Shown here: positions 1 through 64,000 of the stretch, one piece after another
How the letters are laid out: each line of letters begins with the position of its first letter
How positions within the stretch are numbered: the stretch's first letter is position 1
From: an uncultured Anaerolineae bacterium
Lineage (GTDB): Bacteria; Chloroflexota; Anaerolineae; J036; Brachytrichaceae
Reading direction: 5' to 3'
Assembly: GCA_938028725.1 (NCBI GenBank)
Contig: CALIMH010000004.1
Coordinates: 124,001-188,000, forward strand
DNA length: 64,000 bases
Position numbers and translations under genes: made by a program
Notes under the pieces: generated by a model
What the model was told of the DNA's origin: nothing
Databases searched by the model: none
Seen by the model: the letters and a program-made list of their open reading frames with translations, nothing else

Positions 1-399
1 GTGCTCGATCAAGCCATCGGGGCTGACCACGAAGGTGGATCGCAGCACACCCATGTATTTTTTGCCATACATGCTGCGCTCACCCCAAGCGCCGAACGCC
101 TCCGCTACACGATGGTCCACGTCGGCCAGCAGTGTGAAGTTGAGCTGATACTTGCTGGCGAATTTGCGCTTGGAGTCAAGCCCCTGAGGGCTAACGCCGA
201 AGACGGGAATGCCGAGTTTTTGGAATTCGGGCAGACGGTCGCGGAAGCCACAAGCTTCAGTCGTGCAGCCGGGCGTGTCGTCCGCTGGGTAGAAGTAAAG
301 GACGTAACGTTTGCCTTTCAAGTCGGCTGATCGCACAACGCCTTCAACGGATTCCAGCTCAAATTCGGGTGCGGGGTCACCAGGTTTTAACATCGGCAT
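1..399 (-). CDS. bcp: Thioredoxin-dependent peroxiredoxin, Bcp/AhpC-TSA type (3' part cut by window edge)
   Basis: The 133 visible residues form the N-terminal and central part of a Bcp/PrxQ-type peroxiredoxin, which reduces hydroperoxides using thioredoxin. The segment YPADDTPGCTTEACGFRD carries the peroxidatic Cys and a resolving Cys five residues later, the classic CxxxxC PrxQ layout. The C-terminus lies beyond base 1. The start is set by a GAGGAG ribosome site at 405-410, five bases before the ATG at 397-399. A second in-frame ATG two codons later is possible. The protein has no signal peptide and should be cytosolic. It is read away from the next gene in the same direction (DUF697-type protein), with a short gap. 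Confidence 0.9.
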   Translation of the reverse strand, partial: MPMLKPGDPAPEFELESVEGVVRSADLKGKRYVLYFYPADDTPGCTTEACGFRDRLPEFQKLGIPVFGVSPQGLDSKRKFASKYQLNFTLLADVDHRVAEAFGAWGERSMYGKKYMGVLRSTFVVSPDGLIEH

Positions 400-423
400 G
401 AGTGCTCCTCGAAAGAGATAAGC

Positions 424-1452
424 TTAAGCGCGGCTGGATGATCTGGTGCTCTGGCGAACACGCCAAAGCTGCTGGGCCGCTTCACGCCCCACGGCGAGGG
501 CTCGTCGCCAAAGGAGTTGCAGTGTCTCTCGGTTCAGGCGTTCCTCGTGCGCGCACCACTGATACACTGCTTCGCCGATGGCATACGTGCCGGCAAAGGC
601 GACAGCCACCTTTGGCAGGACGCCGGCGCCAGGCAGCAACCCTACCAGCGAGCGCGCCACCTGGCGGAAGAATAAGCCTCCTCCGATCACGCCGAGGAGC
701 TGCGGCATCACCTGCCGAAAGTCGGCCGGCATGCCCATTGCCAGCGCTATCTTCCAGACCATCAAGGCTTGATTTTTGGTCAACACCACCACATCGGCGA
801 CGGCAAGTGGGAGGCCGGTGACAGGGTTGACCTCAAAGATGCCAGTGCCCAAGCTATACACGGCGTTGGTGATGGCCACTTCCTCGATCAGCGCCCGCAC
901 CACCACTTCTCGAAAAGCGGGTAAGTGGCGTGCCAGCGCCAGGTCGTCGGCGATGCGCTGGGCACGGACTGCGCTGATGATGGCTCGAACTGCCTCCGCT
1001 TCATCCAGCACACCATCGCGCAGCGGCACGTAGGCAGCTTGTGTGCTCAGGCGCTCGCTCAGCGAGAGCGTGCCTTCGCGCAGCAACAAAGGCAGACAGG
1101 GGATGTGAGCCAGCTCGCATTCGCGCTGGAGGCGCGTAACAGCCGGCGGGGGAGCATCGGTCTCGCGTTGCAGCACACCTACCCACTGCACGTGTTTAAC
1201 CAGCGCCGGCGCTGCCTCTAGAGAGGTGGCGATGGCTGCTCGGTGAGGGGGCAGCTCATGTGAGCGCAGCCCTCGGTACATCAGGCTGACGAGGTGCTCA
1301 GCAAAGGGTAGGTCTTGGCTGGCAAAGAGGAGGGTAAAGGGGGTTTCTGCGGCAACCCGTGCCGGCCGCGCGTCCACTTCGCGCAGCACATCCAGGATCG
1401 CCTTGAGGCTGCCAAACGAGGCCAAGGCCGCCAATGGCGGACGCTTTGTCAC
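424..1452 (-). CDS. DUF697-type membrane protein of unknown function
   Basis: The protein has 342 residues. The C-terminal half (about 210-310) resembles the DUF697/YcjF family: a helical membrane-associated region with the text MVWKIALAMGMPADFR, a Gly-rich hydrophobic hairpin and GTYAIGEAVYQW. DUF697 is often found beside or fused to GTPase domains. Here the N-terminal 200 residues show no P-loop, so the GTPase part is absent or replaced by an unrecognised domain. Its neighbours on the same strand are TatA upstream and the Bcp-type peroxiredoxin downstream. The function is unknown. The family call rests on the C-terminal motif only. Confidence 0.65.
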   Translation of the reverse strand: MTKRPPLAALASFGSLKAILDVLREVDARPARVAAETPFTLLFASQDLPFAEHLVSLMYRGLRSHELPPHRAAIATSLEAAPALVKHVQWVGVLQRETDAPPPAVTRLQRECELAHIPCLPLLLREGTLSLSERLSTQAAYVPLRDGVLDEAEAVRAIISAVRAQRIADDLALARHLPAFREVVVRALIEEVAITNAVYSLGTGIFEVNPVTGLPLAVADVVVLTKNQALMVWKIALAMGMPADFRQVMPQLLGVIGGGLFFRQVARSLVGLLPGAGVLPKVAVAFAGTYAIGEAVYQWCAHEERLNRETLQLLWRRALAVGREAAQQLWRVRQSTRSSSRA

Positions 1453-1468
1453 AGCAAGCCAAGCCAGT

Positions 1469-1669
1469 TCAGGACGATTTCGTCTCGCCGCTGGCGCTGC
1501 TGGCCTTTTCGCCGCTGGTCTTCACTTCGTCATCGCCTTGCAAGCCGCGGCGAAATTCGCGGATGCTTCTGCCCAGCTCACCACCGATTTTGCCGATGCG
1601 GCCGACGCCGAACAGCAAAATGACCACGACCAAAATGATGATGACCTCCAAGGGACCAAGAGTCGGCAT
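1469..1669 (-). CDS. tatA: Sec-independent protein translocase subunit TatA/E
   Basis: This 66-residue protein has the TatA layout: a short outside N-terminus (MPTLGPLEV), one membrane helix (VIIILVVVILLFGVGRIGKIG), an amphipathic helix starting at GELGRSIREFRRGL, and a charged tail. TatA forms the pore-like part of the twin-arginine export system. The longer reading frame begins at 1693, but the ATG at 1669 is preferred because an AAGGAG site lies eight bases before it and the family starts at this point. A TATAAT box at 1725-1730 on this strand would give a leader of about 50 bases. No tatB or tatC is present in the window. Confidence 0.9.
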   Translation of the reverse strand: MPTLGPLEVIIILVVVILLFGVGRIGKIGGELGRSIREFRRGLQGDDEVKTSGEKASSASGETKSS

Positions 1670-1677
1670 GTGCTTTT

Positions 1678-1683
1678 CTCCTT
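1678..1683 (-). promoter_or_regulatory. Ribosome binding site of tatA
   Basis: AAGGAG lies eight bases before the ATG at 1669 and decides against the upstream start at 1693. Confidence 0.75.
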
Positions 1684-1724
1684 GCCTCTGCACCGATCAA
1701 GCGCCAGGCGCAGAAGCAAAGCGG

Positions 1725-1730
1725 ATTATA
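1725..1730 (-). promoter_or_regulatory. -10 element for tatA
   Basis: A perfect TATAAT on the minus strand lies 55 bases before the tatA start. It faces away from the TAACAT box of the divergent GT-C gene, so both promoters sit in the 92-base gap between the genes. No clear -35 hexamer was seen. Confidence 0.5.
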
Positions 1731-1747
1731 GAACGCTCCAGCGAATG

Positions 1748-1753
1748 TAACAT
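1748..1753 (+). promoter_or_regulatory. -10 element close to the start of the GT-C gene
   Basis: TAACAT lies eight bases before the ATG at 1762. With a transcription start six to eight bases after the box, the mRNA would begin at or near the ATG. No ribosome site lies between. Confidence 0.4.
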
Positions 1754-1761
1754 TAGCTGCC

Positions 1762-3396
1762 ATGCATTTGAGGACAGCGGTCCTTTCGATAGTCACGTTG
1801 TCTGCGGCAGTGAGCGGGGCAGCATATGTCCTTTTGATTGTGCCGGCGCCACCGCTCAACTTTGATGAGGCAGCGCACAGCTTGCCGGGCTATTACGTCC
1901 TGCGCGACCTCTTGGCGTTGGATATGCGCGCGCTGTGGGGCGACTTTCACATTCAGACCCTTTGGCCGCCTGGCTTCTCACTCCTCCAGGCGCCTTTCTT
2001 GGCCATGTTGGGCCGCAGTGATGAGTCGGCGCGGGCATTTGCGCTGATCATGCTGGTGTGTGCCGCGCTGATGTCGTTTGTGCTTGCTGGACAGATCAAG
2101 CGCAGCACGGCCGCAGTCGCCGGCTGGGTGAGCGCGCTGATCGCGCTTAGTGCGCCGGGCTGGCTGTTTGTCGGCTCGTGGGCGATGCAGGAGACGCCGG
2201 TGGCGTTCGTGGTGTTCGCCTCCTTCGCAGCGGTGCTGCGCGCCTGGCGCACTGCTCAGCTCGCCTGGTATCTGCTCAGCGGTCTGAGCCTATACTTCCT
2301 CTTCCTCACCAAGTACAACTACGCCGCCTTTGCTGTAGCAGCCGTCGGCATGGTGGACCTGCTGCGTCGCGTGCAGCAGCTCCGTGTGCAGCGCAGCGCC
2401 CTGTTGTGGCAACGCCACGTGCTGGAGCTGGCCGCGCTGTATGTGCCGCTGATCGCCGGCGTGGTCTTTTGGTTCTTCGGCGGCACGGACATCGTCCCGA
2501 CGGAGGTGAAGTGGCGCGACTTCTGCTTTTTTGTCACCAACGAGGACTCCGGCTATCCCTTTTGGAGTGCTGAGAACTTGCTCTTCTACGTGCGCGTGAT
2601 GCTCGAGTGGCTGATGCCGTCGCCATTCCTGGCGATAGCGGCGGTGCTAGGGGCTGTATGGGCTGTGGTGCGTCTGCGACATGCGGGGGTTTGGCTGCTG
2701 GCGGTGTTCTTCAGCCTAGGCTTCGTGCTTGCCACTGTGCATCAGCTCAAAGCGCCGCGCTACATCACTCCGCTGTTCCCGTCTTTGTGGCTGTTATGTG
2801 GCCTTGGAACGGCAGACCTGCTGTGGCTGGCGAAGGTGCGGCTGCGGCAGCAGCGTGCGGCGAGGGATGTGCTGATCCCTGGCGCGTTAGGGCTTTGCTT
2901 CCTCGGCGCGCTGTGGAGCTGGGCCACTTGGCTGCCGCGACTCGAACCAGTCTGGGCAGGGAATGCAGCGGCCGACTTGCGCAGCGCTGCGCAGCAGATC
3001 GTCCAATGGCAGCGTGGCGATCGGCCTGTCTTGATCATCGGCACGTTTGGGGAACTCAGTCCGCCGCTGTTTGAATGGCGGTTGCGCCCGCTGCCTGCTT
3101 TTGCCAACACACCGCATCCTATCCAGTATGACGCTCCTCCGGTAGAGGGCGAGAACGACCTGGCTCGCGTGCAGCGCTGGTTGGCCCTGCACCCCACCGC
3201 GCAGGTCACCGTGATCCGCGTGGATGAACGCTCGCCGCTTTACCAAACGCAAGACATGCATCAAAAGAACGCCTGGCGCCAAGCGCTGGCCAGGCAGTTT
3301 GAATCCGTTACCTCACATCGCTTGGTCCACGCGCGCGATTACCCGCGGAGTGGCATCCATATTGCATACTATTTGCCGGCCGAGGGACAACGCTAG
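1762..3396 (+). CDS. GT-C fold membrane glycosyltransferase (GT39/ArnT-like)
   Basis: This is a 544-residue polytopic membrane protein with about 10-12 hydrophobic helices and a soluble C-terminal part from about residue 410. An acidic pair after the first helix (NFDEAAH, Asp35-Glu36) matches the first-loop catalytic acid of GT-C enzymes, which move sugars from polyprenyl-phosphate carriers onto lipid or protein acceptors outside the membrane. It opens an envelope-sugar block that also contains a second GT-C gene and two GT4 genes. The next gene starts one base after its stop. Substrate and acceptor cannot be read from the sequence. The GT39 versus ArnT (GT83) assignment is uncertain. Confidence 0.8.
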   Translation: MHLRTAVLSIVTLSAAVSGAAYVLLIVPAPPLNFDEAAHSLPGYYVLRDLLALDMRALWGDFHIQTLWPPGFSLLQAPFLAMLGRSDESARAFALIMLVCAALMSFVLAGQIKRSTAAVAGWVSALIALSAPGWLFVGSWAMQETPVAFVVFASFAAVLRAWRTAQLAWYLLSGLSLYFLFLTKYNYAAFAVAAVGMVDLLRRVQQLRVQRSALLWQRHVLELAALYVPLIAGVVFWFFGGTDIVPTEVKWRDFCFFVTNEDSGYPFWSAENLLFYVRVMLEWLMPSPFLAIAAVLGAVWAVVRLRHAGVWLLAVFFSLGFVLATVHQLKAPRYITPLFPSLWLLCGLGTADLLWLAKVRLRQQRAARDVLIPGALGLCFLGALWSWATWLPRLEPVWAGNAAADLRSAAQQIVQWQRGDRPVLIIGTFGELSPPLFEWRLRPLPAFANTPHPIQYDAPPVEGENDLARVQRWLALHPTAQVTVIRVDERSPLYQTQDMHQKNAWRQALARQFESVTSHRLVHARDYPRSGIHIAYYLPAEGQR

Positions 3397-3397
3397 C

Positions 3398-4141
3398 ATG
3401 TCTGCATTCGTCGAGAAGCTGCGTGCGGCGCAGCAGCGCACGCGCTCAGCGCTTTGTCTGCGTCTGGATGTGCTCACCACACAGTTGCCTTTGCCGATGC
3501 TGGTTTTCGATGAGCCGCTAGTGCCTTTCGCGCGCGCGGCTATCCAAGCCACGAGCGACTTGGTGTGTGCCTACGCCGTTGCGCCGGATGTGTTCTTGGC
3601 GGAGGGAGCTGCCGGCATGGCAGCGCTGGAACGCATCACCCGCCTCATCCCGCCGGATGTGCCGCTTGTCTTCGACAGTGCCTTCGGTGGCGACGCTTGG
3701 GAGGCTGTCCTCCACGCGCGCGGCGCCTTCGAGCAGTTCCGCGCCGACGCGCTCACCGTGAGCACGCTCTGCGAGGACGTGCTGGCAGCATTGGCCGGCT
3801 TCCCAGGCAAGGGCTGCTTCATCCAGGCCGCTGCGGAAAACCTGCGTGCGGTGCTCAGCCGGGCAGAGCGCTTTGCGGCCGGCCTGAGCGTGACAGCTGC
3901 ACAAGTGGCGACAGCGCGCGCACACACCCCCCACGCCCCCTTATGGGTTCGCGACGCCGAGAGGCTTGACGCTTCCGCGCTTGCCTCGGTCGCGCGCGAG
4001 GGCCGTTCGGACGATGGCTTGCTACCCCTGCTGCGAGTGGGGCAGCGCGTGTTGAGCGCTTCAAGACGCATGGACTTTGCAGAGCACATGCGCGAGGCTG
4101 CCAAAAGCCTGCGCGATGGAATGCTAGCATTGGATTGGTGA
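3398..4141 (+). CDS. PyrF-like (OMP decarboxylase fold) protein lacking catalytic lysines
   Basis: The 247 residues align along their length with type-2 orotidine-5'-phosphate decarboxylase: LCLRLDV near residue 20 (family LCVGLDP), ATSDLVCAY at 51-59, ERITRLIPPDVPLVFD at 78-93, and RADALTVST. In the active enzyme the AYKPN and DAKRGD motifs supply the Lys-Asp-Lys-Asp network. Here they read AYAVA (58-62) and DSAFGGD (93-99), so both lysines are gone. The frame is intact, with no frameshift. The start ATG at 3398 follows the stop of the GT-C gene by one base, and the next GT-C gene begins seven bases after its stop, so it is embedded in a glycosyltransferase operon. UMP synthesis by this protein is unlikely. 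A binding or regulatory role is an inference. Confidence 0.65.
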   Translation: MSAFVEKLRAAQQRTRSALCLRLDVLTTQLPLPMLVFDEPLVPFARAAIQATSDLVCAYAVAPDVFLAEGAAGMAALERITRLIPPDVPLVFDSAFGGDAWEAVLHARGAFEQFRADALTVSTLCEDVLAALAGFPGKGCFIQAAAENLRAVLSRAERFAAGLSVTAAQVATARAHTPHAPLWVRDAERLDASALASVAREGRSDDGLLPLLRVGQRVLSASRRMDFAEHMREAAKSLRDGMLALDW

Positions 4142-4147
4142 TGCTCT

Positions 4148-5983
4148 ATGCGCCGTCTGGGCTTAGCTGTGTGGTGTTGGATCGCGTTTTGCCTTGGCAT
4201 CCTCACGCTGGGGGCGCGTTACCTGTGGGGTGACGAGGCTTTCTCGGTGTTTGCCAGCCGCCAGCCGCTACGGGTGCTGCTGAGCGGCTTCGACGCCCAA
4301 CCACCGCTCTACTACGTGGCTTTAGGATTCGCCCGGCTGCTTTGGGGCGAGTCAGAGTTTGCACTGCGCTTTTTGTCGCTGGGGTGCGCAGTGCTGTGGG
4401 TTGCGATGGGCACGCGCTTGGCGCTGGAGATGCTGGGCCTACGCGCCAGCTACCTTGCGGGTCTCTTGCTAGCGACCGCGCCGCTGGCGCTCTACCTTGC
4501 CCAGGAGGCTCGCATGTATGCGCCCGCAGCGCTGTTCAGCGCAGCATTGGCCTGGGCCACCTGGCGCCTGGCTCAAAAGCCGTCAGGTTGGGGCGGATGG
4601 CTGATCTACGCCGGCTGTGCTTTGGGCGGCTTGTTCACCCATTACTACACGGCGGGTGTGTTAATGGCCAGCGCGGCGGCGCTGGGGGTGTATGCCTGGC
4701 GTCACCGCATGCTCGGCCGTTGGATCGTGGCGCACGGCGTGATTGCCCTCATTTTCGGCGCCTGGTTCGTCACCTTGCAGAGTGCTTACCTCGCGCGTGC
4801 TTCTGTCGGCAACGCCAGGCAGCTCACTGCGACAGTCGCACAGATCATGGCCAATGCAAGCCAGGGCGGTAAAGGGCTATTGTTAGGCCCGCTCGCCGAC
4901 GAGGCGCTCGGCAGCGCGGCTGTGGCACTGCAGGTGTTCACAGCCGTGGGGTGGGTGGTTTGGGCGCGTCGAGCCACGGCGGCTGCGCTGCTGGTCGCCG
5001 GTTGGATCGCCGCGACGCTCGGTTTGGTGTTGCTGACAGCTTCCCCCTCAGCAATCGTGCCCGATTTTCACCCGCGTTACCTGCTGTTTGCGCTTCTGCC
5101 GACGATCCTGGTGCTCTCCTCGTGGGTGATGTGGCTGCCGCCGCGCGCCCTCCTTGTGATGATGGCCGTCTGGCTTGCCCTTGCGAGAGGAAGCAATTGG
5201 CGCTTGCTGTTCGACGCAAATTGGCAGAAGAGCCGTTACGCCGCGCTGATGCAAACCTTGCGCGCATCGTATCAAGCGGGCGATGTGGTGGTGATGCTCA
5301 ACAGTGACCAAGTCCCACTCGCTGATTACTACAAGCCGCCTGCGCTGCCGATCCAGATCGTGCCAAACGATGCGCTAGACAGCGAGGCGACGCGAGCGTC
5401 TTTGCAGCGCTTTTTGGACGGCGCTTCGCGCGTGTGGGTGGTGCGGTTCGGTTGGGGGATGAGCATTGCGCTGAATGCTTCACCCCTCAGCCTGGTGTCT
5501 CAGCGCGGCCTACCCATCTCTAAGCAGGGCTTTCAAGACGCCGACTTGCTGCTTTTCGACTTGCGCGTGCCCGAGGGTGAGGGCCAGGTGCGGCCGCTGG
5601 ACGTTCGCTTCGGGCGACATATCCGTCTGATCGGTGTGCGCGAACGTCGTTCAGCATGGCGCCCCGGCGATTCGCTCACGCTGGACTTGATCTGGCAAGC
5701 GGATGGTGTGCCGGAGGCTGATTACACGGTGTTCATGCACTTGCGCCGCGCCGATAGCGGTGAGCAAATAGCCGCCTTCGATCACCCGCCCTCCCGCCCC
5801 ACATCAACCTGGAGTCCAGGCGAAGTCTTCACTGACACGCGCGCCGTGCGCATCCCACCGGATGCGCCGGGGGGCCGGTATCGTGTGGTGATCGGCTGGT
5901 ATGCCTATCCTTCGTTTGAGCGGCTCATCCGCCCCGACGGCGAGGGCACAGAGTTCGTCGTCAGTGAAGTGGAAGTGCGCTGA
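4148..5983 (+). CDS. GT-C fold membrane glycosyltransferase (GT39-like) with C-terminal beta-sandwich
   Basis: The protein has 611 residues. The N-terminal membrane part has the GT39 signatures WGDEAFS (Asp29-Glu30) after helix 1 and YLAQEARMYAP (117-126) in a later loop, followed by several further helices to about residue 360. The C-terminal 130 residues are soluble and look like a beta-sandwich (SLTLDLIWQA, DYTVFMHLRR, GGRYRVVIGWY), a domain often found on the ends of Chloroflexota GT39 proteins and probably facing outward. The enzyme should use a polyprenyl-phosphate sugar donor. It starts seven bases after the PyrF-like gene, as part of the same operon. The acceptor is unknown. Confidence 0.8.
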   Translation: MRRLGLAVWCWIAFCLGILTLGARYLWGDEAFSVFASRQPLRVLLSGFDAQPPLYYVALGFARLLWGESEFALRFLSLGCAVLWVAMGTRLALEMLGLRASYLAGLLLATAPLALYLAQEARMYAPAALFSAALAWATWRLAQKPSGWGGWLIYAGCALGGLFTHYYTAGVLMASAAALGVYAWRHRMLGRWIVAHGVIALIFGAWFVTLQSAYLARASVGNARQLTATVAQIMANASQGGKGLLLGPLADEALGSAAVALQVFTAVGWVVWARRATAAALLVAGWIAATLGLVLLTASPSAIVPDFHPRYLLFALLPTILVLSSWVMWLPPRALLVMMAVWLALARGSNWRLLFDANWQKSRYAALMQTLRASYQAGDVVVMLNSDQVPLADYYKPPALPIQIVPNDALDSEATRASLQRFLDGASRVWVVRFGWGMSIALNASPLSLVSQRGLPISKQGFQDADLLLFDLRVPEGEGQVRPLDVRFGRHIRLIGVRERRSAWRPGDSLTLDLIWQADGVPEADYTVFMHLRRADSGEQIAAFDHPPSRPTSTWSPGEVFTDTRAVRIPPDAPGGRYRVVIGWYAYPSFERLIRPDGEGTEFVVSEVEVR

Positions 5984-5991
5984 TTTTGTAG

Positions 5992-5997
5992 TAGACT
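5992..5997 (+). promoter_or_regulatory. -10 element for a leaderless transcript of the small secreted protein
   Basis: TAGACT ends six bases before the ATG at 6004, so transcription would start at or within a base of the A of the ATG. There is no Shine-Dalgarno. The same six-base spacing occurs at 9076-9081. Confidence 0.5.
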
Positions 5998-6003
5998 GGA
6001 TGC

Positions 6004-6495
6004 ATGACGAGAACTGCTCGGATCACAGCGCTGATCACGATGGTGGTGCTGCTCGCTGCTGGGCCGGCAGCTCCCGCCCGGGCCACAACCCCTTCTGCAG
6101 TCCCTAGTCGTGGCGACTGGGAGATCGCGCCCAACGTGCTTCTCAGTTACAACTCCAACCTGTGGCGCTTGGATGCAGCCCAGAACAGCTTGCAAAGCAA
6201 GGTGGCGCCCGGCTGCGGGCTCTCGGCCAACGTGGGCGGCGGCATACCAGAAGGCTGGAAGTGGCGCCGAGTGAACTTGGTGCGAGGGAAAGCTCGCTTG
6301 ACCCGCACGACTTACTACGACGCACGTTGGCGGTTGCAGTTTGCTGTGTATCTCTTCAGTCGACCCACGAACCTGGACTACCTGAACAGCGAGGGGGTGC
6401 TGTTGACCCCACCGAACAACGTGTCGCGCTGGTGGGGCTATTGCCGGCGCGCCGCCGAGCAAGTCTTGGCCACAGCTCGGCGGGTGGGTGGATGA
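6004..6495 (+). CDS. Small secreted protein of unknown function
   Basis: The protein has 163 residues. The N-terminus has a clear Sec signal peptide: basic MTRTAR, a hydrophobic stretch ITALITMVVLLAAG, then a probable AxA cleavage site near ARA (25-27). The mature part is rich in Trp, Tyr, Asn and Arg, has two Cys residues (near 70 and 147), and includes WEIAPNVLLSYNSNLWRLD. I recognise no family. It sits between the GT-C and GT4 glycosyltransferases and has its own -10 box, so it may belong functionally with the envelope block, but this is only position. A gap of 175 bases follows. Confidence 0.6.
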   Translation: MTRTARITALITMVVLLAAGPAAPARATTPSAVPSRGDWEIAPNVLLSYNSNLWRLDAAQNSLQSKVAPGCGLSANVGGGIPEGWKWRRVNLVRGKARLTRTTYYDARWRLQFAVYLFSRPTNLDYLNSEGVLLTPPNNVSRWWGYCRRAAEQVLATARRVGG

Positions 6496-6670
6496 TCGAG
6501 CGCTGCAAGAGGGTGAACTGGCTCAACTGGGCGCATCTGCTAGCACGCTGAGGATTTACCGTTTTTTGACAAAAGGGTAGTAGGATACTGCCTTGGGTGG
6601 CTGCCTCCAACGGCCGTTGGGGAAGCCATACTTCTGCGATGAAGGTCGGTTCGGACCTTGAAGTGGCTTC
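6496..6670 (+). promoter_or_regulatory. Possible promoter and structured leader before the GT4 gene
   Basis: This gap holds a TTGACA at 6566-6571 without a well-spaced -10 partner, a perfect 14-base palindrome CCAACGGCCGTTGG at 6607-6620, a hairpin AAGGTC/GACCTT (6642-6647 with 6654-6659), and a small GAAG/CTTC hairpin (6660-6663 with 6667-6670) directly before the ATG. A function is not established. Confidence 0.25.
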
Positions 6671-7816
6671 ATGCTGAAGCAACAACATCATCGTGCAACT
6701 ATCTCGGTGGCAGTTGACTGCCGGCTAATGTACTATCGCAAGGCGGGTATCACAAACTACACCCGCCGCTTAGTCCAAGCAATGGCGGGGTACACAAGTG
6801 AATTTGGCATCACACTCAGTGTCATTCTCGACCGCCGGGATGAGGACACTTATTGGATGCCCAACGGTGTGCACGTCTTGCGCACTTTCACTCCCGCCCA
6901 CCATCAGTTGGAGCAATTCACGCTGTCAGGAGAGCTAGCGCGCTTCCCGATTGACGTGTTGCACTCCCCCGACTTCATCACCTGCCCAGGGCGCTTTCAC
7001 AAGGTGATCACCATCCACGACCTTTACTTCTTGGAGCACCCAGAAGTGATGAGCGAGGAAGGCAGACGCTACTATGGCCGCGTGCAGAAGTCTGCCCAGA
7101 TGGCGGATCACATCATCACGCCCTCGCACTTCACGCGCGAGAACGTGTTGCGCTTGCTCCGGTGTGTCTCGCCGGAGCGCGTGACCGTGGTGTATGAAGC
7201 AGCAGACGCCGTGGGCGAAACATCCTCGACAGTGGTGTTGTTGGAGCGTCAGCCGTTCATCCTCTTCGTCGGGACACTGGAGCCGCGCAAGAACCTGGTG
7301 ACGCTGCTGCGCGCGCTCAAGCGGCTGCCGGAGGAGGTTCGGCTTACGGTCGTGGGTGCTGAAGGTTGGGCAGGGACCTCGGCGGAACAGCTTGCTGCGG
7401 CCTTGGGTGTGGAATCGCGGGTGCGTTTCGCTGGCCAGGTGTGCAACGCTGAGTTGGACGCCCTCTATCGCTCGGCGCGGCTGTTGGTCATGCCCTCGTT
7501 GTGCGAAGGCTTTGGATTGCCGGTGCTTGAGGCGATGTCGCGCGGCACGCCCGTCGTGTGCAGCAACTCCGGCTCGTTGCCGGAGATCGTGGGCGATGCG
7601 GCGCTGATGCACGCCCCGCTGGACGATGCGACGCTCGCCAGCCACATTTTGGCTTTTTGGAACGACGACGCGCTGCACGATGAATACGCTCGCCGAGGTC
7701 AAGCGCGCGCCCAGCAATTCTCATGGACACAAGCTGCCCGCGAGACGTTGCAGTTGTATCAGGCAGTGTGCTTGGGACGGGAGCAGATGGCTGCAAAGGC
7801 TGTTGCATCGTTGTAG
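6671..7816 (+). CDS. GT4-family glycosyltransferase (GT-B fold)
   Basis: This 381-residue cytosolic enzyme is of the mannosyl/rhamnosyl-transferase type. The acceptor-side domain contains YRKAGITNYTRRLV near the start, a typical glycine-loop region of GT4 enzymes, and VITIHDLYFLEHPE. The donor domain begins at FILFVGTLEPRKNL (about residue 196), and the E-x7-E nucleotide-sugar motif is EGFGLPVLE with Glu279 and Glu287. It uses a nucleotide sugar and retains the anomeric configuration. The next GT4 gene begins at the base directly after its stop, so they form a tight pair. Sugar and acceptor are unknown; capsule, exopolysaccharide or glycolipid synthesis would all fit. Confidence 0.9.
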   Translation: MLKQQHHRATISVAVDCRLMYYRKAGITNYTRRLVQAMAGYTSEFGITLSVILDRRDEDTYWMPNGVHVLRTFTPAHHQLEQFTLSGELARFPIDVLHSPDFITCPGRFHKVITIHDLYFLEHPEVMSEEGRRYYGRVQKSAQMADHIITPSHFTRENVLRLLRCVSPERVTVVYEAADAVGETSSTVVLLERQPFILFVGTLEPRKNLVTLLRALKRLPEEVRLTVVGAEGWAGTSAEQLAAALGVESRVRFAGQVCNAELDALYRSARLLVMPSLCEGFGLPVLEAMSRGTPVVCSNSGSLPEIVGDAALMHAPLDDATLASHILAFWNDDALHDEYARRGQARAQQFSWTQAARETLQLYQAVCLGREQMAAKAVASL

Positions 7817-9037
7817 ATGCGCCTGCTCTTTTTAACGCCCCAGTTGCCCTTTCCACCACGACAAGGCACAGCGTTGCGCAACTGGGGACTGATTCGCCAC
7901 TTAGCCGAGCGCGGGCATCACATCTGGTTGCTCACGTTCGACGAGAGGGCAAACGGTGCGGCCAAGATGCCGGCTGTCCTACACGAGGTGTGTCAGGAGG
8001 TGGTGGCGTTGCCCCCCCCGGCGCGCTCGTGGCGCAGTCGGCTTCGCACGCTGGTCGGCTCGTCCCTCCCCGACATGGCCTGGCGGCTGTGGTCGCCGGC
8101 CTTCCTGGAGGCTCTGAAGGAGTTGCTGCGCCGACACCGCTTCGATGTGGTCCAAGTGGAAGGGATCGAGCTGGCACGCTACATGCTTGCGCTGATCGCC
8201 TGGGCTTCTGGTGCGGTGCGCTGGGTCTTCGACGACCACAACTGCGAGTATCTGCTGCAGCAGCGCACCTTTCTAGCGGACCTGCCCATGCCGTGGCGTT
8301 GGCATGGCGCGGCTTACTCGCTGGTGCAGTGGAGGCGGCTGCGAAGCTTCGAGCGTCGGGCGATTCGCGCCGCTGATGTCACGCTGTGCGTTTCACCCCA
8401 CGATCGCAAGGCGCTGCAACGCTTGGATGCGCAGGCGTCGCTGTGCCTCATCCCCAACGGCATTTGCCTGGCCGACTATGCCGGCCACTGGGCTTCGCTG
8501 AACTCATCCACCTCGCCGACGGTGGTGTTCACCGGCAAAATGGATTTCCGCCCCAACGTCAACGCTGTGTGGTGGTTTTGGCGCTCAGTATGGCCGCAAG
8601 TGCGTCAGGCGCATCCGCAAGCGCGCTTGTGGGTGGTGGGCCAAAAGCCCAGCCCGCGGCTTGACCCGTTGCGCGCCGATCCCAGCGTGACGCTCACCGG
8701 CGAAGTGGAGGACACCCGACCGTTCATCGCTCAGGCCGACGTATACGTCGCGCCGTTGCTGGCAGGAGGTGGCACGCGCTTGAAGCTGCTGGAGGCCATG
8801 GCGATGCACAAAGCAATTGTCAGCACCTCGTTAGGCTGCGAGGGCTTTGATGTGGTCTCAGGCCGCGAGCTGATCATCGCCGACACCCCCGCGGCTTTTG
8901 CTGGCGCGGTCAACGCCCTGCTGGGCGATCCCCAGCGGCGACAGGAGCTGGGTGAGCGCGCTTATCGCTTTGTCAGCAATGGTTGGGACTGGAGCGCCAT
9001 CGTCCCTCGTCTGGAAGCAGTGTATGCCAGCCTGTGA
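7817..9037 (+). CDS. GT4-family glycosyltransferase, second of the pair
   Basis: This 406-residue GT-B enzyme begins with the typical opening MRLLFLTPQLPFPPRQGT, where the following RNWGLIRHLAERGH forms the glycine-loop side of the acceptor domain. The donor half starts at VVFTGKMDFRPNVNAVWWF and carries GGGTRLKLLEAM with Glu326 of the E-x7-E region. This subtype is known from exopolysaccharide and PEP-CTERM-type sugar transfer clusters, a family-level resemblance only. The ATG abuts the stop of the preceding GT4 gene (TAGATG), so co-translation is likely. Its stop is 50 bases before the next gene, which has its own promoter. Confidence 0.88.
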   Translation: MRLLFLTPQLPFPPRQGTALRNWGLIRHLAERGHHIWLLTFDERANGAAKMPAVLHEVCQEVVALPPPARSWRSRLRTLVGSSLPDMAWRLWSPAFLEALKELLRRHRFDVVQVEGIELARYMLALIAWASGAVRWVFDDHNCEYLLQQRTFLADLPMPWRWHGAAYSLVQWRRLRSFERRAIRAADVTLCVSPHDRKALQRLDAQASLCLIPNGICLADYAGHWASLNSSTSPTVVFTGKMDFRPNVNAVWWFWRSVWPQVRQAHPQARLWVVGQKPSPRLDPLRADPSVTLTGEVEDTRPFIAQADVYVAPLLAGGGTRLKLLEAMAMHKAIVSTSLGCEGFDVVSGRELIIADTPAAFAGAVNALLGDPQRRQELGERAYRFVSNGWDWSAIVPRLEAVYASL

Positions 9038-9075
9038 GGGCGCGGCGTGGGCGCAGGCCCATGGCCCGTCTTCCG

Positions 9076-9081
9076 TACAAT
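9076..9081 (+). promoter_or_regulatory. -10 element for a leaderless transcript of the beta-synthase gene
   Basis: TACAAT ends six bases before the ATG at 9088. The spacing predicts transcription starting on the start codon. It also argues that the longer in-frame start at 8983, inside the preceding gene, is wrong. Confidence 0.55.
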
Positions 9082-9087
9082 CAAGGT

Positions 9088-10485
9088 ATGAGGACCTACC
9101 CCGACGTGCGCGACACCATCTTAGACACAATTGGCCACACCCCTCTTGTACGCTTGCATAAGGTCACGCGCGGTGTGGCGCCCGATGTGTTGGCGAAGGT
9201 GGAATACTTCAACCCTGGCGGCAGCGTGAAGGATCGCATTGGTGTGTCCATCATCGAGGCAGCGGAGCGCAGCGGCCAGTTGAAGCCTGGTGGCACTATC
9301 GTGGAGGCTACCAGCGGCAACACCGGCATTGGGCTAGCGATGGCAGCGGCCGTGAAAGGCTACAAGTGCATCCTGGTCATGCCGGACAAGATGAGCGATG
9401 AGAAAATTCGCACGTTGCGCGCGTATGGGGCCAAAGTGGTGATCACCCCCACAGCAGTGGACAAAGATGACCCGCGCAGCTACTACAAAGTGGCTGAGCG
9501 CCTGGCGCGCGAGACGCCCAACGCCATCCTCGGCAATCAGTATCACAACCCGGCCAACCCGGCCATCCACTACGCCACCACCGGCCCAGAGATTTGGGAG
9601 CAGACCGGCGGCCAGGTGGATGCGTTTGTGGCGGGCATGGGCACCGGCGGCACCATCACCGGCGTGGGGCGCTACCTGAAGGAGAAGAACCCCAACATCA
9701 AAATTGTCGGCGTGGATGTGGTCGGCTCGCTGCTGCTCGCGACCTGGAAGCAGGGGCGCCTGCCGGAGAACCCCGTCCTCAAAACCTACAAGTTGGAAGG
9801 TATTGGCGAAGACTTTCTGCCCAGCACGTTGGACCTGGGTGTGTGTGACTTGGTGGTGCAAGTGAGCGACCGCGAGGCGTTCTTGATGGCGCGGCGCATC
9901 GTGCGCGAGGAGGGCATCTTTGTCGGCGGCTCGTGCGGTGCAGCCGTAGCAGGCGCGCTGAAGGCAATCCCCATGCTCAACCTCACCCAAGCGCACACGG
10001 TGGTGGTGCTGCTGCCTGACAGCGGCTCACGCTACTTGAGCAAGTTCTTCGATGACAACTGGATGCGCGAGAACGGCTTCCTCAACACTGACTGGTCGCA
10101 AGGCACAGTGGGCGATTTCCTGCAGGCGAATCCGCTGCGCCCCGCCACCACCATCTGCCCAGAGGAAAGCCTGAGCAACGCGATCTCCTGCATGAAGCAA
10201 AATGGCTTCTCGCAGTTGCCGTTGACCGACTCCGAGGGCCGGCTGAAAGGCATTGTGATGGAGAGCGATATCCTCAGCTACATGCTCGACCACCCGCGTG
10301 AGATGTTGGAGACCACCCCCGTCTACGCAGTGGCGCGCGAGGCTGCCGCTGTGGAGGAGAGCACGCCGCTCAACACCTTGAGCGACGTCTTGCAGCGCCA
10401 CAAAGCCGCAGTGCTGGTGGACGCCCAGGGCCGGGTGCGCCATGTGATCACCATGATGGACGTGATCGACTTCCTGGCAGCATAG
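9088..10485 (+). CDS. Cystathionine beta-synthase / cysteine synthase with CBS-domain pair
   Basis: This 465-residue PLP enzyme of fold type II joins serine or O-acetylserine to a thiol, giving cystathionine or cysteine. The PLP lysine is Lys48 in NPGGSVKDR, the substrate loop is SGNTG (76-80), and the phosphate-binding loop is GTGGT (185-189). After about residue 335 come two CBS motifs (TICPEESLSNAISCM and PLNTLSDVLQRHKA, each followed by a VMESDIL or MMDVIDF-type end), a regulatory pair that can bind adenosyl ligands. The length and order match bacterial cystathionine beta-synthase. Without a partner gamma-lyase nearby, the choice between the two activities stays open. Confidence 0.88.
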   Translation: MRTYPDVRDTILDTIGHTPLVRLHKVTRGVAPDVLAKVEYFNPGGSVKDRIGVSIIEAAERSGQLKPGGTIVEATSGNTGIGLAMAAAVKGYKCILVMPDKMSDEKIRTLRAYGAKVVITPTAVDKDDPRSYYKVAERLARETPNAILGNQYHNPANPAIHYATTGPEIWEQTGGQVDAFVAGMGTGGTITGVGRYLKEKNPNIKIVGVDVVGSLLLATWKQGRLPENPVLKTYKLEGIGEDFLPSTLDLGVCDLVVQVSDREAFLMARRIVREEGIFVGGSCGAAVAGALKAIPMLNLTQAHTVVVLLPDSGSRYLSKFFDDNWMRENGFLNTDWSQGTVGDFLQANPLRPATTICPEESLSNAISCMKQNGFSQLPLTDSEGRLKGIVMESDILSYMLDHPREMLETTPVYAVAREAAAVEESTPLNTLSDVLQRHKAAVLVDAQGRVRHVITMMDVIDFLAA

Positions 10486-10495
10486 CACGGCTGTT

Positions 10496-10501
10496 TATAA
10501 T
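10496..10501 (+). promoter_or_regulatory. -10 element before secD
   Basis: A perfect TATAAT lies 37 bases before the secD ATG, just after the stop of the beta-synthase gene. The best -35-like match (TTCCTG at 10471) is weakly spaced. Confidence 0.5.
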
Positions 10502-10538
10502 CCCGCCTTGACACACCCTCGCTTGAGAGATTTGTTTC

Positions 10539-11951
10539 ATGCGTCAACTCACGATTGTCCGGCTGGCGATCATCGTCTTGCTGATGCTGGTGTCAGCCTA
10601 CATCGTTTCCCCCTTGCCGAAGCCGGAGCTGGTGCGCAACCTGGCGTTTTGGCAAGACCCACGTGCCCGCGACTTCGCGATCAAGCAAGGGCTTGACTTG
10701 AAAGGTGGCCTGCAAGTGCTCTTGGCAGCAAACTTGCCCGGCGGCGCTCAACCAACCGCCGATCAGATGGAGTCCGCCCGTCGCATCATCGAGGATCGCG
10801 TCAGCGGCTTGGGCGTGGCCGAGCCGATCATCCAGTTGCAAGGTGAGGATCGCATCTTAGTGGAGCTGCCCGGCGTCACCGACCGCAATCTGGCTATAGA
10901 CCTCATCAAGCAAACGGGCCAGCTTGAGTTTGTAGATGGCGGCTACACCCCTCCCCAAGGTGGCCTCACCATCTCCACCACGTTCGGCCTGTATCGCGGC
11001 TTGCTTTACCCAGAGACCTCCGCCAACGCTGTGCCGATTGACGCCTCGCGCGAGATCACCGAAGGCGGCCGCACGGTGTGGCCGACCGCCTTCACCGGCG
11101 AAATCATTGCCACCGCCGACGTCGGCGTGGACGCCCTCGGCTCCAGCGTGGTGAATTTCACCATTCGCCCGCAATATCAAGACAAGTTTCGCGCTTTCAC
11201 CCAGGAGAAGCTCAACCAAGCGCTATGCATCGTGCTGGACCAGCAAGTGCTCTCATGCCCGATCATCCGTGCGGTGTTGGATACGGGCGGCCAGATCAGT
11301 GGCAACTTCACACCGGACAGCGCCCGCAGTTTGGCGCTGGTGTTGAGCTACGGCTCGCTGCCGGTGCCGCTGGTGATCGAGACTACGCGCGATATCGGCG
11401 CGACGCTGGGCGCCGATTCAGTTCAGCGCTCCATTGTCGCCAGCTTGATCGCGCTGGCCGCCCTGATGCTCTTCGCGTTGCTCTACTACCGCTTGCTTGG
11501 TGTGTTGGCGGTGATCTCTTTGGTGTTCTTCACGGTGTTCTCGCTGGCGATCTTCATTCTGGTGCCGGTGGTGCTGACGCTGCCGGGCATTGCCGGGTTT
11601 GTCTTGTCGGTGGCATCAGCGGTGGACGCCAACGTGTTGATCTTCGAGCGTTTCAAGGAGGAGCTGCGCGCCGGCCGTAGCTTGCGCGCCTCCGTGGAGA
11701 CCGCCTTTCAGCGCGCTTGGCCTTCCATCCGCGACTCGAATCTGAGCGTGTTGATCACCTGTGCCATCCTATTGGTGTTCGGCAACGCCTTCGGCGCCAG
11801 TGCTGTGCGTGGCTTTGCGATCACGCTGGCGCTCGGCGTGCTGGCCAGCTTGTTCACAGCGATGTTCGTGACGCGCACCACGATGCGCTTGGTCTTCTAC
11901 GAGCGCGCGGAGAGCATTGAGCCGCGCCGCACAGTGTTGGTCGGCGCTTGA
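10539..11951 (+). CDS. secD: Protein translocase subunit SecD
   Basis: This 470-residue inner-membrane partner of SecYEG uses the proton gradient to pull exported proteins through. It has an N-terminal helix (LTIVRLAIIVLLMLV), then GLDLKGG (51-57), the SecD hallmark, then the periplasmic P1 region, and a membrane block of about five helices. Asp363 in DANVLIFER sits in the conserved helix that relays protons. The C-terminal cytosolic end is short. SecF follows after 27 bases as a separate gene. No yajC is seen beside the pair. Confidence 0.95.
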   Translation: MRQLTIVRLAIIVLLMLVSAYIVSPLPKPELVRNLAFWQDPRARDFAIKQGLDLKGGLQVLLAANLPGGAQPTADQMESARRIIEDRVSGLGVAEPIIQLQGEDRILVELPGVTDRNLAIDLIKQTGQLEFVDGGYTPPQGGLTISTTFGLYRGLLYPETSANAVPIDASREITEGGRTVWPTAFTGEIIATADVGVDALGSSVVNFTIRPQYQDKFRAFTQEKLNQALCIVLDQQVLSCPIIRAVLDTGGQISGNFTPDSARSLALVLSYGSLPVPLVIETTRDIGATLGADSVQRSIVASLIALAALMLFALLYYRLLGVLAVISLVFFTVFSLAIFILVPVVLTLPGIAGFVLSVASAVDANVLIFERFKEELRAGRSLRASVETAFQRAWPSIRDSNLSVLITCAILLVFGNAFGASAVRGFAITLALGVLASLFTAMFVTRTTMRLVFYERAESIEPRRTVLVGA

Positions 11952-11978
11952 ACTGTTCGGCGGGGAGAGCATCAATCT

Positions 11979-12941
11979 ATGTTCAACATCTTTCGGATCG
12001 TCGAGAATCGGCGTTACTACTTTTTGCTGTCCGCGATTGTGATCGTGCTGGGGCTGGCGGCTATGGTCTACAACACATTGACGCTGCCCACGCGCACGCC
12101 TTGGAAGCTCGGCGTGGATTTCTTGCCCGGCAGCCGATTTGAGCTGCGCTTCACCCAGCCGATCACCGAAGACCAAATCCGCCAAGTCTTCCAGCGCGCT
12201 GGCGTGAGCAATCCCTCCATCACGCGCCTGGGAAACCCCTCGGAGAACACGTGGCAGGTGCGCACGATTTTCTTGGAAGGCGAGCGGGCGCAAAACATCC
12301 GCAGCGCGCTAGCAGCTATCGCCCCGCTCGATGAGGCCCGCACGCAAATTCAGGCCGTCAGCCCGGCGGTGGCGGAGCAAGTGACCCGCGCTGCCATGAT
12401 CGCGATCGTGGTGGCGGCGGTGGCGATCCTGTTCTTCATCTGGCTTTCCTTCCGCAAGGCACAACACGCCGTCCGCTACAGCGTGTGCGCGATCTTGGCG
12501 CTGTTGCACGACATTCTGGTCGCAGCCGGCGTAATGGCCCTGCTCAGCGTGCTGCTCGACTGGGAAGTGGATGCGCTGTTCCTCACTGCCATTCTGACTG
12601 TGCTCGGCTTTTCGATCCAAGACACGATCGTGGTGTACGACCGCATCCGCGAGAACTTAGCGCGCTACCGCGATAGCGCCTTCGAGATGATCGTGACGCG
12701 CAGCGTGCTGGAGACGCTGCACCGCTCGCTGGTGATCTCGCTCACCACCATCCTGGTGATGGTGGCGCTGTTGCTCTTCGGCGGCGCGAGCATTCGCCAA
12801 TTCATCGTCGTGCTGTTGGTGGGGATGGTAAGCGGCACGTATTCCTCCATCTTCGTCGCTGTGCCGCTGGTGGTGGGCTGGTTTGAGCGCGATCTGCTTG
12901 GCGTGCGGCGTGGCTCTGTAATGGCCGTGGCCGGCAAGTAG
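11979..12941 (+). CDS. secF: Protein translocase subunit SecF
   Basis: The 320 residues comprise an N-terminal helix, LGVDFLPGSRFELRF (the SecF GxDFxGG-like segment, here with PGS), a short periplasmic region, and five membrane helices. The proton-relay motif FSIQDTIVVYDRIREN begins near residue 212 and carries Gln214 where most SecF proteins have Asn. It acts with SecD in late steps of protein export. A GC-rich 16-base palindrome (12959-12974) lies in the short gap before the next gene and may be a weak hairpin. Confidence 0.95.
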   Translation: MFNIFRIVENRRYYFLLSAIVIVLGLAAMVYNTLTLPTRTPWKLGVDFLPGSRFELRFTQPITEDQIRQVFQRAGVSNPSITRLGNPSENTWQVRTIFLEGERAQNIRSALAAIAPLDEARTQIQAVSPAVAEQVTRAAMIAIVVAAVAILFFIWLSFRKAQHAVRYSVCAILALLHDILVAAGVMALLSVLLDWEVDALFLTAILTVLGFSIQDTIVVYDRIRENLARYRDSAFEMIVTRSVLETLHRSLVISLTTILVMVALLLFGGASIRQFIVVLLVGMVSGTYSSIFVAVPLVVGWFERDLLGVRRGSVMAVAGK

Positions 12942-12989
12942 CCCAGCCGCAAGCCGGCGCGCTGCGCGCAGCGCAGCGCTGCACAGCGC

Positions 12990-13961
12990 ATGTTGAGTCT
13001 CAACGCTGATCTCATCGTTGCCAATCTGCTCAGCCCGCCCATCTTGTTCTTTGCGCTTGGCGTGCTGGCGGTCGCTGCCAACTCGGACTTGGAGATACCG
13101 CAGCCGATCCCGCGCGCCGTCTCGCTGTATTTGCTGCTCGCCATCGGCTTTAAGGGCGGCTTTGAGCTGCGACAGAGTGAGCTGGCCGTTGCGGCACCAC
13201 CACTGTTGGCAGCGATGGGGATGTCCGCTGTGGTGCCGCTGTATGCCTTCCCGCTGTTGAAGCGCTGGCTCAGCCGCGCTGACGCAGCAGCGGTGGCAGC
13301 GGCGTATGGCTCGGTGAGCGTGGTCACATTTGCGACGGCAGCAGCTTTTGTGGATGCGGCGGGGTTGGCGCGCAGCGGCTTTATGGTGGCAGCGTTAGCG
13401 GTGATGGAATCGCCGGCCATTGTCACCGCTACGCTGCTGTTGCGCGCTGGTTGCGCCGCAGACCAAAGCGAGAGGTGGGGGGCGCTGTTGCGCGAGTCGG
13501 TGTTCAATGGCTCTGTGTTGCTGTTGGTAGGCAGCCTCGTGGTTGGCTTTGTCAGCGGCGCAGAGGGGGCGCGCGCGCTCAAGCCATTCACCGACGACAT
13601 CTTTCGCGGCCTGCTCAGCTTGTTTTTGCTGGACATGGGCGTTGTCAGCGCGCGGCGTTTCGGCGATGTGCGCCGGCTGGGGGCTCGGCCGGTGTCCTTT
13701 GGGCTGCTGCTGCCGCTGATGAACGCGGGGCTGGGGTTAGCAGCGGCGCGCGTGTTGTCGCTCGCGCCGGGCGACGCCATACTGTTTGTTGTGCTCTGCG
13801 CCAGCGCATCCTACATCGCAGTGCCGGCCGCCATGCGGCTGATCGCGCCCGAAGCGAACCCTGCGCTGTATGTCACGATGTCGCTAGCGATCACCTTCCC
13901 GTTCAACATTGTGGTGGGCATCCCGCTATATGCCGGCTTAGTCTTTGTGTTGTGGCGATAA
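12990..13961 (+). CDS. sbtA: SbtA-family sodium-dependent bicarbonate transporter
   Basis: This 323-residue membrane protein has about ten helices in two inverted halves. SbtA (PF05982) imports bicarbonate with sodium. Family features visible here are the opening LLSPPILFFALGVLA, AIGFKGGFEL, a PLYAFPLLKR segment, AAYGSVSVVTFATA in the first core crossover, and ASASYIAVPAAMRLIAPEA in the second. The next gene is the PII-like partner SbtB, 14 bases downstream, the standard pairing in cyanobacteria and other CO2-concentrating bacteria. It suggests uptake of inorganic carbon. Some homologues may carry other anions, so the substrate is inferred. Confidence 0.85.
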   Translation: MLSLNADLIVANLLSPPILFFALGVLAVAANSDLEIPQPIPRAVSLYLLLAIGFKGGFELRQSELAVAAPPLLAAMGMSAVVPLYAFPLLKRWLSRADAAAVAAAYGSVSVVTFATAAAFVDAAGLARSGFMVAALAVMESPAIVTATLLLRAGCAADQSERWGALLRESVFNGSVLLLVGSLVVGFVSGAEGARALKPFTDDIFRGLLSLFLLDMGVVSARRFGDVRRLGARPVSFGLLLPLMNAGLGLAAARVLSLAPGDAILFVVLCASASYIAVPAAMRLIAPEANPALYVTMSLAITFPFNIVVGIPLYAGLVFVLWR

Positions 13962-13964
13962 ACT
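13959..13964 (+). promoter_or_regulatory. Possible internal -10 element before sbtB
   Basis: TAAACT overlaps the stop codon of sbtA and ends 11 bases before the sbtB ATG. It could let the regulator be made apart from the transporter. Chance occurrence is possible. Confidence 0.25.
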
Positions 13965-13975
13965 AAGCTGAAGCC

Positions 13976-14269
13976 ATGCAGCCGGTGAAGCGAGTGGAAT
14001 TTGTTGTGGACGCATTGGAAGTGCCAAACCTGCTGAGCTTGCTGGAGCAGCTCGGCCTGAGCGGCTACACCGTTATCCCCGAAGTGACGGGCAAAGGCGA
14101 GCGCGGCGAGCGACGCGGCGACGAGCCAAGCGGCGTGTTCAAAAACAGCTACGTGCTCACCACCTGCGACGCCTCGCAACTAGCCGAGCTCGTGGAGGCA
14201 ACGCGCCCCATCCTCCGCAAGCAGGGCGGTATTTGTTTGGTGAGCGACGCGCTGTGGGTCAAGCATTAG
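13976..14269 (+). CDS. sbtB: SbtB, PII-like regulator of bicarbonate uptake
   Basis: The 97 residues have the PII ferredoxin-like core: an opening beta-strand VKRVEFVVDAL, an alpha helix PNLLSLLEQLGLSGYTVIP, a T-loop rich in Gly, Arg and Glu (EVTGKGERGERRGDEPSG), a second strand NSYVLTTC, and a last strand GGICLVSDALWV. SbtB binds adenyl nucleotides (cAMP, ADP, ATP, AMP) and docks on SbtA. The protein ends at the PII core, so the C-terminal Cys-containing R-loop of many cyanobacterial SbtB proteins, which gives redox control, is absent. It overlaps the convergent glycosidase gene by the four bases TTAG. Confidence 0.85.
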   Translation: MQPVKRVEFVVDALEVPNLLSLLEQLGLSGYTVIPEVTGKGERGERRGDEPSGVFKNSYVLTTCDASQLAELVEATRPILRKQGGICLVSDALWVKH

Positions 14270-15546
14270 CGCCGTCGGCCGTACGCCACCAGCGCTTCCC
14301 ACAATGGGGTGGGGGTGAAGTCTGGCTCGACCATGCGGAAGTAGTACCAGCTTTGCTTGATCTCCGCGTCGGAGGGGCGCTTGAAGAACCAGACGCTGAT
14401 CACGCCCACCCATGGCCACTCCGCCCGCGCGCGTTCAAAAAGCAACGGCACGTAGCGCGCCTGTTGCTCCGCGCTCACCATGCCGAAACGGCCAAGGTCC
14501 GCGATGGAGGGATCGTTGGGTACGGCGTTCCAGTTGGCCTCGCTGAGCCAGATCGGCTTGTGGGCATCGCCGTGGCGCACCATGATGTCGCGCATGAGCA
14601 TGTGGCGGGCGACGTTGGTTTGCAGTGGGCTGAGCCGACGGTCGAACGGACCGCTGAACAAGCCGTAGCCCTGGGCGGCGGCGACGTCGAAGCAGCGCGC
14701 TGCACCGGCGACGTACATGCGCTCCAAAAAGATGAGGTCACTAAGGCCGCCACCAGGGTACCCGCCGCCGTCCTGGGCGATGGTCGGCGCGAGCGCTGCT
14801 GCTATCACCACGTTGTCAGGGTCCACTCGCTTCAGCCGCTCGTGCGCCAAACATAGCAGGCGCGTGTAATCCTCGGGGTTGGCGCGCTGGTTGCCCCATT
14901 CCGGGTAGATGTTCGGCTCGTTCCAGATTTGCCAGTGGCGGATGCGCCCACGGTAGCGCCGTGCCAGCACCTCCACAAAGTCGGCGAAGTCGGCAAAATC
15001 CGCCGGTGGTCCAAAGTCGCCGAGGTCGGCGTAGCCGCGATGCGCCCATCGCGGCGGAGAGCCGAGGCGCGCGATGATGCGCAGGCCATAGCGCTCGGCT
15101 AGCTCCACGATGTTGTCGTATTTCTCCCAGGCGCTGCGAGGGGGCTGATTGCGGCGGTCCTCGAAGTCGCCTTTGCCGTGAATCTCGATATCGGCCCAGA
15201 CGAACTGTTGGCGGATCCAGGCGAAACCAGCGTCGCGCAACATGCGGAGGGTGCGCTCGCGCTTGGCCACTTCCACCTCGCCCTCCAGGAAGACATTGGC
15301 GCCAAGGGGGTTGTCGGGGAGGTGCTGAATTGGCGCCTCTGGGGCGAGCGCAAGGGGCGGACGGGTGACCTCCAGCGCCAAGTTCCAAAGCGCGCGCGCT
15401 TGGCCGAAAGGGGATTCCTCGCCGGTCAGGTAAAACAGCGTTGCGCTGCCGTCAGGCGACGGGAAGCCCACCAGCATGGCCACCAAGCCGGCGATGACCA
15501 ACGCTGCCCCAGCCACCGTAGCGATGTGTCTCACCTGTTTACTCAT
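14266..15546 (-). CDS. Membrane-anchored glycoside hydrolase, clan GH-A
   Basis: This 426-residue protein has a single N-terminal helix (VAGAALVIAGLVAMLVGF), so it is probably anchored outside the membrane. The catalytic part is a TIM barrel of clan GH-A. WNEPN contains the acid/base Glu210, and WLSEANW contains the probable nucleophile Glu336, about 126 residues apart as in GH39 and GH5-like enzymes. The strand AGFAWIRQQFVWADIE early in the barrel is typical. The sugar substrate cannot be told. Its start overlaps the end of the HNH gene by eight bases on the same strand, so the two are translated from one message. Confidence 0.8.
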   Translation of the reverse strand: MSKQVRHIATVAGAALVIAGLVAMLVGFPSPDGSATLFYLTGEESPFGQARALWNLALEVTRPPLALAPEAPIQHLPDNPLGANVFLEGEVEVAKRERTLRMLRDAGFAWIRQQFVWADIEIHGKGDFEDRRNQPPRSAWEKYDNIVELAERYGLRIIARLGSPPRWAHRGYADLGDFGPPADFADFADFVEVLARRYRGRIRHWQIWNEPNIYPEWGNQRANPEDYTRLLCLAHERLKRVDPDNVVIAAALAPTIAQDGGGYPGGGLSDLIFLERMYVAGAARCFDVAAAQGYGLFSGPFDRRLSPLQTNVARHMLMRDIMVRHGDAHKPIWLSEANWNAVPNDPSIADLGRFGMVSAEQQARYVPLLFERARAEWPWVGVISVWFFKRPSDAEIKQSWYYFRMVEPDFTPTPLWEALVAYGRRR

Positions 15547-16054
15547 CGCCCATTGCTAAATACTTGCGCCACACCTCGTTGCCGGCCATGGTCAGCAAAG
15601 CCATCACCCAGAAACGCGGCCGGTAGGGCTTGCGTCGCAGCTTCATGCCGGCCTCCTCCGGCGTGCGGTTGCCCTTGCGTCGGTTGCAGTCTTCGCAAGC
15701 AATCACCACGTTCTCCCACTCCGTGCGGCCGCCCCGTGAGCGCGGGATCACATGGTCAATGGTGAGGTGCTCGCGGCCCGGCTGAGCGCCGCAATACTGA
15801 CACGTGAACTCATCCCGCAGCAGCAGCGCCCTGCGAGAAAGTGGCAAGGGCAAATTGCGCGGCACACGCACGTAGTGCAGCAGACGAATCACTTGCGGCA
15901 CCGGCAGGCTCAGCGTCGCGCTGTGGATGAACTGATCGGAGCTCTCGACTGCCTCCGCGCGTTGGCTCAGCAAAAGATGAATAGCCCGCTGGGCCGACAC
16001 CACACTGAGCGGCTCGTATGTCGCGTTCAGCACCAGCACACGGCGCAGCGACAA
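15539..16054 (-). CDS. HNH endonuclease family protein
   Basis: This 171-residue protein has a complete HNH module in its second half: FTCQYCG, then LTIDHVIPRSRGG with the catalytic His, then WENVVIACEDCNRRKG and RTPEEAGM. The four cysteines form the zinc-binding frame. The N-terminal half (VLVLNATYEPLSVVSAQRA) is the conserved lead of a stand-alone HNH family common in bacteria, whose physiological role is not settled. It is not part of an intron or restriction system here. It is the first gene of a two-gene unit with the glycosidase and is divergent from glpK. Confidence 0.88.
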   Translation of the reverse strand: MSLRRVLVLNATYEPLSVVSAQRAIHLLLSQRAEAVESSDQFIHSATLSLPVPQVIRLLHYVRVPRNLPLPLSRRALLLRDEFTCQYCGAQPGREHLTIDHVIPRSRGGRTEWENVVIACEDCNRRKGNRTPEEAGMKLRRKPYRPRFWVMALLTMAGNEVWRKYLAMGDE

Positions 16055-16141
16055 GACGGAGTGACGGTAGTTGCTCTCGGCCTCAGCACCTCACGCGCGG
16101 AATTTCGTGCAACGCAACGCCACCATTGTACTCGAATCGGC

Positions 16142-16147
16142 TAGACT
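16142..16147 (+). promoter_or_regulatory. -10 element before glpK
   Basis: TAGACT ends 15 bases before the ATG at 16163, which predicts a leader of about eight bases without a ribosome site. Confidence 0.4.
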
Positions 16148-16162
16148 AATGAAGCATAGCTT

Positions 16163-17656
16163 ATGCGCTACGTTGCTGCGCTCGACCAGGGCACAACCAG
16201 CACGCGATGCATCCTCTTCAGCGCCGATGGACAGCCGTGCGCTATCGCCCAAAAGGAACATCGCCAAATCTACCCACGACCAGGATGGGTGGAGCACGAC
16301 CCGCTGGAGATCTTGCACCACGCCCGCGAGACCTTCCAGCAAGCGCTGGCACAAGTGGGGGCATCGCCGAAGGACATCGCTGCGATCGGTGTGTGCAACC
16401 AGCGCGAGACAACCGTGGTCTGGGATCGCTCCACCGGCAAGCCGCTGCACAATGCCATCGTATGGCAGGACACCCGCACTGCTGACCTATGCGCGGAGCT
16501 GGCCAATGACGGCGGCGTTGACCGCTTTCGCGCCCGCACCGGCTTGCCGATTGCCACCTACTTCAGCGCCACCAAACTGCTGTGGCTTCTGCGCCATATC
16601 CCTTCAGCCCAACACCGCGCCGAGAAGGGGGATGTGCTGTTTGGCACGATCGACGCTTGGCTGATCTGGAACTTCACCGGCCAGCACGTCACCGACGTCA
16701 CCAATGCTAGTCGCACAGGGCTGATGAACCTCCGCACGCTGGATTGGGACGATACTATCTTGAGTGCCCTGAACATCCCTCGCGCGATGTTGCCGCAGAT
16801 CAAGCCCTCCTCGCACGTCTATGGCTTTACGCGCGAGGGAATACCTGTGGCGGGCAACCTGGGCGATCAGCAGGCCGCACTCTTCGGCCAGACGTGCTTC
16901 CAACCTGGCGAGGCCAAGAACACGTATGGCACCGGCTGCTTCATGCTGCTGAACACCGGCGCGCAGCCGGTGTTCTCTCAGCATGGCCTGCTTACCACTG
17001 TCGCCTATCAGCTCGGCGATGAACCACCGACCTACGCGCTGGAGGGGTCGGTGGCCATTGCCGGCGCGCTGGTGCAGTGGTTGCGCGACAATCTGGGGTT
17101 GATCGCGCGCGCTGACGAGATCGAGGCGTTGGCGGCCCAAGTGCCGGATAACGGCGATGTGTACTGCGTGCCCGCCTTTAGCGGTCTATACGCTCCTTAC
17201 TGGCGCGAGGACGCCCGCGGCGTGATTGTTGGGCTGACGCGCTTCGCCACTAAAGCGCACGTGGCTCGCGCTGCGCTGGAGGCCACCGCCTTCCAAACGC
17301 GCGATGTGCTCGAGGCGATGCGCAACGACATGACCGCCTTCAGCGCCGCGGAGTCGCTCTCCGCGCTGCGCGTGGATGGTGGGATGGTGCGCAACGCGCT
17401 GCTCATGCAGTTTCAAGCCGATATTTTGGGCATACCGGTGGTGCGCGCTGCCGTGAGCGAAGTGAGTGCCCTGGGCGCCGCCTACGCTGCCGGCCTGGCC
17501 GTTGGCTTTTGGCCACACTTGGCTGCGCTGCGGGCAAATTGGCGCGCCGACCAAACCTGGCAGCCCACTATGCCCCCGGAGCAGCGAGAGCGCCTGTATC
17601 GGCGCTGGCAACAAGCTGTCACTCGCTCGTTCGGCTGGGCGGCAGAGGCAAGCTGA
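16163..17656 (+). CDS. glpK: Glycerol kinase
   Basis: The 497 residues match the usual FGGY-kinase length. The enzyme phosphorylates glycerol with ATP to glycerol 3-phosphate for catabolism or lipid synthesis. Signatures are [14 protein letters not shown] at 6-19 (ATP side), the substrate motif [40 protein letters not shown], and the FGGY-type [11 protein letters not shown]. No glycerol transporter or glycerol-3-phosphate dehydrogenase is adjacent. The next gene, prmA, starts 13 bases after the stop on the same strand. Confidence 0.96.
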
Positions 17657-17669
17657 GCGCGTGTGAGCG

Positions 17670-18584
17670 ATGGATCGCTGGCTGGAGCTGTCACTGGAGA
17701 CGGACGCGGAAACCGCGGAAGCCATCCACGAAGCGCTCTTCCCCATCGTGGAGGGGCGTGTAGCGTTGGAGCAGCTTCACTGCCCAGATGGCGCGCCCGC
17801 GGACCGCTGGGAAAACGAAGCGCCACAAGGGCCGGTGATCGTGCGCGCGTGGCTCGCGCTAGACCAGCCAGAGGCCGATCAGACTCGCGCGCGCGTCGAG
17901 CGCGCGCTGGCTGCGCTGCGCCTGATCCGCCCTTTGCCCGCTGGCAGGTGGCGCGAAGTGCGTCAATCAGATTGGGCTGAGGCCTGGCGAACCGCGTTTC
18001 ACCCCCTACGCATCGGCGAGCGGCTGCTGATTCGGCCATCGTGGATTCAGGCCGAAGCTGTCGAGACGCGCCCAGGAGATATTACCATTGTGCTGGACCC
18101 TGGCATGGCGTTTGGCACAGGCCTGCATCCCACCACCCAGCTATGTGTATTGGCGATGATGAAGCATATTCAAGCCGATGAGCGAGTGCTGGACGTGGGC
18201 TGTGGGTCCGGCATCCTCAGCATCCTGGCGGCGAAGCTGGGCGCCTCGGTTGTGCTCGGGGTGGACACCGACGCGGAGGCCGTGCGCGTGAGCCGAGAGA
18301 ACGCCGCGCTCAACGGTGTGGCCGATCGCGTCCGCTTTGCGCACGGCTCTTTCGAGCTGGCCGATCAGGTGTACGACTGGGCGATCGCCAACATCCTCGC
18401 GCCGGTGATCGCGCGTCTGCTGGCGGAAGGGCTAGCTAACTATGGGCGTCGCTTCATCTTCAGCGGCATTTTGAAGTCGCAGGTGGAGCAAGTGCGGCGA
18501 GCGTGCGAGGAGGCTCGCTTGTCGCTGTGCGAGGAGCAGCAGCTTGGTGATTGGGTTGCGTTAGTGGCACAGCACGCTAGCTAA
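17670..18584 (+). CDS. prmA: Ribosomal protein L11 methyltransferase
   Basis: This 304-residue enzyme has a PrmA N-terminal substrate domain and an S-adenosylmethionine methyltransferase domain. [17 protein letters not shown] and [19 protein letters not shown] form the cofactor site, and [14 protein letters not shown] holds the NxxxP-type motif. It methylates L11 on the ribosome. It follows glpK closely, although a functional link is unlikely. Its stop shares the four bases CTAA with the stop of convergent infA. Confidence 0.94.
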
Positions 18585-18844
18585 GCTGCAAACTCGGATT
18601 GATCCGGCAAGCGGTAGGTGATGCGCCCGCGCGTGAGGTCATAAGGGGAAATTTCCACTCGCACACGGTCGCCCAGGAAAACGCGGATGTAGTTTTTGCG
18701 CATCTTGCCCGACAGCATGGCTAACAGCTCATGGCCGTTGCTCAGCCGCACACGGAACATGGCATTGGGCAAGGCTTCGATCACCTCACCCTCCATTTCC
18801 AGCACGTCTTCTTTCTGCTTTGGGTCGCGGTCTTTCTTCGGCAT
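18581..18844 (-). CDS. infA: Translation initiation factor IF-1
   Basis: The 87 residues form a single S1/OB-fold protein. [20 protein letters not shown], with [24 protein letters not shown] after it, is the IF-1 signature. The tail ([12 protein letters not shown]) is complete. It binds the ribosomal A site during initiation. The N-terminus carries a lysine/aspartate-rich lead of about 12 residues compared with the usual MAK-type start. The ATG at 18844 is used; the frame is open to a TTG at 18856. It stands alone here, away from ribosomal protein genes. Confidence 0.93.
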
Positions 18845-18882
18845 AAGGTTTGGCAACTGTGCTCTGCTTGAGAGCGAAAGGG

Positions 18883-18888
18883 ATTATA
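18883..18888 (-). promoter_or_regulatory. -10 element for infA
   Basis: A perfect TATAAT on the minus strand lies 38 bases before the infA ATG. Confidence 0.5.
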
Positions 18889-18977
18889 AGCGGCTAATTC
18901 AAAGGCTGTCCTGAATGAAGCAAGATGCGCATCGTTCAATCCTTGCGCAATGCGTCGGAGCAGCGCCGGCTGGTGGA

Positions 18978-20084
18978 TTAGCCAGCCTGCGTTAAGCTTC
19001 GCCTTGCTTGCAGGTCCTGGACCAACGTCACCACAATGGTGAGGACCGTGAGCGGCACCACAAACCACAACATGGCGCTGCTGAAGATGGGCAGCAGTTC
19101 GTGTTGGGTTGCGTTGAGCACTAGATAAACGGTGTAACCGATGTAGTAACCGGTGAACAACACTCCTTCCCAGCGCGAGATGCGGTTGCCGGTGAAGAAG
19201 ATCGGCAAGCAGGCCACTGCGACGGCTAGCATGAAAGGTATGTCAAAGCGCAACAGCGAAGGGGCGACCGAAACGCCGCTTGGAGACACGGCTGCCGTCA
19301 GGCCGAGCACGGAGAGCAAGTTGAAGATGTTGCTGCCCACCACGTTGCCAGCGGCAATGTCGCGCTCGCCGCGAATGGCTGCCATCACCGAGGTCGCCAA
19401 CTCCGGCAGCGAGGTGCCCACTGCAACAATTGTCAAGCCGATCACCACTTCGCTCACGCCCAGCCAGCGCGCCAGGGCCACGGCCGCATCCACCAAAAGG
19501 CGCGAGCCGAAGGTCAACAGCACCAGCCCAATTGCCACCAGCCCGAGGTTCAGCCCGATTTGCAGTGCCCCACGCGGTGGCTCCTTGCCGAACTCCTCCT
19601 CGTATTCCTCAATCACTGTTGCTTCGTTCTCCTGGCGGCTCTTGATCGTGAGGAACACGGTGTAGGTGACGATCCCGGCGAAGAGGATGATGCCCTCCAA
19701 GCGGCCCACCACACCGTCCAGCGCGAACAAAGCGGTCACCACCGAGACGAGGATCATCAGCGGCACATCCAAGCGCACCAATTGCTGATGCACGACCAGC
19801 GGTGCCAGCGAGGCGGATAGGCCAAGAATGAGCAGGATGTTGGCGATATTGCTGCCCACTACGTTGCCCATTGCGATGTCGGCTTGGCCGATCAACGCAG
19901 AGCGGATGCTCACGGCCAGTTCCGGCGCGCTAGTGCCGAAAGCCACCACTGTCAAACCAATCACGAGCGGCGAGATGCCCAATGCCAGTGCGAGCTTAGC
20001 CGCGCCGCGCACCAGCCACTCTGCTCCCAGCGTGAGCATCACCAAGCCGACGATCAACAGAAGAACAGCAGAAAGGACGTCCAT
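18978..20084 (-). CDS. Calcium/sodium antiporter, CaCA family (YrbG-like)
   Basis: This 368-residue protein has about ten membrane helices arranged as two inverted repeats. Each half has the alpha-repeat signature: VVAFGTSAPELAVSI with GNVVGSNIANILLILG in the first, and IVAVGTSLPELATSV with GNVVGSNIFNLLSVLG in the second. Their acidic and polar residues make the cation path. An acidic cytosolic loop (EEYEEEFG) joins the halves. The protein exports calcium in exchange for sodium or protons in related bacteria. Gene direction is the same as rdgB upstream, with 81 bases between. Confidence 0.93.
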   Translation of the reverse strand: MDVLSAVLLLIVGLVMLTLGAEWLVRGAAKLALALGISPLVIGLTVVAFGTSAPELAVSIRSALIGQADIAMGNVVGSNIANILLILGLSASLAPLVVHQQLVRLDVPLMILVSVVTALFALDGVVGRLEGIILFAGIVTYTVFLTIKSRQENEATVIEEYEEEFGKEPPRGALQIGLNLGLVAIGLVLLTFGSRLLVDAAVALARWLGVSEVVIGLTIVAVGTSLPELATSVMAAIRGERDIAAGNVVGSNIFNLLSVLGLTAAVSPSGVSVAPSLLRFDIPFMLAVAVACLPIFFTGNRISRWEGVLFTGYYIGYTVYLVLNATQHELLPIFSSAMLWFVVPLTVLTIVVTLVQDLQARRSLTQAG

Positions 20085-20165
20085 TGCGCGCAGCTCCTCC
20101 GGGTTCGGTGTAGCTGCAGATTGTAGCGGAAAGTGCAGCGCGAGAGCGCAGGTGCGCAGCAGGCG

Positions 20166-20798
20166 CTATGCCCGCGCTGAATGGCCGCGCTGGGCCCAGG
20201 CTGTCAGCAGCGCGCGTATGGCTGCGCCGCGGTGGCTGATGCGGTGTTTCTCTGTTGGCGTCATTTCGGCCAGCGTGCGCGTCTCCCCACGAGGGATAAA
20301 CACGGGGTCAAAGCCAAATCCGCCTTGGCCGCGGGCCGTTGGCGCGATGAAGCCCTCACATGTGCCTGACACCAGTTGTTCGCTGCTATCTGGACCGATA
20401 GCGGCGAGGACGCATCGGAAGCGCGCGTGGCGCTGTTCAGTCGGCACGTCGCGCAGCTCGTGCAACAATGCCGCGCATCCGTCGCCGTTTGGCGCAGCGT
20501 GGTGGTAGCGCGCGGAGTGAACACCCGGCCGCCCACCCAGCGCCTCCACTTCCAAGCCGGAGTCATCGGCAAGCACCCACAGGTCGGCAAAGCCTGCCGC
20601 ACGCGCAGCCGCGGCGAAGGCGCGCGCTTTGCGCAAAGCGTTACCAGCGTAGGTGGGTGCGTCCTCTGGCGGGTCGCAGACGATGCCCAGTTCGCTGGGT
20701 GTGTAGATTGTGGCATCGCTCACGCCATGCAGCTCGAAGAGCTGGCGAAACTCTGCCACCTTGTGGGCGTTGTTGGACGCGAGCAGCACCCGCTTCAC
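20166..20798 (-). CDS. rdgB: XTP/dITP diphosphatase (RdgB/HAM1 family)
   Basis: The 210 residues start at VLLASNNAHKVAEF (the family T/SNNxxK nucleotide-binding motif), followed by ALRKARAFAAAA, then the metal-binding LADDSGLEVEALGGRPGV, then QGGFGFDPVFIP and AEMTPTEKHRISHRG. The enzyme removes non-canonical purine triphosphates (ITP, XTP) so they do not enter DNA. It is divergent from the biotin carrier gene, with only 27 bases between the starts. Confidence 0.95.
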   Translation of the reverse strand: MKRVLLASNNAHKVAEFRQLFELHGVSDATIYTPSELGIVCDPPEDAPTYAGNALRKARAFAAAARAAGFADLWVLADDSGLEVEALGGRPGVHSARYHHAAPNGDGCAALLHELRDVPTEQRHARFRCVLAAIGPDSSEQLVSGTCEGFIAPTARGQGGFGFDPVFIPRGETRTLAEMTPTEKHRISHRGAAIRALLTAWAQRGHSARA

Positions 20799-20805
20799 GA
20801 GGGCT

Positions 20806-20811
20806 TATACT
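20806..20811 (+). promoter_or_regulatory. -10 element before the biotin carrier gene
   Basis: TATACT ends 14 bases before the ATG at 20826, within the 27-base divergent gap shared with rdgB. There is no clear ribosome site between. Confidence 0.45.
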
Positions 20812-20825
20812 ACCAGCGCACAATC

Positions 20826-21329
20826 ATGAGATACCTCACCACTGTTGGCGACCAAACGCTCACCATTGACATCAACCAGGATGACCAAGTGGTTGTGGAC
20901 GGTGTCCTCAAGAAGGTGGACTTTTGCGCCATCGATCAAGGCGGCTTGTATTCGCTGATTATTGACAACCGCTCGTACGAGGTCTTGGTGGAGCGCGGTG
21001 AGCGGGAGAACGAGTATCGCGTGTTGATCAACGGCGTGCTTTACACTGTGCAGGTGGCGGATGAGCGCGCCAAGCGCCTGGCCGAGGCTGCCGGCGCTTT
21101 TGTCCCCACCAGTGGAGAGGTCAACATCAAGGCACCGATGCCGGGGCTGATTGTCGCCGTGCCGGTGCAGGAAGGCCAAGCGGTCAAGAGGGGCCAAGTG
21201 TTGGTCGTGCTAGAGTCTATGAAGATGGAGAACGAGTTGAAAGCGCCGCGCGACGGCGTGGTGGCCAGCGTGCGGGTGCAGCCGCGCCAGGTGGTGGAGC
21301 AACACCAGGTGCTGGTTGTGCTGAGCTGA
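20826..21329 (+). CDS. Biotin carboxyl carrier protein-like subunit
   Basis: This 167-residue protein has a C-terminal biotinyl domain whose ESMKMEN (130-136) carries the biotin lysine, Lys133. The barrel around it reads IKAPMPGLIVAVPV and QVVEQHQVLVVLS. The N-terminal 90 residues (SLIIDNRSYEVLVE, EYRVLINGVLYTVQV) look like the BT-type scaffold found before the biotin domain in acyl-CoA and pyruvate carboxylases, so this is not a bare AccB. No biotin carboxylase or carboxyltransferase gene is nearby; its partner must be encoded elsewhere. The true start is 20826, although the frame is open far upstream across rdgB. RecJ follows two bases later. Confidence 0.88.
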   Translation: MRYLTTVGDQTLTIDINQDDQVVVDGVLKKVDFCAIDQGGLYSLIIDNRSYEVLVERGERENEYRVLINGVLYTVQVADERAKRLAEAAGAFVPTSGEVNIKAPMPGLIVAVPVQEGQAVKRGQVLVVLESMKMENELKAPRDGVVASVRVQPRQVVEQHQVLVVLS

Positions 21330-21331
21330 CG

Positions 21332-23599
21332 GTGAACCCATCTGAACTTGCCGCTGCGCTGCGGGTGCATCCGCTGATCGCTGAGGTGCTCCTCTGCCGT
21401 GGCTGCGATACACCCGAAGCCGGCCGTGCTTTTCTCGACCCCAACGCCTATACGCCGACCGACCCTTTGGCGCTGCCCAACATGGCTTGCGCCGTGCACG
21501 TATTGCGCGAAGCCATCGCTCAGCAGCGCAGGCTACGCGTGTGGGGCGATTTTGACGCTGATGGTCAAACCGCCACCGCTGTGTTGCTGATCGGCCTGCG
21601 CGCAATGGGCGCACAGGTGGATTTCACCATCCCCGACCGCGCTCGCCATGGCCACGGCCTGAACGAGGAGGGCATCGTGCAAGCCGCTGAAGCGGGTGTT
21701 GAGCTGTTGATCACCTGCGATTGTGGCATCGCGGACGTTGAGCGGGTTGCGCTCGCCCAGCAGCATGGCATGACTGTGATCGTGACCGACCACCACGACA
21801 TCGCGCGCGACGCGGCGGGACGCATCCGGCTTCCTCCTGCTGCTGCTGTGCTCAACCCCAAGTTGCTAGACGCTGACCACCCCTTCGCCACGTTGCCGGG
21901 CGTTGGGGTGGCGTGGTTGCTGGTTGCAGCATTGGCGCGCTCCATCGCGGCCACCTTTGACCCGCTTGCCCTGCTCGACTTGGTCGCCATCGGCATCGTC
22001 GCCGACGTGGCTGTTCAGCGCAAGGAGACGCGCTACTTGCTCCAGCGAGGGCTGCAGCAGTTGCGCCGGCAGCCGCGCTTGGGAGTGCGCGCCCTGATGC
22101 GCAGCGCTGGCGTGGAGCCGTCGGCGCTCACCGAAGACACAATCGCCTTTAAGCTTGCGCCGCGCCTCAACGCCGCTGGCCGCCTGCGCACGGCCGACTT
22201 GGGGGTGCGCTTGCTGATCAGCCAGGACGAGACCGAAGCCGCCATCCTCGCCAGCGAGATCGAGGCGCTCAACTTAGAGCGTCAAACGCTGCAACAGCGA
22301 GTGGAGCAAGAGGCGCTGGCGATGCTGGCCCAAGACCCAAGCCTCGCTGAGGATGCTGTGATCGTGCTCTACTCAACGACCTGGCCTCCTAGCTTGCTCG
22401 GCGTGGCTGCCTCGGCAGTGGTGGGCGCCACAGGCAAGCCTGCCATCCTCATCGCCGGCCAGCCGGGTGAGGTGGCGCGCGCCTCTGCTCGCAGCGTGGA
22501 AGGGGTGGACATTCACGCGGCTATTGCTGCCCAGTCTCATCTCATCGAGGGCGGCGGCGGCCACCCGATGGCCGCCGGCTTCAACATCCGGCCGGAGCGC
22601 ATCTCAGCCTTCCGCGAGGCGATCAACCGCGAAGTGGCGCGTCAACTGGCGGCGCGCGGCGAGCCGCCGCCCCTTCCGGAGACGTTCCCCGTCGCCTGGC
22701 GCGACGCTGACCTGCCGCTAGCGGCCCAGATCGAGCAACTGGCGCCGTTCGGGCCGGGCAACCCTTGCCCGCTCCTGCGATGTGAGGGCTTGAGCGTGGC
22801 TAACATCCAGCTGTTGGGCGAAAGCCGTGCGCACGTGCGGCTCTTCCTCGACGATGGCCAGGGCCACCAGCGCGAAGCGTTGTGGTGGGGTGGGGCTTCC
22901 CAGCCGCTCCCTCAGCGCGATGGGTTGGTGTCGCTCGTGTTCACCTTGCGCCGCGCTGTGTTTCGTGGGCGCGAGCGTGCCCAGATTGTGGTGCAGGAGC
23001 TGAGTTTTGCCGATCAGCACTTGCACGCTGCACCACTGCGCCAGGAGGCCTGGCTGGGAGATTTCCTGTTGCGCGATGTGCGCCAGGCCGATGATTGGCG
23101 CGCGCTCACCCAGACGCTGGCTCAGGAGTTCGAGCCGCAGGCAGTGCAAGTGTGGGGCGAGGGGGAGGGCGCCCTGCCGCGCCGCGCACTTGTCTCGAAG
23201 CCGGTGCTGGTGATCGCTGTCCCACCGCCAAGTGCTCAGGCGCTCGCGGATGCGCTGCGCCGCGCCCAGCCGCAGGTAGTGGTGCTGGCATACCGATGCG
23301 CCGACGCTGACGATGACCTCAAACAGTTGCTCACTGCCGTGGCCGGCATGATGAAGGTGGCGCAACGCCGCGGCGACGACTGGAATGACCCAGCTGTGAT
23401 CGAGCGCATGGCCGCGCGCATCAACCAGCGCGACGAAACCGTCCGCGCGGCCATTGCCATCTTGCTTCACCCCGACAAGCGCCAACTAGAGCTGCTGCGC
23501 GCGCTGCTGCACGAGACGCGCGCCTGGCGCCGCTTCGCCTGCCAAGCGTCGGCAGAGGCCGTGTTGCGCGCCGGAACGGAGCTGCTGCGTGAGGGTTGA
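21332..23599 (+). CDS. recJ: Single-stranded-DNA-specific 5'-3' exonuclease RecJ
   Basis: This 755-residue nuclease of the DHH superfamily is used in recombination and mismatch repair. The manganese site is visible as WGDFDADGQTAT, LLITCDCGIAD and VTDHHD. The DHHA1 domain has EGGGGHPMAAGF. An OB-like domain follows (LAPFGPGNPCPLL). The last 200 residues form a degenerate C-terminal domain as in long Firmicutes-type RecJ proteins. It starts with GTG two bases after the biotin carrier stop, so the two are co-transcribed, an unusual pairing without an obvious functional link. Confidence 0.93.
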   Translation: MNPSELAAALRVHPLIAEVLLCRGCDTPEAGRAFLDPNAYTPTDPLALPNMACAVHVLREAIAQQRRLRVWGDFDADGQTATAVLLIGLRAMGAQVDFTIPDRARHGHGLNEEGIVQAAEAGVELLITCDCGIADVERVALAQQHGMTVIVTDHHDIARDAAGRIRLPPAAAVLNPKLLDADHPFATLPGVGVAWLLVAALARSIAATFDPLALLDLVAIGIVADVAVQRKETRYLLQRGLQQLRRQPRLGVRALMRSAGVEPSALTEDTIAFKLAPRLNAAGRLRTADLGVRLLISQDETEAAILASEIEALNLERQTLQQRVEQEALAMLAQDPSLAEDAVIVLYSTTWPPSLLGVAASAVVGATGKPAILIAGQPGEVARASARSVEGVDIHAAIAAQSHLIEGGGGHPMAAGFNIRPERISAFREAINREVARQLAARGEPPPLPETFPVAWRDADLPLAAQIEQLAPFGPGNPCPLLRCEGLSVANIQLLGESRAHVRLFLDDGQGHQREALWWGGASQPLPQRDGLVSLVFTLRRAVFRGRERAQIVVQELSFADQHLHAAPLRQEAWLGDFLLRDVRQADDWRALTQTLAQEFEPQAVQVWGEGEGALPRRALVSKPVLVIAVPPPSAQALADALRRAQPQVVVLAYRCADADDDLKQLLTAVAGMMKVAQRRGDDWNDPAVIERMAARINQRDETVRAAIAILLHPDKRQLELLRALLHETRAWRRFACQASAEAVLRAGTELLREG

Positions 23600-23736
23600 A
23601 CGCGCCGGCGTGGCTCAGCATCATCTGCTGCTGCTCCCCTCGCATCGTCGCCGGGCCGTTGGCCCGCGCAGCGGCACTCGGCGTGACGCAGCCGCACCGG
23701 GCCATCGCGAGCAGCGGGCGGGTAAGATCGCAGCCT

Positions 23737-25461
23737 GTGCGTCGCCTCCTTCTCGCGCTCTGCGCCGGCGTGGTCTGGGGTGGGATTGGCGCAGCTCTGA
23801 ATCCATCGCTGCACCCCCTTCGATTGGTCTTTCACAACCCCTCCGAGGTTGCGCTGCGCGATGTGCAACTGCCCTTCGTCTTGGCCATGCCACACCCCCG
23901 CCACGCCCACCGATTGCGCGTGCACGACGCCGACGGGCGAGCAGTGAACTTCTGGATTGAGTCAACCACAGACAGCTCCGTGCGCGGCTGGGTGAAACTG
24001 CCGCACCTACCGCCGCTCGGGATGCTGACGCTGGGGGTGAGTTACGCCGCCGAGCACCATGCAGAAGACCTCTCAAGCGGGCGGCGCACTTTTGAGATGT
24101 TCGACGACTTTGGCCAACCTGGCCTGGGCTACTACAGATTTGGTCCGCCCACCACCATCATGACCCGCTCGCTGCCCTGGGAGACCGAAGCGCCGCACAC
24201 CCTCAGCGTGGTGGAGCTGGCGCGCGGGGGCTATCGCTTCTGGGGCTACTATGGCCTGGCCAACTGTGGCGGCATTGGCCTAGCCCGCAGCAACGACCTC
24301 ATCCACTGGGACAAGTGGCCGCAGCCGCTGCTGAGCGGCGAAGGCGAACGCTGGCCCAGCGCCCTGCGCGTGGGTGACGTGGTGTACGTGGCCTATGACC
24401 GCGATCATTGCGGCACCAGCCACATTGTGCTGCGCACCACCCACGATGGCCTCACGCTCAGCGCCCCGCCGCACGTGCTGGTGAAGCCGCAGCCGGGCAT
24501 GCGCAACCAAAACCCCGCCCTCTTCCGCGACCCGAACACAGGTTTGTTCCACCTCTACTGGTTTCGCGGTGGTAGCGAAGCCGGCTTTTGGGAGATCCGC
24601 ATGCGCACTGCCGGTCGCGTTGAGCAGTTGTCCGACCCCACCTCCGAGCGGGTGGTGCTGCGAGCGCCGTACGAGCTGGCCGCGCCCCACATGCTTTTTC
24701 ACGACAACACCTATTTCCTCAGCACCGAGGTCAACGAGCACGCCTGGAAGACCAGAATCTACGCAGGCCGCACGCCCTACGGCCCCTTCACCCCGCTGCC
24801 CGATGCACCCCAGCTCAGCGACAACCAGGCTTGTTTGTTCCAGCATGTGTTTGATAGCGTGATACACGGCTACATCTGCAAAGTGATCGGCACGGAGTGG
24901 GTGTTGCAGCACCGCGCCGCAAACCCGCGCGCCGGCCGCGTCGTCGAACGGCGCATAGATGAAGGCGTTTGGACAGCCCTCAGCGGCTCATGGCGCACCC
25001 ATGCTGACGGTAGAAATGTCGTGCTAGTTGGCCAGGAGCCGGGTCTGTTGCGCACGGCGTTGATCGGCAGTGACCTCGTGTTTGAGGCGCGCGCGAGGGG
25101 CGACTGGGGCTTGGCGGTGCGCGTGCAAGATGCGCGCAACTACCTCGGTGTGCACTACACTGCAGACGACGCTGCAGAAGCAAGCTGGATGCACGAAGGG
25201 CTGCCCATCGTCTTGGGCCGCGCAGCGTTGGATACAAACCAAACCGACTGGCAGCACGTTGGCCTGGAGGCACAAGGGGAATGGCTGCGGCTGTGGCTGG
25301 GCGATGCACTGGCGTTGGAGGTGAAACTCCCACCGGAAGCGCCCACAGTTGGACACGCTGCCGTGTGGAGCGTTGGCCGAGCTGAGTTTGATGACGTGCG
25401 CTGGCGCAAGCCGCTGCCGTTCCCACCGTGGGCCGGAGAATTGAGTGTTAAGAAACATTAA
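23737..25461 (+). CDS. Exported DUF2341 / beta-propeller / concanavalin-like protein
   Basis: The protein has about 574 residues. After a short hydrophobic N-terminus (RRLLLALCAGVVWGG) comes a DUF2341-like domain (SEVALRDVQLPFVLAM to TLGVSYAAEH), then a five-bladed propeller like GH43/GH32 or DUF1961 proteins (GLARSNDLIHWDKWPQPLLS, NQNPALFRDPNTGLFHLYW, GRTPYGPFTPL), and a C-terminal lectin-like sandwich ending at FDDVRWRKP. A carbohydrate-related role outside the cell is inferred. The frame is open back to a TTG at 23596 overlapping recJ. The GTG at 23737 is preferred because it makes a signal peptide. No strong ribosome site supports either start. Confidence 0.65.
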   Translation: MRRLLLALCAGVVWGGIGAALNPSLHPLRLVFHNPSEVALRDVQLPFVLAMPHPRHAHRLRVHDADGRAVNFWIESTTDSSVRGWVKLPHLPPLGMLTLGVSYAAEHHAEDLSSGRRTFEMFDDFGQPGLGYYRFGPPTTIMTRSLPWETEAPHTLSVVELARGGYRFWGYYGLANCGGIGLARSNDLIHWDKWPQPLLSGEGERWPSALRVGDVVYVAYDRDHCGTSHIVLRTTHDGLTLSAPPHVLVKPQPGMRNQNPALFRDPNTGLFHLYWFRGGSEAGFWEIRMRTAGRVEQLSDPTSERVVLRAPYELAAPHMLFHDNTYFLSTEVNEHAWKTRIYAGRTPYGPFTPLPDAPQLSDNQACLFQHVFDSVIHGYICKVIGTEWVLQHRAANPRAGRVVERRIDEGVWTALSGSWRTHADGRNVVLVGQEPGLLRTALIGSDLVFEARARGDWGLAVRVQDARNYLGVHYTADDAAEASWMHEGLPIVLGRAALDTNQTDWQHVGLEAQGEWLRLWLGDALALEVKLPPEAPTVGHAAVWSVGRAEFDDVRWRKPLPFPPWAGELSVKKH

Positions 25462-25894
25462 ATTCACAGAATGCGGATCTTTTCCACATCTATTCATCAC
25501 TCCGTCCACACAATCTAAGCGAATCCAAATAAAAACCTAGCTGCGCGTGGCAGTGCGGATGGGTGGGATGGTTGAAGAAGGCCCTCAACCGGACGAACAC
25601 TCAAGCCTTCGAGAGGAGCTTTTTGCAGGCGTAGCCATCAACCAGGCTGCACCACCAGGTTTTTGGCCGAGAAGTGTAGGCGAAACGTCAGGTGAGAGGG
25701 TGCGGCAAAGGATATCCTTGCCTCCAATGATGCACCTGAGCTATGACATCACGTACAGCCGTTGGTGCGCTGTAGCCACGGAATCGCAACAATGGGCGAA
25801 GTGCCTGAGCGGGTCAGGTATGATTGACGTTGGTGATTGTTCGTATCCTTCATCATCGCAGGGAAAGCTGCATAGCTGAGCGCTCAAAAAGGAC
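25462..25894. other. 433-base gap without a recognised gene
   Basis: This is the longest stretch without a gene and is more AT-rich than its surroundings. I see no RNA gene, terminator hairpin or mobile-element end. A 110-codon open frame (25547-25879, GTG start) has no recognisable family or ribosome site. The last 20 bases hold AAAAAGGA (25886-25893), the ribosome site of the next gene, and a TTGACG near 25825 could be part of a promoter, though no well-spaced -10 was found. Confidence 0.4.
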
Positions 25895-27910
25895 ATGATG
25901 AGAATGAAATCCCATCCCTCAGAACACCCAGGTCGGCAGTTGTCCCATTGGATGCGCTGGTTTGCACTTGCCATTACGGTGGTGGTAGTCAGCGCGTGTG
26001 GAGGAGCCAGCAGCGCGCCTCCCAAGATCATCATCACTGCGCCGGAGGCAGGCAGCTTGCTCACCGTTGGACAAAGCATTGCAATTGTCTCAACTGTCGA
26101 AGGCGAAGCGATCAGCCAAGTGGATGTGCTGGTCAACAACACGGTGTATGCCACGTTGAAAGCGCCGGATGCCTCCAAAGGTGTGCCCAACTTTCCGGTG
26201 AATGTGCCGTGGACGCCGCTGAACGCAGGCAACTTCGTCATTCAGATTCGTGCCTATGGGCCGCCAGATAACCAGTTGCTGGCGCAGAGCGAGCCGCTGG
26301 TGGTGACGGCTGAGTCGCTGACTGAGCCGACGCCGTTGCCGTCGCCCACAGCGGTGGCGATTCCAACCGCGACGCCTGAGGCTGCTGCAGGCCAGTCGCC
26401 AGCCGCAGGCGTGCCGTCTGACGCACCCAGCGTCACCGTAACCAACGAGTTCGTCAATGTGCGCACTGGCCCAGGGGTCGAATACGACAAGATCGGCGAG
26501 CTGCGCCAAGGCCAATCAGTAGCTGTGCGCGGCAAGAGCCAGGATGGCAAGTGGTGGCAGATCGCCTTCCCCAGCGGCAGCGGTGGAGTGGGCTGGGTGA
26601 TCGGCGATTACGTCCAGCCCAACGCTGCTGCGTCCAACGTGCCGGTGGCGGCTGCGCCGCCGCCCCCGCGGCGTCCCGTCGAGCCGGCTCCGCAGCCCAC
26701 GGTGGCCTTAGTGCCACTTGTGCCATTAGCGACGCCCACTCCTGCTGCGCCACCTGCTCAGACTGTTGGTCCGCTGGGGGTGTTGCGCGTTGAGCAAAAC
26801 CCCATCCCCGCAGGAGGGACAACCTTTGCCTTTTGGACCATCCCCAACTTCCGCGAGGGTGAGTTCGACAAGGGTGATGGCCGCGGTTACGTTGGGCCAA
26901 TCGCCGGCACGATGCGCGTGGACGTGCCCGGCGTGATGAGCAATCGCCAGATCAAGCTGCGCTGGCGGGATGTGAACGGCAGCCAGTTTGAGGACACGCT
27001 CACGCTCGTGGTCAGCGGCCAGGCGAGTGGTGGCGGGCCGGCGCGCATCGGTCCGTTGGGGGTGCTGCGCGTGGAGCAGAACCCTATCCCGATGGCCGGC
27101 ACCACCTTCGCCTTCTGGAGCATCCCTAACTTTCGCGACGGTGAGTTCGACAAAGGCGATGGCCGCGGCTATGTTGGGCCAATTGCCGGCACGATGCGCG
27201 TAGACGTGCCCGGCGTGTTCGGCACGCGCCAGATCAAGCTGCGCTGGCGCGACCTGAACGGCAACCAAATGGAGGACACCCTCACCATCGTGGTGGATAG
27301 CCAGTCCACCGCTTACGGGGAGTGCAACGAGTCCAACCCTGACTGGCAGGCTGGGCGCAATGGCAATCCCACGATTTGGACCTTCTGCAAGCGCCGCGAT
27401 CTGGAGTACGTCGGCAACAACCCAGGCCCTGTCGCCTATGTTGGGCCGAACGACACGTTTACGTTAGCTTGGGACGTGTATGGTGTTCGGGGTGTATATC
27501 TGGTCTTTGAATCCAACTCCAGTCGTGGCCCGGCGGGTCAACCAGCGCCCGGCAAGAGTTTCCCCACCACCGGCACCGGACCCTTCACCTTTAAAGCCGG
27601 CGACATCGGCAGTGGCTGCTTCCGCATTACCTTGCGCATAGACTCTAACCGCGGCGATCGCTCCGACTTCGGCGAGAAGATTCTGTGCATCGGCGTCTCG
27701 CCTGGTGGTGGAGGCGGTGGAAGCGGAGGAGGTAGTGGCGGTGGCAGTGGAGGAGGTAGTGGTGGTGGCGGCGGAGGCGGCGGAGGCGGCGGAAGCAGTC
27801 CAACTCTAACCGTTGTGCCTGAGGATAGCGGTGGAGGCGGATCAGGCGTGACGCCGGAACCGACCCTGACCCCAATCCCAACCTCAACCTCACCCTCACC
27901 CTCTGGATAA
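25895..27910 (+). CDS. Surface lipoprotein with Ig-like domain, SH3b domain, tandem duplicated domain and Gly-rich tail
   Basis: The protein has about 671 residues. It begins with a lipoprotein signal peptide, with VSAC giving the lipidated Cys35. Then come an Ig-like domain (about 45-140), a Thr-Pro spacer, a bacterial SH3 domain (180-240, VNVRTGPGVEYDKIGELRQG), a Pro-rich spacer, and two nearly identical 82-residue units (292-373 and 386-467). After a further domain with four Cys residues there is a 30-residue Gly/Ser stretch (604-633) and a Thr-Pro tail. SH3b domains often bind cell-wall or glycan material. Three near ATGs (25895, 25898, 25904) compete; the AAAAAGGA at 25886 suits the later ones. 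It overlaps the next gene at TAATG. Confidence 0.8.
   Translation: MMRMKSHPSEHPGRQLSHWMRWFALAITVVVVSACGGASSAPPKIIITAPEAGSLLTVGQSIAIVSTVEGEAISQVDVLVNNTVYATLKAPDASKGVPNFPVNVPWTPLNAGNFVIQIRAYGPPDNQLLAQSEPLVVTAESLTEPTPLPSPTAVAIPTATPEAAAGQSPAAGVPSDAPSVTVTNEFVNVRTGPGVEYDKIGELRQGQSVAVRGKSQDGKWWQIAFPSGSGGVGWVIGDYVQPNAAASNVPVAAAPPPPRRPVEPAPQPTVALVPLVPLATPTPAAPPAQTVGPLGVLRVEQNPIPAGGTTFAFWTIPNFREGEFDKGDGRGYVGPIAGTMRVDVPGVMSNRQIKLRWRDVNGSQFEDTLTLVVSGQASGGGPARIGPLGVLRVEQNPIPMAGTTFAFWSIPNFRDGEFDKGDGRGYVGPIAGTMRVDVPGVFGTRQIKLRWRDLNGNQMEDTLTIVVDSQSTAYGECNESNPDWQAGRNGNPTIWTFCKRRDLEYVGNNPGPVAYVGPNDTFTLAWDVYGVRGVYLVFESNSSRGPAGQPAPGKSFPTTGTGPFTFKAGDIGSGCFRITLRIDSNRGDRSDFGEKILCIGVSPGGGGGGSGGGSGGGSGGGSGGGGGGGGGGGSSPTLTVVPEDSGGGGSGVTPEPTLTPIPTSTSPSPSG
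26768..27013 (+). repeat. Coding tandem repeat, copy 1
   Basis: This copy encodes 82 residues beginning GPLGVLRVEQNPIP and containing GEFDKGDGRGYVGPIAGT and QIKLRWRD. Copy 2 starts 282 bases later and is almost identical at protein level, with about ten substitutions. Confidence 0.85.
27050..27295 (+). repeat. Coding tandem repeat, copy 2
   Basis: This is the second copy of the 82-residue unit, separated from copy 1 by a 12-residue Gly/Ser/Ala linker. Most synonymous sites also agree, so the duplication is recent or kept alike by gene conversion. Confidence 0.85.
27704..27793 (+). repeat. Low-complexity Gly/Ser codon repeat
   Basis: Thirty codons, all Gly except four Ser, form GGGS-type units made of GGT, GGA and GGC triplets. 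They serve as a flexible linker in the lipoprotein and are likely to vary in length between strains. Confidence 0.8.
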
Positions 27911-30048
27911 TGCACAGCCAATTGCCATTCAACGAAGCAAGTATGAGTGTGAAACGAGCAAGCCGCGTTCGTGCGCTGTTGGTTGCGGCAACGATGGTGC
28001 TGTGGGCACTGAGCGCGCTGTCCCACTTTGCGGCGCGCCCTGGCCAGGCGCAGCCCATCCTCACCCCTACGCCGATCCCCGAGGATGCAACATTGCCCAT
28101 GTCGCCGGTGCTGCCCACGCCGATCCCGCTCGACGTCGAGCCGTCACCCACGCCGGCCCCGCCGACGGCGCCGAGGCTCTCACCGTCTGAATCGGCGACG
28201 TTTGAGCCGCAAGCGACACTGTTGATTGCGTGGACGCCCGCTACAGCAAGCGTGCTGACGTTCACCACCATCGCGCCTTCAGTGGTGGTCACAGTCTCCT
28301 CTAACGAAGGCGACTTCGACCTCAGCACCGCCGAGTTTGTCCCAATCGTGGACGGTGTGATCTCGACTCCCGTGCCAATCTCGATCACGGATATCCACAC
28401 CGTGACGAGTGGCAGTGTTCACACGCTGCGGCTGCGCGCGCAGGTGGGCAGCTACAAGACAGGTGACCGCATTGTGTTCCGCATTCGCAAGCATGGCGAT
28501 CCGCCGGATACGTGGAAGGAAAGCCCGCAATACACGCTGAGCAAGCAGTATGTGGTTTTCTTGCCGATCCTCCGTACTGTGCCGGAGCCAGCGGGCAGTG
28601 CCTGCGCTGCTGAAAGCGGAGCCTATCAGCTCAGCAATCCCTCTACGCCTTACTTCATCGCGCGCACGCGACAAGACGCTTGGTTCTATGTGAATATCAG
28701 TCCTTCCACGACGCAGACCAAAGCGCTACAAGTGTGGCTGACAGGCTACGCGCCGTCCTCGGGCGGCCAATTGCAGGTGTGGAGCGGCGCGAGCTGCTCT
28801 AGCATTGCTTTGGCGCAGCCGTTCGGCAGCGCGCCTAACCCGACCGTGACAGTGATTTTGACCCAACCGAAGGTCTATGCGCGGGTGGTCACTGTGGGCG
28901 GCGCGCCGGCGCCGTTCACCATCACCTGGCGCGAGCTGCCAAACCTGCAACCGAGTGACAACGCTTGCAATGCCCAATCCAGCAGCGCTGCCAAGCTCGA
29001 GGTCCAGTCCTTCAGCTATGCCGTCCCTATGCCATTAGCGAGTAGCTGGTTCTGGGCGCAGAACCCGATCAACAACGGTATCGTGGAAGTCTGGCTGAGC
29101 GACTACACCGCGTCGGGGCATCAGCTCCAAGTGTGGACAGGGTTGGCGTGCGGCTCGCTTTCGCTACGGCGCGTGCTGCCGCTGAGTAGCAGTGTGCTGA
29201 CGGCGACGGTGGGCGGTGTGCCCGGTGGACCGGTGTTCTTCCGCGTGGTGGGCAATAGCGCGCCGCCACCCTATCGCATCGCCTGGCGCGCCCTTCCGCC
29301 AACTGAGAACACCAATGCCTGCCGCGCCTATCCATTGCCGGTGGACACGCCGCTCCAGTGGCCCTTGCGCAACAGCAACGATTATTTCGCCATTCATGTC
29401 ACGCGCACTGGCACGATCCACGTCTCATTCAGCAATCACCCGATCCAAGGCGCGCAGTTGCAGCTGCGCAGTGGGCTGAACGTGGCCAATTGCACAACGG
29501 CGTCCTATCATGGCGCATCGGTTGTCTCCAACAACGCGGCGCAGTTGAGCTTTAACGTTACTGTTACCGGCACGTACTACATCCGCAACGCGATGACCGC
29601 TAGCTACGCCGGCACGCAACAATACACCGTGCTTTGGCGGCTTGGCTCGCCATACTATCAGCCGTTGTTCACCACCAACCCCAACCAGCCCTACAACGGG
29701 CCATATAACGGAGACACGTGTCTGAACATCGCTCCTGGTGGATCATGCACTTATTACTGGTTTGGTATGGACAAGGCATCGGGTAGCTATAACGGCCAGT
29801 ACGACGTCCTGCAAGTGCAGATTGTGGGGGTAAACGGTCTGGGCACTTGCGCTGCTGGCAACCCAGCATCGGTCACGCCGTCGGGCTATGCGAACACGTG
29901 GGGCACGGTTGGCACTCCCTCAACGCCAGACGGCAGCATCGCGTTTACCTTCCCCGGCAGCGGGGGATATAACGTGCGGTTCCGTGCTGTGAAGAACGGC
30001 GTCCAGGTGTTCTACGACGCCAAGCCGCTCAAGGTGGGCTGCCAGTAG
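27910..30048 (+). CDS. Secreted protein with three pre-peptidase C-terminal (PPC)-like repeats
   Basis: The protein has about 712 residues. A signal peptide (RALLVAATMVLWALSALSHF) ends near GQAQ, then come a Thr-Pro region, a beta-rich domain (about 95-220), and three repeating units of about 115 residues starting near 226, 344 and 464. Each unit has a Cys-containing entry (ACAAESGAYQL, NACNAQSSS, NACRAYPLP) and a strand pair such as GGQLQVWSGASC or GHQLQVWTGLAC. This resembles PPC domains, which fold as beta-sandwiches on extracellular proteins. A last domain (about 586-712) has further cysteines. The ATG overlaps the lipoprotein stop (TAATG), so the two are coupled; the ATG at 27943 is an alternative. 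A strong terminator follows. Confidence 0.7.
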   Translation: MHSQLPFNEASMSVKRASRVRALLVAATMVLWALSALSHFAARPGQAQPILTPTPIPEDATLPMSPVLPTPIPLDVEPSPTPAPPTAPRLSPSESATFEPQATLLIAWTPATASVLTFTTIAPSVVVTVSSNEGDFDLSTAEFVPIVDGVISTPVPISITDIHTVTSGSVHTLRLRAQVGSYKTGDRIVFRIRKHGDPPDTWKESPQYTLSKQYVVFLPILRTVPEPAGSACAAESGAYQLSNPSTPYFIARTRQDAWFYVNISPSTTQTKALQVWLTGYAPSSGGQLQVWSGASCSSIALAQPFGSAPNPTVTVILTQPKVYARVVTVGGAPAPFTITWRELPNLQPSDNACNAQSSSAAKLEVQSFSYAVPMPLASSWFWAQNPINNGIVEVWLSDYTASGHQLQVWTGLACGSLSLRRVLPLSSSVLTATVGGVPGGPVFFRVVGNSAPPPYRIAWRALPPTENTNACRAYPLPVDTPLQWPLRNSNDYFAIHVTRTGTIHVSFSNHPIQGAQLQLRSGLNVANCTTASYHGASVVSNNAAQLSFNVTVTGTYYIRNAMTASYAGTQQYTVLWRLGSPYYQPLFTTNPNQPYNGPYNGDTCLNIAPGGSCTYYWFGMDKASGSYNGQYDVLQVQIVGVNGLGTCAAGNPASVTPSGYANTWGTVGTPSTPDGSIAFTFPGSGGYNVRFRAVKNGVQVFYDAKPLKVGCQ

Positions 30049-30067
30049 TCGGACTACACCCCGCCAT

Positions 30068-30117
30068 ACACCCAAAGCCGCAGCGGGATTCCCTGTGGCG
30101 GCTTTGGGTGTTTTCTT
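30068..30117 (+). terminator. Rho-independent terminator after the exported-protein operon
   Basis: A perfect 14-base stem (30068-30081 with 30098-30111) has a 16-base loop and is followed by TTTTCTT. It ends the operon that closes with the PPC-repeat protein. The stem also lies just past the stop of the convergent HAD gene. Confidence 0.9.
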
Positions 30118-30129
30118 GCTGAGCAGCGC

Positions 30130-30777
30130 TCAGTAAAACTGCTCGATCCGCCAACCGCAGCGCAGCGCATGCCGGCGCAGCTTGGCGTCGGGGTTGACCG
30201 CCACCGGCGTTCCCACTGCCTCCAGCAGGGGCAAGTCGGAGTAGGAGTCGGTGTAGAACGTGCAGTCGTGCAGCGCGATGCCCATCGGCTCGGCGATGCG
30301 GCGCGCCCAATGCAGTTTGCCTGCCCCGTAGCAGGGCTTGTCGGCCAATTGGCCGGTCAGCCGCCCATCGCGCACCTCCAGCTCGGTGCAGCAGTAGTCA
30401 ATGCCTAGGTGTCGCGCCACCGGCGCGACAATGAACTGGGTGGAGGCTGACAGCAGCACGACGTAGTCGCCTGCGGCTTGATGCGCGCGCAGGCGTTGCA
30501 CCGCGCGGGGGGCCAATCTGGGCAGGATGTCCTGAGCCACACACTCCTCGCACAGCTGGCGGATTGCCTCGGCGTCGCCGCCCCTTACCCGCCGACCTAG
30601 CCGGGCCATCGCTTGGGGAAAGTTCAGCAAGTTGAAGGCGTACTGCGCGCTGATCACGATCACACCGAGCATCTCGCCAAGCGTGATCAGTTTGCGCCGC
30701 CAGAGAAAGCGGGTGTAGAGCCAGCCGCTGCTAGCGCTGAGCAGCGTTTTGTCCATGTCGAAGAAGGCGATGCGCAT
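30130..30777 (-). CDS. HAD-IB family phosphatase (SerB-like)
   Basis: This 215-residue hydrolase of HAD subfamily IB has the nucleophile motif FDMDKT, with Asp7 and Asp9, at the N-terminus. LLSASTQFIVAPVA is motif II, and YTDSYSDLPLLEAVG is the motif III/IV metal region. The alpha-helical cap between motifs I and II is typical of IB members, which include phosphoserine phosphatase and phospholipid-phosphate phosphatases. The substrate is not clear. It follows the PIG-L deacetylase by 13 bases on the same strand, which may hint at a glycolipid or headgroup role. Confidence 0.88.
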   Translation of the reverse strand: MRIAFFDMDKTLLSASSGWLYTRFLWRRKLITLGEMLGVIVISAQYAFNLLNFPQAMARLGRRVRGGDAEAIRQLCEECVAQDILPRLAPRAVQRLRAHQAAGDYVVLLSASTQFIVAPVARHLGIDYCCTELEVRDGRLTGQLADKPCYGAGKLHWARRIAEPMGIALHDCTFYTDSYSDLPLLEAVGTPVAVNPDAKLRRHALRCGWRIEQFY

Positions 30778-30790
30778 GGTGTGGCGGCGC

Positions 30791-31645
30791 TCAATCTCCT
30801 AGCAGGCCGGTCTCGCGGCGCTCGCGGGGTTGGAAGGGCGGCCAAGCGCGTGAGAAGCATTCGGTGGTTTGCGCGCGGCGAAAGATCAGACGCGCCAACC
30901 AACTCTGCCGGCCGAGAGGCTGCTGACTGGCGTGACAGGCGGAGGCGCGCTGCTTGTGCTCGATGTAGCGGCGCACGTCCACCCAAGTGGTGATCGGCAT
31001 CTCCCAGCTCGCAATGCGCACTAGGTCAATGTCGTGGTTGCGGCCGAAGCGGCGCGGGTCTTGGCCGAGCAGTGGCAACAAGCGCACGGCCACCTTGAGC
31101 CAGCCTCTGGGGATCACCGTGAAGTACAGCCGCGGCGCCGGCATGTCGCAGGCGAGGCGGATGAGACCGTCCGCGCCGAGCGACCAACGCGCGCCGTAGC
31201 GCAGCTCGTAAGCGCGCAGCACCGCTTGGTGCAGCTTAATGTGGTCTGGGTGGCCGTAGCCGCCAAAGCGGTCGTGGGTGATGACAGCGTCGGGGTGGAG
31301 TTGGTCGAGGAAGCCGATGATGCGCTGCGCCACCTCGTCGAGGGGGGCGGCACACAGGATCGCTGGATCGGCGCCTTCTGGGCAGGCCATGCCGGAATCG
31401 TGGTAGCCGAGAAAGCGCACGCTGGCCAGCCCCAGCGCCTCGGCAGCGCGCATCAGCTCAGCAGTGCGCAGCTCGGCGACGCTGGTGTAGCCGTTCAATT
31501 GGCGCGCGTCCACGGTGCCGGCCTCGCCTCGCGTGCCGCATAGGTAATGGACCGCAACCCCATTGGCGGCGTATTTGGCCAAGCTGCCGCCAGGGCCAAA
31601 CGATTCGTCGTCTGGGTGAGCGAAGATGGCGAGCAGTTTGCGCAT
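30791..31645 (-). CDS. PIG-L family deacetylase
   Basis: The protein has 284 residues. The zinc site of PIG-L/MshB-type enzymes is clear: AHPDDESFGPGGSLA near the start (His, Asp, Asp) and the later VITHDRFGGYGHPDHIKLH with its His residues. These enzymes remove N-acetyl groups from N-acetylglucosamine-type substrates on glycolipids, mycothiol or bacillithiol precursors, or antibiotics. A PfkB kinase gene lies upstream and a HAD phosphatase downstream on the same strand, so an operon of small-molecule or sugar modification is likely. Which sugar is handled cannot be decided. Confidence 0.92.
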   Translation of the reverse strand: MRKLLAIFAHPDDESFGPGGSLAKYAANGVAVHYLCGTRGEAGTVDARQLNGYTSVAELRTAELMRAAEALGLASVRFLGYHDSGMACPEGADPAILCAAPLDEVAQRIIGFLDQLHPDAVITHDRFGGYGHPDHIKLHQAVLRAYELRYGARWSLGADGLIRLACDMPAPRLYFTVIPRGWLKVAVRLLPLLGQDPRRFGRNHDIDLVRIASWEMPITTWVDVRRYIEHKQRASACHASQQPLGRQSWLARLIFRRAQTTECFSRAWPPFQPRERRETGLLGD

Positions 31646-31666
31646 AGCGTGATGCAGACGACGCGA

Positions 31667-32695
31667 TTAAAGCACAACCCCCTGAGTGGCGCATGTGTGT
31701 GCGATCTCGGCCAGCGTGGGGCATTGCCTGCCGCTGCCCAGCTTTTGCACCTTGGCAGCGCCGACGCAGTTGGCGAACGCGGCAGCCCGTACGACATCCC
31801 CACACGCGATCCAAGCAGCGACAAGCGCTGCGTCAAACGCATCGCCGGCAGCAGTGGTGTCCTGGACGGGCACGGGAAGGCCATTTATGACGTAGGTCGT
31901 GCCGTTCGGCGCATACACCGTGCAGCCCTGCGGCCCGCGCTTGAGCACCACCCACTGGGCGCCTAGGGCTTGTAATGCGCGCGCGGCGGCGGCCGCGTCG
32001 GTGGCGTGGGTGAAGCGCACCGCCTCGTCAGCGGTGAGCACGCTCAGGGTGCTTAGGCGGGTGATCGCCTCGGCTGCGAGGCGCACGCTGGCCTCGCTGA
32101 CGATTGGCCCAAGGTCGCTGATCAGTGGGACGCCGGCCGCGACGGCGATCTGCGCCGCTTCCAACGCGCAGTGTCTCACGCGCTGCTCTTGCAACGCATA
32201 GCCGGGCAAGAAGAAAGCATCGGCCTGACGAATGGCGTTGCGCGTGGCAGCGTCCAGCGTGAGCGGCGGCCCTTCGCCCTCGCGCACCAAGAAGACATGC
32301 CGGCCGGCCTCGTCCACAATCACTAGCACCAGCACGTTGGTGGTGCCCTCGCCGCGCTGCACCAACCGCAGCTCCACGCCCTCCGCAGCCAGCGCGTTGA
32401 AAGTCTGCTGACCGTAGTAGTCGTCGCCGATCGTTCCCAATGCCAACGCCTGGGCGCCCAACCTTGCTGCCGTGATCAAAAAGTTCCCTGCGCCGCCTGG
32501 CTCGACCTGGACTGCGCGGATGGCTTGGACGCGATCCGCTTCAATGGGGAGGCGCTCCACTGCGATCACCAGATCGGTGACCAGGTCGCCATAGCAAACG
32601 AGGCGCGGGGCGCGCTCGCGGATGGCCACCAAGACCGGCGGCAAACCAGCGCTGGGAGGCTGGTCTGAAGCTGATGGCGGTGGGGAATCGGGCAT
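31667..32695 (-). CDS. PfkB-family carbohydrate kinase
   Basis: This 342-residue kinase is of the ribokinase fold. LVCYGDLVTDLVIAVERLP opens the fold, PGGAGNFLITAARLGA is the sugar-binding glycine motif, and DTTAAGDAFDAALVAAW carries the catalytic Asp and anion hole. A Pro/Ser-rich lead of about 25 residues precedes the domain. The ATG at 32695 is chosen because a TACCAT box lies ten bases before it; the frame is open further upstream. The sugar is unknown. It leads an operon with PIG-L and HAD genes and is divergent from the LCP gene. Confidence 0.88.
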   Translation of the reverse strand: MPDSPPPSASDQPPSAGLPPVLVAIRERAPRLVCYGDLVTDLVIAVERLPIEADRVQAIRAVQVEPGGAGNFLITAARLGAQALALGTIGDDYYGQQTFNALAAEGVELRLVQRGEGTTNVLVLVIVDEAGRHVFLVREGEGPPLTLDAATRNAIRQADAFFLPGYALQEQRVRHCALEAAQIAVAAGVPLISDLGPIVSEASVRLAAEAITRLSTLSVLTADEAVRFTHATDAAAAARALQALGAQWVVLKRGPQGCTVYAPNGTTYVINGLPVPVQDTTAAGDAFDAALVAAWIACGDVVRAAAFANCVGAAKVQKLGSGRQCPTLAEIAHTCATQGVVL

Positions 32696-32705
32696 GGCAG
32701 CCGTA

Positions 32706-32715
32706 ATGGTAACAT
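32706..32715. promoter_or_regulatory. Overlapping divergent -10 elements
   Basis: On the plus strand TAACAT (32710-32715) ends 13 bases before the GTG of the LCP gene. On the minus strand TACCAT (32711 down to 32706) ends ten bases before the PfkB ATG. The two boxes overlap by two bases, so the promoters could not be used at the same moment. Confidence 0.35.
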
Positions 32716-32728
32716 TTGCGTCGAATCT

Positions 32729-33790
32729 GTGCGCAAACAATATCTTGCTGCGATAGTTGTGGGGTTGTGGGTGGTGGCTGCGACCGTCGGCGCGAGTGTG
32801 TTCGCCTATCGGCGCGCTTTCGACTACACCGCCAACCAGCTCGCCTTCTTGCCCGAAATACTGGCACAGCCGCAAGCCAAACTGACTGCCTCGATGGACG
32901 AGGGCGGCATTGTGTTGCCGCAGCCCTGGAGCGGCAAGGAGCGCGTGAACGTGTTGCTGTTAGGCATTGACCAGCGCAAAGGCGATAACGAGCCCGCCCA
33001 TCGCACCGACACGATGATCGTGTTCACGCTTGACCCCGTGCATCTGCAGGGCGGGATGCTCTCCATCCCGCGTGATGTGTGGGTGCCCATCCCCGGCCAT
33101 GGCAACAACCGCATCAACACCGCCAACTTCATCGGCGACACCACCGATTACCCTGGCGGCGGCATCATGCTGGCGAAGAAGACGGTCGAGAACTTCCTTG
33201 GCGTCCCAATCCATTACGTGGTGCGCATCAATTTCACCGTCTTTGAGACGTTCATTGACCGCATCGGCGGCATCACTATCGAAGTGACCGAGGACATCTA
33301 CGACCCTGCTTACCCCACCGCCAACTACGGCACTGAAGTGTTTGCCTTGTCGAAGGGCGTGCACACGCTGGACGGCGAGCAAGCCCTCAAATACGCCCGC
33401 ACGCGCCATTCGCGCGGCGGCGACTTCGACCGAGCCCGTCGTCAGCAGCAGGTGATCCTGGCTGTCCGCGAGAAGCTGAAGGACCCTCGCGTGTTGGCTT
33501 CGTTGATCGCCGCTGCGCCAGAGCTGCTGCAGCAGCTTGGGGAGTCCATCAAGACAAACATGACGTTGGACGAGATGCAGCAGCTCGCCATATTGGCCCA
33601 ACAAGTAGAGCGCGATCGCATCATCTCCGAAGTGCTCGACCAGCGCTATACGGAATTTGCCACTACGCCAGAGGGCTATCAGGTGGTTTTGCCGATGCGT
33701 GAGCGTATTGCTGAGCTGCGCGATCGCATGTTCAGCAACGCGCTGCTTCCCCCCGCCGACCGCACCGGCGCAAGTCTTGTTGCCCCCTGA
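32729..33790 (+). CDS. LytR/CpsA/Psr (LCP) family protein
   Basis: The protein has 353 residues. One N-terminal helix (YLAAIVVGLWVVAATVGASV) anchors an outside LCP domain. Conserved parts are VNVLLLGIDQRK, HRTDTMIVFTLDP, the arginine-rich pocket SIPRDVWVPIPG, and ALKYARTRHSRGGDFDRARRQQ. LCP enzymes move polymer chains from undecaprenyl phosphate onto peptidoglycan or another acceptor. The GTG start is supported by the TAACAT box upstream. In this window it is a natural partner for the glycosyltransferases at 1762-9037, an inference. Confidence 0.93.
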   Translation: MRKQYLAAIVVGLWVVAATVGASVFAYRRAFDYTANQLAFLPEILAQPQAKLTASMDEGGIVLPQPWSGKERVNVLLLGIDQRKGDNEPAHRTDTMIVFTLDPVHLQGGMLSIPRDVWVPIPGHGNNRINTANFIGDTTDYPGGGIMLAKKTVENFLGVPIHYVVRINFTVFETFIDRIGGITIEVTEDIYDPAYPTANYGTEVFALSKGVHTLDGEQALKYARTRHSRGGDFDRARRQQQVILAVREKLKDPRVLASLIAAAPELLQQLGESIKTNMTLDEMQQLAILAQQVERDRIISEVLDQRYTEFATTPEGYQVVLPMRERIAELRDRMFSNALLPPADRTGASLVAP

Positions 33791-33871
33791 GCGGCAGCCC
33801 CGCAACCAGCGCAAGGACAGCAGCCGCGCCGCATGCTTGCCCATCCTGCGCGCACGGGGTGATCGCACACC

Positions 33872-34708
33872 CTAGTCCTCCGTCCAGAGCGGCTGAGCCT
33901 CACGGGCCACCAACTCTTGAAACGCCCGGCGCAGGTGGTGGGTGATGGGGCCAGGGACGCCCTCCCCAATCACCACCTCATCCACCTGCACGACCGGCAT
34001 GATCTCGCGCGAGACGCTGGTGATGAAGCACTCCCGAGCGTGCGGCAGATCGCGGTAGCGTGGCGCAGTGCGCACGATCGGCAGCACGCTCGCTGCCACT
34101 TCTAGCACTAGCGCGCGCGTCACGCCATGCAAGACGCGCGCCTCCTCCGTGTGGAGAACAGGCTGGCCATCGTCGTCGTCTAAAATGGCGAAGAAGTTGC
34201 TGCTTAAGCCCTCCAAGACTGAGCCATCCTCCCCTAGCATCAAACCTTCATGGACGCCGGGCGGGAGTTGGCGATACGTCTGCGCAGCGACGCCCACGAA
34301 CTCGGTGTTCTTGGCTTGGGGGTTCTCGCGGCGAGCGGGGACGCTCACACAGCGCACGCCCTGCTCGTAGTAATGCGCTGGGTAGGCATGGAATGGCTCG
34401 ATGGAGATGTATAGCTCCGGCGGCGCAAAAGTCAGCCGCACGCGCGACTCGGTATGGCCTGCGCGCTGAATCGCCTGGGCAAGCGCTGCTTGAACAGCAG
34501 CATCCTCTAGCGTTGCCTCGCAGCCCATCAACCGCATCGAAAGTTCAAGCCGGCGCAGGTGATCGCCCAAGCGCAGCACGCGCTTGCCCTGATAGGTGCG
34601 AAAGGTGGTGTAGGCGCCCTGCGGCAGCGCAGAGGATGCGGCGTTCATGTCTTCGTGGGTGCTGATCGGCTCGATCCCACCAACCATGACACGGTAGGTA
34701 ACAACCAT
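33872..34708 (-). CDS. Class IV aminotransferase (BCAT / D-alanine aminotransferase / ADC lyase type)
   Basis: The protein has 278 residues of PLP fold type IV. The PLP lysine is probably Lys133 in QAKNTEFVG, the cofactor ring contact is Glu166 in LEGLSSN, and the phosphate loop region is RVLHGVTRALVLEVA. FITSVSREIMPVVQVDEVVI is the C-terminal signature. Members include branched-chain aminotransferase, D-alanine aminotransferase and aminodeoxychorismate lyase; the sequence alone does not separate them. It is a single gene between the convergent LCP gene and the divergent thiamine pyrophosphokinase. Confidence 0.88.
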   Translation of the reverse strand: MVVTYRVMVGGIEPISTHEDMNAASSALPQGAYTTFRTYQGKRVLRLGDHLRRLELSMRLMGCEATLEDAAVQAALAQAIQRAGHTESRVRLTFAPPELYISIEPFHAYPAHYYEQGVRCVSVPARRENPQAKNTEFVGVAAQTYRQLPPGVHEGLMLGEDGSVLEGLSSNFFAILDDDDGQPVLHTEEARVLHGVTRALVLEVAASVLPIVRTAPRYRDLPHARECFITSVSREIMPVVQVDEVVIGEGVPGPITHHLRRAFQELVAREAQPLWTED

Positions 34709-34729
34709 AGGGGTGACTCATCAGCCGGT

Positions 34730-34735
34730 TACAAT
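34730..34735 (+). promoter_or_regulatory. -10 element before the thiamine pyrophosphokinase gene
   Basis: TACAAT lies 54 bases before the proposed TTG start, giving a longer leader than most genes here. No riboswitch-like core was recognised in the leader. Confidence 0.35.
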
Positions 34736-34789
34736 CACGAGCATCATAGCAGCGCTGTTCGCCCTTAGCTGAGCAAACGCGAAGTTGCC

Positions 34790-35452
34790 TTGAAGGTCGT
34801 CATCATCGCTAACGGAGACCCACCCAACGCCGAGGATGTGGCCCGCTGGGTCGGCTCGGAAGATATGCTGATCTGCGCCGATGGCGGTGCGCGTGTCGCG
34901 CTGCGCTTGGGACTGTGGCCGCGCCATGTGATCGGCGATTTCGACTCGCTCGACACGGCAGACCTGCGCGCGCTCCAGGCCCATGGCGTTCAGCTACACC
35001 GCTATCCGTCGCACAAGGACGAGACCGACCTGGAGCTAGCGCTGCGATTTGCTGCGCGCCAGCTCGCCCCACCAGCGGATGAGATCGTCGTGTTGGGCGC
35101 GTTCGGTGGCCGCCGCGATCACGAGATGGGGAACATCCTCTTGCTAGCTATGCCCGACTTGCGCGGCAGGACGGTTACATTCGCGCATGGCGACACGCGC
35201 TTGTTTTTGATTGATGCCCGACACGCGCCAGCGCAACGCGCATGGGAAGGCGCACCGGGCGACGTGGTCTCGCTCATCCCTATTGGTGGCGACGCACACG
35301 GCGTTCGCACAGAGGGTTTGGAATATGCCCTGCGTGGCGAATCGCTTGCGTTCGGCCCTGCGCGCGGCGTGAGCAACGTGATGACCGCCCCGCGGGCGCA
35401 GGTGAGCGTGCAGCAAGGCGCGCTGTTGTGTTTCGTCATCCGTCAGCATTAG
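34790..35452 (+). CDS. Thiamine pyrophosphokinase
   Basis: The 220 residues match the family. The enzyme transfers pyrophosphate from ATP to thiamine, making the cofactor directly from salvaged vitamin. Motifs are ICADGGARVALRLGL, IGDFDSL, the catalytic KDETDLELALRFA, and LGAFGGRRDHEMGNI; the C-terminal beta domain ends at NVMTAPRAQVSV. The TTG at 34790 is the only start that gives the family N-terminus (KVVIIANGD). It may work with the ECF vitamin transporter further along, but nothing in the sequence shows that the transporter carries thiamine. Confidence 0.92.
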   Translation: MKVVIIANGDPPNAEDVARWVGSEDMLICADGGARVALRLGLWPRHVIGDFDSLDTADLRALQAHGVQLHRYPSHKDETDLELALRFAARQLAPPADEIVVLGAFGGRRDHEMGNILLLAMPDLRGRTVTFAHGDTRLFLIDARHAPAQRAWEGAPGDVVSLIPIGGDAHGVRTEGLEYALRGESLAFGPARGVSNVMTAPRAQVSVQQGALLCFVIRQH

Positions 35453-35459
35453 CTTCAGG

Positions 35460-35465
35460 TACACT
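35460..35465 (+). promoter_or_regulatory. -10 element before the GT2 gene
   Basis: TACACT lies eight bases after the stop of the kinase gene and 24 bases before the GTG start. Confidence 0.35.
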
Positions 35466-35489
35466 TGGAGCACAGCGAGGGCTACAGCC

Positions 35490-36167
35490 GTGAAGTTATC
35501 CGTCGTGATGCCTGTGTTCAACGAGGCTGCCACCATCGCTGAGATTTTGCAGCGGGTAGCGCGTGTGGACCTCGGCAGCATCGAGAAAGAGATCGTGCTG
35601 GTGGATGACTGCTCAAAGGACGCCACCCCTCGCATCCTGCGTGAGCAGACGCACATCCCCAATCTCCGCGTGATTACCCACGCCGTGAATGGTGGCAAAG
35701 GTGCTGCCATTCAGACTGCCCTCCAACATATCACCGGCGATGTGGTCATTATCCAGGATGCGGACCTGGAATACGACCCAAACGATTACGGGCGGCTGGT
35801 TCAGCCGATCGCAGATGGCAAAGCAAAGGTGGTGTATGGCATCCGCGATCTAAGCTCGCAGCGCTGGTATATGGCGCTGGGTAATCGGTTGGTGACGCTG
35901 GCCACCAACGTGTTGTACGGCGTGCACCTGCGCGACATGGAGACCTGCTACAAGGCCATGGCGCGCGAGGTGGTGGATGGCCTAAAGCTAGAGTGCCGCC
36001 GCTTCGACGTGGAGGCAGAGATCACCGCCAAAATCATCCGCCGCGGCTACACCATCCACGAAGTGCCGATCCACTATCAAGCGCGCTACGAGGAGAAGAA
36101 GCTTTCGCCGTTGGACGGCCTGCCCACGCTGCGCGCGCTGGTCAAGTATCGCAACTGGCGTGGATAG
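35490..36167 (+). CDS. GT2-family glycosyltransferase, polyprenyl-phosphate sugar synthase-like
   Basis: This 225-residue GT-A enzyme carries VMPVFNEAATIAEIL at the N-terminus, VLVDDCSKDATPRIL, NGGKGAAIQTAL, and the metal-binding DADLEYDP. DMETCYKAMAREV and EITAKIIRRGYTIHEVPI match the dolichyl/undecaprenyl-phosphate sugar synthase group. It lacks C-terminal membrane helices. Such enzymes make the lipid-linked sugar donors used by GT-C enzymes like the two at 1762-5983, a likely but unproven link. The last 26 bases overlap the convergent holin/phosphodiesterase gene. Confidence 0.9.
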   Translation: MKLSVVMPVFNEAATIAEILQRVARVDLGSIEKEIVLVDDCSKDATPRILREQTHIPNLRVITHAVNGGKGAAIQTALQHITGDVVIIQDADLEYDPNDYGRLVQPIADGKAKVVYGIRDLSSQRWYMALGNRLVTLATNVLYGVHLRDMETCYKAMAREVVDGLKLECRRFDVEAEITAKIIRRGYTIHEVPIHYQARYEEKKLSPLDGLPTLRALVKYRNWRG

Positions 36168-38211
36168 CGCAGCGCCTCCGCCAATCCTCCAGCACAGCGA
36201 ACAAGTGCGCTGGGTCGCGCACCGTAGCTTCCTCCAGCGTGGGCAGTGCTGGATGCACGATGAACGCCTCGGTCTGCGGGCCCCCCAGCCCGCCATGTGA
36301 GCCGAGCAGCTCCTCGAAGGCAGCCACGCTGCCGTCAGGGTAGGGCGCGCTGTTGATGATCAGGTCACCACTGTCGAGAAACTCGGCCAGCCGCCGCAAC
36401 TGTGCTGCGCGCAGCGCGACTGCTCCGAAAGGCTCAAGCGGATCCTTCCCGATCACGCGATCGTTGATCAAGCTGCGCGCTCCATGTCGCCCCAGCACGA
36501 TGAGGTCCTCGCCGTCGCGTGCGATCACAAATCCGATCCCCTCGTGCTGAGTGAGCGCGTCGAGCAGGCCGGGGTAGTGTGCCTCGATGGTCTGCCAGGT
36601 GGCCGGGCTGCCGATGGAGGGAAAATACACATGCGCCAAGCAACCCGACGCGCACACCACCACATCCCCGATGCCATTGGGTGGTGGGGGCGGCGCGGAG
36701 GTCAACCCCTCGAGCGCGTGGGCTGCCGCGCGCATGGTGGTGCGGCGAAGGCGGCGGCGCTTTTGGCCGTGCAGCGCATCGCTTGCCGCACGCAGGTCGC
36801 TCACCAACGCAGCAACCAACGATCTGCCCGACTCATCCACTGCCGGCGCTTGGCTCACCCGCGCGCTGCGGCGGATGTGGCGCGCGATCCATTCGTGCAG
36901 CGTCAGACCATAGCGCTGGCGAAAGGTGGGGCCGCCAGTTTGGCCGTGGTCAGACAGCACAAACAAGTCATACTCGAACGGCGCCAGATGGCGGATCGCT
37001 TGGCGGATGTGGCGGAGGTGGCGGTCAAAGCCGCGCAGTGTGTTCAACGCGTGGGGACAATCGGGGCCGGCCCGATGTGCTGCTACGTCGTAGCCGATGA
37101 ACGTGGCGTAGATGATCGGGCTACCGCGTTGAATCTCGCGCATCACGATGAAAAAGGTCATGTCGCGCAGCAGCACGTTGACAACAGGACGCAACAACGC
37201 GTGAGGCAAGAGGAGCGGCTGATGGACACCGCGCAAGCGCTGCCGCAACGTCCAGCCGATCTCGCGCAGCAAATCCAGCGCGCATAGGGCGAGCGTCCGC
37301 CCAAAGAGAATGGGGTTTAGCCAAAACGCGGTCAAGTCCTCCAGGGCGCGCGGCGCATGCAGCTCGCTCAGCGTGAGCACGGCGCGTGCGGCGCCGCCGC
37401 TGAGCAAATTGTTGATGGACGATCCCCCGCGCAACAAGCCATGCGCCTGGTGGTAGCGCGCTTGCAACAAGCGTGCGTCCTCCGGGCGATTGGAGACAAA
37501 CACGCGAGCCCGCTCGCGCTCATACCATCGAAAGGCGGGGATGTTGTCGTTATTCCCATAAAAGATCGCGGCCTGGAAAGCAGAGGTTTGCGACGGCAAC
37601 CCACAATCAAAGCCAGTCACGTGAAAGCCCTCGCCCAGCATCTCCCGCAAGTTTGGCATCAGGCCCAGCTCCAACGCTTGCTTCAGGTGGGAGTGCGATA
37701 GGCCGTCAACTTGCAGCAGCACCATGCCGCGCCGTACTGCCCCATCCGCTTGCAACGGCGACCGATTCGGGTCTCGCGCGGACTGAATGACAAACTGGAA
37801 GAAGGTGTACTCATCATCCAGCGCGATGAGGCCGTTCAACACGGTGTTTGCGATAGCTAACAGGAGCGTGGCCGGCACGAAAGCCGGCAAGCTGAGCGCC
37901 CGCTCAGGTTCGACAAGCAGCCCGGCCGCCCATCGCAGCACAGCGCCGTTGATCAGCAGCGCTGCGCCGTTCACGGTGAGCGGATTGATCGGCAGCCTCA
38001 GCCACAGCATCACCGGCAGCAGCCCAAAGTTCAAGCCCACCAGCAGTGCCACCACAAGTCCAAACTGGGCAGCGAAGCGCGGCGTCCAGCTAGGCCCGCC
38101 GAACAAGCTGAGCATCAGCCCTAGCACGAGGCTAGCCTCGATCGCGCTGAACCAAGCGAGGCTAATCGCCAGCCGACACCATTCCAGCAGCGGAAAGGTG
38201 ACCCTTCGCAT
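36142..38211 (-). CDS. Fusion of holin-like membrane domain and type I phosphodiesterase (alkaline phosphatase superfamily)
   Basis: The protein has 689 residues. About 130 N-terminal residues form four helices resembling the Phage_holin_4_2/YvlD membrane family (PINPLTVNGAALLINGAVLR). From about 155 comes an alkaline phosphatase-superfamily domain of nucleotide pyrophosphatase/phosphodiesterase type: MVLLQVDGLSHSHL (first metal Asp), GLPSQTSAFQAAIFYG (Ser/Thr nucleophile region), YATFIGYDVAAHRAG and LFVLSDHGQTGG (metal ligands). The family has been seen in Actinobacteria and Chloroflexota with unknown function. It is probably a membrane enzyme cutting phosphodiesters of lipid or glycan headgroups. 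Its 3' end overlaps the GT2 gene. Confidence 0.85.
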   Translation of the reverse strand: MRRVTFPLLEWCRLAISLAWFSAIEASLVLGLMLSLFGGPSWTPRFAAQFGLVVALLVGLNFGLLPVMLWLRLPINPLTVNGAALLINGAVLRWAAGLLVEPERALSLPAFVPATLLLAIANTVLNGLIALDDEYTFFQFVIQSARDPNRSPLQADGAVRRGMVLLQVDGLSHSHLKQALELGLMPNLREMLGEGFHVTGFDCGLPSQTSAFQAAIFYGNNDNIPAFRWYERERARVFVSNRPEDARLLQARYHQAHGLLRGGSSINNLLSGGAARAVLTLSELHAPRALEDLTAFWLNPILFGRTLALCALDLLREIGWTLRQRLRGVHQPLLLPHALLRPVVNVLLRDMTFFIVMREIQRGSPIIYATFIGYDVAAHRAGPDCPHALNTLRGFDRHLRHIRQAIRHLAPFEYDLFVLSDHGQTGGPTFRQRYGLTLHEWIARHIRRSARVSQAPAVDESGRSLVAALVSDLRAASDALHGQKRRRLRRTTMRAAAHALEGLTSAPPPPPNGIGDVVVCASGCLAHVYFPSIGSPATWQTIEAHYPGLLDALTQHEGIGFVIARDGEDLIVLGRHGARSLINDRVIGKDPLEPFGAVALRAAQLRRLAEFLDSGDLIINSAPYPDGSVAAFEELLGSHGGLGGPQTEAFIVHPALPTLEEATVRDPAHLFAVLEDWRRRCAIHASCDT

Positions 38212-38304
38212 AGAGCCTTTTACAGGGAGCTAAACGGAGACCGCATCCGCGCACGCGCTGCATGCAGGGCATGGCGCGGCGGAGTCGTGTATGCTAGAAC
38301 AGAA

Positions 38305-38310
38305 TACACT
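38305..38310 (+). promoter_or_regulatory. -10 element before the ICMT-like gene
   Basis: TACACT ends five bases before the ATG at 38316. A second candidate, TATGCT (38290-38295) preceded by TG, would give a short leader instead. Confidence 0.35.
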
Positions 38311-38315
38311 TCGGC

Positions 38316-39083
38316 ATGCAGCAATCCCGATCTTCTCACAGTTGGCATCATGGTCCATCGTGGCTGTGGCTGTTGTCGTTCGTAGTTGTGATCGCCGGCG
38401 ACGTGCTGGTGCTCCAGCGCTGGACGCTGCTGCCGGTGTATGTGATGTGCTTCTACGGCGGCATGGTGGTGATCGACCTGCTCACCTACCCGTTGTTGGA
38501 ACGGTGGCGGGCATGGCTGCGGATGCACGGGTCGCGCGGCAAGTGGGTGTGGTATCTCGTCGAGGTGGGAGGGATGTGGCTCGGCAGCTCGGCCGTACTG
38601 ATTGCGACAGCACCGCTCTGGCTGGCCTGGCGTTGGCAGGTGCCCGTCGTGCTCCAGGTGGTTGGGTGGGGCGTGCTCGCCGTCTCGGTTGGTGTGGGGG
38701 TGTGGGCAGCAGGCCAGATGGGCTGGGCGCGCTTGCTGTTCGCCAGCGCGTTGTTCCCGCCCGGTGAATCAGCCCAGCAAAACGATGTGCCCCAGCGCCT
38801 GGTTCTTTCCGGCCCCTATCGCTACGTCCGCAATCCGCTCTACGTGACCGACGCCACGCTGATCGCGTCCACCGCGCTGGTCACCCAAAGCCTGGCGCTG
38901 GTTGGGTTGCTGGTGATTTACCTGGCGCAGTTAGCGATGCAAGTTCGGCTTGAGGAGCGCGAGCTGCGGCAGCGCTTCGGCGCGGCTTACGAGCGCTACC
39001 TGCGGGCCGTGCCGCGCTTCGTCCCGCGCCTGCGGCCGGTGGACCCGGCCGAGATTGAAGAGCCGCCGGTTCGGCAGGGCTAG
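38316..39083 (+). CDS. Isoprenylcysteine carboxyl methyltransferase-like membrane protein
   Basis: This 255-residue protein has five or six membrane helices. The C-terminal part holds the ICMT/PEMT cofactor signature GPYRYVRNPLYV, followed after two helices by ERELRQRFGAAYERYLRAVPRFVP. Bacterial members of this family methylate small or lipid substrates; their targets are mostly unknown, since bacteria do not prenylate proteins as eukaryotes do. A very short N-terminal His/Trp-rich segment precedes helix 1. The stop shares the four bases CTAG with the convergent TIR-like gene. Confidence 0.85.
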   Translation: MQQSRSSHSWHHGPSWLWLLSFVVVIAGDVLVLQRWTLLPVYVMCFYGGMVVIDLLTYPLLERWRAWLRMHGSRGKWVWYLVEVGGMWLGSSAVLIATAPLWLAWRWQVPVVLQVVGWGVLAVSVGVGVWAAGQMGWARLLFASALFPPGESAQQNDVPQRLVLSGPYRYVRNPLYVTDATLIASTALVTQSLALVGLLVIYLAQLAMQVRLEERELRQRFGAAYERYLRAVPRFVPRLRPVDPAEIEEPPVRQG

Positions 39084-39667
39084 CTGTTTGTGCCGATCAG
39101 CCTACCGCCGCTGGGTGTGAATCGCTCGACGCTCAGGACCACCGCACTGGCATTGGCGACGCTGCGACCCTGCTCCGCGCTGTAGGCCTGCACGTTTGCG
39201 GCTGCGCTCCAGGCGCGCAAGCGCTGCACTTCGGCTTCGTCCAGCTGGTAGGCGTCCCGGCGTTTCACCAGGTGATCCACAATCTGCCGCATCACTTGGT
39301 GGCACAGATCGCTGGTGTCAGTGAAGGCCTGCCAGCGCTCAAAGCGAGCGGCCATGCGCATGAATCCCTGCGCCGCTTGGGTTTGATGCTTGCCGGCGTG
39401 ATACCACAGCAGCGTGGGGACGCCGGTTTGCCGAGCGGCCATCCACTCCAAGCCCATGGGGGCTTGAATGTCGCTGCCTAGGATGAGCATAAACAAGTGC
39501 GCGCGACGCACAGCCTCCAGGTCAGGGGCGCGATCGGGCGAGGTAGGGGTCTGCTGAATGCTCCAACCCAGCGAAGTCGGCACCTCGCTGATCAGGCGCG
39601 CCAACAAATCGCGCTCGGCACGCGACTGCGGCGCTGCGGAGATGTACACCAGCAGTTGTTCGGCCAT
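39080..39667 (-). CDS. TIR/DUF4062-like protein of unknown function
   Basis: The protein has 195 residues. The first 110 look like the TIR-related fold of DUF4062 proteins: LLVYISAAPQSRAERDLLARL at strand 1 and helix 1, AHLFMLILGSDI at the central strand, and GLEWMAARQTGVPTLLWYH, where the Glu is placed like the catalytic Glu of TIR NAD hydrolases. The C-terminal 80 residues are helical and end in a short beta-rich piece. No defence partner such as an Argonaute, STING or Thoeris protein is nearby, so it appears alone. Activity is not established, and the fold call is from motif layout only. Confidence 0.5.
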   Translation of the reverse strand: MAEQLLVYISAAPQSRAERDLLARLISEVPTSLGWSIQQTPTSPDRAPDLEAVRRAHLFMLILGSDIQAPMGLEWMAARQTGVPTLLWYHAGKHQTQAAQGFMRMAARFERWQAFTDTSDLCHQVMRQIVDHLVKRRDAYQLDEAEVQRLRAWSAAANVQAYSAEQGRSVANASAVVLSVERFTPSGGRLIGTNS

Positions 39668-39735
39668 GGCAAACAGGATATATCACATTTGGCTGAGTTT
39701 GCCTGCGCTGCACCAAGGCGTGCTCTCGCGCGTGT

Positions 39736-39741
39736 TAGCAT
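39736..39741 (+). promoter_or_regulatory. -10 element before the SDR gene at 39752
   Basis: TAGCAT ends ten bases before the ATG, with no ribosome site between. It supports 39752 over the longer open frame from 39497. Confidence 0.3.
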
Positions 39742-39751
39742 CATCTTGGCT

Positions 39752-40681
39752 ATGAACATGCTCACGCGATGGTTTACCCTCGTGGGCGCTGCTGTCTCGG
39801 GTTATGCGCTGTGGAAGCTGGCAGCGCCGGAGGTGGTGCAGCGTCGTCGCTCGCCTTTCCTCGACACAGCACCGCCCGACGCGACAGCGCTGGTCACCGG
39901 CGCCTCGTCAGGCATTGGCGCAGCGTTCGCGCGCCGACTGGCGCGATATGGCTATCATCTCGTCTTGCATGGGCGACGCCAAGAGCGGCTGGACGCATTG
40001 GCGGAGGATTTGCGCCAACGCTACGGCGTGCGCGCGCGCACAGTGAACGCGGACCTGAGCCGCGAAGAGGGCATCCAGCATGTGGCTGCACTAGCGGAGG
40101 AGTTGGCCGAGGCCGGCGCGCTGGACATTCTGGTGAACAATGCCGGCTTTGGCACTACCGAGCGCTTTGCTGAGCTGCCGGCCGAGCGTCATCTCGCCAT
40201 GCTGAATGTGCACGTGACGGCGAGCGTGTGCTTGACGCGCGCCGTGCTGCCTGGGATGCTGGCACGCCGCCGCGGCGGTGTGATCAACGTGGCCTCGGTG
40301 GCCGGCTGGTTCCCGCTGCCCGGAAACGTCACCTACAGCGCCACCAAGCGTTATCTGGTCAACTTCTCGCAAGCGTTGCAAATGGAGCTATGGGGGAGTG
40401 GGGTGTTTGTGCAGGCGCTGTGCCCTGGCTTCACCTTCTCGGAGTTTCACGACGCGCCACCTTTCCGCGCGGTGGGCTTCCGCCGCGATGCAGTGCCGAG
40501 CGTGCTGTGGCAATCCGCAGAGCAGGTGGTGGAGGCGTCGCTGAATCAGCTTGGGTCGGGTGAGGTGATCTGTGTGCCGGGCGCGCACAATCGCGCGCTG
40601 GTGTTGCTGAGCGGCCTGCTGCCGCGCAGCGCCGTGCAGACGGCCCGGCGGCTGATGGGCGGGTTGGGCGTGCTGGGCTAG
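39752..40681 (+). CDS. Short-chain dehydrogenase/reductase, membrane-anchored
   Basis: The 309 residues carry an N-terminal hydrophobic stretch (LVGAAVSGYALWKLAAP) before the Rossmann fold, suggesting a membrane anchor. The NAD(P) loop is TGASSGIG, the structural motif is NNAGFG, and the catalytic triad is the Ser of VASVAGW with YSATK. PGFTFSEFH follows. The C-terminal helices beyond 260 resemble those of DltE/17-beta-type reductases acting on lipid-like substrates. The true start is 39752; the frame upstream is antisense to the TIR-like gene. Its stop overlaps the convergent lysS stop at CTAG. Confidence 0.88.
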   Translation: MNMLTRWFTLVGAAVSGYALWKLAAPEVVQRRRSPFLDTAPPDATALVTGASSGIGAAFARRLARYGYHLVLHGRRQERLDALAEDLRQRYGVRARTVNADLSREEGIQHVAALAEELAEAGALDILVNNAGFGTTERFAELPAERHLAMLNVHVTASVCLTRAVLPGMLARRRGGVINVASVAGWFPLPGNVTYSATKRYLVNFSQALQMELWGSGVFVQALCPGFTFSEFHDAPPFRAVGFRRDAVPSVLWQSAEQVVEASLNQLGSGEVICVPGAHNRALVLLSGLLPRSAVQTARRLMGGLGVLG

Positions 40682-42198
40682 TCCGCCTTGCGCAGGTGGG
40701 GAAAGAGCAGCACTTCGCGGATGCTGTCGCGGTTGGCGAACATCATGACCAGCCGGTCGATCCCCATGCCGAAGCCGCCGGCAGGCGGCATGCCATACAT
40801 GAGCGCGCGGATGTAATCCTCGTCTACAGGGTTCGCCTCGCCTTCTTCGGCGTTGAGCGACTCTGCCAGGAAGCGCTCGCGCTGGTCGAGTGGATCGTTG
40901 AGTTCGGTGAAGGCATTGCAGAGCTCCATGCCGCCAATGAACCCTTCAAAGCGCTCTACCGTGTTGGGTTCGTTGGGCTTGGCCTTGGCGAAGGGCGAAA
41001 TGTCGCGCGGGTAGTCGTAGAGGAAGGTCGGCTCGATCAACGTCTTCTCCACGTAGTCGCCGATGAGCGTATCCACCAACTTCCCCCACGGTTTGCCTTG
41101 GACAGCCTCCGGCGGCAGCAGGCTGCGGCGGGTCAGTTCCGCTCCTAATGATGCCGCGTCGGGATAGGCGGTGTAGTCAATGCCGGTGCGGTCCAAGATC
41201 GCCTGGCGCAGGGGGATGCGTTGAAACGGCTGCAGCCAGTTGATGGTGTGGCCGCGGAAAGAGGTCTTCCCTTCTGCTTCTGGGGGCAGCACCGTGCGCG
41301 CCACATGCTGCAGCATGCGCTCGGTCAGGTCCATCACGTCATACAAGTCCATGTAAGCGGCGTAGAACTCCAGCATAGTAAACTCTGGGTTGTGCTTGAA
41401 GCTCACGCCCTCGTTGCGGAAATCGCGCCCGATCTCATACACGCGCTCTAGGTTGCCCACCAACAGGCGCTTGAGATACAGCTCAAACGAGATGCGCAGG
41501 TAGAGGTCTTGGCCGAGCTGGTTGTGGTGCGTGATAAATGGGCGCGCTGCGGCACCGCCGTAGATCGGCTGCAGGATAGGGGTCTCCACCTCAAGGAAAC
41601 CCTCGCTGTCGAGGAAGTCGCGGATGGCGCGGATGATGCGCGCGCGCAGGACGAACACCTCGCGCACCGCGGGGTTGACAGCCAGGTCGGCATAGCGCTG
41701 CCGATAGCGCAGCTCCGGGTCGCTGAAGGGGCTATGGCGCACCACGCGACCGTCGGGCAGCACCTCCTCCTTGGCGAAGGGCAGCGGGCTGAGCGATTTG
41801 GCCAGCAGGTGCCACTCGCGCACGCGCAGCGATGGCTCGCCGGTGCGTGTGAGCATTAAACTGCCGCGCGCTTCCAAAAAGTCGCCCAGGTCGAGGGACT
41901 TAAACCACTCGAATGACTCGGCGGTGAGGGAGTCCTCGCCCACACGGCCGTAGAGTTGGATGCGCCCGCTGGCGTCCTCGATGTGCATGAAAGCCGCCTT
42001 GCCCATCACCCGGCGCGAGATCACGCGCCCCATCACGGCGACCTCGGCCTGCTCGCCGCCACGCGCGCGTGCAGCCGCATGGGCCGCCATCACGCGCTGA
42101 CGGGCGAAGCGAATCCGAGCCGGGTAAGGGTCAATGCCATGGGCGCGCAGTCGTTGTTGCGTGGCCAAGCGCTCGCGCTCAACCTCAGTGAGTTCCAT
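40678..42198 (-). CDS. lysS: Lysyl-tRNA synthetase, class II
   Basis: This 506-residue enzyme attaches lysine to tRNA. It has an N-terminal OB-fold anticodon-binding domain (VAVMGRVISRRVMGKAAF) and a class II catalytic domain. Motif 2 is at FRNEGVSFKHNPEFTMLEFY, and motif 3 at GGFGMGIDRLVMMFA. MELCNAFTELNDP binds the amino acid and ATP. The ATG at 42198 has AGGT nearby; an in-frame GTG at 42216 is less likely. It is the only tRNA synthetase in the window. The S1-domain gene lies 112 bases upstream on the same strand. Confidence 0.96.
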   Translation of the reverse strand: MELTEVERERLATQQRLRAHGIDPYPARIRFARQRVMAAHAAARARGGEQAEVAVMGRVISRRVMGKAAFMHIEDASGRIQLYGRVGEDSLTAESFEWFKSLDLGDFLEARGSLMLTRTGEPSLRVREWHLLAKSLSPLPFAKEEVLPDGRVVRHSPFSDPELRYRQRYADLAVNPAVREVFVLRARIIRAIRDFLDSEGFLEVETPILQPIYGGAAARPFITHHNQLGQDLYLRISFELYLKRLLVGNLERVYEIGRDFRNEGVSFKHNPEFTMLEFYAAYMDLYDVMDLTERMLQHVARTVLPPEAEGKTSFRGHTINWLQPFQRIPLRQAILDRTGIDYTAYPDAASLGAELTRRSLLPPEAVQGKPWGKLVDTLIGDYVEKTLIEPTFLYDYPRDISPFAKAKPNEPNTVERFEGFIGGMELCNAFTELNDPLDQRERFLAESLNAEEGEANPVDEDYIRALMYGMPPAGGFGMGIDRLVMMFANRDSIREVLLFPHLRKAD

Positions 42199-42310
42199 AG
42201 CGATACCTGGAGACACTTGAAACGCGCGGCTTTAGGCCGCGCGCTGCGATGGTCGCAAGGCGTTGCCCACAGCAGGAGGAAAGAACCGATCGGAACGAAG
42301 GGGTGTGGCT

Positions 42311-43273
42311 CTAGCTGTTGCTGTTGTTGTGGTTGTTCTGGAGTCGCTTGGCCTGATGCGCGCGCTTGAGCGCTGCTGCGAACGGGCTAAGCTCCTCGTC
42401 CGGCCCAGCAGAAAGCAGGTAATCTTCGGGAGCCACGTTCTCCAACACAGCGTCCAGCACCTTGCGCCGGGGGTCCACACGGATGACGCGCACTGTCACT
42501 TCTTCGCCTGGGGAGACAATCGCGCGCAAATCCGCGAAGGACATGTTCATGGCAGAGGCGCGGACCAGTGCGTGGCGCTCGGCGCCAATATCCACCAGTG
42601 CCATGCTGCGCTCTGCGCGCGTCACCTTGCCGCTGTAGCGTTCGCCCTTGCGGATGCGGCTCCAGGGCAGCTCTGGGGGCGTGATCATGGTCAAGCCCAC
42701 ACGGCGCTTGGCTGCATCCACCTCGGTGACCCAAACTTGTTCGATCACATCACCGACGTTGAGCTGTGCGCCGCGTGTGATCTGGTTAAGCGGGATCAGC
42801 CCATGCTTGGGGCCGTCGAAGTCCACGAACACGCCGAATGACTCTTTTGAGACCACTTTAACGTTGGTCAGCTTCATGCCCACCTGGAGATTGTCCCAGT
42901 CGTAGGCGGCCGGCGGGCGCATGGTCAACGCCAGTTGCTGCTCCTTCGGCTTAACAGAGAGCACGTACACCTTGACGAGGTCGCCCTCTTTCAGCACGTC
43001 TGCAACGCGCGTGACCGGCCTGCCGCTATCGGTGACGATTTGCGACACGTGCAAGAAGCCATCCACACCGATGCCCACATCCACAAACGCGCCGCTGAGT
43101 ACCACGCGCTTCACACGGCCCTCGAACGCCATGCGCGGCTTCAGGCCGCTCAATGGCCCAGACTCTTCTGCTGCGCTCTCTGGCGCTGTTGCTGATGGCG
43201 CAGGGGTGCTGAGTGCCTCTGGTGTGGCAGGAGCATCTGGGCTTTCGATGGTTGCAATCACTTCTTCAGTCAC
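42311..43273 (-). CDS. S1-domain RNA-binding protein (ribosomal protein S1-like)
   Basis: This 320-residue protein has an acidic Ala/Pro/Ser-rich lead of about 45 residues, followed by three S1 (OB-fold) repeats: FEGRVKRVVLSGAFVDVGIG with DGFLHVSQI, LTNVKVVSKESFGVFVDFDG with KHGLIPLNQI, and YSGKVTRAERSMALVDIGAE. The C-terminal tail ends with Asn/Ser. Three repeats is short for S1 but common in high-GC phyla and Chloroflexota. It binds RNA and probably the ribosome. The GTG start is fixed by a strong AAGGAGGAG at nine bases. Confidence 0.88.
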   Translation of the reverse strand: MTEEVIATIESPDAPATPEALSTPAPSATAPESAAEESGPLSGLKPRMAFEGRVKRVVLSGAFVDVGIGVDGFLHVSQIVTDSGRPVTRVADVLKEGDLVKVYVLSVKPKEQQLALTMRPPAAYDWDNLQVGMKLTNVKVVSKESFGVFVDFDGPKHGLIPLNQITRGAQLNVGDVIEQVWVTEVDAAKRRVGLTMITPPELPWSRIRKGERYSGKVTRAERSMALVDIGAERHALVRASAMNMSFADLRAIVSPGEEVTVRVIRVDPRRKVLDAVLENVAPEDYLLSAGPDEELSPFAAALKRAHQAKRLQNNHNNSNS

Positions 43274-43282
43274 TTGCGGTCT

Positions 43283-43291
43283 CTCCTCCTT
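43283..43291 (-). promoter_or_regulatory. Strong ribosome binding site of the S1-domain gene
   Basis: AAGGAGGAG lies nine bases before the GTG start at 43273. A protein that may itself help initiation has one of the best sites in the window. Confidence 0.8.
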
Positions 43292-43351
43292 GCTGATAAG
43301 CTGGATACGCTGTTGAGAGAACAGGACGCATCCGCAGAAGTTAACGCTCGT

Positions 43352-43357
43352 ATTCTA
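43352..43357 (-). promoter_or_regulatory. -10 element for the S1-domain gene
   Basis: TAGAAT on the minus strand predicts a leader of about 72 bases that carries the strong ribosome site. Confidence 0.4.
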
Positions 43358-43445
43358 TCCGATTTTCGGGACGATGCACGCCGAAGGTGTCCTTCTTCGC
43401 CACAAACAAGGTGGCGTGGGGTGGATCCGGCGACAGCCTAGTGGA

Positions 43446-44822
43446 TCACGGCAACCACGCTGGCAACATGGCGTCGGTGGCAAGCAAGCGCTGGCTGCGT
43501 CCGTCTGCAGCGAGCAACCAGATTTCCGGCTTGGCGTTGGGTGTGACCAAGTCGAAGCGCTGCGCAACCAGGCGACCACCATCAGGGCTCCAGGCGAGCG
43601 AACCGTAGTTGAAGCCGCTGTCGTTGGTGAGCGGCACGAGGAGATCATCTTCAACTGCCGCAAGCCACACTTGCGCCCCACGCGTACCGCTGCGATAGTC
43701 CTGTCGCCCAAATGCCACCCACGTCCCTACTGGCGACCATACGGCACCGACGGCGTTGTAAGCGCCCAACTTGGTGAGTGGTGTGATCACGTTGTTCGCC
43801 AAGTCGGCGCGTAGCAGGTGGCTGAACTCGCCGGCGTCAGAGGCTAGTAAATCCGGATACACGAGCTGCGTGCTGTCGGGCGACCAGCTCCCGGTGTCGC
43901 CCATTGCGCTGGGCAGTTCGCGTGTGCTCCCATCCGCGAGGTTGACCACTTGAATGACGTTGCGGAGGCCGTCGTAGAAAGCCAGCACGGGCGCGCGTGG
44001 TGCGAAGCGCGGCAAGCTGCCGATACGTTGCGAGTCCTCGAATAGCGGGGCCGCTTGTTGCTGGTCGAGATAAAACAGCCAAATGCGGCCTGGCCCAGGC
44101 GAGCGACCCAGCGTGCCGGCGATCAGCGGCTGCTTTTGAAAAGCGATAATCGTGCCGTCGCTGGACCAGGTGGGGGATTGACACACGTGGTTGTCGCATC
44201 GCACCAGCAGCCGGCGCTCGCTGCCATCGTGGTTGATCAGCCACAAGTCGCGCTCAGAGTCGAACTCGGCGCGGTTGACGCTGTAGGCAATGTGTCGGCC
44301 GTCGGGGCTGATGGCGAAGTCATACACGCCGAACGGCTCATCGGTGAGTTGCCGCGGTGGACTGCTGAGGTCGTCGGGGTTGATTGAGACCAGGTTGGGG
44401 ATGCCCCCCGCCGGGGACAGGTAAACCACCTGGGGCGCGCGTGTGCGAAAACTCCACTGCACGGGGTGCAGCAACGCACGCCCGCGCTGGCTGAGCACGC
44501 CCGTGTTGATGGTCACGGTGTAGATTGTGTTGGCCTCTAGCGCCACCATGGGCGTCCACTGAGCAAGGGTGGCGTTCACGTGCAGCGTGCCGCTCACCGG
44601 CGGCTCAACCCGCCACTGTGCTTCCAACGAGCTGAGCAAAGGCGCTTCGTTAAAGACAACCTGCACACTTCCGCGCACCGACACATTCGCAGCCTGATGA
44701 GCAGGCTTCACCTGCACCACAGCTAAGCCAACCTGATCGCCGCGCGCGATCACCACGGCCGCGATCAGCAGCAGCAAGCCAATGCTCAGCAGCGAGGCGC
44801 GGTCGAGCGAATCCCAACGCAC
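43446..44822 (-). CDS. Membrane-anchored Ig-like plus PD40/TolB-type beta-propeller protein
   Basis: The protein has about 458 residues. One N-terminal helix (ASLLSIGLLLLIAAVVIA) places the rest outside. An Ig-like domain (VQVKPAHQAANVSVRGSV to WSFRTRAP) is followed by a propeller of WD40-like PD40 repeats: FAISPDGRHIAYSV, PTWSSDGTIIAFQK, GSWSPDSTQLVYPD, AVWSPVGTWVAFGR and LAWSPDGGRLVAQR. These domains usually bind proteins or glycans. The GTG at 44822 is preferred over the TTG at 44858 because a TACAAT box (44832-44837) ends nine bases before it, so transcription would start downstream of the TTG. No partner is evident. Confidence 0.75.
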   Translation of the reverse strand: MRWDSLDRASLLSIGLLLLIAAVVIARGDQVGLAVVQVKPAHQAANVSVRGSVQVVFNEAPLLSSLEAQWRVEPPVSGTLHVNATLAQWTPMVALEANTIYTVTINTGVLSQRGRALLHPVQWSFRTRAPQVVYLSPAGGIPNLVSINPDDLSSPPRQLTDEPFGVYDFAISPDGRHIAYSVNRAEFDSERDLWLINHDGSERRLLVRCDNHVCQSPTWSSDGTIIAFQKQPLIAGTLGRSPGPGRIWLFYLDQQQAAPLFEDSQRIGSLPRFAPRAPVLAFYDGLRNVIQVVNLADGSTRELPSAMGDTGSWSPDSTQLVYPDLLASDAGEFSHLLRADLANNVITPLTKLGAYNAVGAVWSPVGTWVAFGRQDYRSGTRGAQVWLAAVEDDLLVPLTNDSGFNYGSLAWSPDGGRLVAQRFDLVTPNAKPEIWLLAADGRSQRLLATDAMLPAWLP

Positions 44823-44831
44823 TGGGCTGGA

Positions 44832-44837
44832 ATTGTA
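44832..44837 (-). promoter_or_regulatory. -10 element for the PD40 gene
   Basis: TACAAT on the minus strand ends nine bases before the GTG at 44822. Confidence 0.45.
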
Positions 44838-44853
44838 GCTGGGCGGGGTGGCG

Positions 44854-44859
44854 TACAAT
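44854..44859 (+). promoter_or_regulatory. -10 element for the HyfE-like gene
   Basis: TACAAT ends ten bases before the GTG at 44870 and overlaps the ATG at 44858. If it is used, the ATG cannot be the start. An identical box faces the other way 17 bases to the left. Confidence 0.4.
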
Positions 44860-44869
44860 GCGCCCGCGC

Positions 44870-45577
44870 GTGGCCGAATTCCGTGAGTTGCTCAGCCAAG
44901 TCTCGCAGGTGCTCATCCTGCCGCTCCTGTTGGGGCTTTTGGCGACTGCGCTCCTTGTCAGCGTGGTCCGCAACTGGCGCATTGTCTTGCCCACCATGGT
45001 GGTGAACTACGCGGTGGTGGGGTTGATGCTGGCGCGCGTGATAGACCCGCTGATCAGCCTCTCGCGAATTGGGACGGGCGCAGTTGCGATCGTTGTGCTG
45101 AGCGTTGCGGCGCAGCGGGCGGATGATATGCGCGCTGCCCGCGGCGAAAGTGTCGCGCGAGAGCGGCTCGCCCATCCCCAATGGCGACGCCTCGCCTCGC
45201 AGCTTTTGCTGCGCGCGATGGTCGCGCTGTTCGCATTTGGCGCTGCTTTCGGCGCAGCCTCCCGCTTCCCCCTGCCGGGCGAGGCACGCGAGTTGGGCCT
45301 GGCGGCTTACGTCCTGCTTGCGGTCAGTCTGCTCCTCATCGCCACTGCCCCAGAAGCGCTCAACGTGGGCGTCGGGTTGCTGATGCTCTTCTCCGGGTTT
45401 GAGCTGGCATACCTCCCGCTCGAGCCGAGCATTGGTGTTGGCGTGCTGATGGCATTGGTCACGCTGCTCAGCGGCTTGGCAATTGCCTACCTCGTTCAGC
45501 TAGACGTGGCCGTGGGAGACCAACCAGCCTCCGCTGCGACGGCGTGGGACGCGTTCGAGCAGCCGGATGTCTCCTGA
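44870..45577 (+). CDS. Polytopic membrane protein, HyfE/NuoK-like
   Basis: This protein of about 235 residues has six or seven membrane helices and short loops, one of them basic (AQRADDMRAARGESVARERL). Size and helix pattern resemble hydrogenase-4 component E (HyfE) and related complex-I membrane subunits, and its partner downstream is NuoN-like. The resemblance is by architecture and context; no catalytic motif supports it strongly. The ATG at 44858 adds four residues, but the TACAAT box at 44854-44859 favours the GTG at 44870. The 3' end overlaps the next gene by 11 bases. Confidence 0.5.
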   Translation: MAEFRELLSQVSQVLILPLLLGLLATALLVSVVRNWRIVLPTMVVNYAVVGLMLARVIDPLISLSRIGTGAVAIVVLSVAAQRADDMRAARGESVARERLAHPQWRRLASQLLLRAMVALFAFGAAFGAASRFPLPGEARELGLAAYVLLAVSLLLIATAPEALNVGVGLLMLFSGFELAYLPLEPSIGVGVLMALVTLLSGLAIAYLVQLDVAVGDQPASAATAWDAFEQPDVS

Positions 45578-47144
45578 GCATGCCACGCTGCGCCGATCCA
45601 ACTTTGAGCAGTTCGATGAAGAGAAACGCGTTGTCGCACACCCAGATGGAACACTCAGCGCCGATGCCAACTGGCACGGCTCAGTTTCGGGTGATGAGTG
45701 CCGCGCGATGATCGTGATCCCCGCTGTTGTGCTGGTTTTAGCGGTGCTGCTCGCCACCGCTCTCGTCGCCAATCTCCTGCGCCGTCGGCGATGGCTGGCT
45801 TGGGGAATGGGGCTGGGCGCTTGCGCTCTGGTGATCGCGGTGTTGGTGGGCTTGGCCGGTGGGCCGCTGCGCACTTCGCTGTTGAGCCTCGACCCCAGTA
45901 TCGAGGTGGCCATCTTGGGGCGTGTGCTCGCCCTCACGCCAACCAACCAGCCCGCGCTGATCATGCTGAGCTTGGCGGCGCTGATCGTGATCGGGTTTGC
46001 GCCCGCTGCCGGCCCTGCCAACAACTTTTACTCGTTAGGGCTTGGCATCCTCGCCCTGTTGGCCACGAGCCTGATGGTTCAGCCATTGCCCTACGCTGCC
46101 TTTGCCTGGCAGGCCTCGGCGACGGTGGCCGTGTTCCTAATCCAGGGCGACCGTGCAGGCGAGCGCAGCGGGCAAGCGGCGCTGCGTTACCTCGCGGCTT
46201 TCACCTTCACGTTGCCGCTGCTGTTGCTGGCGGGCTGGCTGAGCGATCAGGCGCGTTCGCTCGTCCCTGAGGCAGCGCAGCTTGCTCAGGCTTACAACGC
46301 TCCTGCCGCGCTGATTGCGGCGGCGATGCTGTTGCTCATGGGAGCAGTGCCGCTTTACTCGTGGCTGCACCTGGTCGCTCGTGATGCAGCACCGCCGGTC
46401 ACGGCGTTGCTAGCAACACTGGTGAGCGGCACAGTGGCCTTTCTGTGGCTGAGCTTGTGGGAGGCCAACGATTGGCTGCGCGATAGCGCGCTGGCGAGCG
46501 GCATCTTGCGTTTCTCCGGCATAGCGTTGTTGGTCATATCCATGCTCACGGCGTGGGCACAGCCGTCCTTTGCGCGCTGGCTAGGCAGCGCGCTCTTCGC
46601 CGAGGCAGGCACCAGCCTGCTGCTGATGCAGCCGCGCTCGCCGCTGGAGGTGGAGGCGCAGGTGCTCGGCGTGCTCAGCCGTGCGTTGGCACTGGCGCTG
46701 TTCGCGGCGGGGTTGCATCGCTTGCGGCAGCAGTGCGGCAGCACTCGGTTTGATGCGCTGAGCTGCCGGCCAGACTCCTGGACACTGGTGACGCTGGCGA
46801 TCAGCGGCTTGTCACTGGCCGGCGTCCCGGCCACCAGCGGCTTTGTGTGGCGTTGGCTGCTAGCCCGTGGCCTGGGCGAATCCGAGCTGATGCTGCTGGT
46901 TGCGCTGAGCAGCGCGAGTCTGATCGGCGGTTTGGTGCGGGGGCTGAGCGCAGCGCTGGGCGCTCGGCCGAGCGCTGTTGTGGATGCATCCGAGGCGGTG
47001 TCAGACGGTCTGAACAGCAAGACGGATTGGAGCCCGCGATTGCTCGCGGCCGGCGCCATGCTGAGCTGTGCCCTTGGTGTTGTGCCCACGCCCCTGATCG
47101 AGCTGGCAGCTGCCATCGCGCGCGGCTACACGTTTTACCCCTGA
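45567..47144 (+). CDS. NuoN/MrpD-like antiporter-fold membrane protein with altered ion-path residues
   Basis: The protein has up to 525 residues and about 13 helices. Segments GAVPLYSWLHLVARDAAPPV and LSLAGVPATSGFVWRW match the complex-I/Mrp antiporter family (typical texts PFHLWTPD and SLAGIPPTAGFVGKF). The residues that carry protons in active members seem changed. The TM5 Trp-Glu is Trp181-Gln182, the TM7 Lys is Leu, and the TM12 Lys falls on an Arg. Complex-I hydrophilic subunits are absent nearby. The start at 45567 overlaps the previous gene; an ATG at 45708 would remove a soluble lead of 47 residues. Function is unknown. Confidence 0.6.
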   Translation: MSPEHATLRRSNFEQFDEEKRVVAHPDGTLSADANWHGSVSGDECRAMIVIPAVVLVLAVLLATALVANLLRRRRWLAWGMGLGACALVIAVLVGLAGGPLRTSLLSLDPSIEVAILGRVLALTPTNQPALIMLSLAALIVIGFAPAAGPANNFYSLGLGILALLATSLMVQPLPYAAFAWQASATVAVFLIQGDRAGERSGQAALRYLAAFTFTLPLLLLAGWLSDQARSLVPEAAQLAQAYNAPAALIAAAMLLLMGAVPLYSWLHLVARDAAPPVTALLATLVSGTVAFLWLSLWEANDWLRDSALASGILRFSGIALLVISMLTAWAQPSFARWLGSALFAEAGTSLLLMQPRSPLEVEAQVLGVLSRALALALFAAGLHRLRQQCGSTRFDALSCRPDSWTLVTLAISGLSLAGVPATSGFVWRWLLARGLGESELMLLVALSSASLIGGLVRGLSAALGARPSAVVDASEAVSDGLNSKTDWSPRLLAAGAMLSCALGVVPTPLIELAAAIARGYTFYP

Positions 47145-47279
47145 ATTGCCCATTTGGGGAGTGCAACGCTTGAGTGTTGATACTACACTTAGGGGTGAGG
47201 TTTGTACAATCACCGATGCGCAGGCGCGAGGCGCGCCAAGCATGGCACGCGACTTTAACATCTCGAGGGAGAATTGCCA

Positions 47280-50162
47280 ATGGCAGTGAAAACCCAACCC
47301 AAGAAGGCCACCGTCACAACCGCTGCGCCGAAGAAGCTGAAGGCGAGCGTCAACGGGAAGGCCACCGCATCTCAAGCGAAACCTGCGAAGAAGCAGTGGG
47401 TGTTTTTGTTCAACGACCGAAAGGGCGTTGAAAAGGTCGCCAAGACGTGGAACGAGTTGCGCGAGCTGCTGGGCGGCAAAGGCGCCGGGCTGTTTGATAT
47501 GACCCGCGCCGGCTTGCCGGTGCCGCCGGGCTTCACCATCAGCACTGAGGCCTGCGAGGCCTTTGTGAAATCTGGCAACCGAATCCCGAAGGAAATTTGG
47601 GATCAGGCGCTTGAAGCGATGAAAGCGGTGGAGAAGCAAACCGGCAAAAAGTTCGGTGGCGGCGTGAAAGGCGTTCGCCCCTTGCTGGTGTCGGTGCGCT
47701 CCGGCGCGCGCGAATCCATGCCGGGCATGATGGAGACAGTGCTGAACGTCGGCCTGAACGACCGCACCGTCGAAGAGATGGCCGAGGTCACCCGCAACCC
47801 ACGCTTCGCTTACGACTCCTACCGCCGTCTGCTGATGATGTTCGGCAGCACCGTGCTCGGCATCCCCGATGAGAAGTTCGACGAGCCGATGGAGCACCTC
47901 AAGGCGCAGAAAGGTTACACCGCCGACACCGACCTGACCACCGAGGACCTTAAGGAGCTGGTCGCCACCTTCAAACAGGTGATCAAGGAGGAAACCGGCC
48001 GCGAATTTCCGCAAGATGTGTACGAGCAGCTCAAGGAGTGCGCGATGGCCGTCTTCCGCAGCGCCACTGGCCACAAAGCGCGCACCTACGCTAAACAAAT
48101 GGGCTGGAAGAGCACCTTGCCCACAGCGGTGAATGTGGTGACGATGATCTTCGGCAACATGGGCAACGACAGCGCCACCGGCGTCGCCTTCACCCGCGAC
48201 CCCTCCACCGGCGAGAAGGTGATGCTCGGCGAATACTTGGTGAACGCCCAAGGTGAGGACGTGGTGGCTGGCATTCGCACGCCTAAACCGATCTCCGAAA
48301 TGGCCAAGGAGATGCCGAAGACTTACAAGGAGTTCATGAAGATCGCCGCGCTGCTGGAGAAGCACTATCGCAACATGCAAGACGTGGAGTTCACCATCGA
48401 GCAGGGCAAGCTCTACATGCTGCAAACGCGCAACGGCAAGCGCACCGCCCGCGCTGCCGTGAAGATCGCCGTGGACATGGTGAAGGAGAAACTGATCACC
48501 AAAGAAGAGGCGGTGATGCGCGTCTCGCCTGCTGATGTGGACTTCCTGTTGCACCCCCAATTTGACCCGGCGGTGGTGGAAGCCGCCAAGGCAGAAGGCC
48601 GCTTGCTCGCCAAAGGCGTGAACGCCTCCCCCGGCGCAGCAGTCGGCATGTTGGTCTTCGACGCTGACACCGCAGAGGCCTGGGCCAAAGAAGGTAAAGA
48701 CCTCATCCTGATCCGCCCCGAAACAAAACCGGATGACGTGCACGGCATGGTGGTGGCCAAAGGCATTCTCACCTCGCGCGGCGGCGCCACCAGCCACGCC
48801 GCAGTGGTAGCGCGCCAGTTCGGCATCCCCGCTGTGTGCGGCGCCGACGCCCTGCGCATTGACCTGGAGGCGCGCACTGTCACCGCCAACGGTCACGTGC
48901 TCCGCGAAGGCGATTGGGTCTCCATTGACGGCGCAAAGGGCGAGGCTTACGTCGGCCAATTGCCCACCGTCAGCCCCTCCTTCGAGGAGCAGGAGGATTT
49001 GGTCACGCTGCTCAAGTGGGCCGATGAGATCAGCGCGCGGAAGACTCGCGTCGGTGCCGATGGCAAGCCCATGCGCGGCCTGCAAGTGTGGGCCAACGCC
49101 GATTACCCCAAGGACGCCGAGCGCGCCCGCGCCTACGGCGCGCAGGGCATTGGCCTTTGCCGCACCGAGCACATGTTCTTTGAGACCGACCGGTTGCCGA
49201 TCGTGCAGCGCATGATCCTGGCCACCGACCCAGAAACCCAAAAGCAAGCGCTAGATGAGCTGTTGCCCTTCCAACGCAGCGACTTCGAGGGCCTCTTCCG
49301 AGTGATGAGTGGCCTGCCCGTCGTCATCCGCTTGATTGACCCGCCGCTGCACGAGTTCCTGCCCTCCCGCGAGCAGCTTATCCGCGAGGTGGCGGTGTAT
49401 GAGACCAAGCGCCAGTACGAGGCGCTCAGCGACGAGGAGCAGGCGGACTATCAGCGCAAGCAGGCGCTGCTGCAAGCAGTGAACGCGATGCACGAGCAAA
49501 ACCCGATGATGGGCCTGCGCGGCATTCGCCTGGGCATCATCATCCCCGGCTTGATCGCCATGCAGGTGCGCGCCATCTTCGAGGCGGCGTGCAACGTCAA
49601 GAAAGAAGGCTACGAGCCAATGCCAGAGGTGATGATCCCGCTAACCGGCCATGTGAACGAGCTGAAGCGCGTGCAGCCGGAGCTGGAGAAGGTGGCGAAA
49701 GCAGTGATGGAGGCCAACGGCGTCTCGCTGAAATACAAGTTCGGCACAATGATCGAGATCCCGCGCGCTGCCATCACCGCGGGCGAGATCGCGCAAATGG
49801 CCGAGTTCTTCTCCTTCGGCACCAACGACCTGACGCAAATGACCTTCGGCTACTCACGCGACGACGCTGAGCGCAGCTTCTTGCTCACCTACGTCGAACA
49901 AGGCATTCTGCCTTTCAACCCCTTCCAAACCATTGACAAGGACGGCGTGGGCCGCCTGATGAAGATCGCCGTGGAGGAGGGCCGTCGAACGCGCCCCACC
50001 TTGGAAGTGGGCATCTGCGGCGAGCACGGCGGCGACCCGGCCACGGTGGAGTTCTGCTACCAGATCGGCCAGAACTACGTGAGCTGCTCGCCGTTCCGCG
50101 TGCCGATCGCTCGGTTGGCTGCAGCCCATGCAGCGCTGAAGCACGGCGCTACGAAAGCCTGA
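47280..50162 (+). CDS. ppdK: Pyruvate, phosphate dikinase
   Basis: This 960-residue cytosolic enzyme interconverts pyruvate, ATP and phosphate with PEP, AMP and pyrophosphate, feeding gluconeogenesis or carbon fixation. The nucleotide domain carries LLVSVRSGARESMPGMMETV. The swivelling phosphohistidine is His506 in GGATSHAAVVARQFG. The C-terminal PEP barrel has Cys913 in EVGICGEHGG. Start: the ATG at 47280 follows GAGGGAGA by about nine bases. A Lys/Ala/Thr-rich lead of about 40 residues before FLFNDRKG is not part of the usual enzyme. Gene end: a strong hairpin shared with crtI. Confidence 0.95.
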   Translation: MAVKTQPKKATVTTAAPKKLKASVNGKATASQAKPAKKQWVFLFNDRKGVEKVAKTWNELRELLGGKGAGLFDMTRAGLPVPPGFTISTEACEAFVKSGNRIPKEIWDQALEAMKAVEKQTGKKFGGGVKGVRPLLVSVRSGARESMPGMMETVLNVGLNDRTVEEMAEVTRNPRFAYDSYRRLLMMFGSTVLGIPDEKFDEPMEHLKAQKGYTADTDLTTEDLKELVATFKQVIKEETGREFPQDVYEQLKECAMAVFRSATGHKARTYAKQMGWKSTLPTAVNVVTMIFGNMGNDSATGVAFTRDPSTGEKVMLGEYLVNAQGEDVVAGIRTPKPISEMAKEMPKTYKEFMKIAALLEKHYRNMQDVEFTIEQGKLYMLQTRNGKRTARAAVKIAVDMVKEKLITKEEAVMRVSPADVDFLLHPQFDPAVVEAAKAEGRLLAKGVNASPGAAVGMLVFDADTAEAWAKEGKDLILIRPETKPDDVHGMVVAKGILTSRGGATSHAAVVARQFGIPAVCGADALRIDLEARTVTANGHVLREGDWVSIDGAKGEAYVGQLPTVSPSFEEQEDLVTLLKWADEISARKTRVGADGKPMRGLQVWANADYPKDAERARAYGAQGIGLCRTEHMFFETDRLPIVQRMILATDPETQKQALDELLPFQRSDFEGLFRVMSGLPVVIRLIDPPLHEFLPSREQLIREVAVYETKRQYEALSDEEQADYQRKQALLQAVNAMHEQNPMMGLRGIRLGIIIPGLIAMQVRAIFEAACNVKKEGYEPMPEVMIPLTGHVNELKRVQPELEKVAKAVMEANGVSLKYKFGTMIEIPRAAITAGEIAQMAEFFSFGTNDLTQMTFGYSRDDAERSFLLTYVEQGILPFNPFQTIDKDGVGRLMKIAVEEGRRTRPTLEVGICGEHGGDPATVEFCYQIGQNYVSCSPFRVPIARLAAAHAALKHGATKA

Positions 50163-50190
50163 GCGCCTACTGCGAAGGCGGCAGACAAAG

Positions 50191-50236
50191 CAACGCGAGG
50201 CGCCGGCTGGCTCAAGCCAGCCGGCGCCTCGTTGTT
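50191..50236. terminator. Bidirectional terminator hairpin between ppdK and crtI
   Basis: A perfect 15-base stem (50197-50211 with 50216-50230) has the loop TCAA. Outer bases CAAC (50191-50194) and GTTG (50231-50234) can extend it with a two-base bulge. The T run is poor, but the stem is very GC-rich and sits between two convergent genes. Confidence 0.8.
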
Positions 50237-51855
50237 CACAGCTTGAAGTCTTCCGCAATCAGGCGCGCCGTCATTTTGGCGCTCATCATCACGCTGGGCG
50301 TGCCGCCGCCAGGTTGAACGCCCGCGCCGACCAAATACAGTCGCTCGATGTCCTCGCTGCGGTTGTGTGGGCGGAAGTAGGCCGTTTGCGTCAAGCGCGG
50401 CTCTGGACCAAAGGCGTTGCCCACGTAGCTGTTCAACGTGTCCTCAAAGTAGTCTGGGGTGATGAAGCTTTTGTAGACCAGCCGCTCGCACAAGCCGGGG
50501 ATGTAGCCGCGCTCGTCGAGGAAGCGCAGCACCCGATCCACCAACGCCGGCCCCTGCGTGCGCCAGTCGAGGCTTGCGCCGCGCCCCGCCTTATTCGGCA
50601 CCGGCACCAACGTGTAGGCAGCATGGTGGCCAGGCGGCGCCAAGCTGGGGTCGGTCAGCGTGGGGACGTGCAGATACTGCGAGAAGTCCTCTGAAAGCAC
50701 TTTGCGCTCGAAAATATCCTGTAACAGACCTTCGTAGCGCGGGCCGAGGATGATGTTGTGGTGGCGCAAGTCCAGGTTGAGGTTGTCCGCCTTAAAGCCG
50801 AAGTAGATCACCAGCAGTGACATGGAATACTGGGTGCGGCGGATGCGCCGGTCGGTGTGGAAGAGGCGATAGCGCGGGTCGATGAGGCGCATGTAGGTGT
50901 TGGCGTAGTCGCCGTTGGAGACCACCACGTCGGCCGGTATCACCTCGCCGCTGGTGAGTTGCACGCCGCGCGCCACCTTGCGCCCGAAGCGCGAGGGCTC
51001 GCCGCCATCCGGCGCAGTGACGATGATGCGCGAGACCTCGCTGTTGTAGCGGATGCGCCCCCCCAGCTCCTCGAACTTGCGCACGAATGCCTGCACCAGC
51101 GCGCCCGTGCCGCCCATGGCGAAGTGGATGCCCCATGTTTTCTCCACGAAGTGGATCATCGCGTAGATGGCCGGCACGGCGAGCGGGTTGCCGCCGATCA
51201 GCAGCGGCTCAAAGCTGAACACGCGGCGCAGCTTGTCGCTCTTGAAGTAGCGGCTGGTGAAGGAGAACAGCGTGCGCACGGCGTCCAGTCGCAACAAGTC
51301 CGGCATCACTGCGAGCATCGAGGCGAGCGAGCCAAAGTGGGTGTAGCCGAGCTGTAGAAAGCCACGCTCGAAGATCGCCTTCGCCGCTGCATGGAAGCGC
51401 TCGTAGCCCTCCAAGTCATCGGGACAAATAGCGCGGATTTGCTCGCGCGTGTGCAGCGGATCGCCGTCGTAGTCGAAGCACGTGCCGTCGTCGAAGTAAA
51501 TGCGGTAGAACGGCTGGATGGGGACGATCTGCACGTAGCGCGAAGTGTGTGGGCCGCCGCTGATGCCCTGGGTGATCCGCTGGCGCTCATCCAGCACCGA
51601 CGGGGGGAAGTCCGGCCCATCCAAATTAGGCTGGCCGCGCTCCAACGCGAACAGCTCCTCGATGAAATGTGGGACGGTGATCACCGTCGGCCCCATGTCG
51701 AAGGTGAAACCATTGGCGCGGCGCACGTAGGCCCGCCCGCCGGGGCCATCCAGCTTCTCAACCACGGTGGTGTCGAAGCCCATGCTCTGCAGACGAATCG
51801 CCAGCGACAGCCCGCCAAATCCCGAACCGATGATGACTGCTTTCAAGTTAGCCAT
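50236..51855 (-). CDS. crtI: Phytoene desaturase (CrtI family)
   Basis: The 539 residues match a CrtI-type FAD enzyme, which introduces double bonds into phytoene on the way to lycopene or neurosporene. The N-terminal FAD loop is [16 protein letters not shown], then [12 protein letters not shown] and [17 protein letters not shown]. The C-terminal signature is [22 protein letters not shown]. The start is the ATG at 51855 (MANLKAV); the open frame upstream runs antisense to metF. A CATAAT box ends ten bases before the ATG. No phytoene synthase is present beside it. Confidence 0.95.
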
Positions 51856-51865
51856 ATAGCTAGCG

Positions 51866-51871
51866 ATTATG
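51866..51871 (-). promoter_or_regulatory. -10 element for crtI
   Basis: CATAAT on the minus strand ends ten bases before the crtI ATG, with no ribosome site between. Confidence 0.4.
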
Positions 51872-51905
51872 AGCAAGCAACCTAAGTGTTCACTGTGAGC
51901 CGCAG

Positions 51906-51911
51906 TACACT
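51906..51911 (+). promoter_or_regulatory. -10 element for metF
   Basis: TACACT ends ten bases before the metF ATG at 51922. It is divergent from the crtI promoter 35 bases away. Confidence 0.4.
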
Positions 51912-51921
51912 CTGCTGAGCT

Positions 51922-52806
51922 ATGCACATCGCTCAGGTGTTGCGTCGGCCTGGCACCCATTTCAGCTTCGAGTTCTTCCCGCCGAAGACCGAGGAGGCCT
52001 CGCAGCAGCTCTTCGAGTCCATCCGCGAGCTGGTGCCGTTGCGCCCCTCGTTTGTGAGTGTCACCTATGGCGCTGGCGGTAGCACACGCGCGCTCACGCG
52101 CGACTTGGTGATCCGCTTGCAGCGTGAGACGCGCTTGACTGTGGTGGCGCACATCACCGCCATCGGCGCTAGCCGACAGGATGTGCACCAACTCCTGGAA
52201 GACTACGCCCAAGCCGGCGTGGAAAACCTCATGGTGCTGCGCGGTGACCCGCCGCGCGGCGCAACTCACTTCGTGCCGCATCCGGATGGCTTTCGCTACG
52301 CAGCGGAGATCGTTGCCCATGTCAAGCGCCACTTCCCTCACTTCGGCATTGGCGTGGCCGGCTTTCCCGAGGGCCACCCCGAAACCCCAAACCGGCTGAA
52401 GGAAATGGACTACCTGAAAGCCAAGGTGGATGCTGGCGCGGACTACATCTGCACCCAGCTCTTCTTCGACAACCGCGACTTTTACGACTTCTGCGAGCGC
52501 TGTGAGATCGCGGGCATCCACGTGCCGATTGTGGCGGGCATTATGCCGATCACCTCACGCCAAGGCATGATCCGCATAGCAGAGCTGGCGCTCGGCGCGC
52601 GCATCCCCGCGCCGCTGTTGCGGGCGGTGCTGCAGGCGGAGGACGACGCCGCGGTGGAGCGCATTGGCATTCACTGGGCCACCCAGCAGGTGTTCGACCT
52701 GATCAACCATCATGTCCGCGGCGTGCACTTCTACACGCTCAATCGCTCCAAGCCCACCTTGCGGATTTACGAGGTGGTGGGCCAGCAGCTCGCTGTGAGC
52801 GCATGA
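51922..52806 (+). CDS. metF: 5,10-methylenetetrahydrofolate reductase
   Basis: This 294-residue FAD enzyme makes 5-methyltetrahydrofolate for methionine synthesis. The opening [17 protein letters not shown] carries the conserved Glu-Phe-Phe-Pro-Pro-Lys. [43 protein letters not shown] and [10 protein letters not shown] follow in the usual TIM-barrel order. The length is standard. It is divergent from crtI, and sucD follows about 106 bases downstream under its own promoter. Confidence 0.95.
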
Positions 52807-52859
52807 ACGCTCGCAACGGGCTGTTGAGCAGCGCCCTCGCTGCCGGCCGAGGTGCTGGC

Positions 52860-52865
52860 TATAAT
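52860..52865 (+). promoter_or_regulatory. -10 element for sucD
   Basis: A perfect TATAAT lies 47 bases before the sucD ATG. A GGAGA site lies just before the ATG, so this gene belongs to the class with a leader and ribosome site. Confidence 0.5.
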
Positions 52866-52912
52866 CCCGCTTGGCAGCGCAGCTGCTACATCACCAGGGA
52901 CTTCGGAGATTC

Positions 52913-53773
52913 ATGGCGATCCTCGCAGACAGCCACACGCGCCTGATCGTCCAGGGCATCACCGGCCGAGAGGGCGACTTCCACGCACGCCAAATGCACG
53001 CTTATGCGCCGATTGTGGTCGGCGGCGTCACGCCCGGCAAGGGCGGCACGGTCACCGACTACGGCGTGCCGGTTTTCGACACGGTTGGGCAAGCGGTGCG
53101 TGAGACTGGCGCCAACGCCAGTGTGATTTACGTGCCGGCCAAGTTCGCACCCGACGCGATCATGGAGGCCGCCGACGCGGGCATTCAGCTTATCGTGTGT
53201 ATCACCGAGGGGATACCTGTGTTGGACATGATCCGCGTGCGGGCTTACCTCGACATCAGAGGGGCCACGTTGCTAGGGCCGAACTGCCCCGGCCTGCTCA
53301 CCCCCGGCCAAGCCAAGATCGGCATTATCCCCGCCAATATCGCGATGCCCGGCGATGTCGGCGTGGTCTCGCGCAGTGGCACGCTCACCTACGAAGCGGT
53401 GCACGCGCTGACCCAAGCCGGCCTCGGTCAGAGCACCATCGTCGGCATTGGCGGTGACCCTGTGCACGGCCTGGACTTCCTCGACGTGATCCGCATGTTC
53501 AACGATGACCCTCAGACCCAGCGCATCGTGATGATCGGCGAGATCGGCGGCAACGATGAGGAGCGCGCCGCCGCCTGGGTGAAGGAGCACGTGAAGAAGC
53601 CGGTGGTCGGCTTTATTGCTGGCCGCTCCGCGCCGGAGGGCCGTCGCATGGGTCATGCCGGCGCCATCATCGAGGGCAGCTCTGGCACGGCGCAGGCCAA
53701 GATCGAGGCCATGCGCGCGGCTGGCATTAAGGTGGCCGACCTGCCCACCCAGATTCCGGCGTTGCTGCTGTAG
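52913..53773 (+). CDS. sucD: Succinyl-CoA synthetase alpha subunit
   Basis: The 286 residues carry the CoA-binding N-terminus ([16 protein letters not shown]), the [19 protein letters not shown] motif, and the phosphohistidine His248 in [14 protein letters not shown]. The enzyme makes ATP or GTP from succinyl-CoA in the citric acid cycle or runs in reverse. The ATG at 52913 has GGAGA just before it. The beta subunit (sucC) is not adjacent, although the two usually lie together; it must be elsewhere. The malate-CoA ligase alpha subunit is a close relative and cannot be fully excluded. Confidence 0.92.
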
Positions 53774-53796
53774 CGCTGCGGTGTTGTGCGCCTCAG

Positions 53797-54375
53797 CTAC
53801 TCCGGCATACGATGCTGAACTAAGCCGGCGTAGTCCAGCGGCCACACCACCAGCCAGGCGCGACCGACCAACTGGGCTGCTGACACTGGCCCGAAAGCAC
53901 GGCTGTCGCGGGCGTCGGCCGAGTTGTCGTTCAGCACGAACAGCTCGTTGGCCCGCAGGATGCGTGCGCCGCTGAACGCTGGCTGATCGAGCTGGAGCGT
54001 GCCGTTGAAGCTGGCGGTGCGGAGTGGCTGGTTGTTGACCTGAATCCCGCTCTCATCCACCTGCACCTTGTCGCCTGGCAGCGCAACCACGCGCGAAAGA
54101 TGCTCAGCGCCGTCCTCAGCGCGCAGCAGGACCACATCGCCGCGCCGTAGCTCCATCACCAGCGTAGGCAAGCGGCTCACCAGCACGATTTGCTCCACTT
54201 GCAAAGTGGGAGCCATGCGATTGTCCGCCACCATGTGCACGCTCACCGATGCGGCGATCGCGCCGGCCACGAGGACCATGGCAAGTATCCCTTCGAGTAG
54301 CCGCCGCAGAGCGCGGGCTGTTTGGCGTGGTGCTGAGAGAAGCAGCTTGTGGTCGCTGGCAGCACTGGTGTTCAT
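53797..54375 (-). CDS. Signal peptidase I-like protein lacking the catalytic Ser-Lys dyad
   Basis: The 192 residues align with type I signal peptidase: an N-terminal helix (GILAMVLVAGAIAASVSV), box B region, RGDVVLL, RVVALPGDKVQV (box D), and DARDSRAFGPV (box E). In active enzymes the Ser-Met of box B supplies the nucleophile; here it reads DNRMAPTL, with Arg53. The general-base Lys before RVIGLPGD is Ser94 (HLSRVVALPGD). Both changes are in intact codons with no frameshift. The ATG overlaps the aspC stop at ATGA, so the two are translationally coupled. It may be a pseudoenzyme or have a different partner. Confidence 0.75.
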   Translation of the reverse strand: MNTSAASDHKLLLSAPRQTARALRRLLEGILAMVLVAGAIAASVSVHMVADNRMAPTLQVEQIVLVSRLPTLVMELRRGDVVLLRAEDGAEHLSRVVALPGDKVQVDESGIQVNNQPLRTASFNGTLQLDQPAFSGARILRANELFVLNDNSADARDSRAFGPVSAAQLVGRAWLVVWPLDYAGLVQHRMPE

Positions 54376-55589
54376 GCGAATGTGAGTGCGTCCTGAATGC
54401 GGGCCAGGCCTTCTTGGATCAGGTCCAGCGACATGGCGTAGCTCAAGCGGGCGCAGCCAGGCGCGCCGAAAGCCTCGCCATGCACGATGCCCACCTTCAC
54501 GCTGTCCAGCAAGTAGAGTGCCAGTTCCTCGCTGGTGTGACAGGTGCGGCCGTAGCGCAGCGGCTTGCCAAGCACACCGCTCAAGTCGGGGAAAGCGTAG
54601 AAGGCGCCCTCCGGCATCACACAGCGCACGCCGGGGATCGCGTTGAGCGCAGACACGATCCAGTCGCGTCGCTCCTTGAACGCTGCCACCATGCGGGCGA
54701 TGTCTGCCTCGAGGTCGGTGGTGTAGGCTTTGACGGCTGCGGCCTGGGTGATCGAGGTGGGGTGGGAGTTGCTGTGGCTTTGAATCTTCAGCATCGCCTT
54801 GATGATCCACTCCGGCCCAACTGCGTAGCCCAGCCGCCAGCCGGTCATGGCGTAGGCCTTGGACAAGCCGTTGATCACCACCGTGCGATCGTAGAGGTCG
54901 GGCGCGACGCGCAACCAACGCGGGTAATGGTCGGTGAACACAATGCGGTCGTATAGCTCATCGCTCAGCACGATCACGTCGTGGCGGCGCGCCCAGCGCG
55001 CGATGTCCTCCAGCTCTGACTCACTGTACACCATGCCAGTTGGGTTAGAGGGCGAGTTCAGTACCAGCACGCGCGTGCGCGAGGTGGTGTAGCGCTCCAG
55101 CTTATCGCCACTCGCCTTGAAGTGCTCATCAGCGGTGGTGGGGACAATCACAGGCGTCGCCTCGGCCAAGCGCACCTGCTCCACGTAGCTCACCCAGTAC
55201 GGCGCGATGATCAGCACCTCGTCGCCGCGCTCGCACAGCGCCTGGAAGGCTAGGTACAGCGACTCTTTGCCGCCGGTATGAGCGGCCACCTGCGCAGCGG
55301 TGTAGGTCAGCCCGGTCTTGGCGCTCTCGTGAGCAGCGATGGCCTCTTTCAGCGCGGCCATACCGCCGGTTTCGGTGTAGCGGGTGAAGTTGTTGCGGAT
55401 GGCTTCGACAGCAGCCTGCTTGATCGGCTCCGGCGTGGGGAAGTCTGGCTCGCCGGCGCCGAAGCCGATCACTGGCTCACCTGCGGCGCGCAGTTGCTTC
55501 ACGCGGCCTTCGACCGCCATAGTGGCCGATGGCAGCACGGCTTGCACCCGCGCGCTCAGCTTGCGTGTGATGGGTGTGGCTTCGGTCAT
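54372..55589 (-). CDS. aspC: Aspartate aminotransferase, class I/II (Ib-type)
   Basis: This 405-residue PLP enzyme transfers amino groups between aspartate and 2-oxoglutarate, and some members also act on prephenate. Motifs are GAGEPDFPTPEPI, RYTETGGMAALKEAI, LNSPSNPTGMVYS, and the PLP lysine Lys244 in GLSKAYAMTGWRLGY. LSYAMSLDLIQEGLARI ends the fold. The start is the ATG at 55589; a TACAAT box (55598-55603, minus strand) ends eight bases before it. The frame continues upstream across the SDR but is antisense there. The dead signal-peptidase homologue is its operon partner. Confidence 0.92.
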   Translation of the reverse strand: MTEATPITRKLSARVQAVLPSATMAVEGRVKQLRAAGEPVIGFGAGEPDFPTPEPIKQAAVEAIRNNFTRYTETGGMAALKEAIAAHESAKTGLTYTAAQVAAHTGGKESLYLAFQALCERGDEVLIIAPYWVSYVEQVRLAEATPVIVPTTADEHFKASGDKLERYTTSRTRVLVLNSPSNPTGMVYSESELEDIARWARRHDVIVLSDELYDRIVFTDHYPRWLRVAPDLYDRTVVINGLSKAYAMTGWRLGYAVGPEWIIKAMLKIQSHSNSHPTSITQAAAVKAYTTDLEADIARMVAAFKERRDWIVSALNAIPGVRCVMPEGAFYAFPDLSGVLGKPLRYGRTCHTSEELALYLLDSVKVGIVHGEAFGAPGCARLSYAMSLDLIQEGLARIQDALTFA

Positions 55590-55597
55590 GATGGGCC

Positions 55598-55603
55598 ATT
55601 GTA
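55598..55603 (-). promoter_or_regulatory. -10 element for aspC
   Basis: TACAAT on the minus strand ends eight bases before the aspC ATG, predicting transcription from the start codon or one or two bases before it. Confidence 0.45.
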
Positions 55604-55692
55604 TTGGCCACGGCGTCGCGCTGCCGCTGCGCTCGATGGGCATGGCCTCGGCGCATCTCCCCACTTGGCGGTTTGGTGGTTTACTCAGATAC

Positions 55693-56490
55693 ATGTCTCG
55701 CACAACGTTGCAGGAATATGCCACTCTGTTTCGACTGGATGGCCGAACGGCACTGGTGATCGGCGCCGGCAGTGGCATCGGTGAAGCGTCGGCTGTAGCG
55801 CTGGCCGCGTTCGGTGCGCGCGTAGTCTGCGCCGATCTCAACGCGGAGGCGGCTGCGCGCGTGGCCGGGGCGATCTGCGCGCAAGGTGGCAGCGCGGAGA
55901 GCGCAACTGTGGACATACGCAGCGCTGTCTCCATTGCGGCGATGCTGCAGCGCGTCCCCCCGCCGGACGTGTTGGTCAGCACGCCCAGCATCAACGTGCG
56001 CAAGCCGCTGCTGCAAGTGAGCGAGGAGGAGTTTGATCGCGTGGTTGGCCTAAACTTGCGCGGCACTTTCTTGCTGGTGCAAGCGGTGGCGCGTGGTATG
56101 GCCGAGCGCGGGCGCGGCAGCATCATCGTCTTCAGCAGCATCCGTAGCGAAGTGGTCGAGCCCGGCCAAGGCGTGTATGCCGCCACCAAAGCCGGCGTGC
56201 GACAACTGTGCCGTGCGCTGGCCTCGGAGCTGGGCGAGCGCGGCGTGCGCGTCAACCTGATCGCCCCCGGCATTGTCGAGACGCCGCTCACAGCGCCCAT
56301 CCGTAGCCATCCGGAATGGTCTCGTGCCTATGCCGAGAAAAGCATCCTGCACCGATGGGCGCATCCCAGCGAGATCGCCAGCATGGTGGTGTACCTGGCC
56401 TCCGACGCCAGCAGTTATGTCACCGGCGCGCTGTTTTACGTGGATGGCGGCTGGACCGCGCACGATGGTCGTTACACACCTCCCTTGTGA
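55693..56490 (+). CDS. Short-chain dehydrogenase/reductase
   Basis: This 265-residue enzyme has a normal Rossmann core: IGAGSGIGEASAVALAAFGA for NAD(P), CADLNAEAAARVAG, a substrate Asn region that reads STPSINVRKP instead of NNAG, VFSSIRSEV with the catalytic Ser, and YAATKAG with Tyr and Lys. FYVDGGWTAHD ends the protein. The true start is 55693; upstream the frame is antisense to aspC. It resembles sugar or polyol dehydrogenases, but the substrate is open. The M20 peptidase gene starts nine bases after the stop. Confidence 0.9.
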   Translation: MSRTTLQEYATLFRLDGRTALVIGAGSGIGEASAVALAAFGARVVCADLNAEAAARVAGAICAQGGSAESATVDIRSAVSIAAMLQRVPPPDVLVSTPSINVRKPLLQVSEEEFDRVVGLNLRGTFLLVQAVARGMAERGRGSIIVFSSIRSEVVEPGQGVYAATKAGVRQLCRALASELGERGVRVNLIAPGIVETPLTAPIRSHPEWSRAYAEKSILHRWAHPSEIASMVVYLASDASSYVTGALFYVDGGWTAHDGRYTPPL

Positions 56491-56499
56491 ATCCGCCCC

Positions 56500-57735
56500 A
56501 TGATCACCCCTAGCGAACAGCGCATCCTCGACCTAGTGGATGACACTTTGCTGGTGAAATGGGTGCAGGAGCTGACCCGCATCCCTAGCGTGTGGCACCC
56601 TGACCAGCAGGTGGGCGAAGAAGCTGCAGCGCGTTGGGTGGAGGCACGCTGCCGCGAGCTGGGCCTGGAGACCCACGTTGAGTTCGCCGCGCCGGGCCGC
56701 CCCAACGTGATCGCGCGCCTGCGCGGCTCGGCCCAGAGCAGTGAGCCTCGCCGCGTGCTGATGTTCGAGGGCCACACCGATGTGGTCACTGAAGGCGACC
56801 CTGCGCTGTGGACCGACCCGCCCTTCAGCGCCACCATCCGTGACGGGCGCATCTATGGGCGTGGCGCAAATGACATGAAGGGCGGCCTATGCTGCGCGCT
56901 GATGGCCATGCGCGCCTTGGCGCTCGGCGGCGCTGACCTACGAGGGGATGTGGTGCTGGGTGCAGTGTGCGATGAGGAAGGCCAGATGCTCGGCATCAAG
57001 CATTTCGTGGATCGCGGCTGGGCCGACGAGGTCACTGCTTGCGTGGTGTGTGAGCCGGAGGAGAATCATCTGTGCATCGCCCAGAAGGGCGTGATGTGGA
57101 TTCACGTGGTGCTGCGCGGCGTGATGTGCCATGGCGCCATGCCGCTCACCGGCGTCAGCAGCGTTTACCCCCTGGCGCACTTCTTGGCGCTGGTGCAGGC
57201 GCTTGAAGCGCGCGAGATCGCTCGCCACGGCCAACACGAGTTCCTCGGCCAGCCCAGCATCACCCCCACGATTGTTGCCTCACCGCCACGTGGCGGGGGC
57301 CAGCCGCAAAACAACGTTGTCCCCGGTGCTGCTGAGTGTGTGCTGGATTGTCGCCTCATCCCCGGCCAAGACCCAGAGGCGCTCGCGCGCCGCGTGCGCG
57401 CGCTGCTGGAGGGCGTCGTGGCGCTGGACGACCGGCTGGCCTATGAGATGCGCGTGCTGGAGGTGCGCCCACCCACGCACACGAGCCGCGACGAGACGAT
57501 CGTGCGCGTGATGGCCGAGGCCTACACCGATCTCACCGGCCAGCCACCGATCTACGGAGGTGTGCCTGGCTCGACCGATGGCACTATCCTCTATGCCCGC
57601 CGGGGCATCCCCATCGTCACATGTGGCCCTGGCGACATTCACATCCCGCACCATGTGGACGAGTGGGTGAGCATAGAGGAGCTGAAGGTGGCGGCCCGCT
57701 TGTATGTACTCACCGCCCTGCGCTACTTGAGCTAA
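56500..57735 (+). CDS. M20-family metallopeptidase (ArgE/DapE/CPG2-like)
   Basis: The 411 residues carry the zinc-binding motif FEGHTDVVTEGDPALW, GRGANDMKGG, then the catalytic Glu in VCDEEGQMLGIKHFVDRGW and the later CEPEENHLCIAQKG. GVPGSTDGTILYARRGIPI holds the last metal ligands, and the dimerisation domain lies between (about 180-290). Members remove acyl groups from amino acids or trim short peptides. Between an SDR and a P1 peptidase it could be part of peptide or amino-acid breakdown; the exact substrate is unknown. Confidence 0.92.
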   Translation: MITPSEQRILDLVDDTLLVKWVQELTRIPSVWHPDQQVGEEAAARWVEARCRELGLETHVEFAAPGRPNVIARLRGSAQSSEPRRVLMFEGHTDVVTEGDPALWTDPPFSATIRDGRIYGRGANDMKGGLCCALMAMRALALGGADLRGDVVLGAVCDEEGQMLGIKHFVDRGWADEVTACVVCEPEENHLCIAQKGVMWIHVVLRGVMCHGAMPLTGVSSVYPLAHFLALVQALEAREIARHGQHEFLGQPSITPTIVASPPRGGGQPQNNVVPGAAECVLDCRLIPGQDPEALARRVRALLEGVVALDDRLAYEMRVLEVRPPTHTSRDETIVRVMAEAYTDLTGQPPIYGGVPGSTDGTILYARRGIPIVTCGPGDIHIPHHVDEWVSIEELKVAARLYVLTALRYLS

Positions 57736-57739
57736 GCCT

Positions 57740-58735
57740 ATGTCCGACGTCAACCCAACACTAACGGCGGTGCCAGGCTTGTGGGTCGGGCACTGGAGCG
57801 ATCTGGCGGCGGGCACAGGTTGCACGGTGGTGCTGTGTCCTGCGGGAGCGGTCGCCGGCGTGGATGTGCGTGGCGGCGCGCCAGGCACGCGCGAGACTGC
57901 CCTGCTCGCCCCGACGTGCGTGGTGGAGCGCGTGCACGCGGTGTTGCTCGCCGGCGGCAGCGCCTTCGGTTTGGCTGCGGCGGATGGTGTGGCGCGCTGG
58001 TTGGAGGAGCGCGGCTTTGGATTCGACACAGGCCTGGCGCGCGTGCCGATCGTCTCGGCGGCCGTGCTGTTCGATTTGCCGCTGGGGCGGGCGGATGTGC
58101 GCCCCGATGCGGCAGCCGGATACGCGGCCTGCCAAGCAGCCAGCAGCGCGCCAGTGGCCCAGGGCAACGTCGGCGCCGCCACCGGCGCCAGCGCCGGCAA
58201 GTGGCTAGGTTTCGCTCATGCCACAAAGACCGGCCTGGGCTCTTCAGCCATTTGGCTGCCGAACGGGCTGATCGTGGCAGCGCTGGCGGTGGTCAACGCG
58301 CTGGGCAACGTGATTGATCCCCTCACCGGCCGCCCAATCGCCGGCGCCCGCGATCCCGAACGTGCTGGCTTCGCCTCGCCGTTGGAGCGATGGGGCTACG
58401 CGCCGCCGGCCAGCATGGCGCTTTCCGCTCTGCAACACACCACCCTCGCAGTGGTGGCGACCAACGCCACGCTCAGCAAAGCAATGGCCCAGCGCGTGGC
58501 GATGATGGCGCACGACGGCCTTGCGCGGACCATCAACCCGGTCCACACGCTGTTGGACGGTGACGTGGTGTTTGCGCTTTCCGCTGGCGAAGTCGAGGCC
58601 GACGTCAGCGTGGTCGGGACGCTGGCGGCAGAGGCGCTGGCGCAAGCAGTGCTGAGAGCAGTGTGGGGCGCTGAAGATGCTTATGGCTTGCCGTGCGCTG
58701 CAACCTTGCAACAGAGGTGGCGCGGGCAGGACTGA
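57740..58735 (+). CDS. P1-family peptidase (DmpA/BapA-like)
   Basis: This 331-residue self-processing hydrolase is of the DmpA/Orn/Lys fold. VRGGAPGTRETALLAP, AVLLAGGSAFGLAAADGV and GNVGAATGASAGKW form the alpha part. TTLAVVATNATLSKAMAQRVA is where family members cleave themselves before a Thr or Ser nucleophile. Known activities are cleavage of N-terminal beta-alanine or D-amino acids from small peptides. It starts four bases after the M20 peptidase stop, supporting a shared peptide-use operon. A 9-base GC hairpin (58719-58727 with 58740-58748) spans its stop codon. Confidence 0.9.
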   Translation: MSDVNPTLTAVPGLWVGHWSDLAAGTGCTVVLCPAGAVAGVDVRGGAPGTRETALLAPTCVVERVHAVLLAGGSAFGLAAADGVARWLEERGFGFDTGLARVPIVSAAVLFDLPLGRADVRPDAAAGYAACQAASSAPVAQGNVGAATGASAGKWLGFAHATKTGLGSSAIWLPNGLIVAALAVVNALGNVIDPLTGRPIAGARDPERAGFASPLERWGYAPPASMALSALQHTTLAVVATNATLSKAMAQRVAMMAHDGLARTINPVHTLLDGDVVFALSAGEVEADVSVVGTLAAEALAQAVLRAVWGAEDAYGLPCAATLQQRWRGQD

Positions 58736-58779
58736 ACCCGCCCGCGCCGTCCGCCGGAGCATCGGCGATGCGTTGCGCG

Positions 58780-59316
58780 TTAGCGCCGTCGCGCTGCGTC
58801 CACAGCAGCGACGATCACAGCGACGATGACAGCGCTGCCAATCAGCTCTACCAGCGCCTGCGGCACAAGGGTGGGGATCACCGCTAGTGGCACCTGACCC
58901 AATGCAATCGCAATTCCCACTGTGACCACGGTGTTGGTGAGCGCGCCGACCGCGCCGGCCACTGCGCTGCCGAGCGCTGTGTTGGTGCGACCAACTGCAC
59001 GGAAAACAGCCCACGCCACCAGCGCCATCACCAACCGCGATGGCACTAGCGTCAGAAAGCCGAAGCTGGCCGTGGCCGGCAGCACCAGGTAAATCACACC
59101 CATCACCAGGCCGGCAAACATGCCGACAATCGGCCCGCCGATCACTGCGCCGAGAATAACCGGGATGAGCAACGTGGTCATAGCGCCGCTGATGTTCGGG
59201 ACTGGTATCGAGCCAAGCCCTACTACTTGCAGCGCGATCACCATAGCGCCGAAGACTGCCGCCAGCACCACCGTGCGCGTGCTGACGGCCCAAGGGTTAG
59301 AGCGAGAAACCAACAT
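58780..59316 (-). CDS. ECF transporter substrate-binding (S) component
   Basis: The 178 residues form six membrane helices in the EcfS pattern: VVLAAVFGAMVIALQVVG, ISGAMTTLLIPVILGAVIGG with the Ala-rich helix used to dock EcfT, GMFAGLVMGVIYLVLPA, and a last helix ending in VDAARRR. The S component binds a vitamin or metal outside. Its ligand cannot be decided. The start at 59316 has a GAGGAGG site nine bases before it (59326-59332). The ATPase and T genes are divergent on the other side of a short gap. Confidence 0.8.
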   Translation of the reverse strand: MLVSRSNPWAVSTRTVVLAAVFGAMVIALQVVGLGSIPVPNISGAMTTLLIPVILGAVIGGPIVGMFAGLVMGVIYLVLPATASFGFLTLVPSRLVMALVAWAVFRAVGRTNTALGSAVAGAVGALTNTVVTVGIAIALGQVPLAVIPTLVPQALVELIGSAVIVAVIVAAVDAARRR

Positions 59317-59325
59317 GTTGGGTGT

Positions 59326-59332
59326 CCTCCTC
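59326..59332 (-). promoter_or_regulatory. Ribosome binding site of the ECF S component
   Basis: GAGGAGG lies nine bases before the ATG at 59316, fixing that start rather than the open frame reaching 59406. Confidence 0.75.
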
Positions 59333-59455
59333 TGTGGCAAACGTGCTGGGTCTCTCTGAGGTTGACAACAGATGCCCGCGCGTGTCAGTAATGTTAAATG
59401 TTTCATCTCAAGTTGGCAAATCGCCGCGGCCGCTGGCGCTGCGGTGTGCGAACGC

Positions 59456-59461
59456 TACAAT
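59456..59461 (+). promoter_or_regulatory. -10 element before the fused ECF ATPase
   Basis: TACAAT ends 11 bases before the GTG at 59473. If it is used, the ATG at 59398 is not the start. Confidence 0.4.
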
Positions 59462-59472
59462 CACGTGCGCCC

Positions 59473-60942
59473 GTGCAAGTTGTCGCCACTGACTTGTGCT
59501 ACACCTACGCCCAGCATCGTGCGCCCGCCCTCGACCAGGTGAACTTATCCATCGGCGCTGGCGAGATCGCTCTGGTGCTCGGCAAAAGTGGCAGCGGCAA
59601 AACCACGCTCACCCGCTGCATCAATGGCTTGATCCCGCACGTTTACGCGGACGGAACGCTCAGCGGTGAGGTGCGTTGCGGAGATGAGGTCGTGGCGCGC
59701 TCGACCATGGCCCGCCTGGCGCGCAAGGTGGGAACTGTCCTGCAAGACACTGAGAAGCAGATCGTCGCCTCGCGCGTCTTCAATGAGATCGCTTTTGGGA
59801 TGGAGAACCTCGGCATGCCACGGGATGAGATCATCGAGCGCGTGCACGAGGTGGCGCGCTGGCTGGACATCGCGCACCTGCTGCACCGCGACACGCTCAC
59901 GCTGAGCGGTGGCGAGCAGCAGCGGGTGGTGATCGCAGCGACGCTGGCCATGCGCCCGCGCGTGTTGTTGCTGGATGAGCCGCTGGCTGCACTCGACCCG
60001 CCGGCCGCGCGCCAGGCGCTTGCCCTCTTCCGCCGCTTGGCCGACGCTGGCGTGACAGTGTTGATTGTGGAGCATCGCGCGCGCGAAGTCCTGCGCCTAC
60101 GACCGCATCGCGTGGTGCGTTTGGAGGCGGGCCGGGTGGTCTTTCAGGGTGTGCCCGAGGCTGGCATTGACAGCACGCTCAAGAACCCTGCCGCTGGCCC
60201 TGTCCCGCCGCGCGATCCCCATGGCGAGGTGTTGGCCTCGCTGCAGCACGTCACGTTTGCCTATGCGGGCAGCGCGCGCCCACAGTTGGATGACGTCTCG
60301 CTGGAGATTCGCGCCGGCGACGTGATCGCGTTGATCGGCCCGAACGGCGCCGGCAAGTCCACCTTGTGCAAGCACCTGATCGGGCTCCTGCGACCCCAAC
60401 GCGGCCGCGTGCACGTATGCGGTCAAGACGCCGCCGACCGCACCGTTGCCCAACTGGCGCGCCAAGTGGGCTACGTCTTTCAGCACCCTAGCACGATGTT
60501 GTTTGCCCCTTCACTGCGCGAGGAGTTGTGCTTTGGGCCGCGCAACATCGGCCTCGCGCCGGCGCGTGTCGAGTCCAACATTGCCAATGCGCTGGAGACA
60601 GTCGGTCTGGCCGAGGTAGCGCTAGAGCAGTCGCCGTTCGTGTTCAGCTTTGGGCAGCAAAAGCGCATCGCGCTGGCAAGTGTGTTGGCCATGCAGCCGC
60701 GCATCTTGATCATGGACGAGCCCACCGCCGGCCTCGACGAGCACACTGCCCAAGAGATGATGCAGCGGCTTCTCGCCGCCGCCGATCGCCCAGAGGCCAT
60801 CGTCATGGTCACACACGATTTGGACTTGGCCGCGCGCTTTGCCAACCGCGTGGTCCTGCTTGCCGGTGGGCGCATCGTGGCAGATGCCGAGCCGGCGCAG
60901 GTGTTGCAGCCGCAGGTGTTGGAGCAAGGAGGGCTGGCATGA
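59473..60942 (+). CDS. ECF transporter ATPase, two ABC domains fused in one chain
   Basis: The protein has about 489 residues. Domain 1 has Walker A GKSGSGKT, Q-loop GTVLQDTEKQIVAS, signature LSGGEQQR, Walker B VLLLDEPLAALD and H-loop EHRAREV. Domain 2 has GPNGAGKS, VFQHPSTMLFA, signature FSFGQQKR in place of LSGGQ, ILIMDEPTAGLDE and THDLDLAA. This fused EcfA1-EcfA2 powers vitamin uptake with EcfT and an S protein. An ATG at 59398 would add 25 basic residues. The GTG at 59473 is preferred for the family N-terminus (VQVVATDLCYTY) and the -10 box. EcfT overlaps at ATGA. Confidence 0.92.
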   Translation: MQVVATDLCYTYAQHRAPALDQVNLSIGAGEIALVLGKSGSGKTTLTRCINGLIPHVYADGTLSGEVRCGDEVVARSTMARLARKVGTVLQDTEKQIVASRVFNEIAFGMENLGMPRDEIIERVHEVARWLDIAHLLHRDTLTLSGGEQQRVVIAATLAMRPRVLLLDEPLAALDPPAARQALALFRRLADAGVTVLIVEHRAREVLRLRPHRVVRLEAGRVVFQGVPEAGIDSTLKNPAAGPVPPRDPHGEVLASLQHVTFAYAGSARPQLDDVSLEIRAGDVIALIGPNGAGKSTLCKHLIGLLRPQRGRVHVCGQDAADRTVAQLARQVGYVFQHPSTMLFAPSLREELCFGPRNIGLAPARVESNIANALETVGLAEVALEQSPFVFSFGQQKRIALASVLAMQPRILIMDEPTAGLDEHTAQEMMQRLLAAADRPEAIVMVTHDLDLAARFANRVVLLAGGRIVADAEPAQVLQPQVLEQGGLA

Positions 60943-61637
60943 GCGTGCTACAGACGTTTGACCCTCGTGCGCGCGTCACGCTCTATGTGTGCTTCACGTT
61001 AGCAGTGCTGATCAGCCAACGTCTAGGAGTGCTCGGCGGCTTGGCTGGGCTTGGACTGGTGTTGCTGGCGCTAGCGCGCTTGTCCTGGCAGCGTGTGCGG
61101 TCGGTGGGGATCGGCGTGCTGCTCTTTGTGGTGGTCATCTCGGCGGTGAACTTGCTCTTTCGCACGCCGCTCGAAGCCGCACAGCAAGCGCTCCGCGCGG
61201 TGGCGCTGGCAGCCACCTCGCTGGCGATCGTGCTCACTTTTGACCCCGCACAGCTCGGCATCACCTTTCGTAGGATGGGCTTGCCGGATCGCTTCGCGTT
61301 CACGCTCGACTTGACCGCGCGCTTCGTCCCGACGCTGATGCGCGACTTCCAGCTCACCCGCGACGCCCAACGCGCCCGTGGCTACGAGCTGGAAGCAGCC
61401 GGCGAGCGTGGGCTGCGCGGCTTGTTGCGCGTTGGTCAGCGCCTCGCACCATTGCTCGTGCCAGTGGTGGTGCGCGCAGTCCTGGATGCCGAGGACCGCG
61501 CCAACGCGATGGACCTGCGCGCCTTCGGCACAGGCCCGCGCACCTGGCTGCAAACGCTGCATCTGCGGCCGCGCGACTCCGCGCTGATTGCGGCCTCATT
61601 CGCGCTGCTGGCGCTCAGCGTTGGGTTGCGGTTGTAG
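60939..61637 (+). CDS. ECF transporter transmembrane component EcfT
   Basis: This 232-residue membrane protein has five or so helices and a long amphipathic coupling region. The Ala-Arg-Gly motifs that contact the two ATPase domains are visible as DAQRARGYELEAAG and NAMDLRAFGTG. It links the fused ATPase to the S component. The ATG overlaps the ATPase stop (ATGA), so translation is coupled. A non-coding stretch with a surface-protein relic on the other strand follows. Confidence 0.9.
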   Translation: MSVLQTFDPRARVTLYVCFTLAVLISQRLGVLGGLAGLGLVLLALARLSWQRVRSVGIGVLLFVVVISAVNLLFRTPLEAAQQALRAVALAATSLAIVLTFDPAQLGITFRRMGLPDRFAFTLDLTARFVPTLMRDFQLTRDAQRARGYELEAAGERGLRGLLRVGQRLAPLLVPVVVRAVLDAEDRANAMDLRAFGTGPRTWLQTLHLRPRDSALIAASFALLALSVGLRL

Positions 61638-61829
61638 CACCATCCAGCTCACCCATACCCCTGACCGTTTGGGCTGTCTCGTGCGTCCCCTCCAGGCGCA
61701 GCGTCGTGTGCTGCATCAAGGCGGCCGTGGAGCAGATGCGCGCTTTGGCCAGCTCACATTTGCCGCGGGTTGTAGCTGCGCATGCGCTCGTCGTCGCAGA
61801 AATCTTGCTGCGCTCGCAATGTGCGGGCT

Positions 61830-61976
61830 TCAGCGGCGGATCAGCGGGATGAACGCTCGCGGCGGGTAGACCGATGCGGGCACGTACTCGAAGGCGCCCA
61901 GGTCGCACGCGCCGAAGCGCCCTACGCCGCGCTGATCTTGACGGGCGCTTGGACAGGGCAGGCTGACGAACAGGCG
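61830..61976 (-). pseudogene. Relic of a choice-of-anchor-Q-type surface protein (C-terminal end)
   Basis: The minus strand reads CPSARQDQRGVGRFGACDLG, then AFEY, and ends FIPLIRR before a stop at 61830. This matches the C-terminal end of the choice-of-anchor-Q beta-helix surface proteins (DQRG..R...CDxGAxEY), followed by the PLIRR-type tail seen in Chloroflexota exported proteins. The rest of such a gene should be hundreds of codons long but is missing. The frame upstream runs into the palindrome and the FtsH-like gene, so this is a truncated remnant. Confidence 0.55.
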
Positions 61977-61983
61977 CGCTAAA

Positions 61984-62015
61984 GCAGAGGTCAGGTCGGC
62001 CGACCTGACCTCTGC
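61984..62015 (-). terminator. 32-base perfect palindrome after the FtsH-like gene, probable terminator
   Basis: Bases 61984-61999 and 62000-62015 are exact inverted copies with no spacer. The element lies four bases past the FtsH-like stop, and on that strand a short TTT follows. Folded RNA would need a small loop from the central bases. It could instead be a protein-binding site or the scar of a deletion that left the relic beside it. Confidence 0.5.
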
Positions 62016-62019
62016 GCGT

Positions 62020-64000
62020 TCACGATTGCTCCGGATGCCGGGGTGGCTGCTCCGGGCTGTTGACAATCTCCGGCGTGAAATCGCCGAGGCCGTTGCTGAG
62101 CAGCACCGGACTCTCGCGGGCGTCCGTGCCGGCGGTCGTGGGCGTCGGCGCATGGGCTCCATTGCCGTTCGAGGCGCCGTTGATCACGACAACCGGCTCA
62201 TCTTGCGCGGTGGTGTTGCTGTTGGTTGCGTTGCTGGGGCTGGTTGCTGGATTTGGCTCGTGCAGGAGGGCGCCGGCTTGTTGGTTTTGGCTGCGGCGCA
62301 GCTCGGCGATGGTCTGCGCGCGGATGGAGGCCAGCGTGCGCGGGATGACCTCCTCCTCGCTGATCAGCGTGTCAGGGTCTTGGTTGGCCTCGATGATGTC
62401 CACAACCTCCTTGCCGTTGAGCGTGTTGCGCGCGAGGAGTTCCTCGGCTAGTGCGGTGACCTCCTTCCAGTGGCGGCGCAGCAGCCGCTCGGTGAACTCC
62501 TCCATGCGCAGCCAGAAGTTCTCCAGCGTCTCGTCAGAGCCCATCGCGTTGATGCCGTTATCGTTGCCGAGAAAGCCGCTGTAGCGCATTGCCATGCGTG
62601 GGCCGAAGTAGCCGGTCACTGCTAGCCGCCACAGGTTGTACTGCACGTTGCGGTAATCGCCGCCAACCGAGTTATAGATTTGGCCGGTCAGTATTTTCTC
62701 GGCAGCGCGCCCGGCCAGCGAAACCACAATGTCGTACACGTAGCGCATCACCGGCTCAATGTGCTGATCCACCGTGTCCACCGGCATCACGTGGCCTTGT
62801 GAGCCGGTGGAGAGGCGGACGATGGTGGCGCGCACGATCTTCTGGTCGGGCATGACGTAGTATTGCGCCACGGCATGGCCAGCCTCGTGGTAGGCCAACA
62901 CGCGGCGCTGCGACTCCTCCATCTCTTCAACAGGGTTCTCCATGCCCATCACCTGTTCCATGAGGGCGCGGTCAATGTCGCGCTGGCTCACTTTGCGCCG
63001 TCCATCGAAGAAGGCGATGCGCACGGCGTCCTTGGTGATTGCGCCGGCGATGTCAGCGGGGGTCATGCCAGCTGTGTCGGCGACGATGGCCTCCACGTCC
63101 ACTGTCTCATCGTGCTGGATGCGTTTGAGGTAGCCCTGGATGATCTGCCGGCGGCTAGCGCGGTCGGGTGGGTCCACTGCGATCTTGGTGTCCAAGCGGC
63201 CGGAGCGTGTGAGCGCCGGGTCGAGCACTTCAGGGCGGTTGGTGCTGCCCATCCAGATCACGTGCCAATTGCGCTTGGGGCGGTATTCCAGGCCGAACAA
63301 GCCATATATCTTGCGCCAGAATTTCTCGCTGCGCGAGGGCTTGTTCATACCGTCCATTTGGCTGAGCAGCGTGGAGAGCGCAAACATGCCCAAGCCGAAG
63401 CCGGTGAAGCTGCCCATCATCGGCCCGCTGCCGCGCACACCGCCGCGGTTCATGCCGACGGCATCAATCTCGTCAATGTAAGCCACACAAGCGCCGTATT
63501 TCTTCGCCAGGTCGCGCGCCCACTTGCAAAAGCGTAGCACCTTGAGGATGTCCATGCCCCAGAACATGCCCTGGAAGCTGGTGCCTTGCGCGCTGATGAA
63601 AGCCATGCCCGACTCGCCGGCGATCGCTTTGGCCAGCATGGTCTTACCAGTGCCGGGCGGCCCATAGAGCAGCAGCCCACTGATGTAGCGCCCGCCCATC
63701 TGCTCGAACTCCTTGCGGTCGCGCAGCAGGCTCATCCACTGCTTCACCAGCTTGACCAACTGCGGCTGTCCCCAGTAGTCGTCGAACGTCACGGTCGTGT
63801 CATCACCAGGGCGGATGATCTCGGCCTCGGGCCGCGACAGAAACCAGAACAGCAGGCCGAACTGGATAACGATGGTGAACAGCGCCGTGATGATGAAGAC
63901 CACCAGTTGCACCAGCTGCCCCACCACGCTGAAGAAGATGTTGAGCGAGACGTCGTCAATGGTGGCTAGGAAGTAGATGGTGATAGCCAGGCTGACGAGA
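62020..64000 (-). CDS. FtsH-like AAA ATPase / M41 zinc protease (5' end beyond window)
   Basis: At least 659 residues are visible; the reading frame stays open to base 64000, so the annotation start near 63927 is not real. A membrane helix region precedes FDDYWGQPQLVKLV. The AAA domain has Walker A GPPGTGKT, a pore-loop-like MFWGM, Walker B CVAYIDEIDAVG and an unusually long stretch before WMGSTNRPEVLDPAL. The M41 part has YHEAGHAV, and Asp in SVGGDYRNVQ. The Pro/Asn-rich C-tail is long and disordered. FtsH-type enzymes pull out and degrade membrane proteins. It differs enough from household FtsH to be a paralogue. Confidence 0.85.
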   Translation of the reverse strand, partial: LVSLAITIYFLATIDDVSLNIFFSVVGQLVQLVVFIITALFTIVIQFGLLFWFLSRPEAEIIRPGDDTTVTFDDYWGQPQLVKLVKQWMSLLRDRKEFEQMGGRYISGLLLYGPPGTGKTMLAKAIAGESGMAFISAQGTSFQGMFWGMDILKVLRFCKWARDLAKKYGACVAYIDEIDAVGMNRGGVRGSGPMMGSFTGFGLGMFALSTLLSQMDGMNKPSRSEKFWRKIYGLFGLEYRPKRNWHVIWMGSTNRPEVLDPALTRSGRLDTKIAVDPPDRASRRQIIQGYLKRIQHDETVDVEAIVADTAGMTPADIAGAITKDAVRIAFFDGRRKVSQRDIDRALMEQVMGMENPVEEMEESQRRVLAYHEAGHAVAQYYVMPDQKIVRATIVRLSTGSQGHVMPVDTVDQHIEPVMRYVYDIVVSLAGRAAEKILTGQIYNSVGGDYRNVQYNLWRLAVTGYFGPRMAMRYSGFLGNDNGINAMGSDETLENFWLRMEEFTERLLRRHWKEVTALAEELLARNTLNGKEVVDIIEANQDPDTLISEEEVIPRTLASIRAQTIAELRRSQNQQAGALLHEPNPATSPSNATNSNTTAQDEPVVVINGASNGNGAHAPTPTTAGTDARESPVLLSNGLGDFTPEIVNSPEQPPRHPEQS

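What the first reader, a model, noticed from the sequence alone, without database searches (positions are those of the whole stretch)
53797..54375. Signal peptidase I homologue without its Ser-Lys catalytic dyad
The protein keeps boxes C, D and E and the membrane anchor, but the nucleophile serine is Arg53 (text DNRMAPTL) and the base lysine is Ser94 (text HLSRVVALPGD). The Ser to Arg change could be one base, but the Lys change needs more than one, so a sequencing error is unlikely. It is coupled by ATGA to an aspartate aminotransferase. It may act as a regulator or chaperone of exported proteins, or use a new catalytic set.
Basis: partly seen in the sequence, partly recalled or inferred. Interest (0 to 1): 0.6.

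Follow-up and report, generated by a model that had tools for sequence, protein, structure and literature searches.

The report
Catalytically dead signal peptidase I paralogue
This gene encodes a membrane-anchored relative of the enzyme that trims export signals from secreted proteins, but it has lost the cutting residues, and the same loss is shared by a whole family of Chloroflexota bacteria that also keep a normal copy, so it has probably become a non-cutting helper or binding protein.

Summary
The minus-strand ORF 53797-54375 is a 192-aa type I signal peptidase (SPase I) homologue with Arg53 in place of the nucleophile Ser and Ser94 in place of the base Lys. It is neither an error nor a private mutation: 26 of the 28 held genomes of its family (Thermoflexales, with Ca. 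Roseilinea; 8 genera) carry this paralogue. None of the 26 copies has the Lys, only 4 still have the Ser, and they form one clade (98/90 support with active-site columns removed). 23 of the 28 genomes, this one included, also hold an intact LepB. No comparable loss appeared in about 150 other SPases. Lys-supporting Ser278 and Gly272 are mostly replaced too, while the structural Asp-Asn...Asp-Ser-Arg framework is mostly kept. dN/dS of 0.08-0.27 shows the copies are still selected. Coupling to the aminotransferase is local, not conserved. Most likely it is a non-catalytic binding or adaptor protein; client and role are unknown. Streptococcus SipA and Staphylococcus SpsA are known dyad-less SPases, so the kind is known; this lineage is separate, and I found no report of it in the library searched. 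Curated models still name it 'signal peptidase I'.

The parts
53797..54375 (-). Dyad-less SPase I paralogue (P0001, 192 aa)
   Evidence: Translation; PF10502; TIGR02227; model pLDDT 80.6
54247..54327 (-). Predicted transmembrane anchor helix, residues 17-43
   Evidence: AF2 secondary structure; membrane insertion inferred
54217..54219 (-). Codon 53 CGC (Arg) at the nucleophile position (E. coli Ser90)
54223..54225 (-). Codon 51 GAC (Asp) at the oxyanion-hole position (E. coli Ser88, Gly in most relatives)
54094..54096 (-). Codon 94 TCG (Ser) at the general-base position (E. coli Lys145)
53929..53931 (-). Codon 149 AAC (Asn) at invariant Gly272
53911..53913 (-). Codon 155 GCC (Ala) at Ser278, which supports the catalytic Lys
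54372..55589 (-). Class I/II aminotransferase overlapping the SPase start by ATGA; start codon inferred at 55589
   Evidence: neighbour not conserved in relatives

Best explanation
The gene encodes a catalytically dead paralogue of type I signal peptidase, a pseudoprotease fixed in one Chloroflexota family. Shown by sequence: the ancestor of the clade had lost Lys145 and the Ser278 that supports it; Ser90 and Gly272 were lost or replaced afterwards; the structural framework and the single N-terminal helix were kept; and the copies remain under purifying selection alongside a normal LepB. Inferred: the protein still sits in the membrane with its SPase domain on the outside and uses the old peptide-binding cleft, with altered floor residues, to bind signal peptides, exported proteins or LepB itself without cutting. 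It would then act as an adaptor or holdase for some clients, or modulate LepB access. About 0.75-0.8 that it is non-catalytic yet functional; about 0.5 that binding of exported clients through the cleft is its mode of action.
For: 26 of the 28 held family genomes carry the paralogue. Lys is absent in 26/26 and the Ser position holds R6 G5 S4 T4 A3 V2 H1 N1, against Ser 84/84 and Lys 81/84 (3 His) in other SPases. Ser-Lys was also intact wherever readable in 41 further loci of 29 other class families and in 31 of the best phylum matches. Gly272 is replaced in 23/26, Ser278 is lost in 23/26 and residue 88 is Asp in 16/26; Asp273 and Asn274 are kept in 24/26, Asp280 and Ser281 in 20/26, Arg282 in 24/26. 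One clade: 100/98, and 98/90 without active-site columns; Lys and Ser278 need one loss each on the tree. dN/dS 0.16-0.27 in two genera and 0.08 in one pair of a third, against 0.03-0.18 for LepB. P0001 keeps 30 of 43 strongly conserved columns but matches only 70 of 178 overall. The fold is predicted well. Precedent: SipA, with an intact cleft, no dyad, Gly272 also changed to Asn, no protease activity, yet needed for pili (PMC4049620).
Against: No biochemical test exists. Constraint is weaker than on LepB. P0001 has a very long branch (1.95-2.1 changes per column), and two relatives in genomes of 2.3 Mb (G002, G009) have degenerated further. Some cleft positions changed character (Tyr143 position now often charged or polar, Val132 position Ala in 15/26), so binding of ordinary signal peptides may be lost. 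No conserved partner gene points to a client. In SipA a cleft-blocking mutation had little effect, so the cleft need not be the working surface.
Confidence: 0.6

Rival explanations
1. A decaying relic: the second SPase became redundant, lost catalysis and is drifting away, with no present function in this genome.
For: Long branch of P0001; relaxed dN/dS compared with LepB; frameshifted extra copies of the paralogue in G016 and G026; more degenerate copies in 2.3 Mb genomes; not found in G006 (96% complete).
Against: Open frame of 192 codons with ordinary coding composition by codon position, retention in 26 of 28 genomes of eight genera, dN/dS well below 1, structural motifs kept while catalytic ones vary. 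The dN/dS test could not be run for P0001 itself, since no other genome of its genus is held.
Confidence: 0.2
2. A subunit or regulator of LepB: the dead paralogue pairs with the active copy and alters its specificity, as some pseudoenzyme-enzyme pairs do. (A narrower form of the best explanation; the two overlap.)
For: Both genes occur together in 23 of 28 genomes; the three with only the dead copy are 75-82% complete. Some LepBs of the family have an unusual box B (IEQxSAxPN), hinting at shifted specificity.
Against: The two genes are never adjacent in the fetched loci; no complex could be modelled here; LepB box B changes do not track the state of the dead copy one to one.
Confidence: 0.2
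3. A protease with a new catalytic set that replaced Ser-Lys.
For: Ser67 is invariant in all 26 dead copies and usually Asp or Glu in active ones; a few copies keep Ser90 with Arg or Asn at the Lys position.
Against: Both catalytic positions vary freely; the oxyanion-hole position and Gly272 changed too; Ser67 lies 14 residues after the nucleophile on the following strand, not in the Ser90 loop (inferred from alignment; no coordinates were examined); no conserved base accompanies it.
Confidence: 0.05
4. Sequencing or assembly error in an ordinary LepB.
For: None beyond the single base needed for Ser to Arg.
Against: Loss of the Lys is shared by 25 other assemblies of eight genera, and the intact LepB is elsewhere in the same genome.
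Confidence: 0.01

Closest known systems
Streptococcus pyogenes SipA/LepA (PDB 4n31, 4k8w; PMC4049620)
   Same: SPase I fold with N-terminal anchor, Ser and Lys both replaced (Asp48, Gly85), box-E Gly272 replaced by Asn as in P0001, Ser278 lost; catalytically dead but functional
   Different: Apparently separate origin: the clade profile scores 42.6 bits on SipA but 69-110 bits on active SPases. SipA sits in a pilus/sortase operon; this gene does not, and no sortase was found in this genome
Staphylococcus aureus SpsA
   Same: Dyad-less SPase I homologue in a genome with an active SPase (SpsB); listed as inactive and dispensable (PMC12445088)
   Different: Firmicutes; its sequence was not compared here
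Type I signal peptidase LepB/SpsB (TIGR02227, Pfam PF10502)
   Same: Fold, conserved boxes in part, membrane anchor; passes the curated equivalog cut-off
   Different: Nucleophile, general base and supporting residues absent
iRhom pseudoproteases
   Same: Logic only: dead membrane proteases that act on clients without cutting (PMC3149277, abstract)
   Different: Unrelated fold and biology

Membership tests
Type I signal peptidase (S26, catalytically active) | S26/SPase I fold and sequence family | tested here: met
   PF10502 E 1.1e-26, TIGR02227 97.8 bits; fold matches E. coli LepB 3s04 Z 14.5 (2.7 A, 136 residues) and SipA 4n31 Z 16.1 (2.5 A, 131 residues)
Type I signal peptidase (S26, catalytically active) | Nucleophile Ser in box B | tested here: not met
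   Arg53
Type I signal peptidase (S26, catalytically active) | General base Lys (or His) in box D | tested here: not met
   Ser94
Type I signal peptidase (S26, catalytically active) | Cleavage of signal peptides | not testable with these tools
   Needs an experiment; loss is inferred from residues
Dyad-less SPase-like proteins as a functional kind (SipA, SpsA) | SPase fold, membrane anchor, both dyad residues replaced | tested here: met
Dyad-less SPase-like proteins as a functional kind (SipA, SpsA) | Active SPase elsewhere in the genome | tested here: met
   LepB at G000:C1:102615-103076 with GQSMEPNY and LIKRLIGKPGD
Dyad-less SPase-like proteins as a functional kind (SipA, SpsA) | Absence of peptidase activity shown by assay | not testable with these tools
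   Needs an experiment
SipA family proper | Closer kin to SipA than to active SPases | tested here: not met
   Clade profile scores 4n31 at 42.6 bits, active SPases at 69-110 bits; the intact LepB also has SipA as top fold match, so fold ranking carries no weight
SipA family proper | Pilus gene cluster with sortase | tested here: not met
   No sortase or pilin among neighbouring genes examined; PF04203 not found in the 94.5%-complete genome
SipA family proper | Needed for pilus polymerisation | not testable with these tools
   Needs genetics

The most novel reading that the evidence does not exclude
A whole bacterial family (Thermoflexales, containing Ca. Roseilinea) carries a dedicated non-cutting signal peptidase that recognises a subset of signal peptides or exported proteins and controls their fate, a client-binding layer on top of signal peptide cleavage that I have seen described only for Gram-positive pilus systems.
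Probability: 0.3. Interest if true: 0.65.

Novelty: new variant of a known kind. Interest (0 to 1): 0.42.

Why it matters
Dyad-less SPases were described in a few Firmicutes. Here is an apparently independent, family-wide case whose loss steps can be read off the tree: Lys and its supporting Ser278 are gone in the common ancestor, while Ser and Gly272 persist in some lineages. That makes it a test case for how a protease becomes a binding protein. It is also a practical warning: a curated equivalog model (TIGR02227) scores these proteins well above cut-off as 'signal peptidase I', so the annotation wrongly implies activity.

Tried and rejected
Sequencing error or frameshift: rejected, since 25 other assemblies share the loss. 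Functional link to the coupled aminotransferase: rejected, because neighbours in relatives are malQ, deoC, amidohydrolase, Uma2 or M20 peptidase genes. SipA as structural best match: uninformative, since a control model of the intact LepB (low quality, pLDDT 68) also ranks SipA first, probably because both have short cap domains. Ser67 as a new nucleophile: noted but unlikely. SipA-like sortase/pilus role: unlikely here, as this genome has no PF04203 match, although most relatives do. Nearest active kin of the dead clade: only weak support (SH-aLRT 81 and 91). Literature searches for SPase pseudoenzymes in Chloroflexota or Roseilinea returned nothing relevant; the library lacks most subscription journals.

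Full report
What is there. The finding sits on the minus strand: 54375 down to 53797, 192 codons and a stop. It matches Pfam Peptidase_S26 at E 1.1e-26 and NCBI's signal peptidase I equivalog at 97.8 bits against a cut-off of 47. Box B is VADNRMAPTL, so the nucleophile Ser is Arg53 (CGC). Box D is HLSRVVALPGD, so the general base Lys is Ser94 (TCG). The upstream class I/II aminotransferase ends at 54372 and overlaps the start by ATGA. The statement that box E is kept needs a qualification: it reads NDNSADARDSR, where active enzymes have GDN...S.DSR.

The genome and its intact LepB. The genome (2.28 Mb, 19 contigs, 94.5% complete) yielded exactly one other PF10502 match, with GQSMEPNY and LIKRLIGKPGD, an ordinary LepB.

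Clade-wide loss. All 28 genomes held for the family were searched. In 26 of the 28, in all eight genera, there is a second SPase like P0001; 23 also have an intact LepB, and the three with only the dead copy are 75-82% complete. In the 26 dead copies the Lys position is R12 H6 Y2 L2 S N W A, never Lys. The Ser position is R6 G5 S4 T4 A3 V2 H N. Gly272 is N12 A6 G3 S2 L Q E, and Ser278 is mostly L, A, I, R or F. The oxyanion-hole residue 88 is Asp in 16. Asp273 and Asn274 are kept in 24 of 26, Asp280 and Ser281 in 20, and Arg282 in 24. E. coli numbering was assigned through the conserved motifs. The 84 SPases aligned as controls all have Ser; 81 have Lys and 3, from Dehalococcoidia, have His. 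The dyad is also intact, wherever readable, in 41 more loci from 29 other families of the class and in 31 of the best phylum matches.

One origin and order of loss. A maximum-likelihood tree puts all dead copies on one side of a branch with 100/98 support. With the diagnostic columns removed and three long extra rows left out, support is still 98/90, so the grouping is not produced by the residues in question. On that tree the loss of Lys145 and of Ser278 needs one change each; Ser90 and Gly272 need two. Two copies of genus g7 still have Ser90 and Gly272 but Arg at Lys145 (L075, L047, refetched as L102, L130). The general base and its support therefore went first, the nucleophile and the glycine later (inference from the tree). 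The nearest active kin of the clade is not well resolved.

Is it still a working protein? Pairwise dN/dS (NG86) is 0.18-0.27 for the dead copies in genus g6 (the eight closest pairs), 0.16-0.21 in g8 and 0.08 for one pair in g2, against 0.06-0.18, 0.05-0.09 and 0.03 for LepB in the same genera. This is purifying selection, weaker than on LepB. The larger dS values are near saturation and should be read with care. No other genome of the window's own genus is held, so P0001 was tested indirectly: it keeps 30 of 43 columns conserved in 80% or more of the other dead representatives, against 70 of 178 columns overall, and its base composition by codon position resembles that of neighbouring genes. 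Its branch is long, however, which leaves room for the relic reading.

Structure. AlphaFold2 on the dead-clade alignment gives pLDDT 80.6 with one N-terminal helix and the SPase beta fold. Matches: SipA 4n31_B Z 16.1 (2.5 A, 131 residues), E. coli LepB 3s04_A Z 14.5 (2.7 A, 136 residues). A control model of the intact LepB (pLDDT 68) also ranks SipA first, so that ranking says nothing about catalysis. Of the E. coli cleft residues (identities from my own knowledge of E. coli SPase), the positions of Ile86, Met91, Leu95, Ile101 and Ile144 stay mostly hydrophobic, Val132 becomes Ala in 15 of 26, and the Tyr143 position is often charged or polar. The cleft is probably present but altered.

Neighbourhood. 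The divergent neighbour of the dead copy is 4-alpha-glucanotransferase (malQ) in 17 of the 26 loci, across genera g5-g8; a DeoC-type aldolase lies next to it on the other side in the six g7/g8 loci. The aminotransferase coupling is seen only in the window. No neighbour suggests a client.

Comparison with the known. Dyad-less SPases are known in Gram-positive bacteria. S. pyogenes SipA has Asp48 and Gly85, an intact cleft, no peptidase activity, an essential role in pilus polymerisation, and Asn in place of Gly272, the same change as in P0001 (PMC4049620). S. aureus SpsA is listed as inactive (PMC12445088). The Roseilinea clade is not SipA: its profile scores 42.6 bits on SipA but 69-110 on active SPases, and this genome has no sortase match. 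It looks built to work like a dead SPase, but it is a separate lineage. I found no report of it in the library searched.

Verdict. A real, conserved, non-catalytic signal peptidase paralogue in one Chloroflexota family. Catalytic loss: very likely. Function as a binding or adaptor protein: inferred. Rivals: regulator subunit of LepB, decaying relic, and, least likely, a new catalytic set. Automatic annotation would call it signal peptidase I (97.8, 107.6 and 121.3 bits for three members against a cut-off of 47) and should be read with caution.

Noticed in passing
L044, L046, L048-L050, L052, L055, L056, L058, L059 (LepB loci of genera g2, g5, g7, g8): The intact LepB of these genera has an unusual box B, IEQ(R/T/V)SAxP(N/H)(F/Y): Ser kept but Gly88 is Gln and Met91 is Ala, suggesting altered substrate specificity.
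   Followed up: partly
L062:4726-5162 and L063:5069-5449: G016 and G026 hold fragments of an additional copy of the dead SPase, split between reading frames (apparent pseudogene copies).
   Followed up: no
L143, L145, L146: Dehalococcoidia AH-958 genomes encode an SPase with Ser and His (GFSMEPN / IIHRIVGLPNE), resembling the Ser-His arrangement of archaeal and ER signal peptidases.
   Followed up: no
L093, L107, L110, L147, L148, L154: Pairs of SPase genes with intact dyads lie side by side in several Anaerolineae and other genomes.
   Followed up: no
window 50236-52521: A long minus-strand frame contains a phytoene-desaturase-like FAD protein; its N-terminal part overlaps the plus-strand MTHFR gene starting at 51922 and is probably not coding.
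   Followed up: no
window 54175-54177 (codon 67 of P0001): Ser67 is invariant in all 26 dead copies, where active enzymes mostly have Asp or Glu; it is followed in 22 of 26 by Arg instead of Lys. Role unknown.
   Followed up: partly
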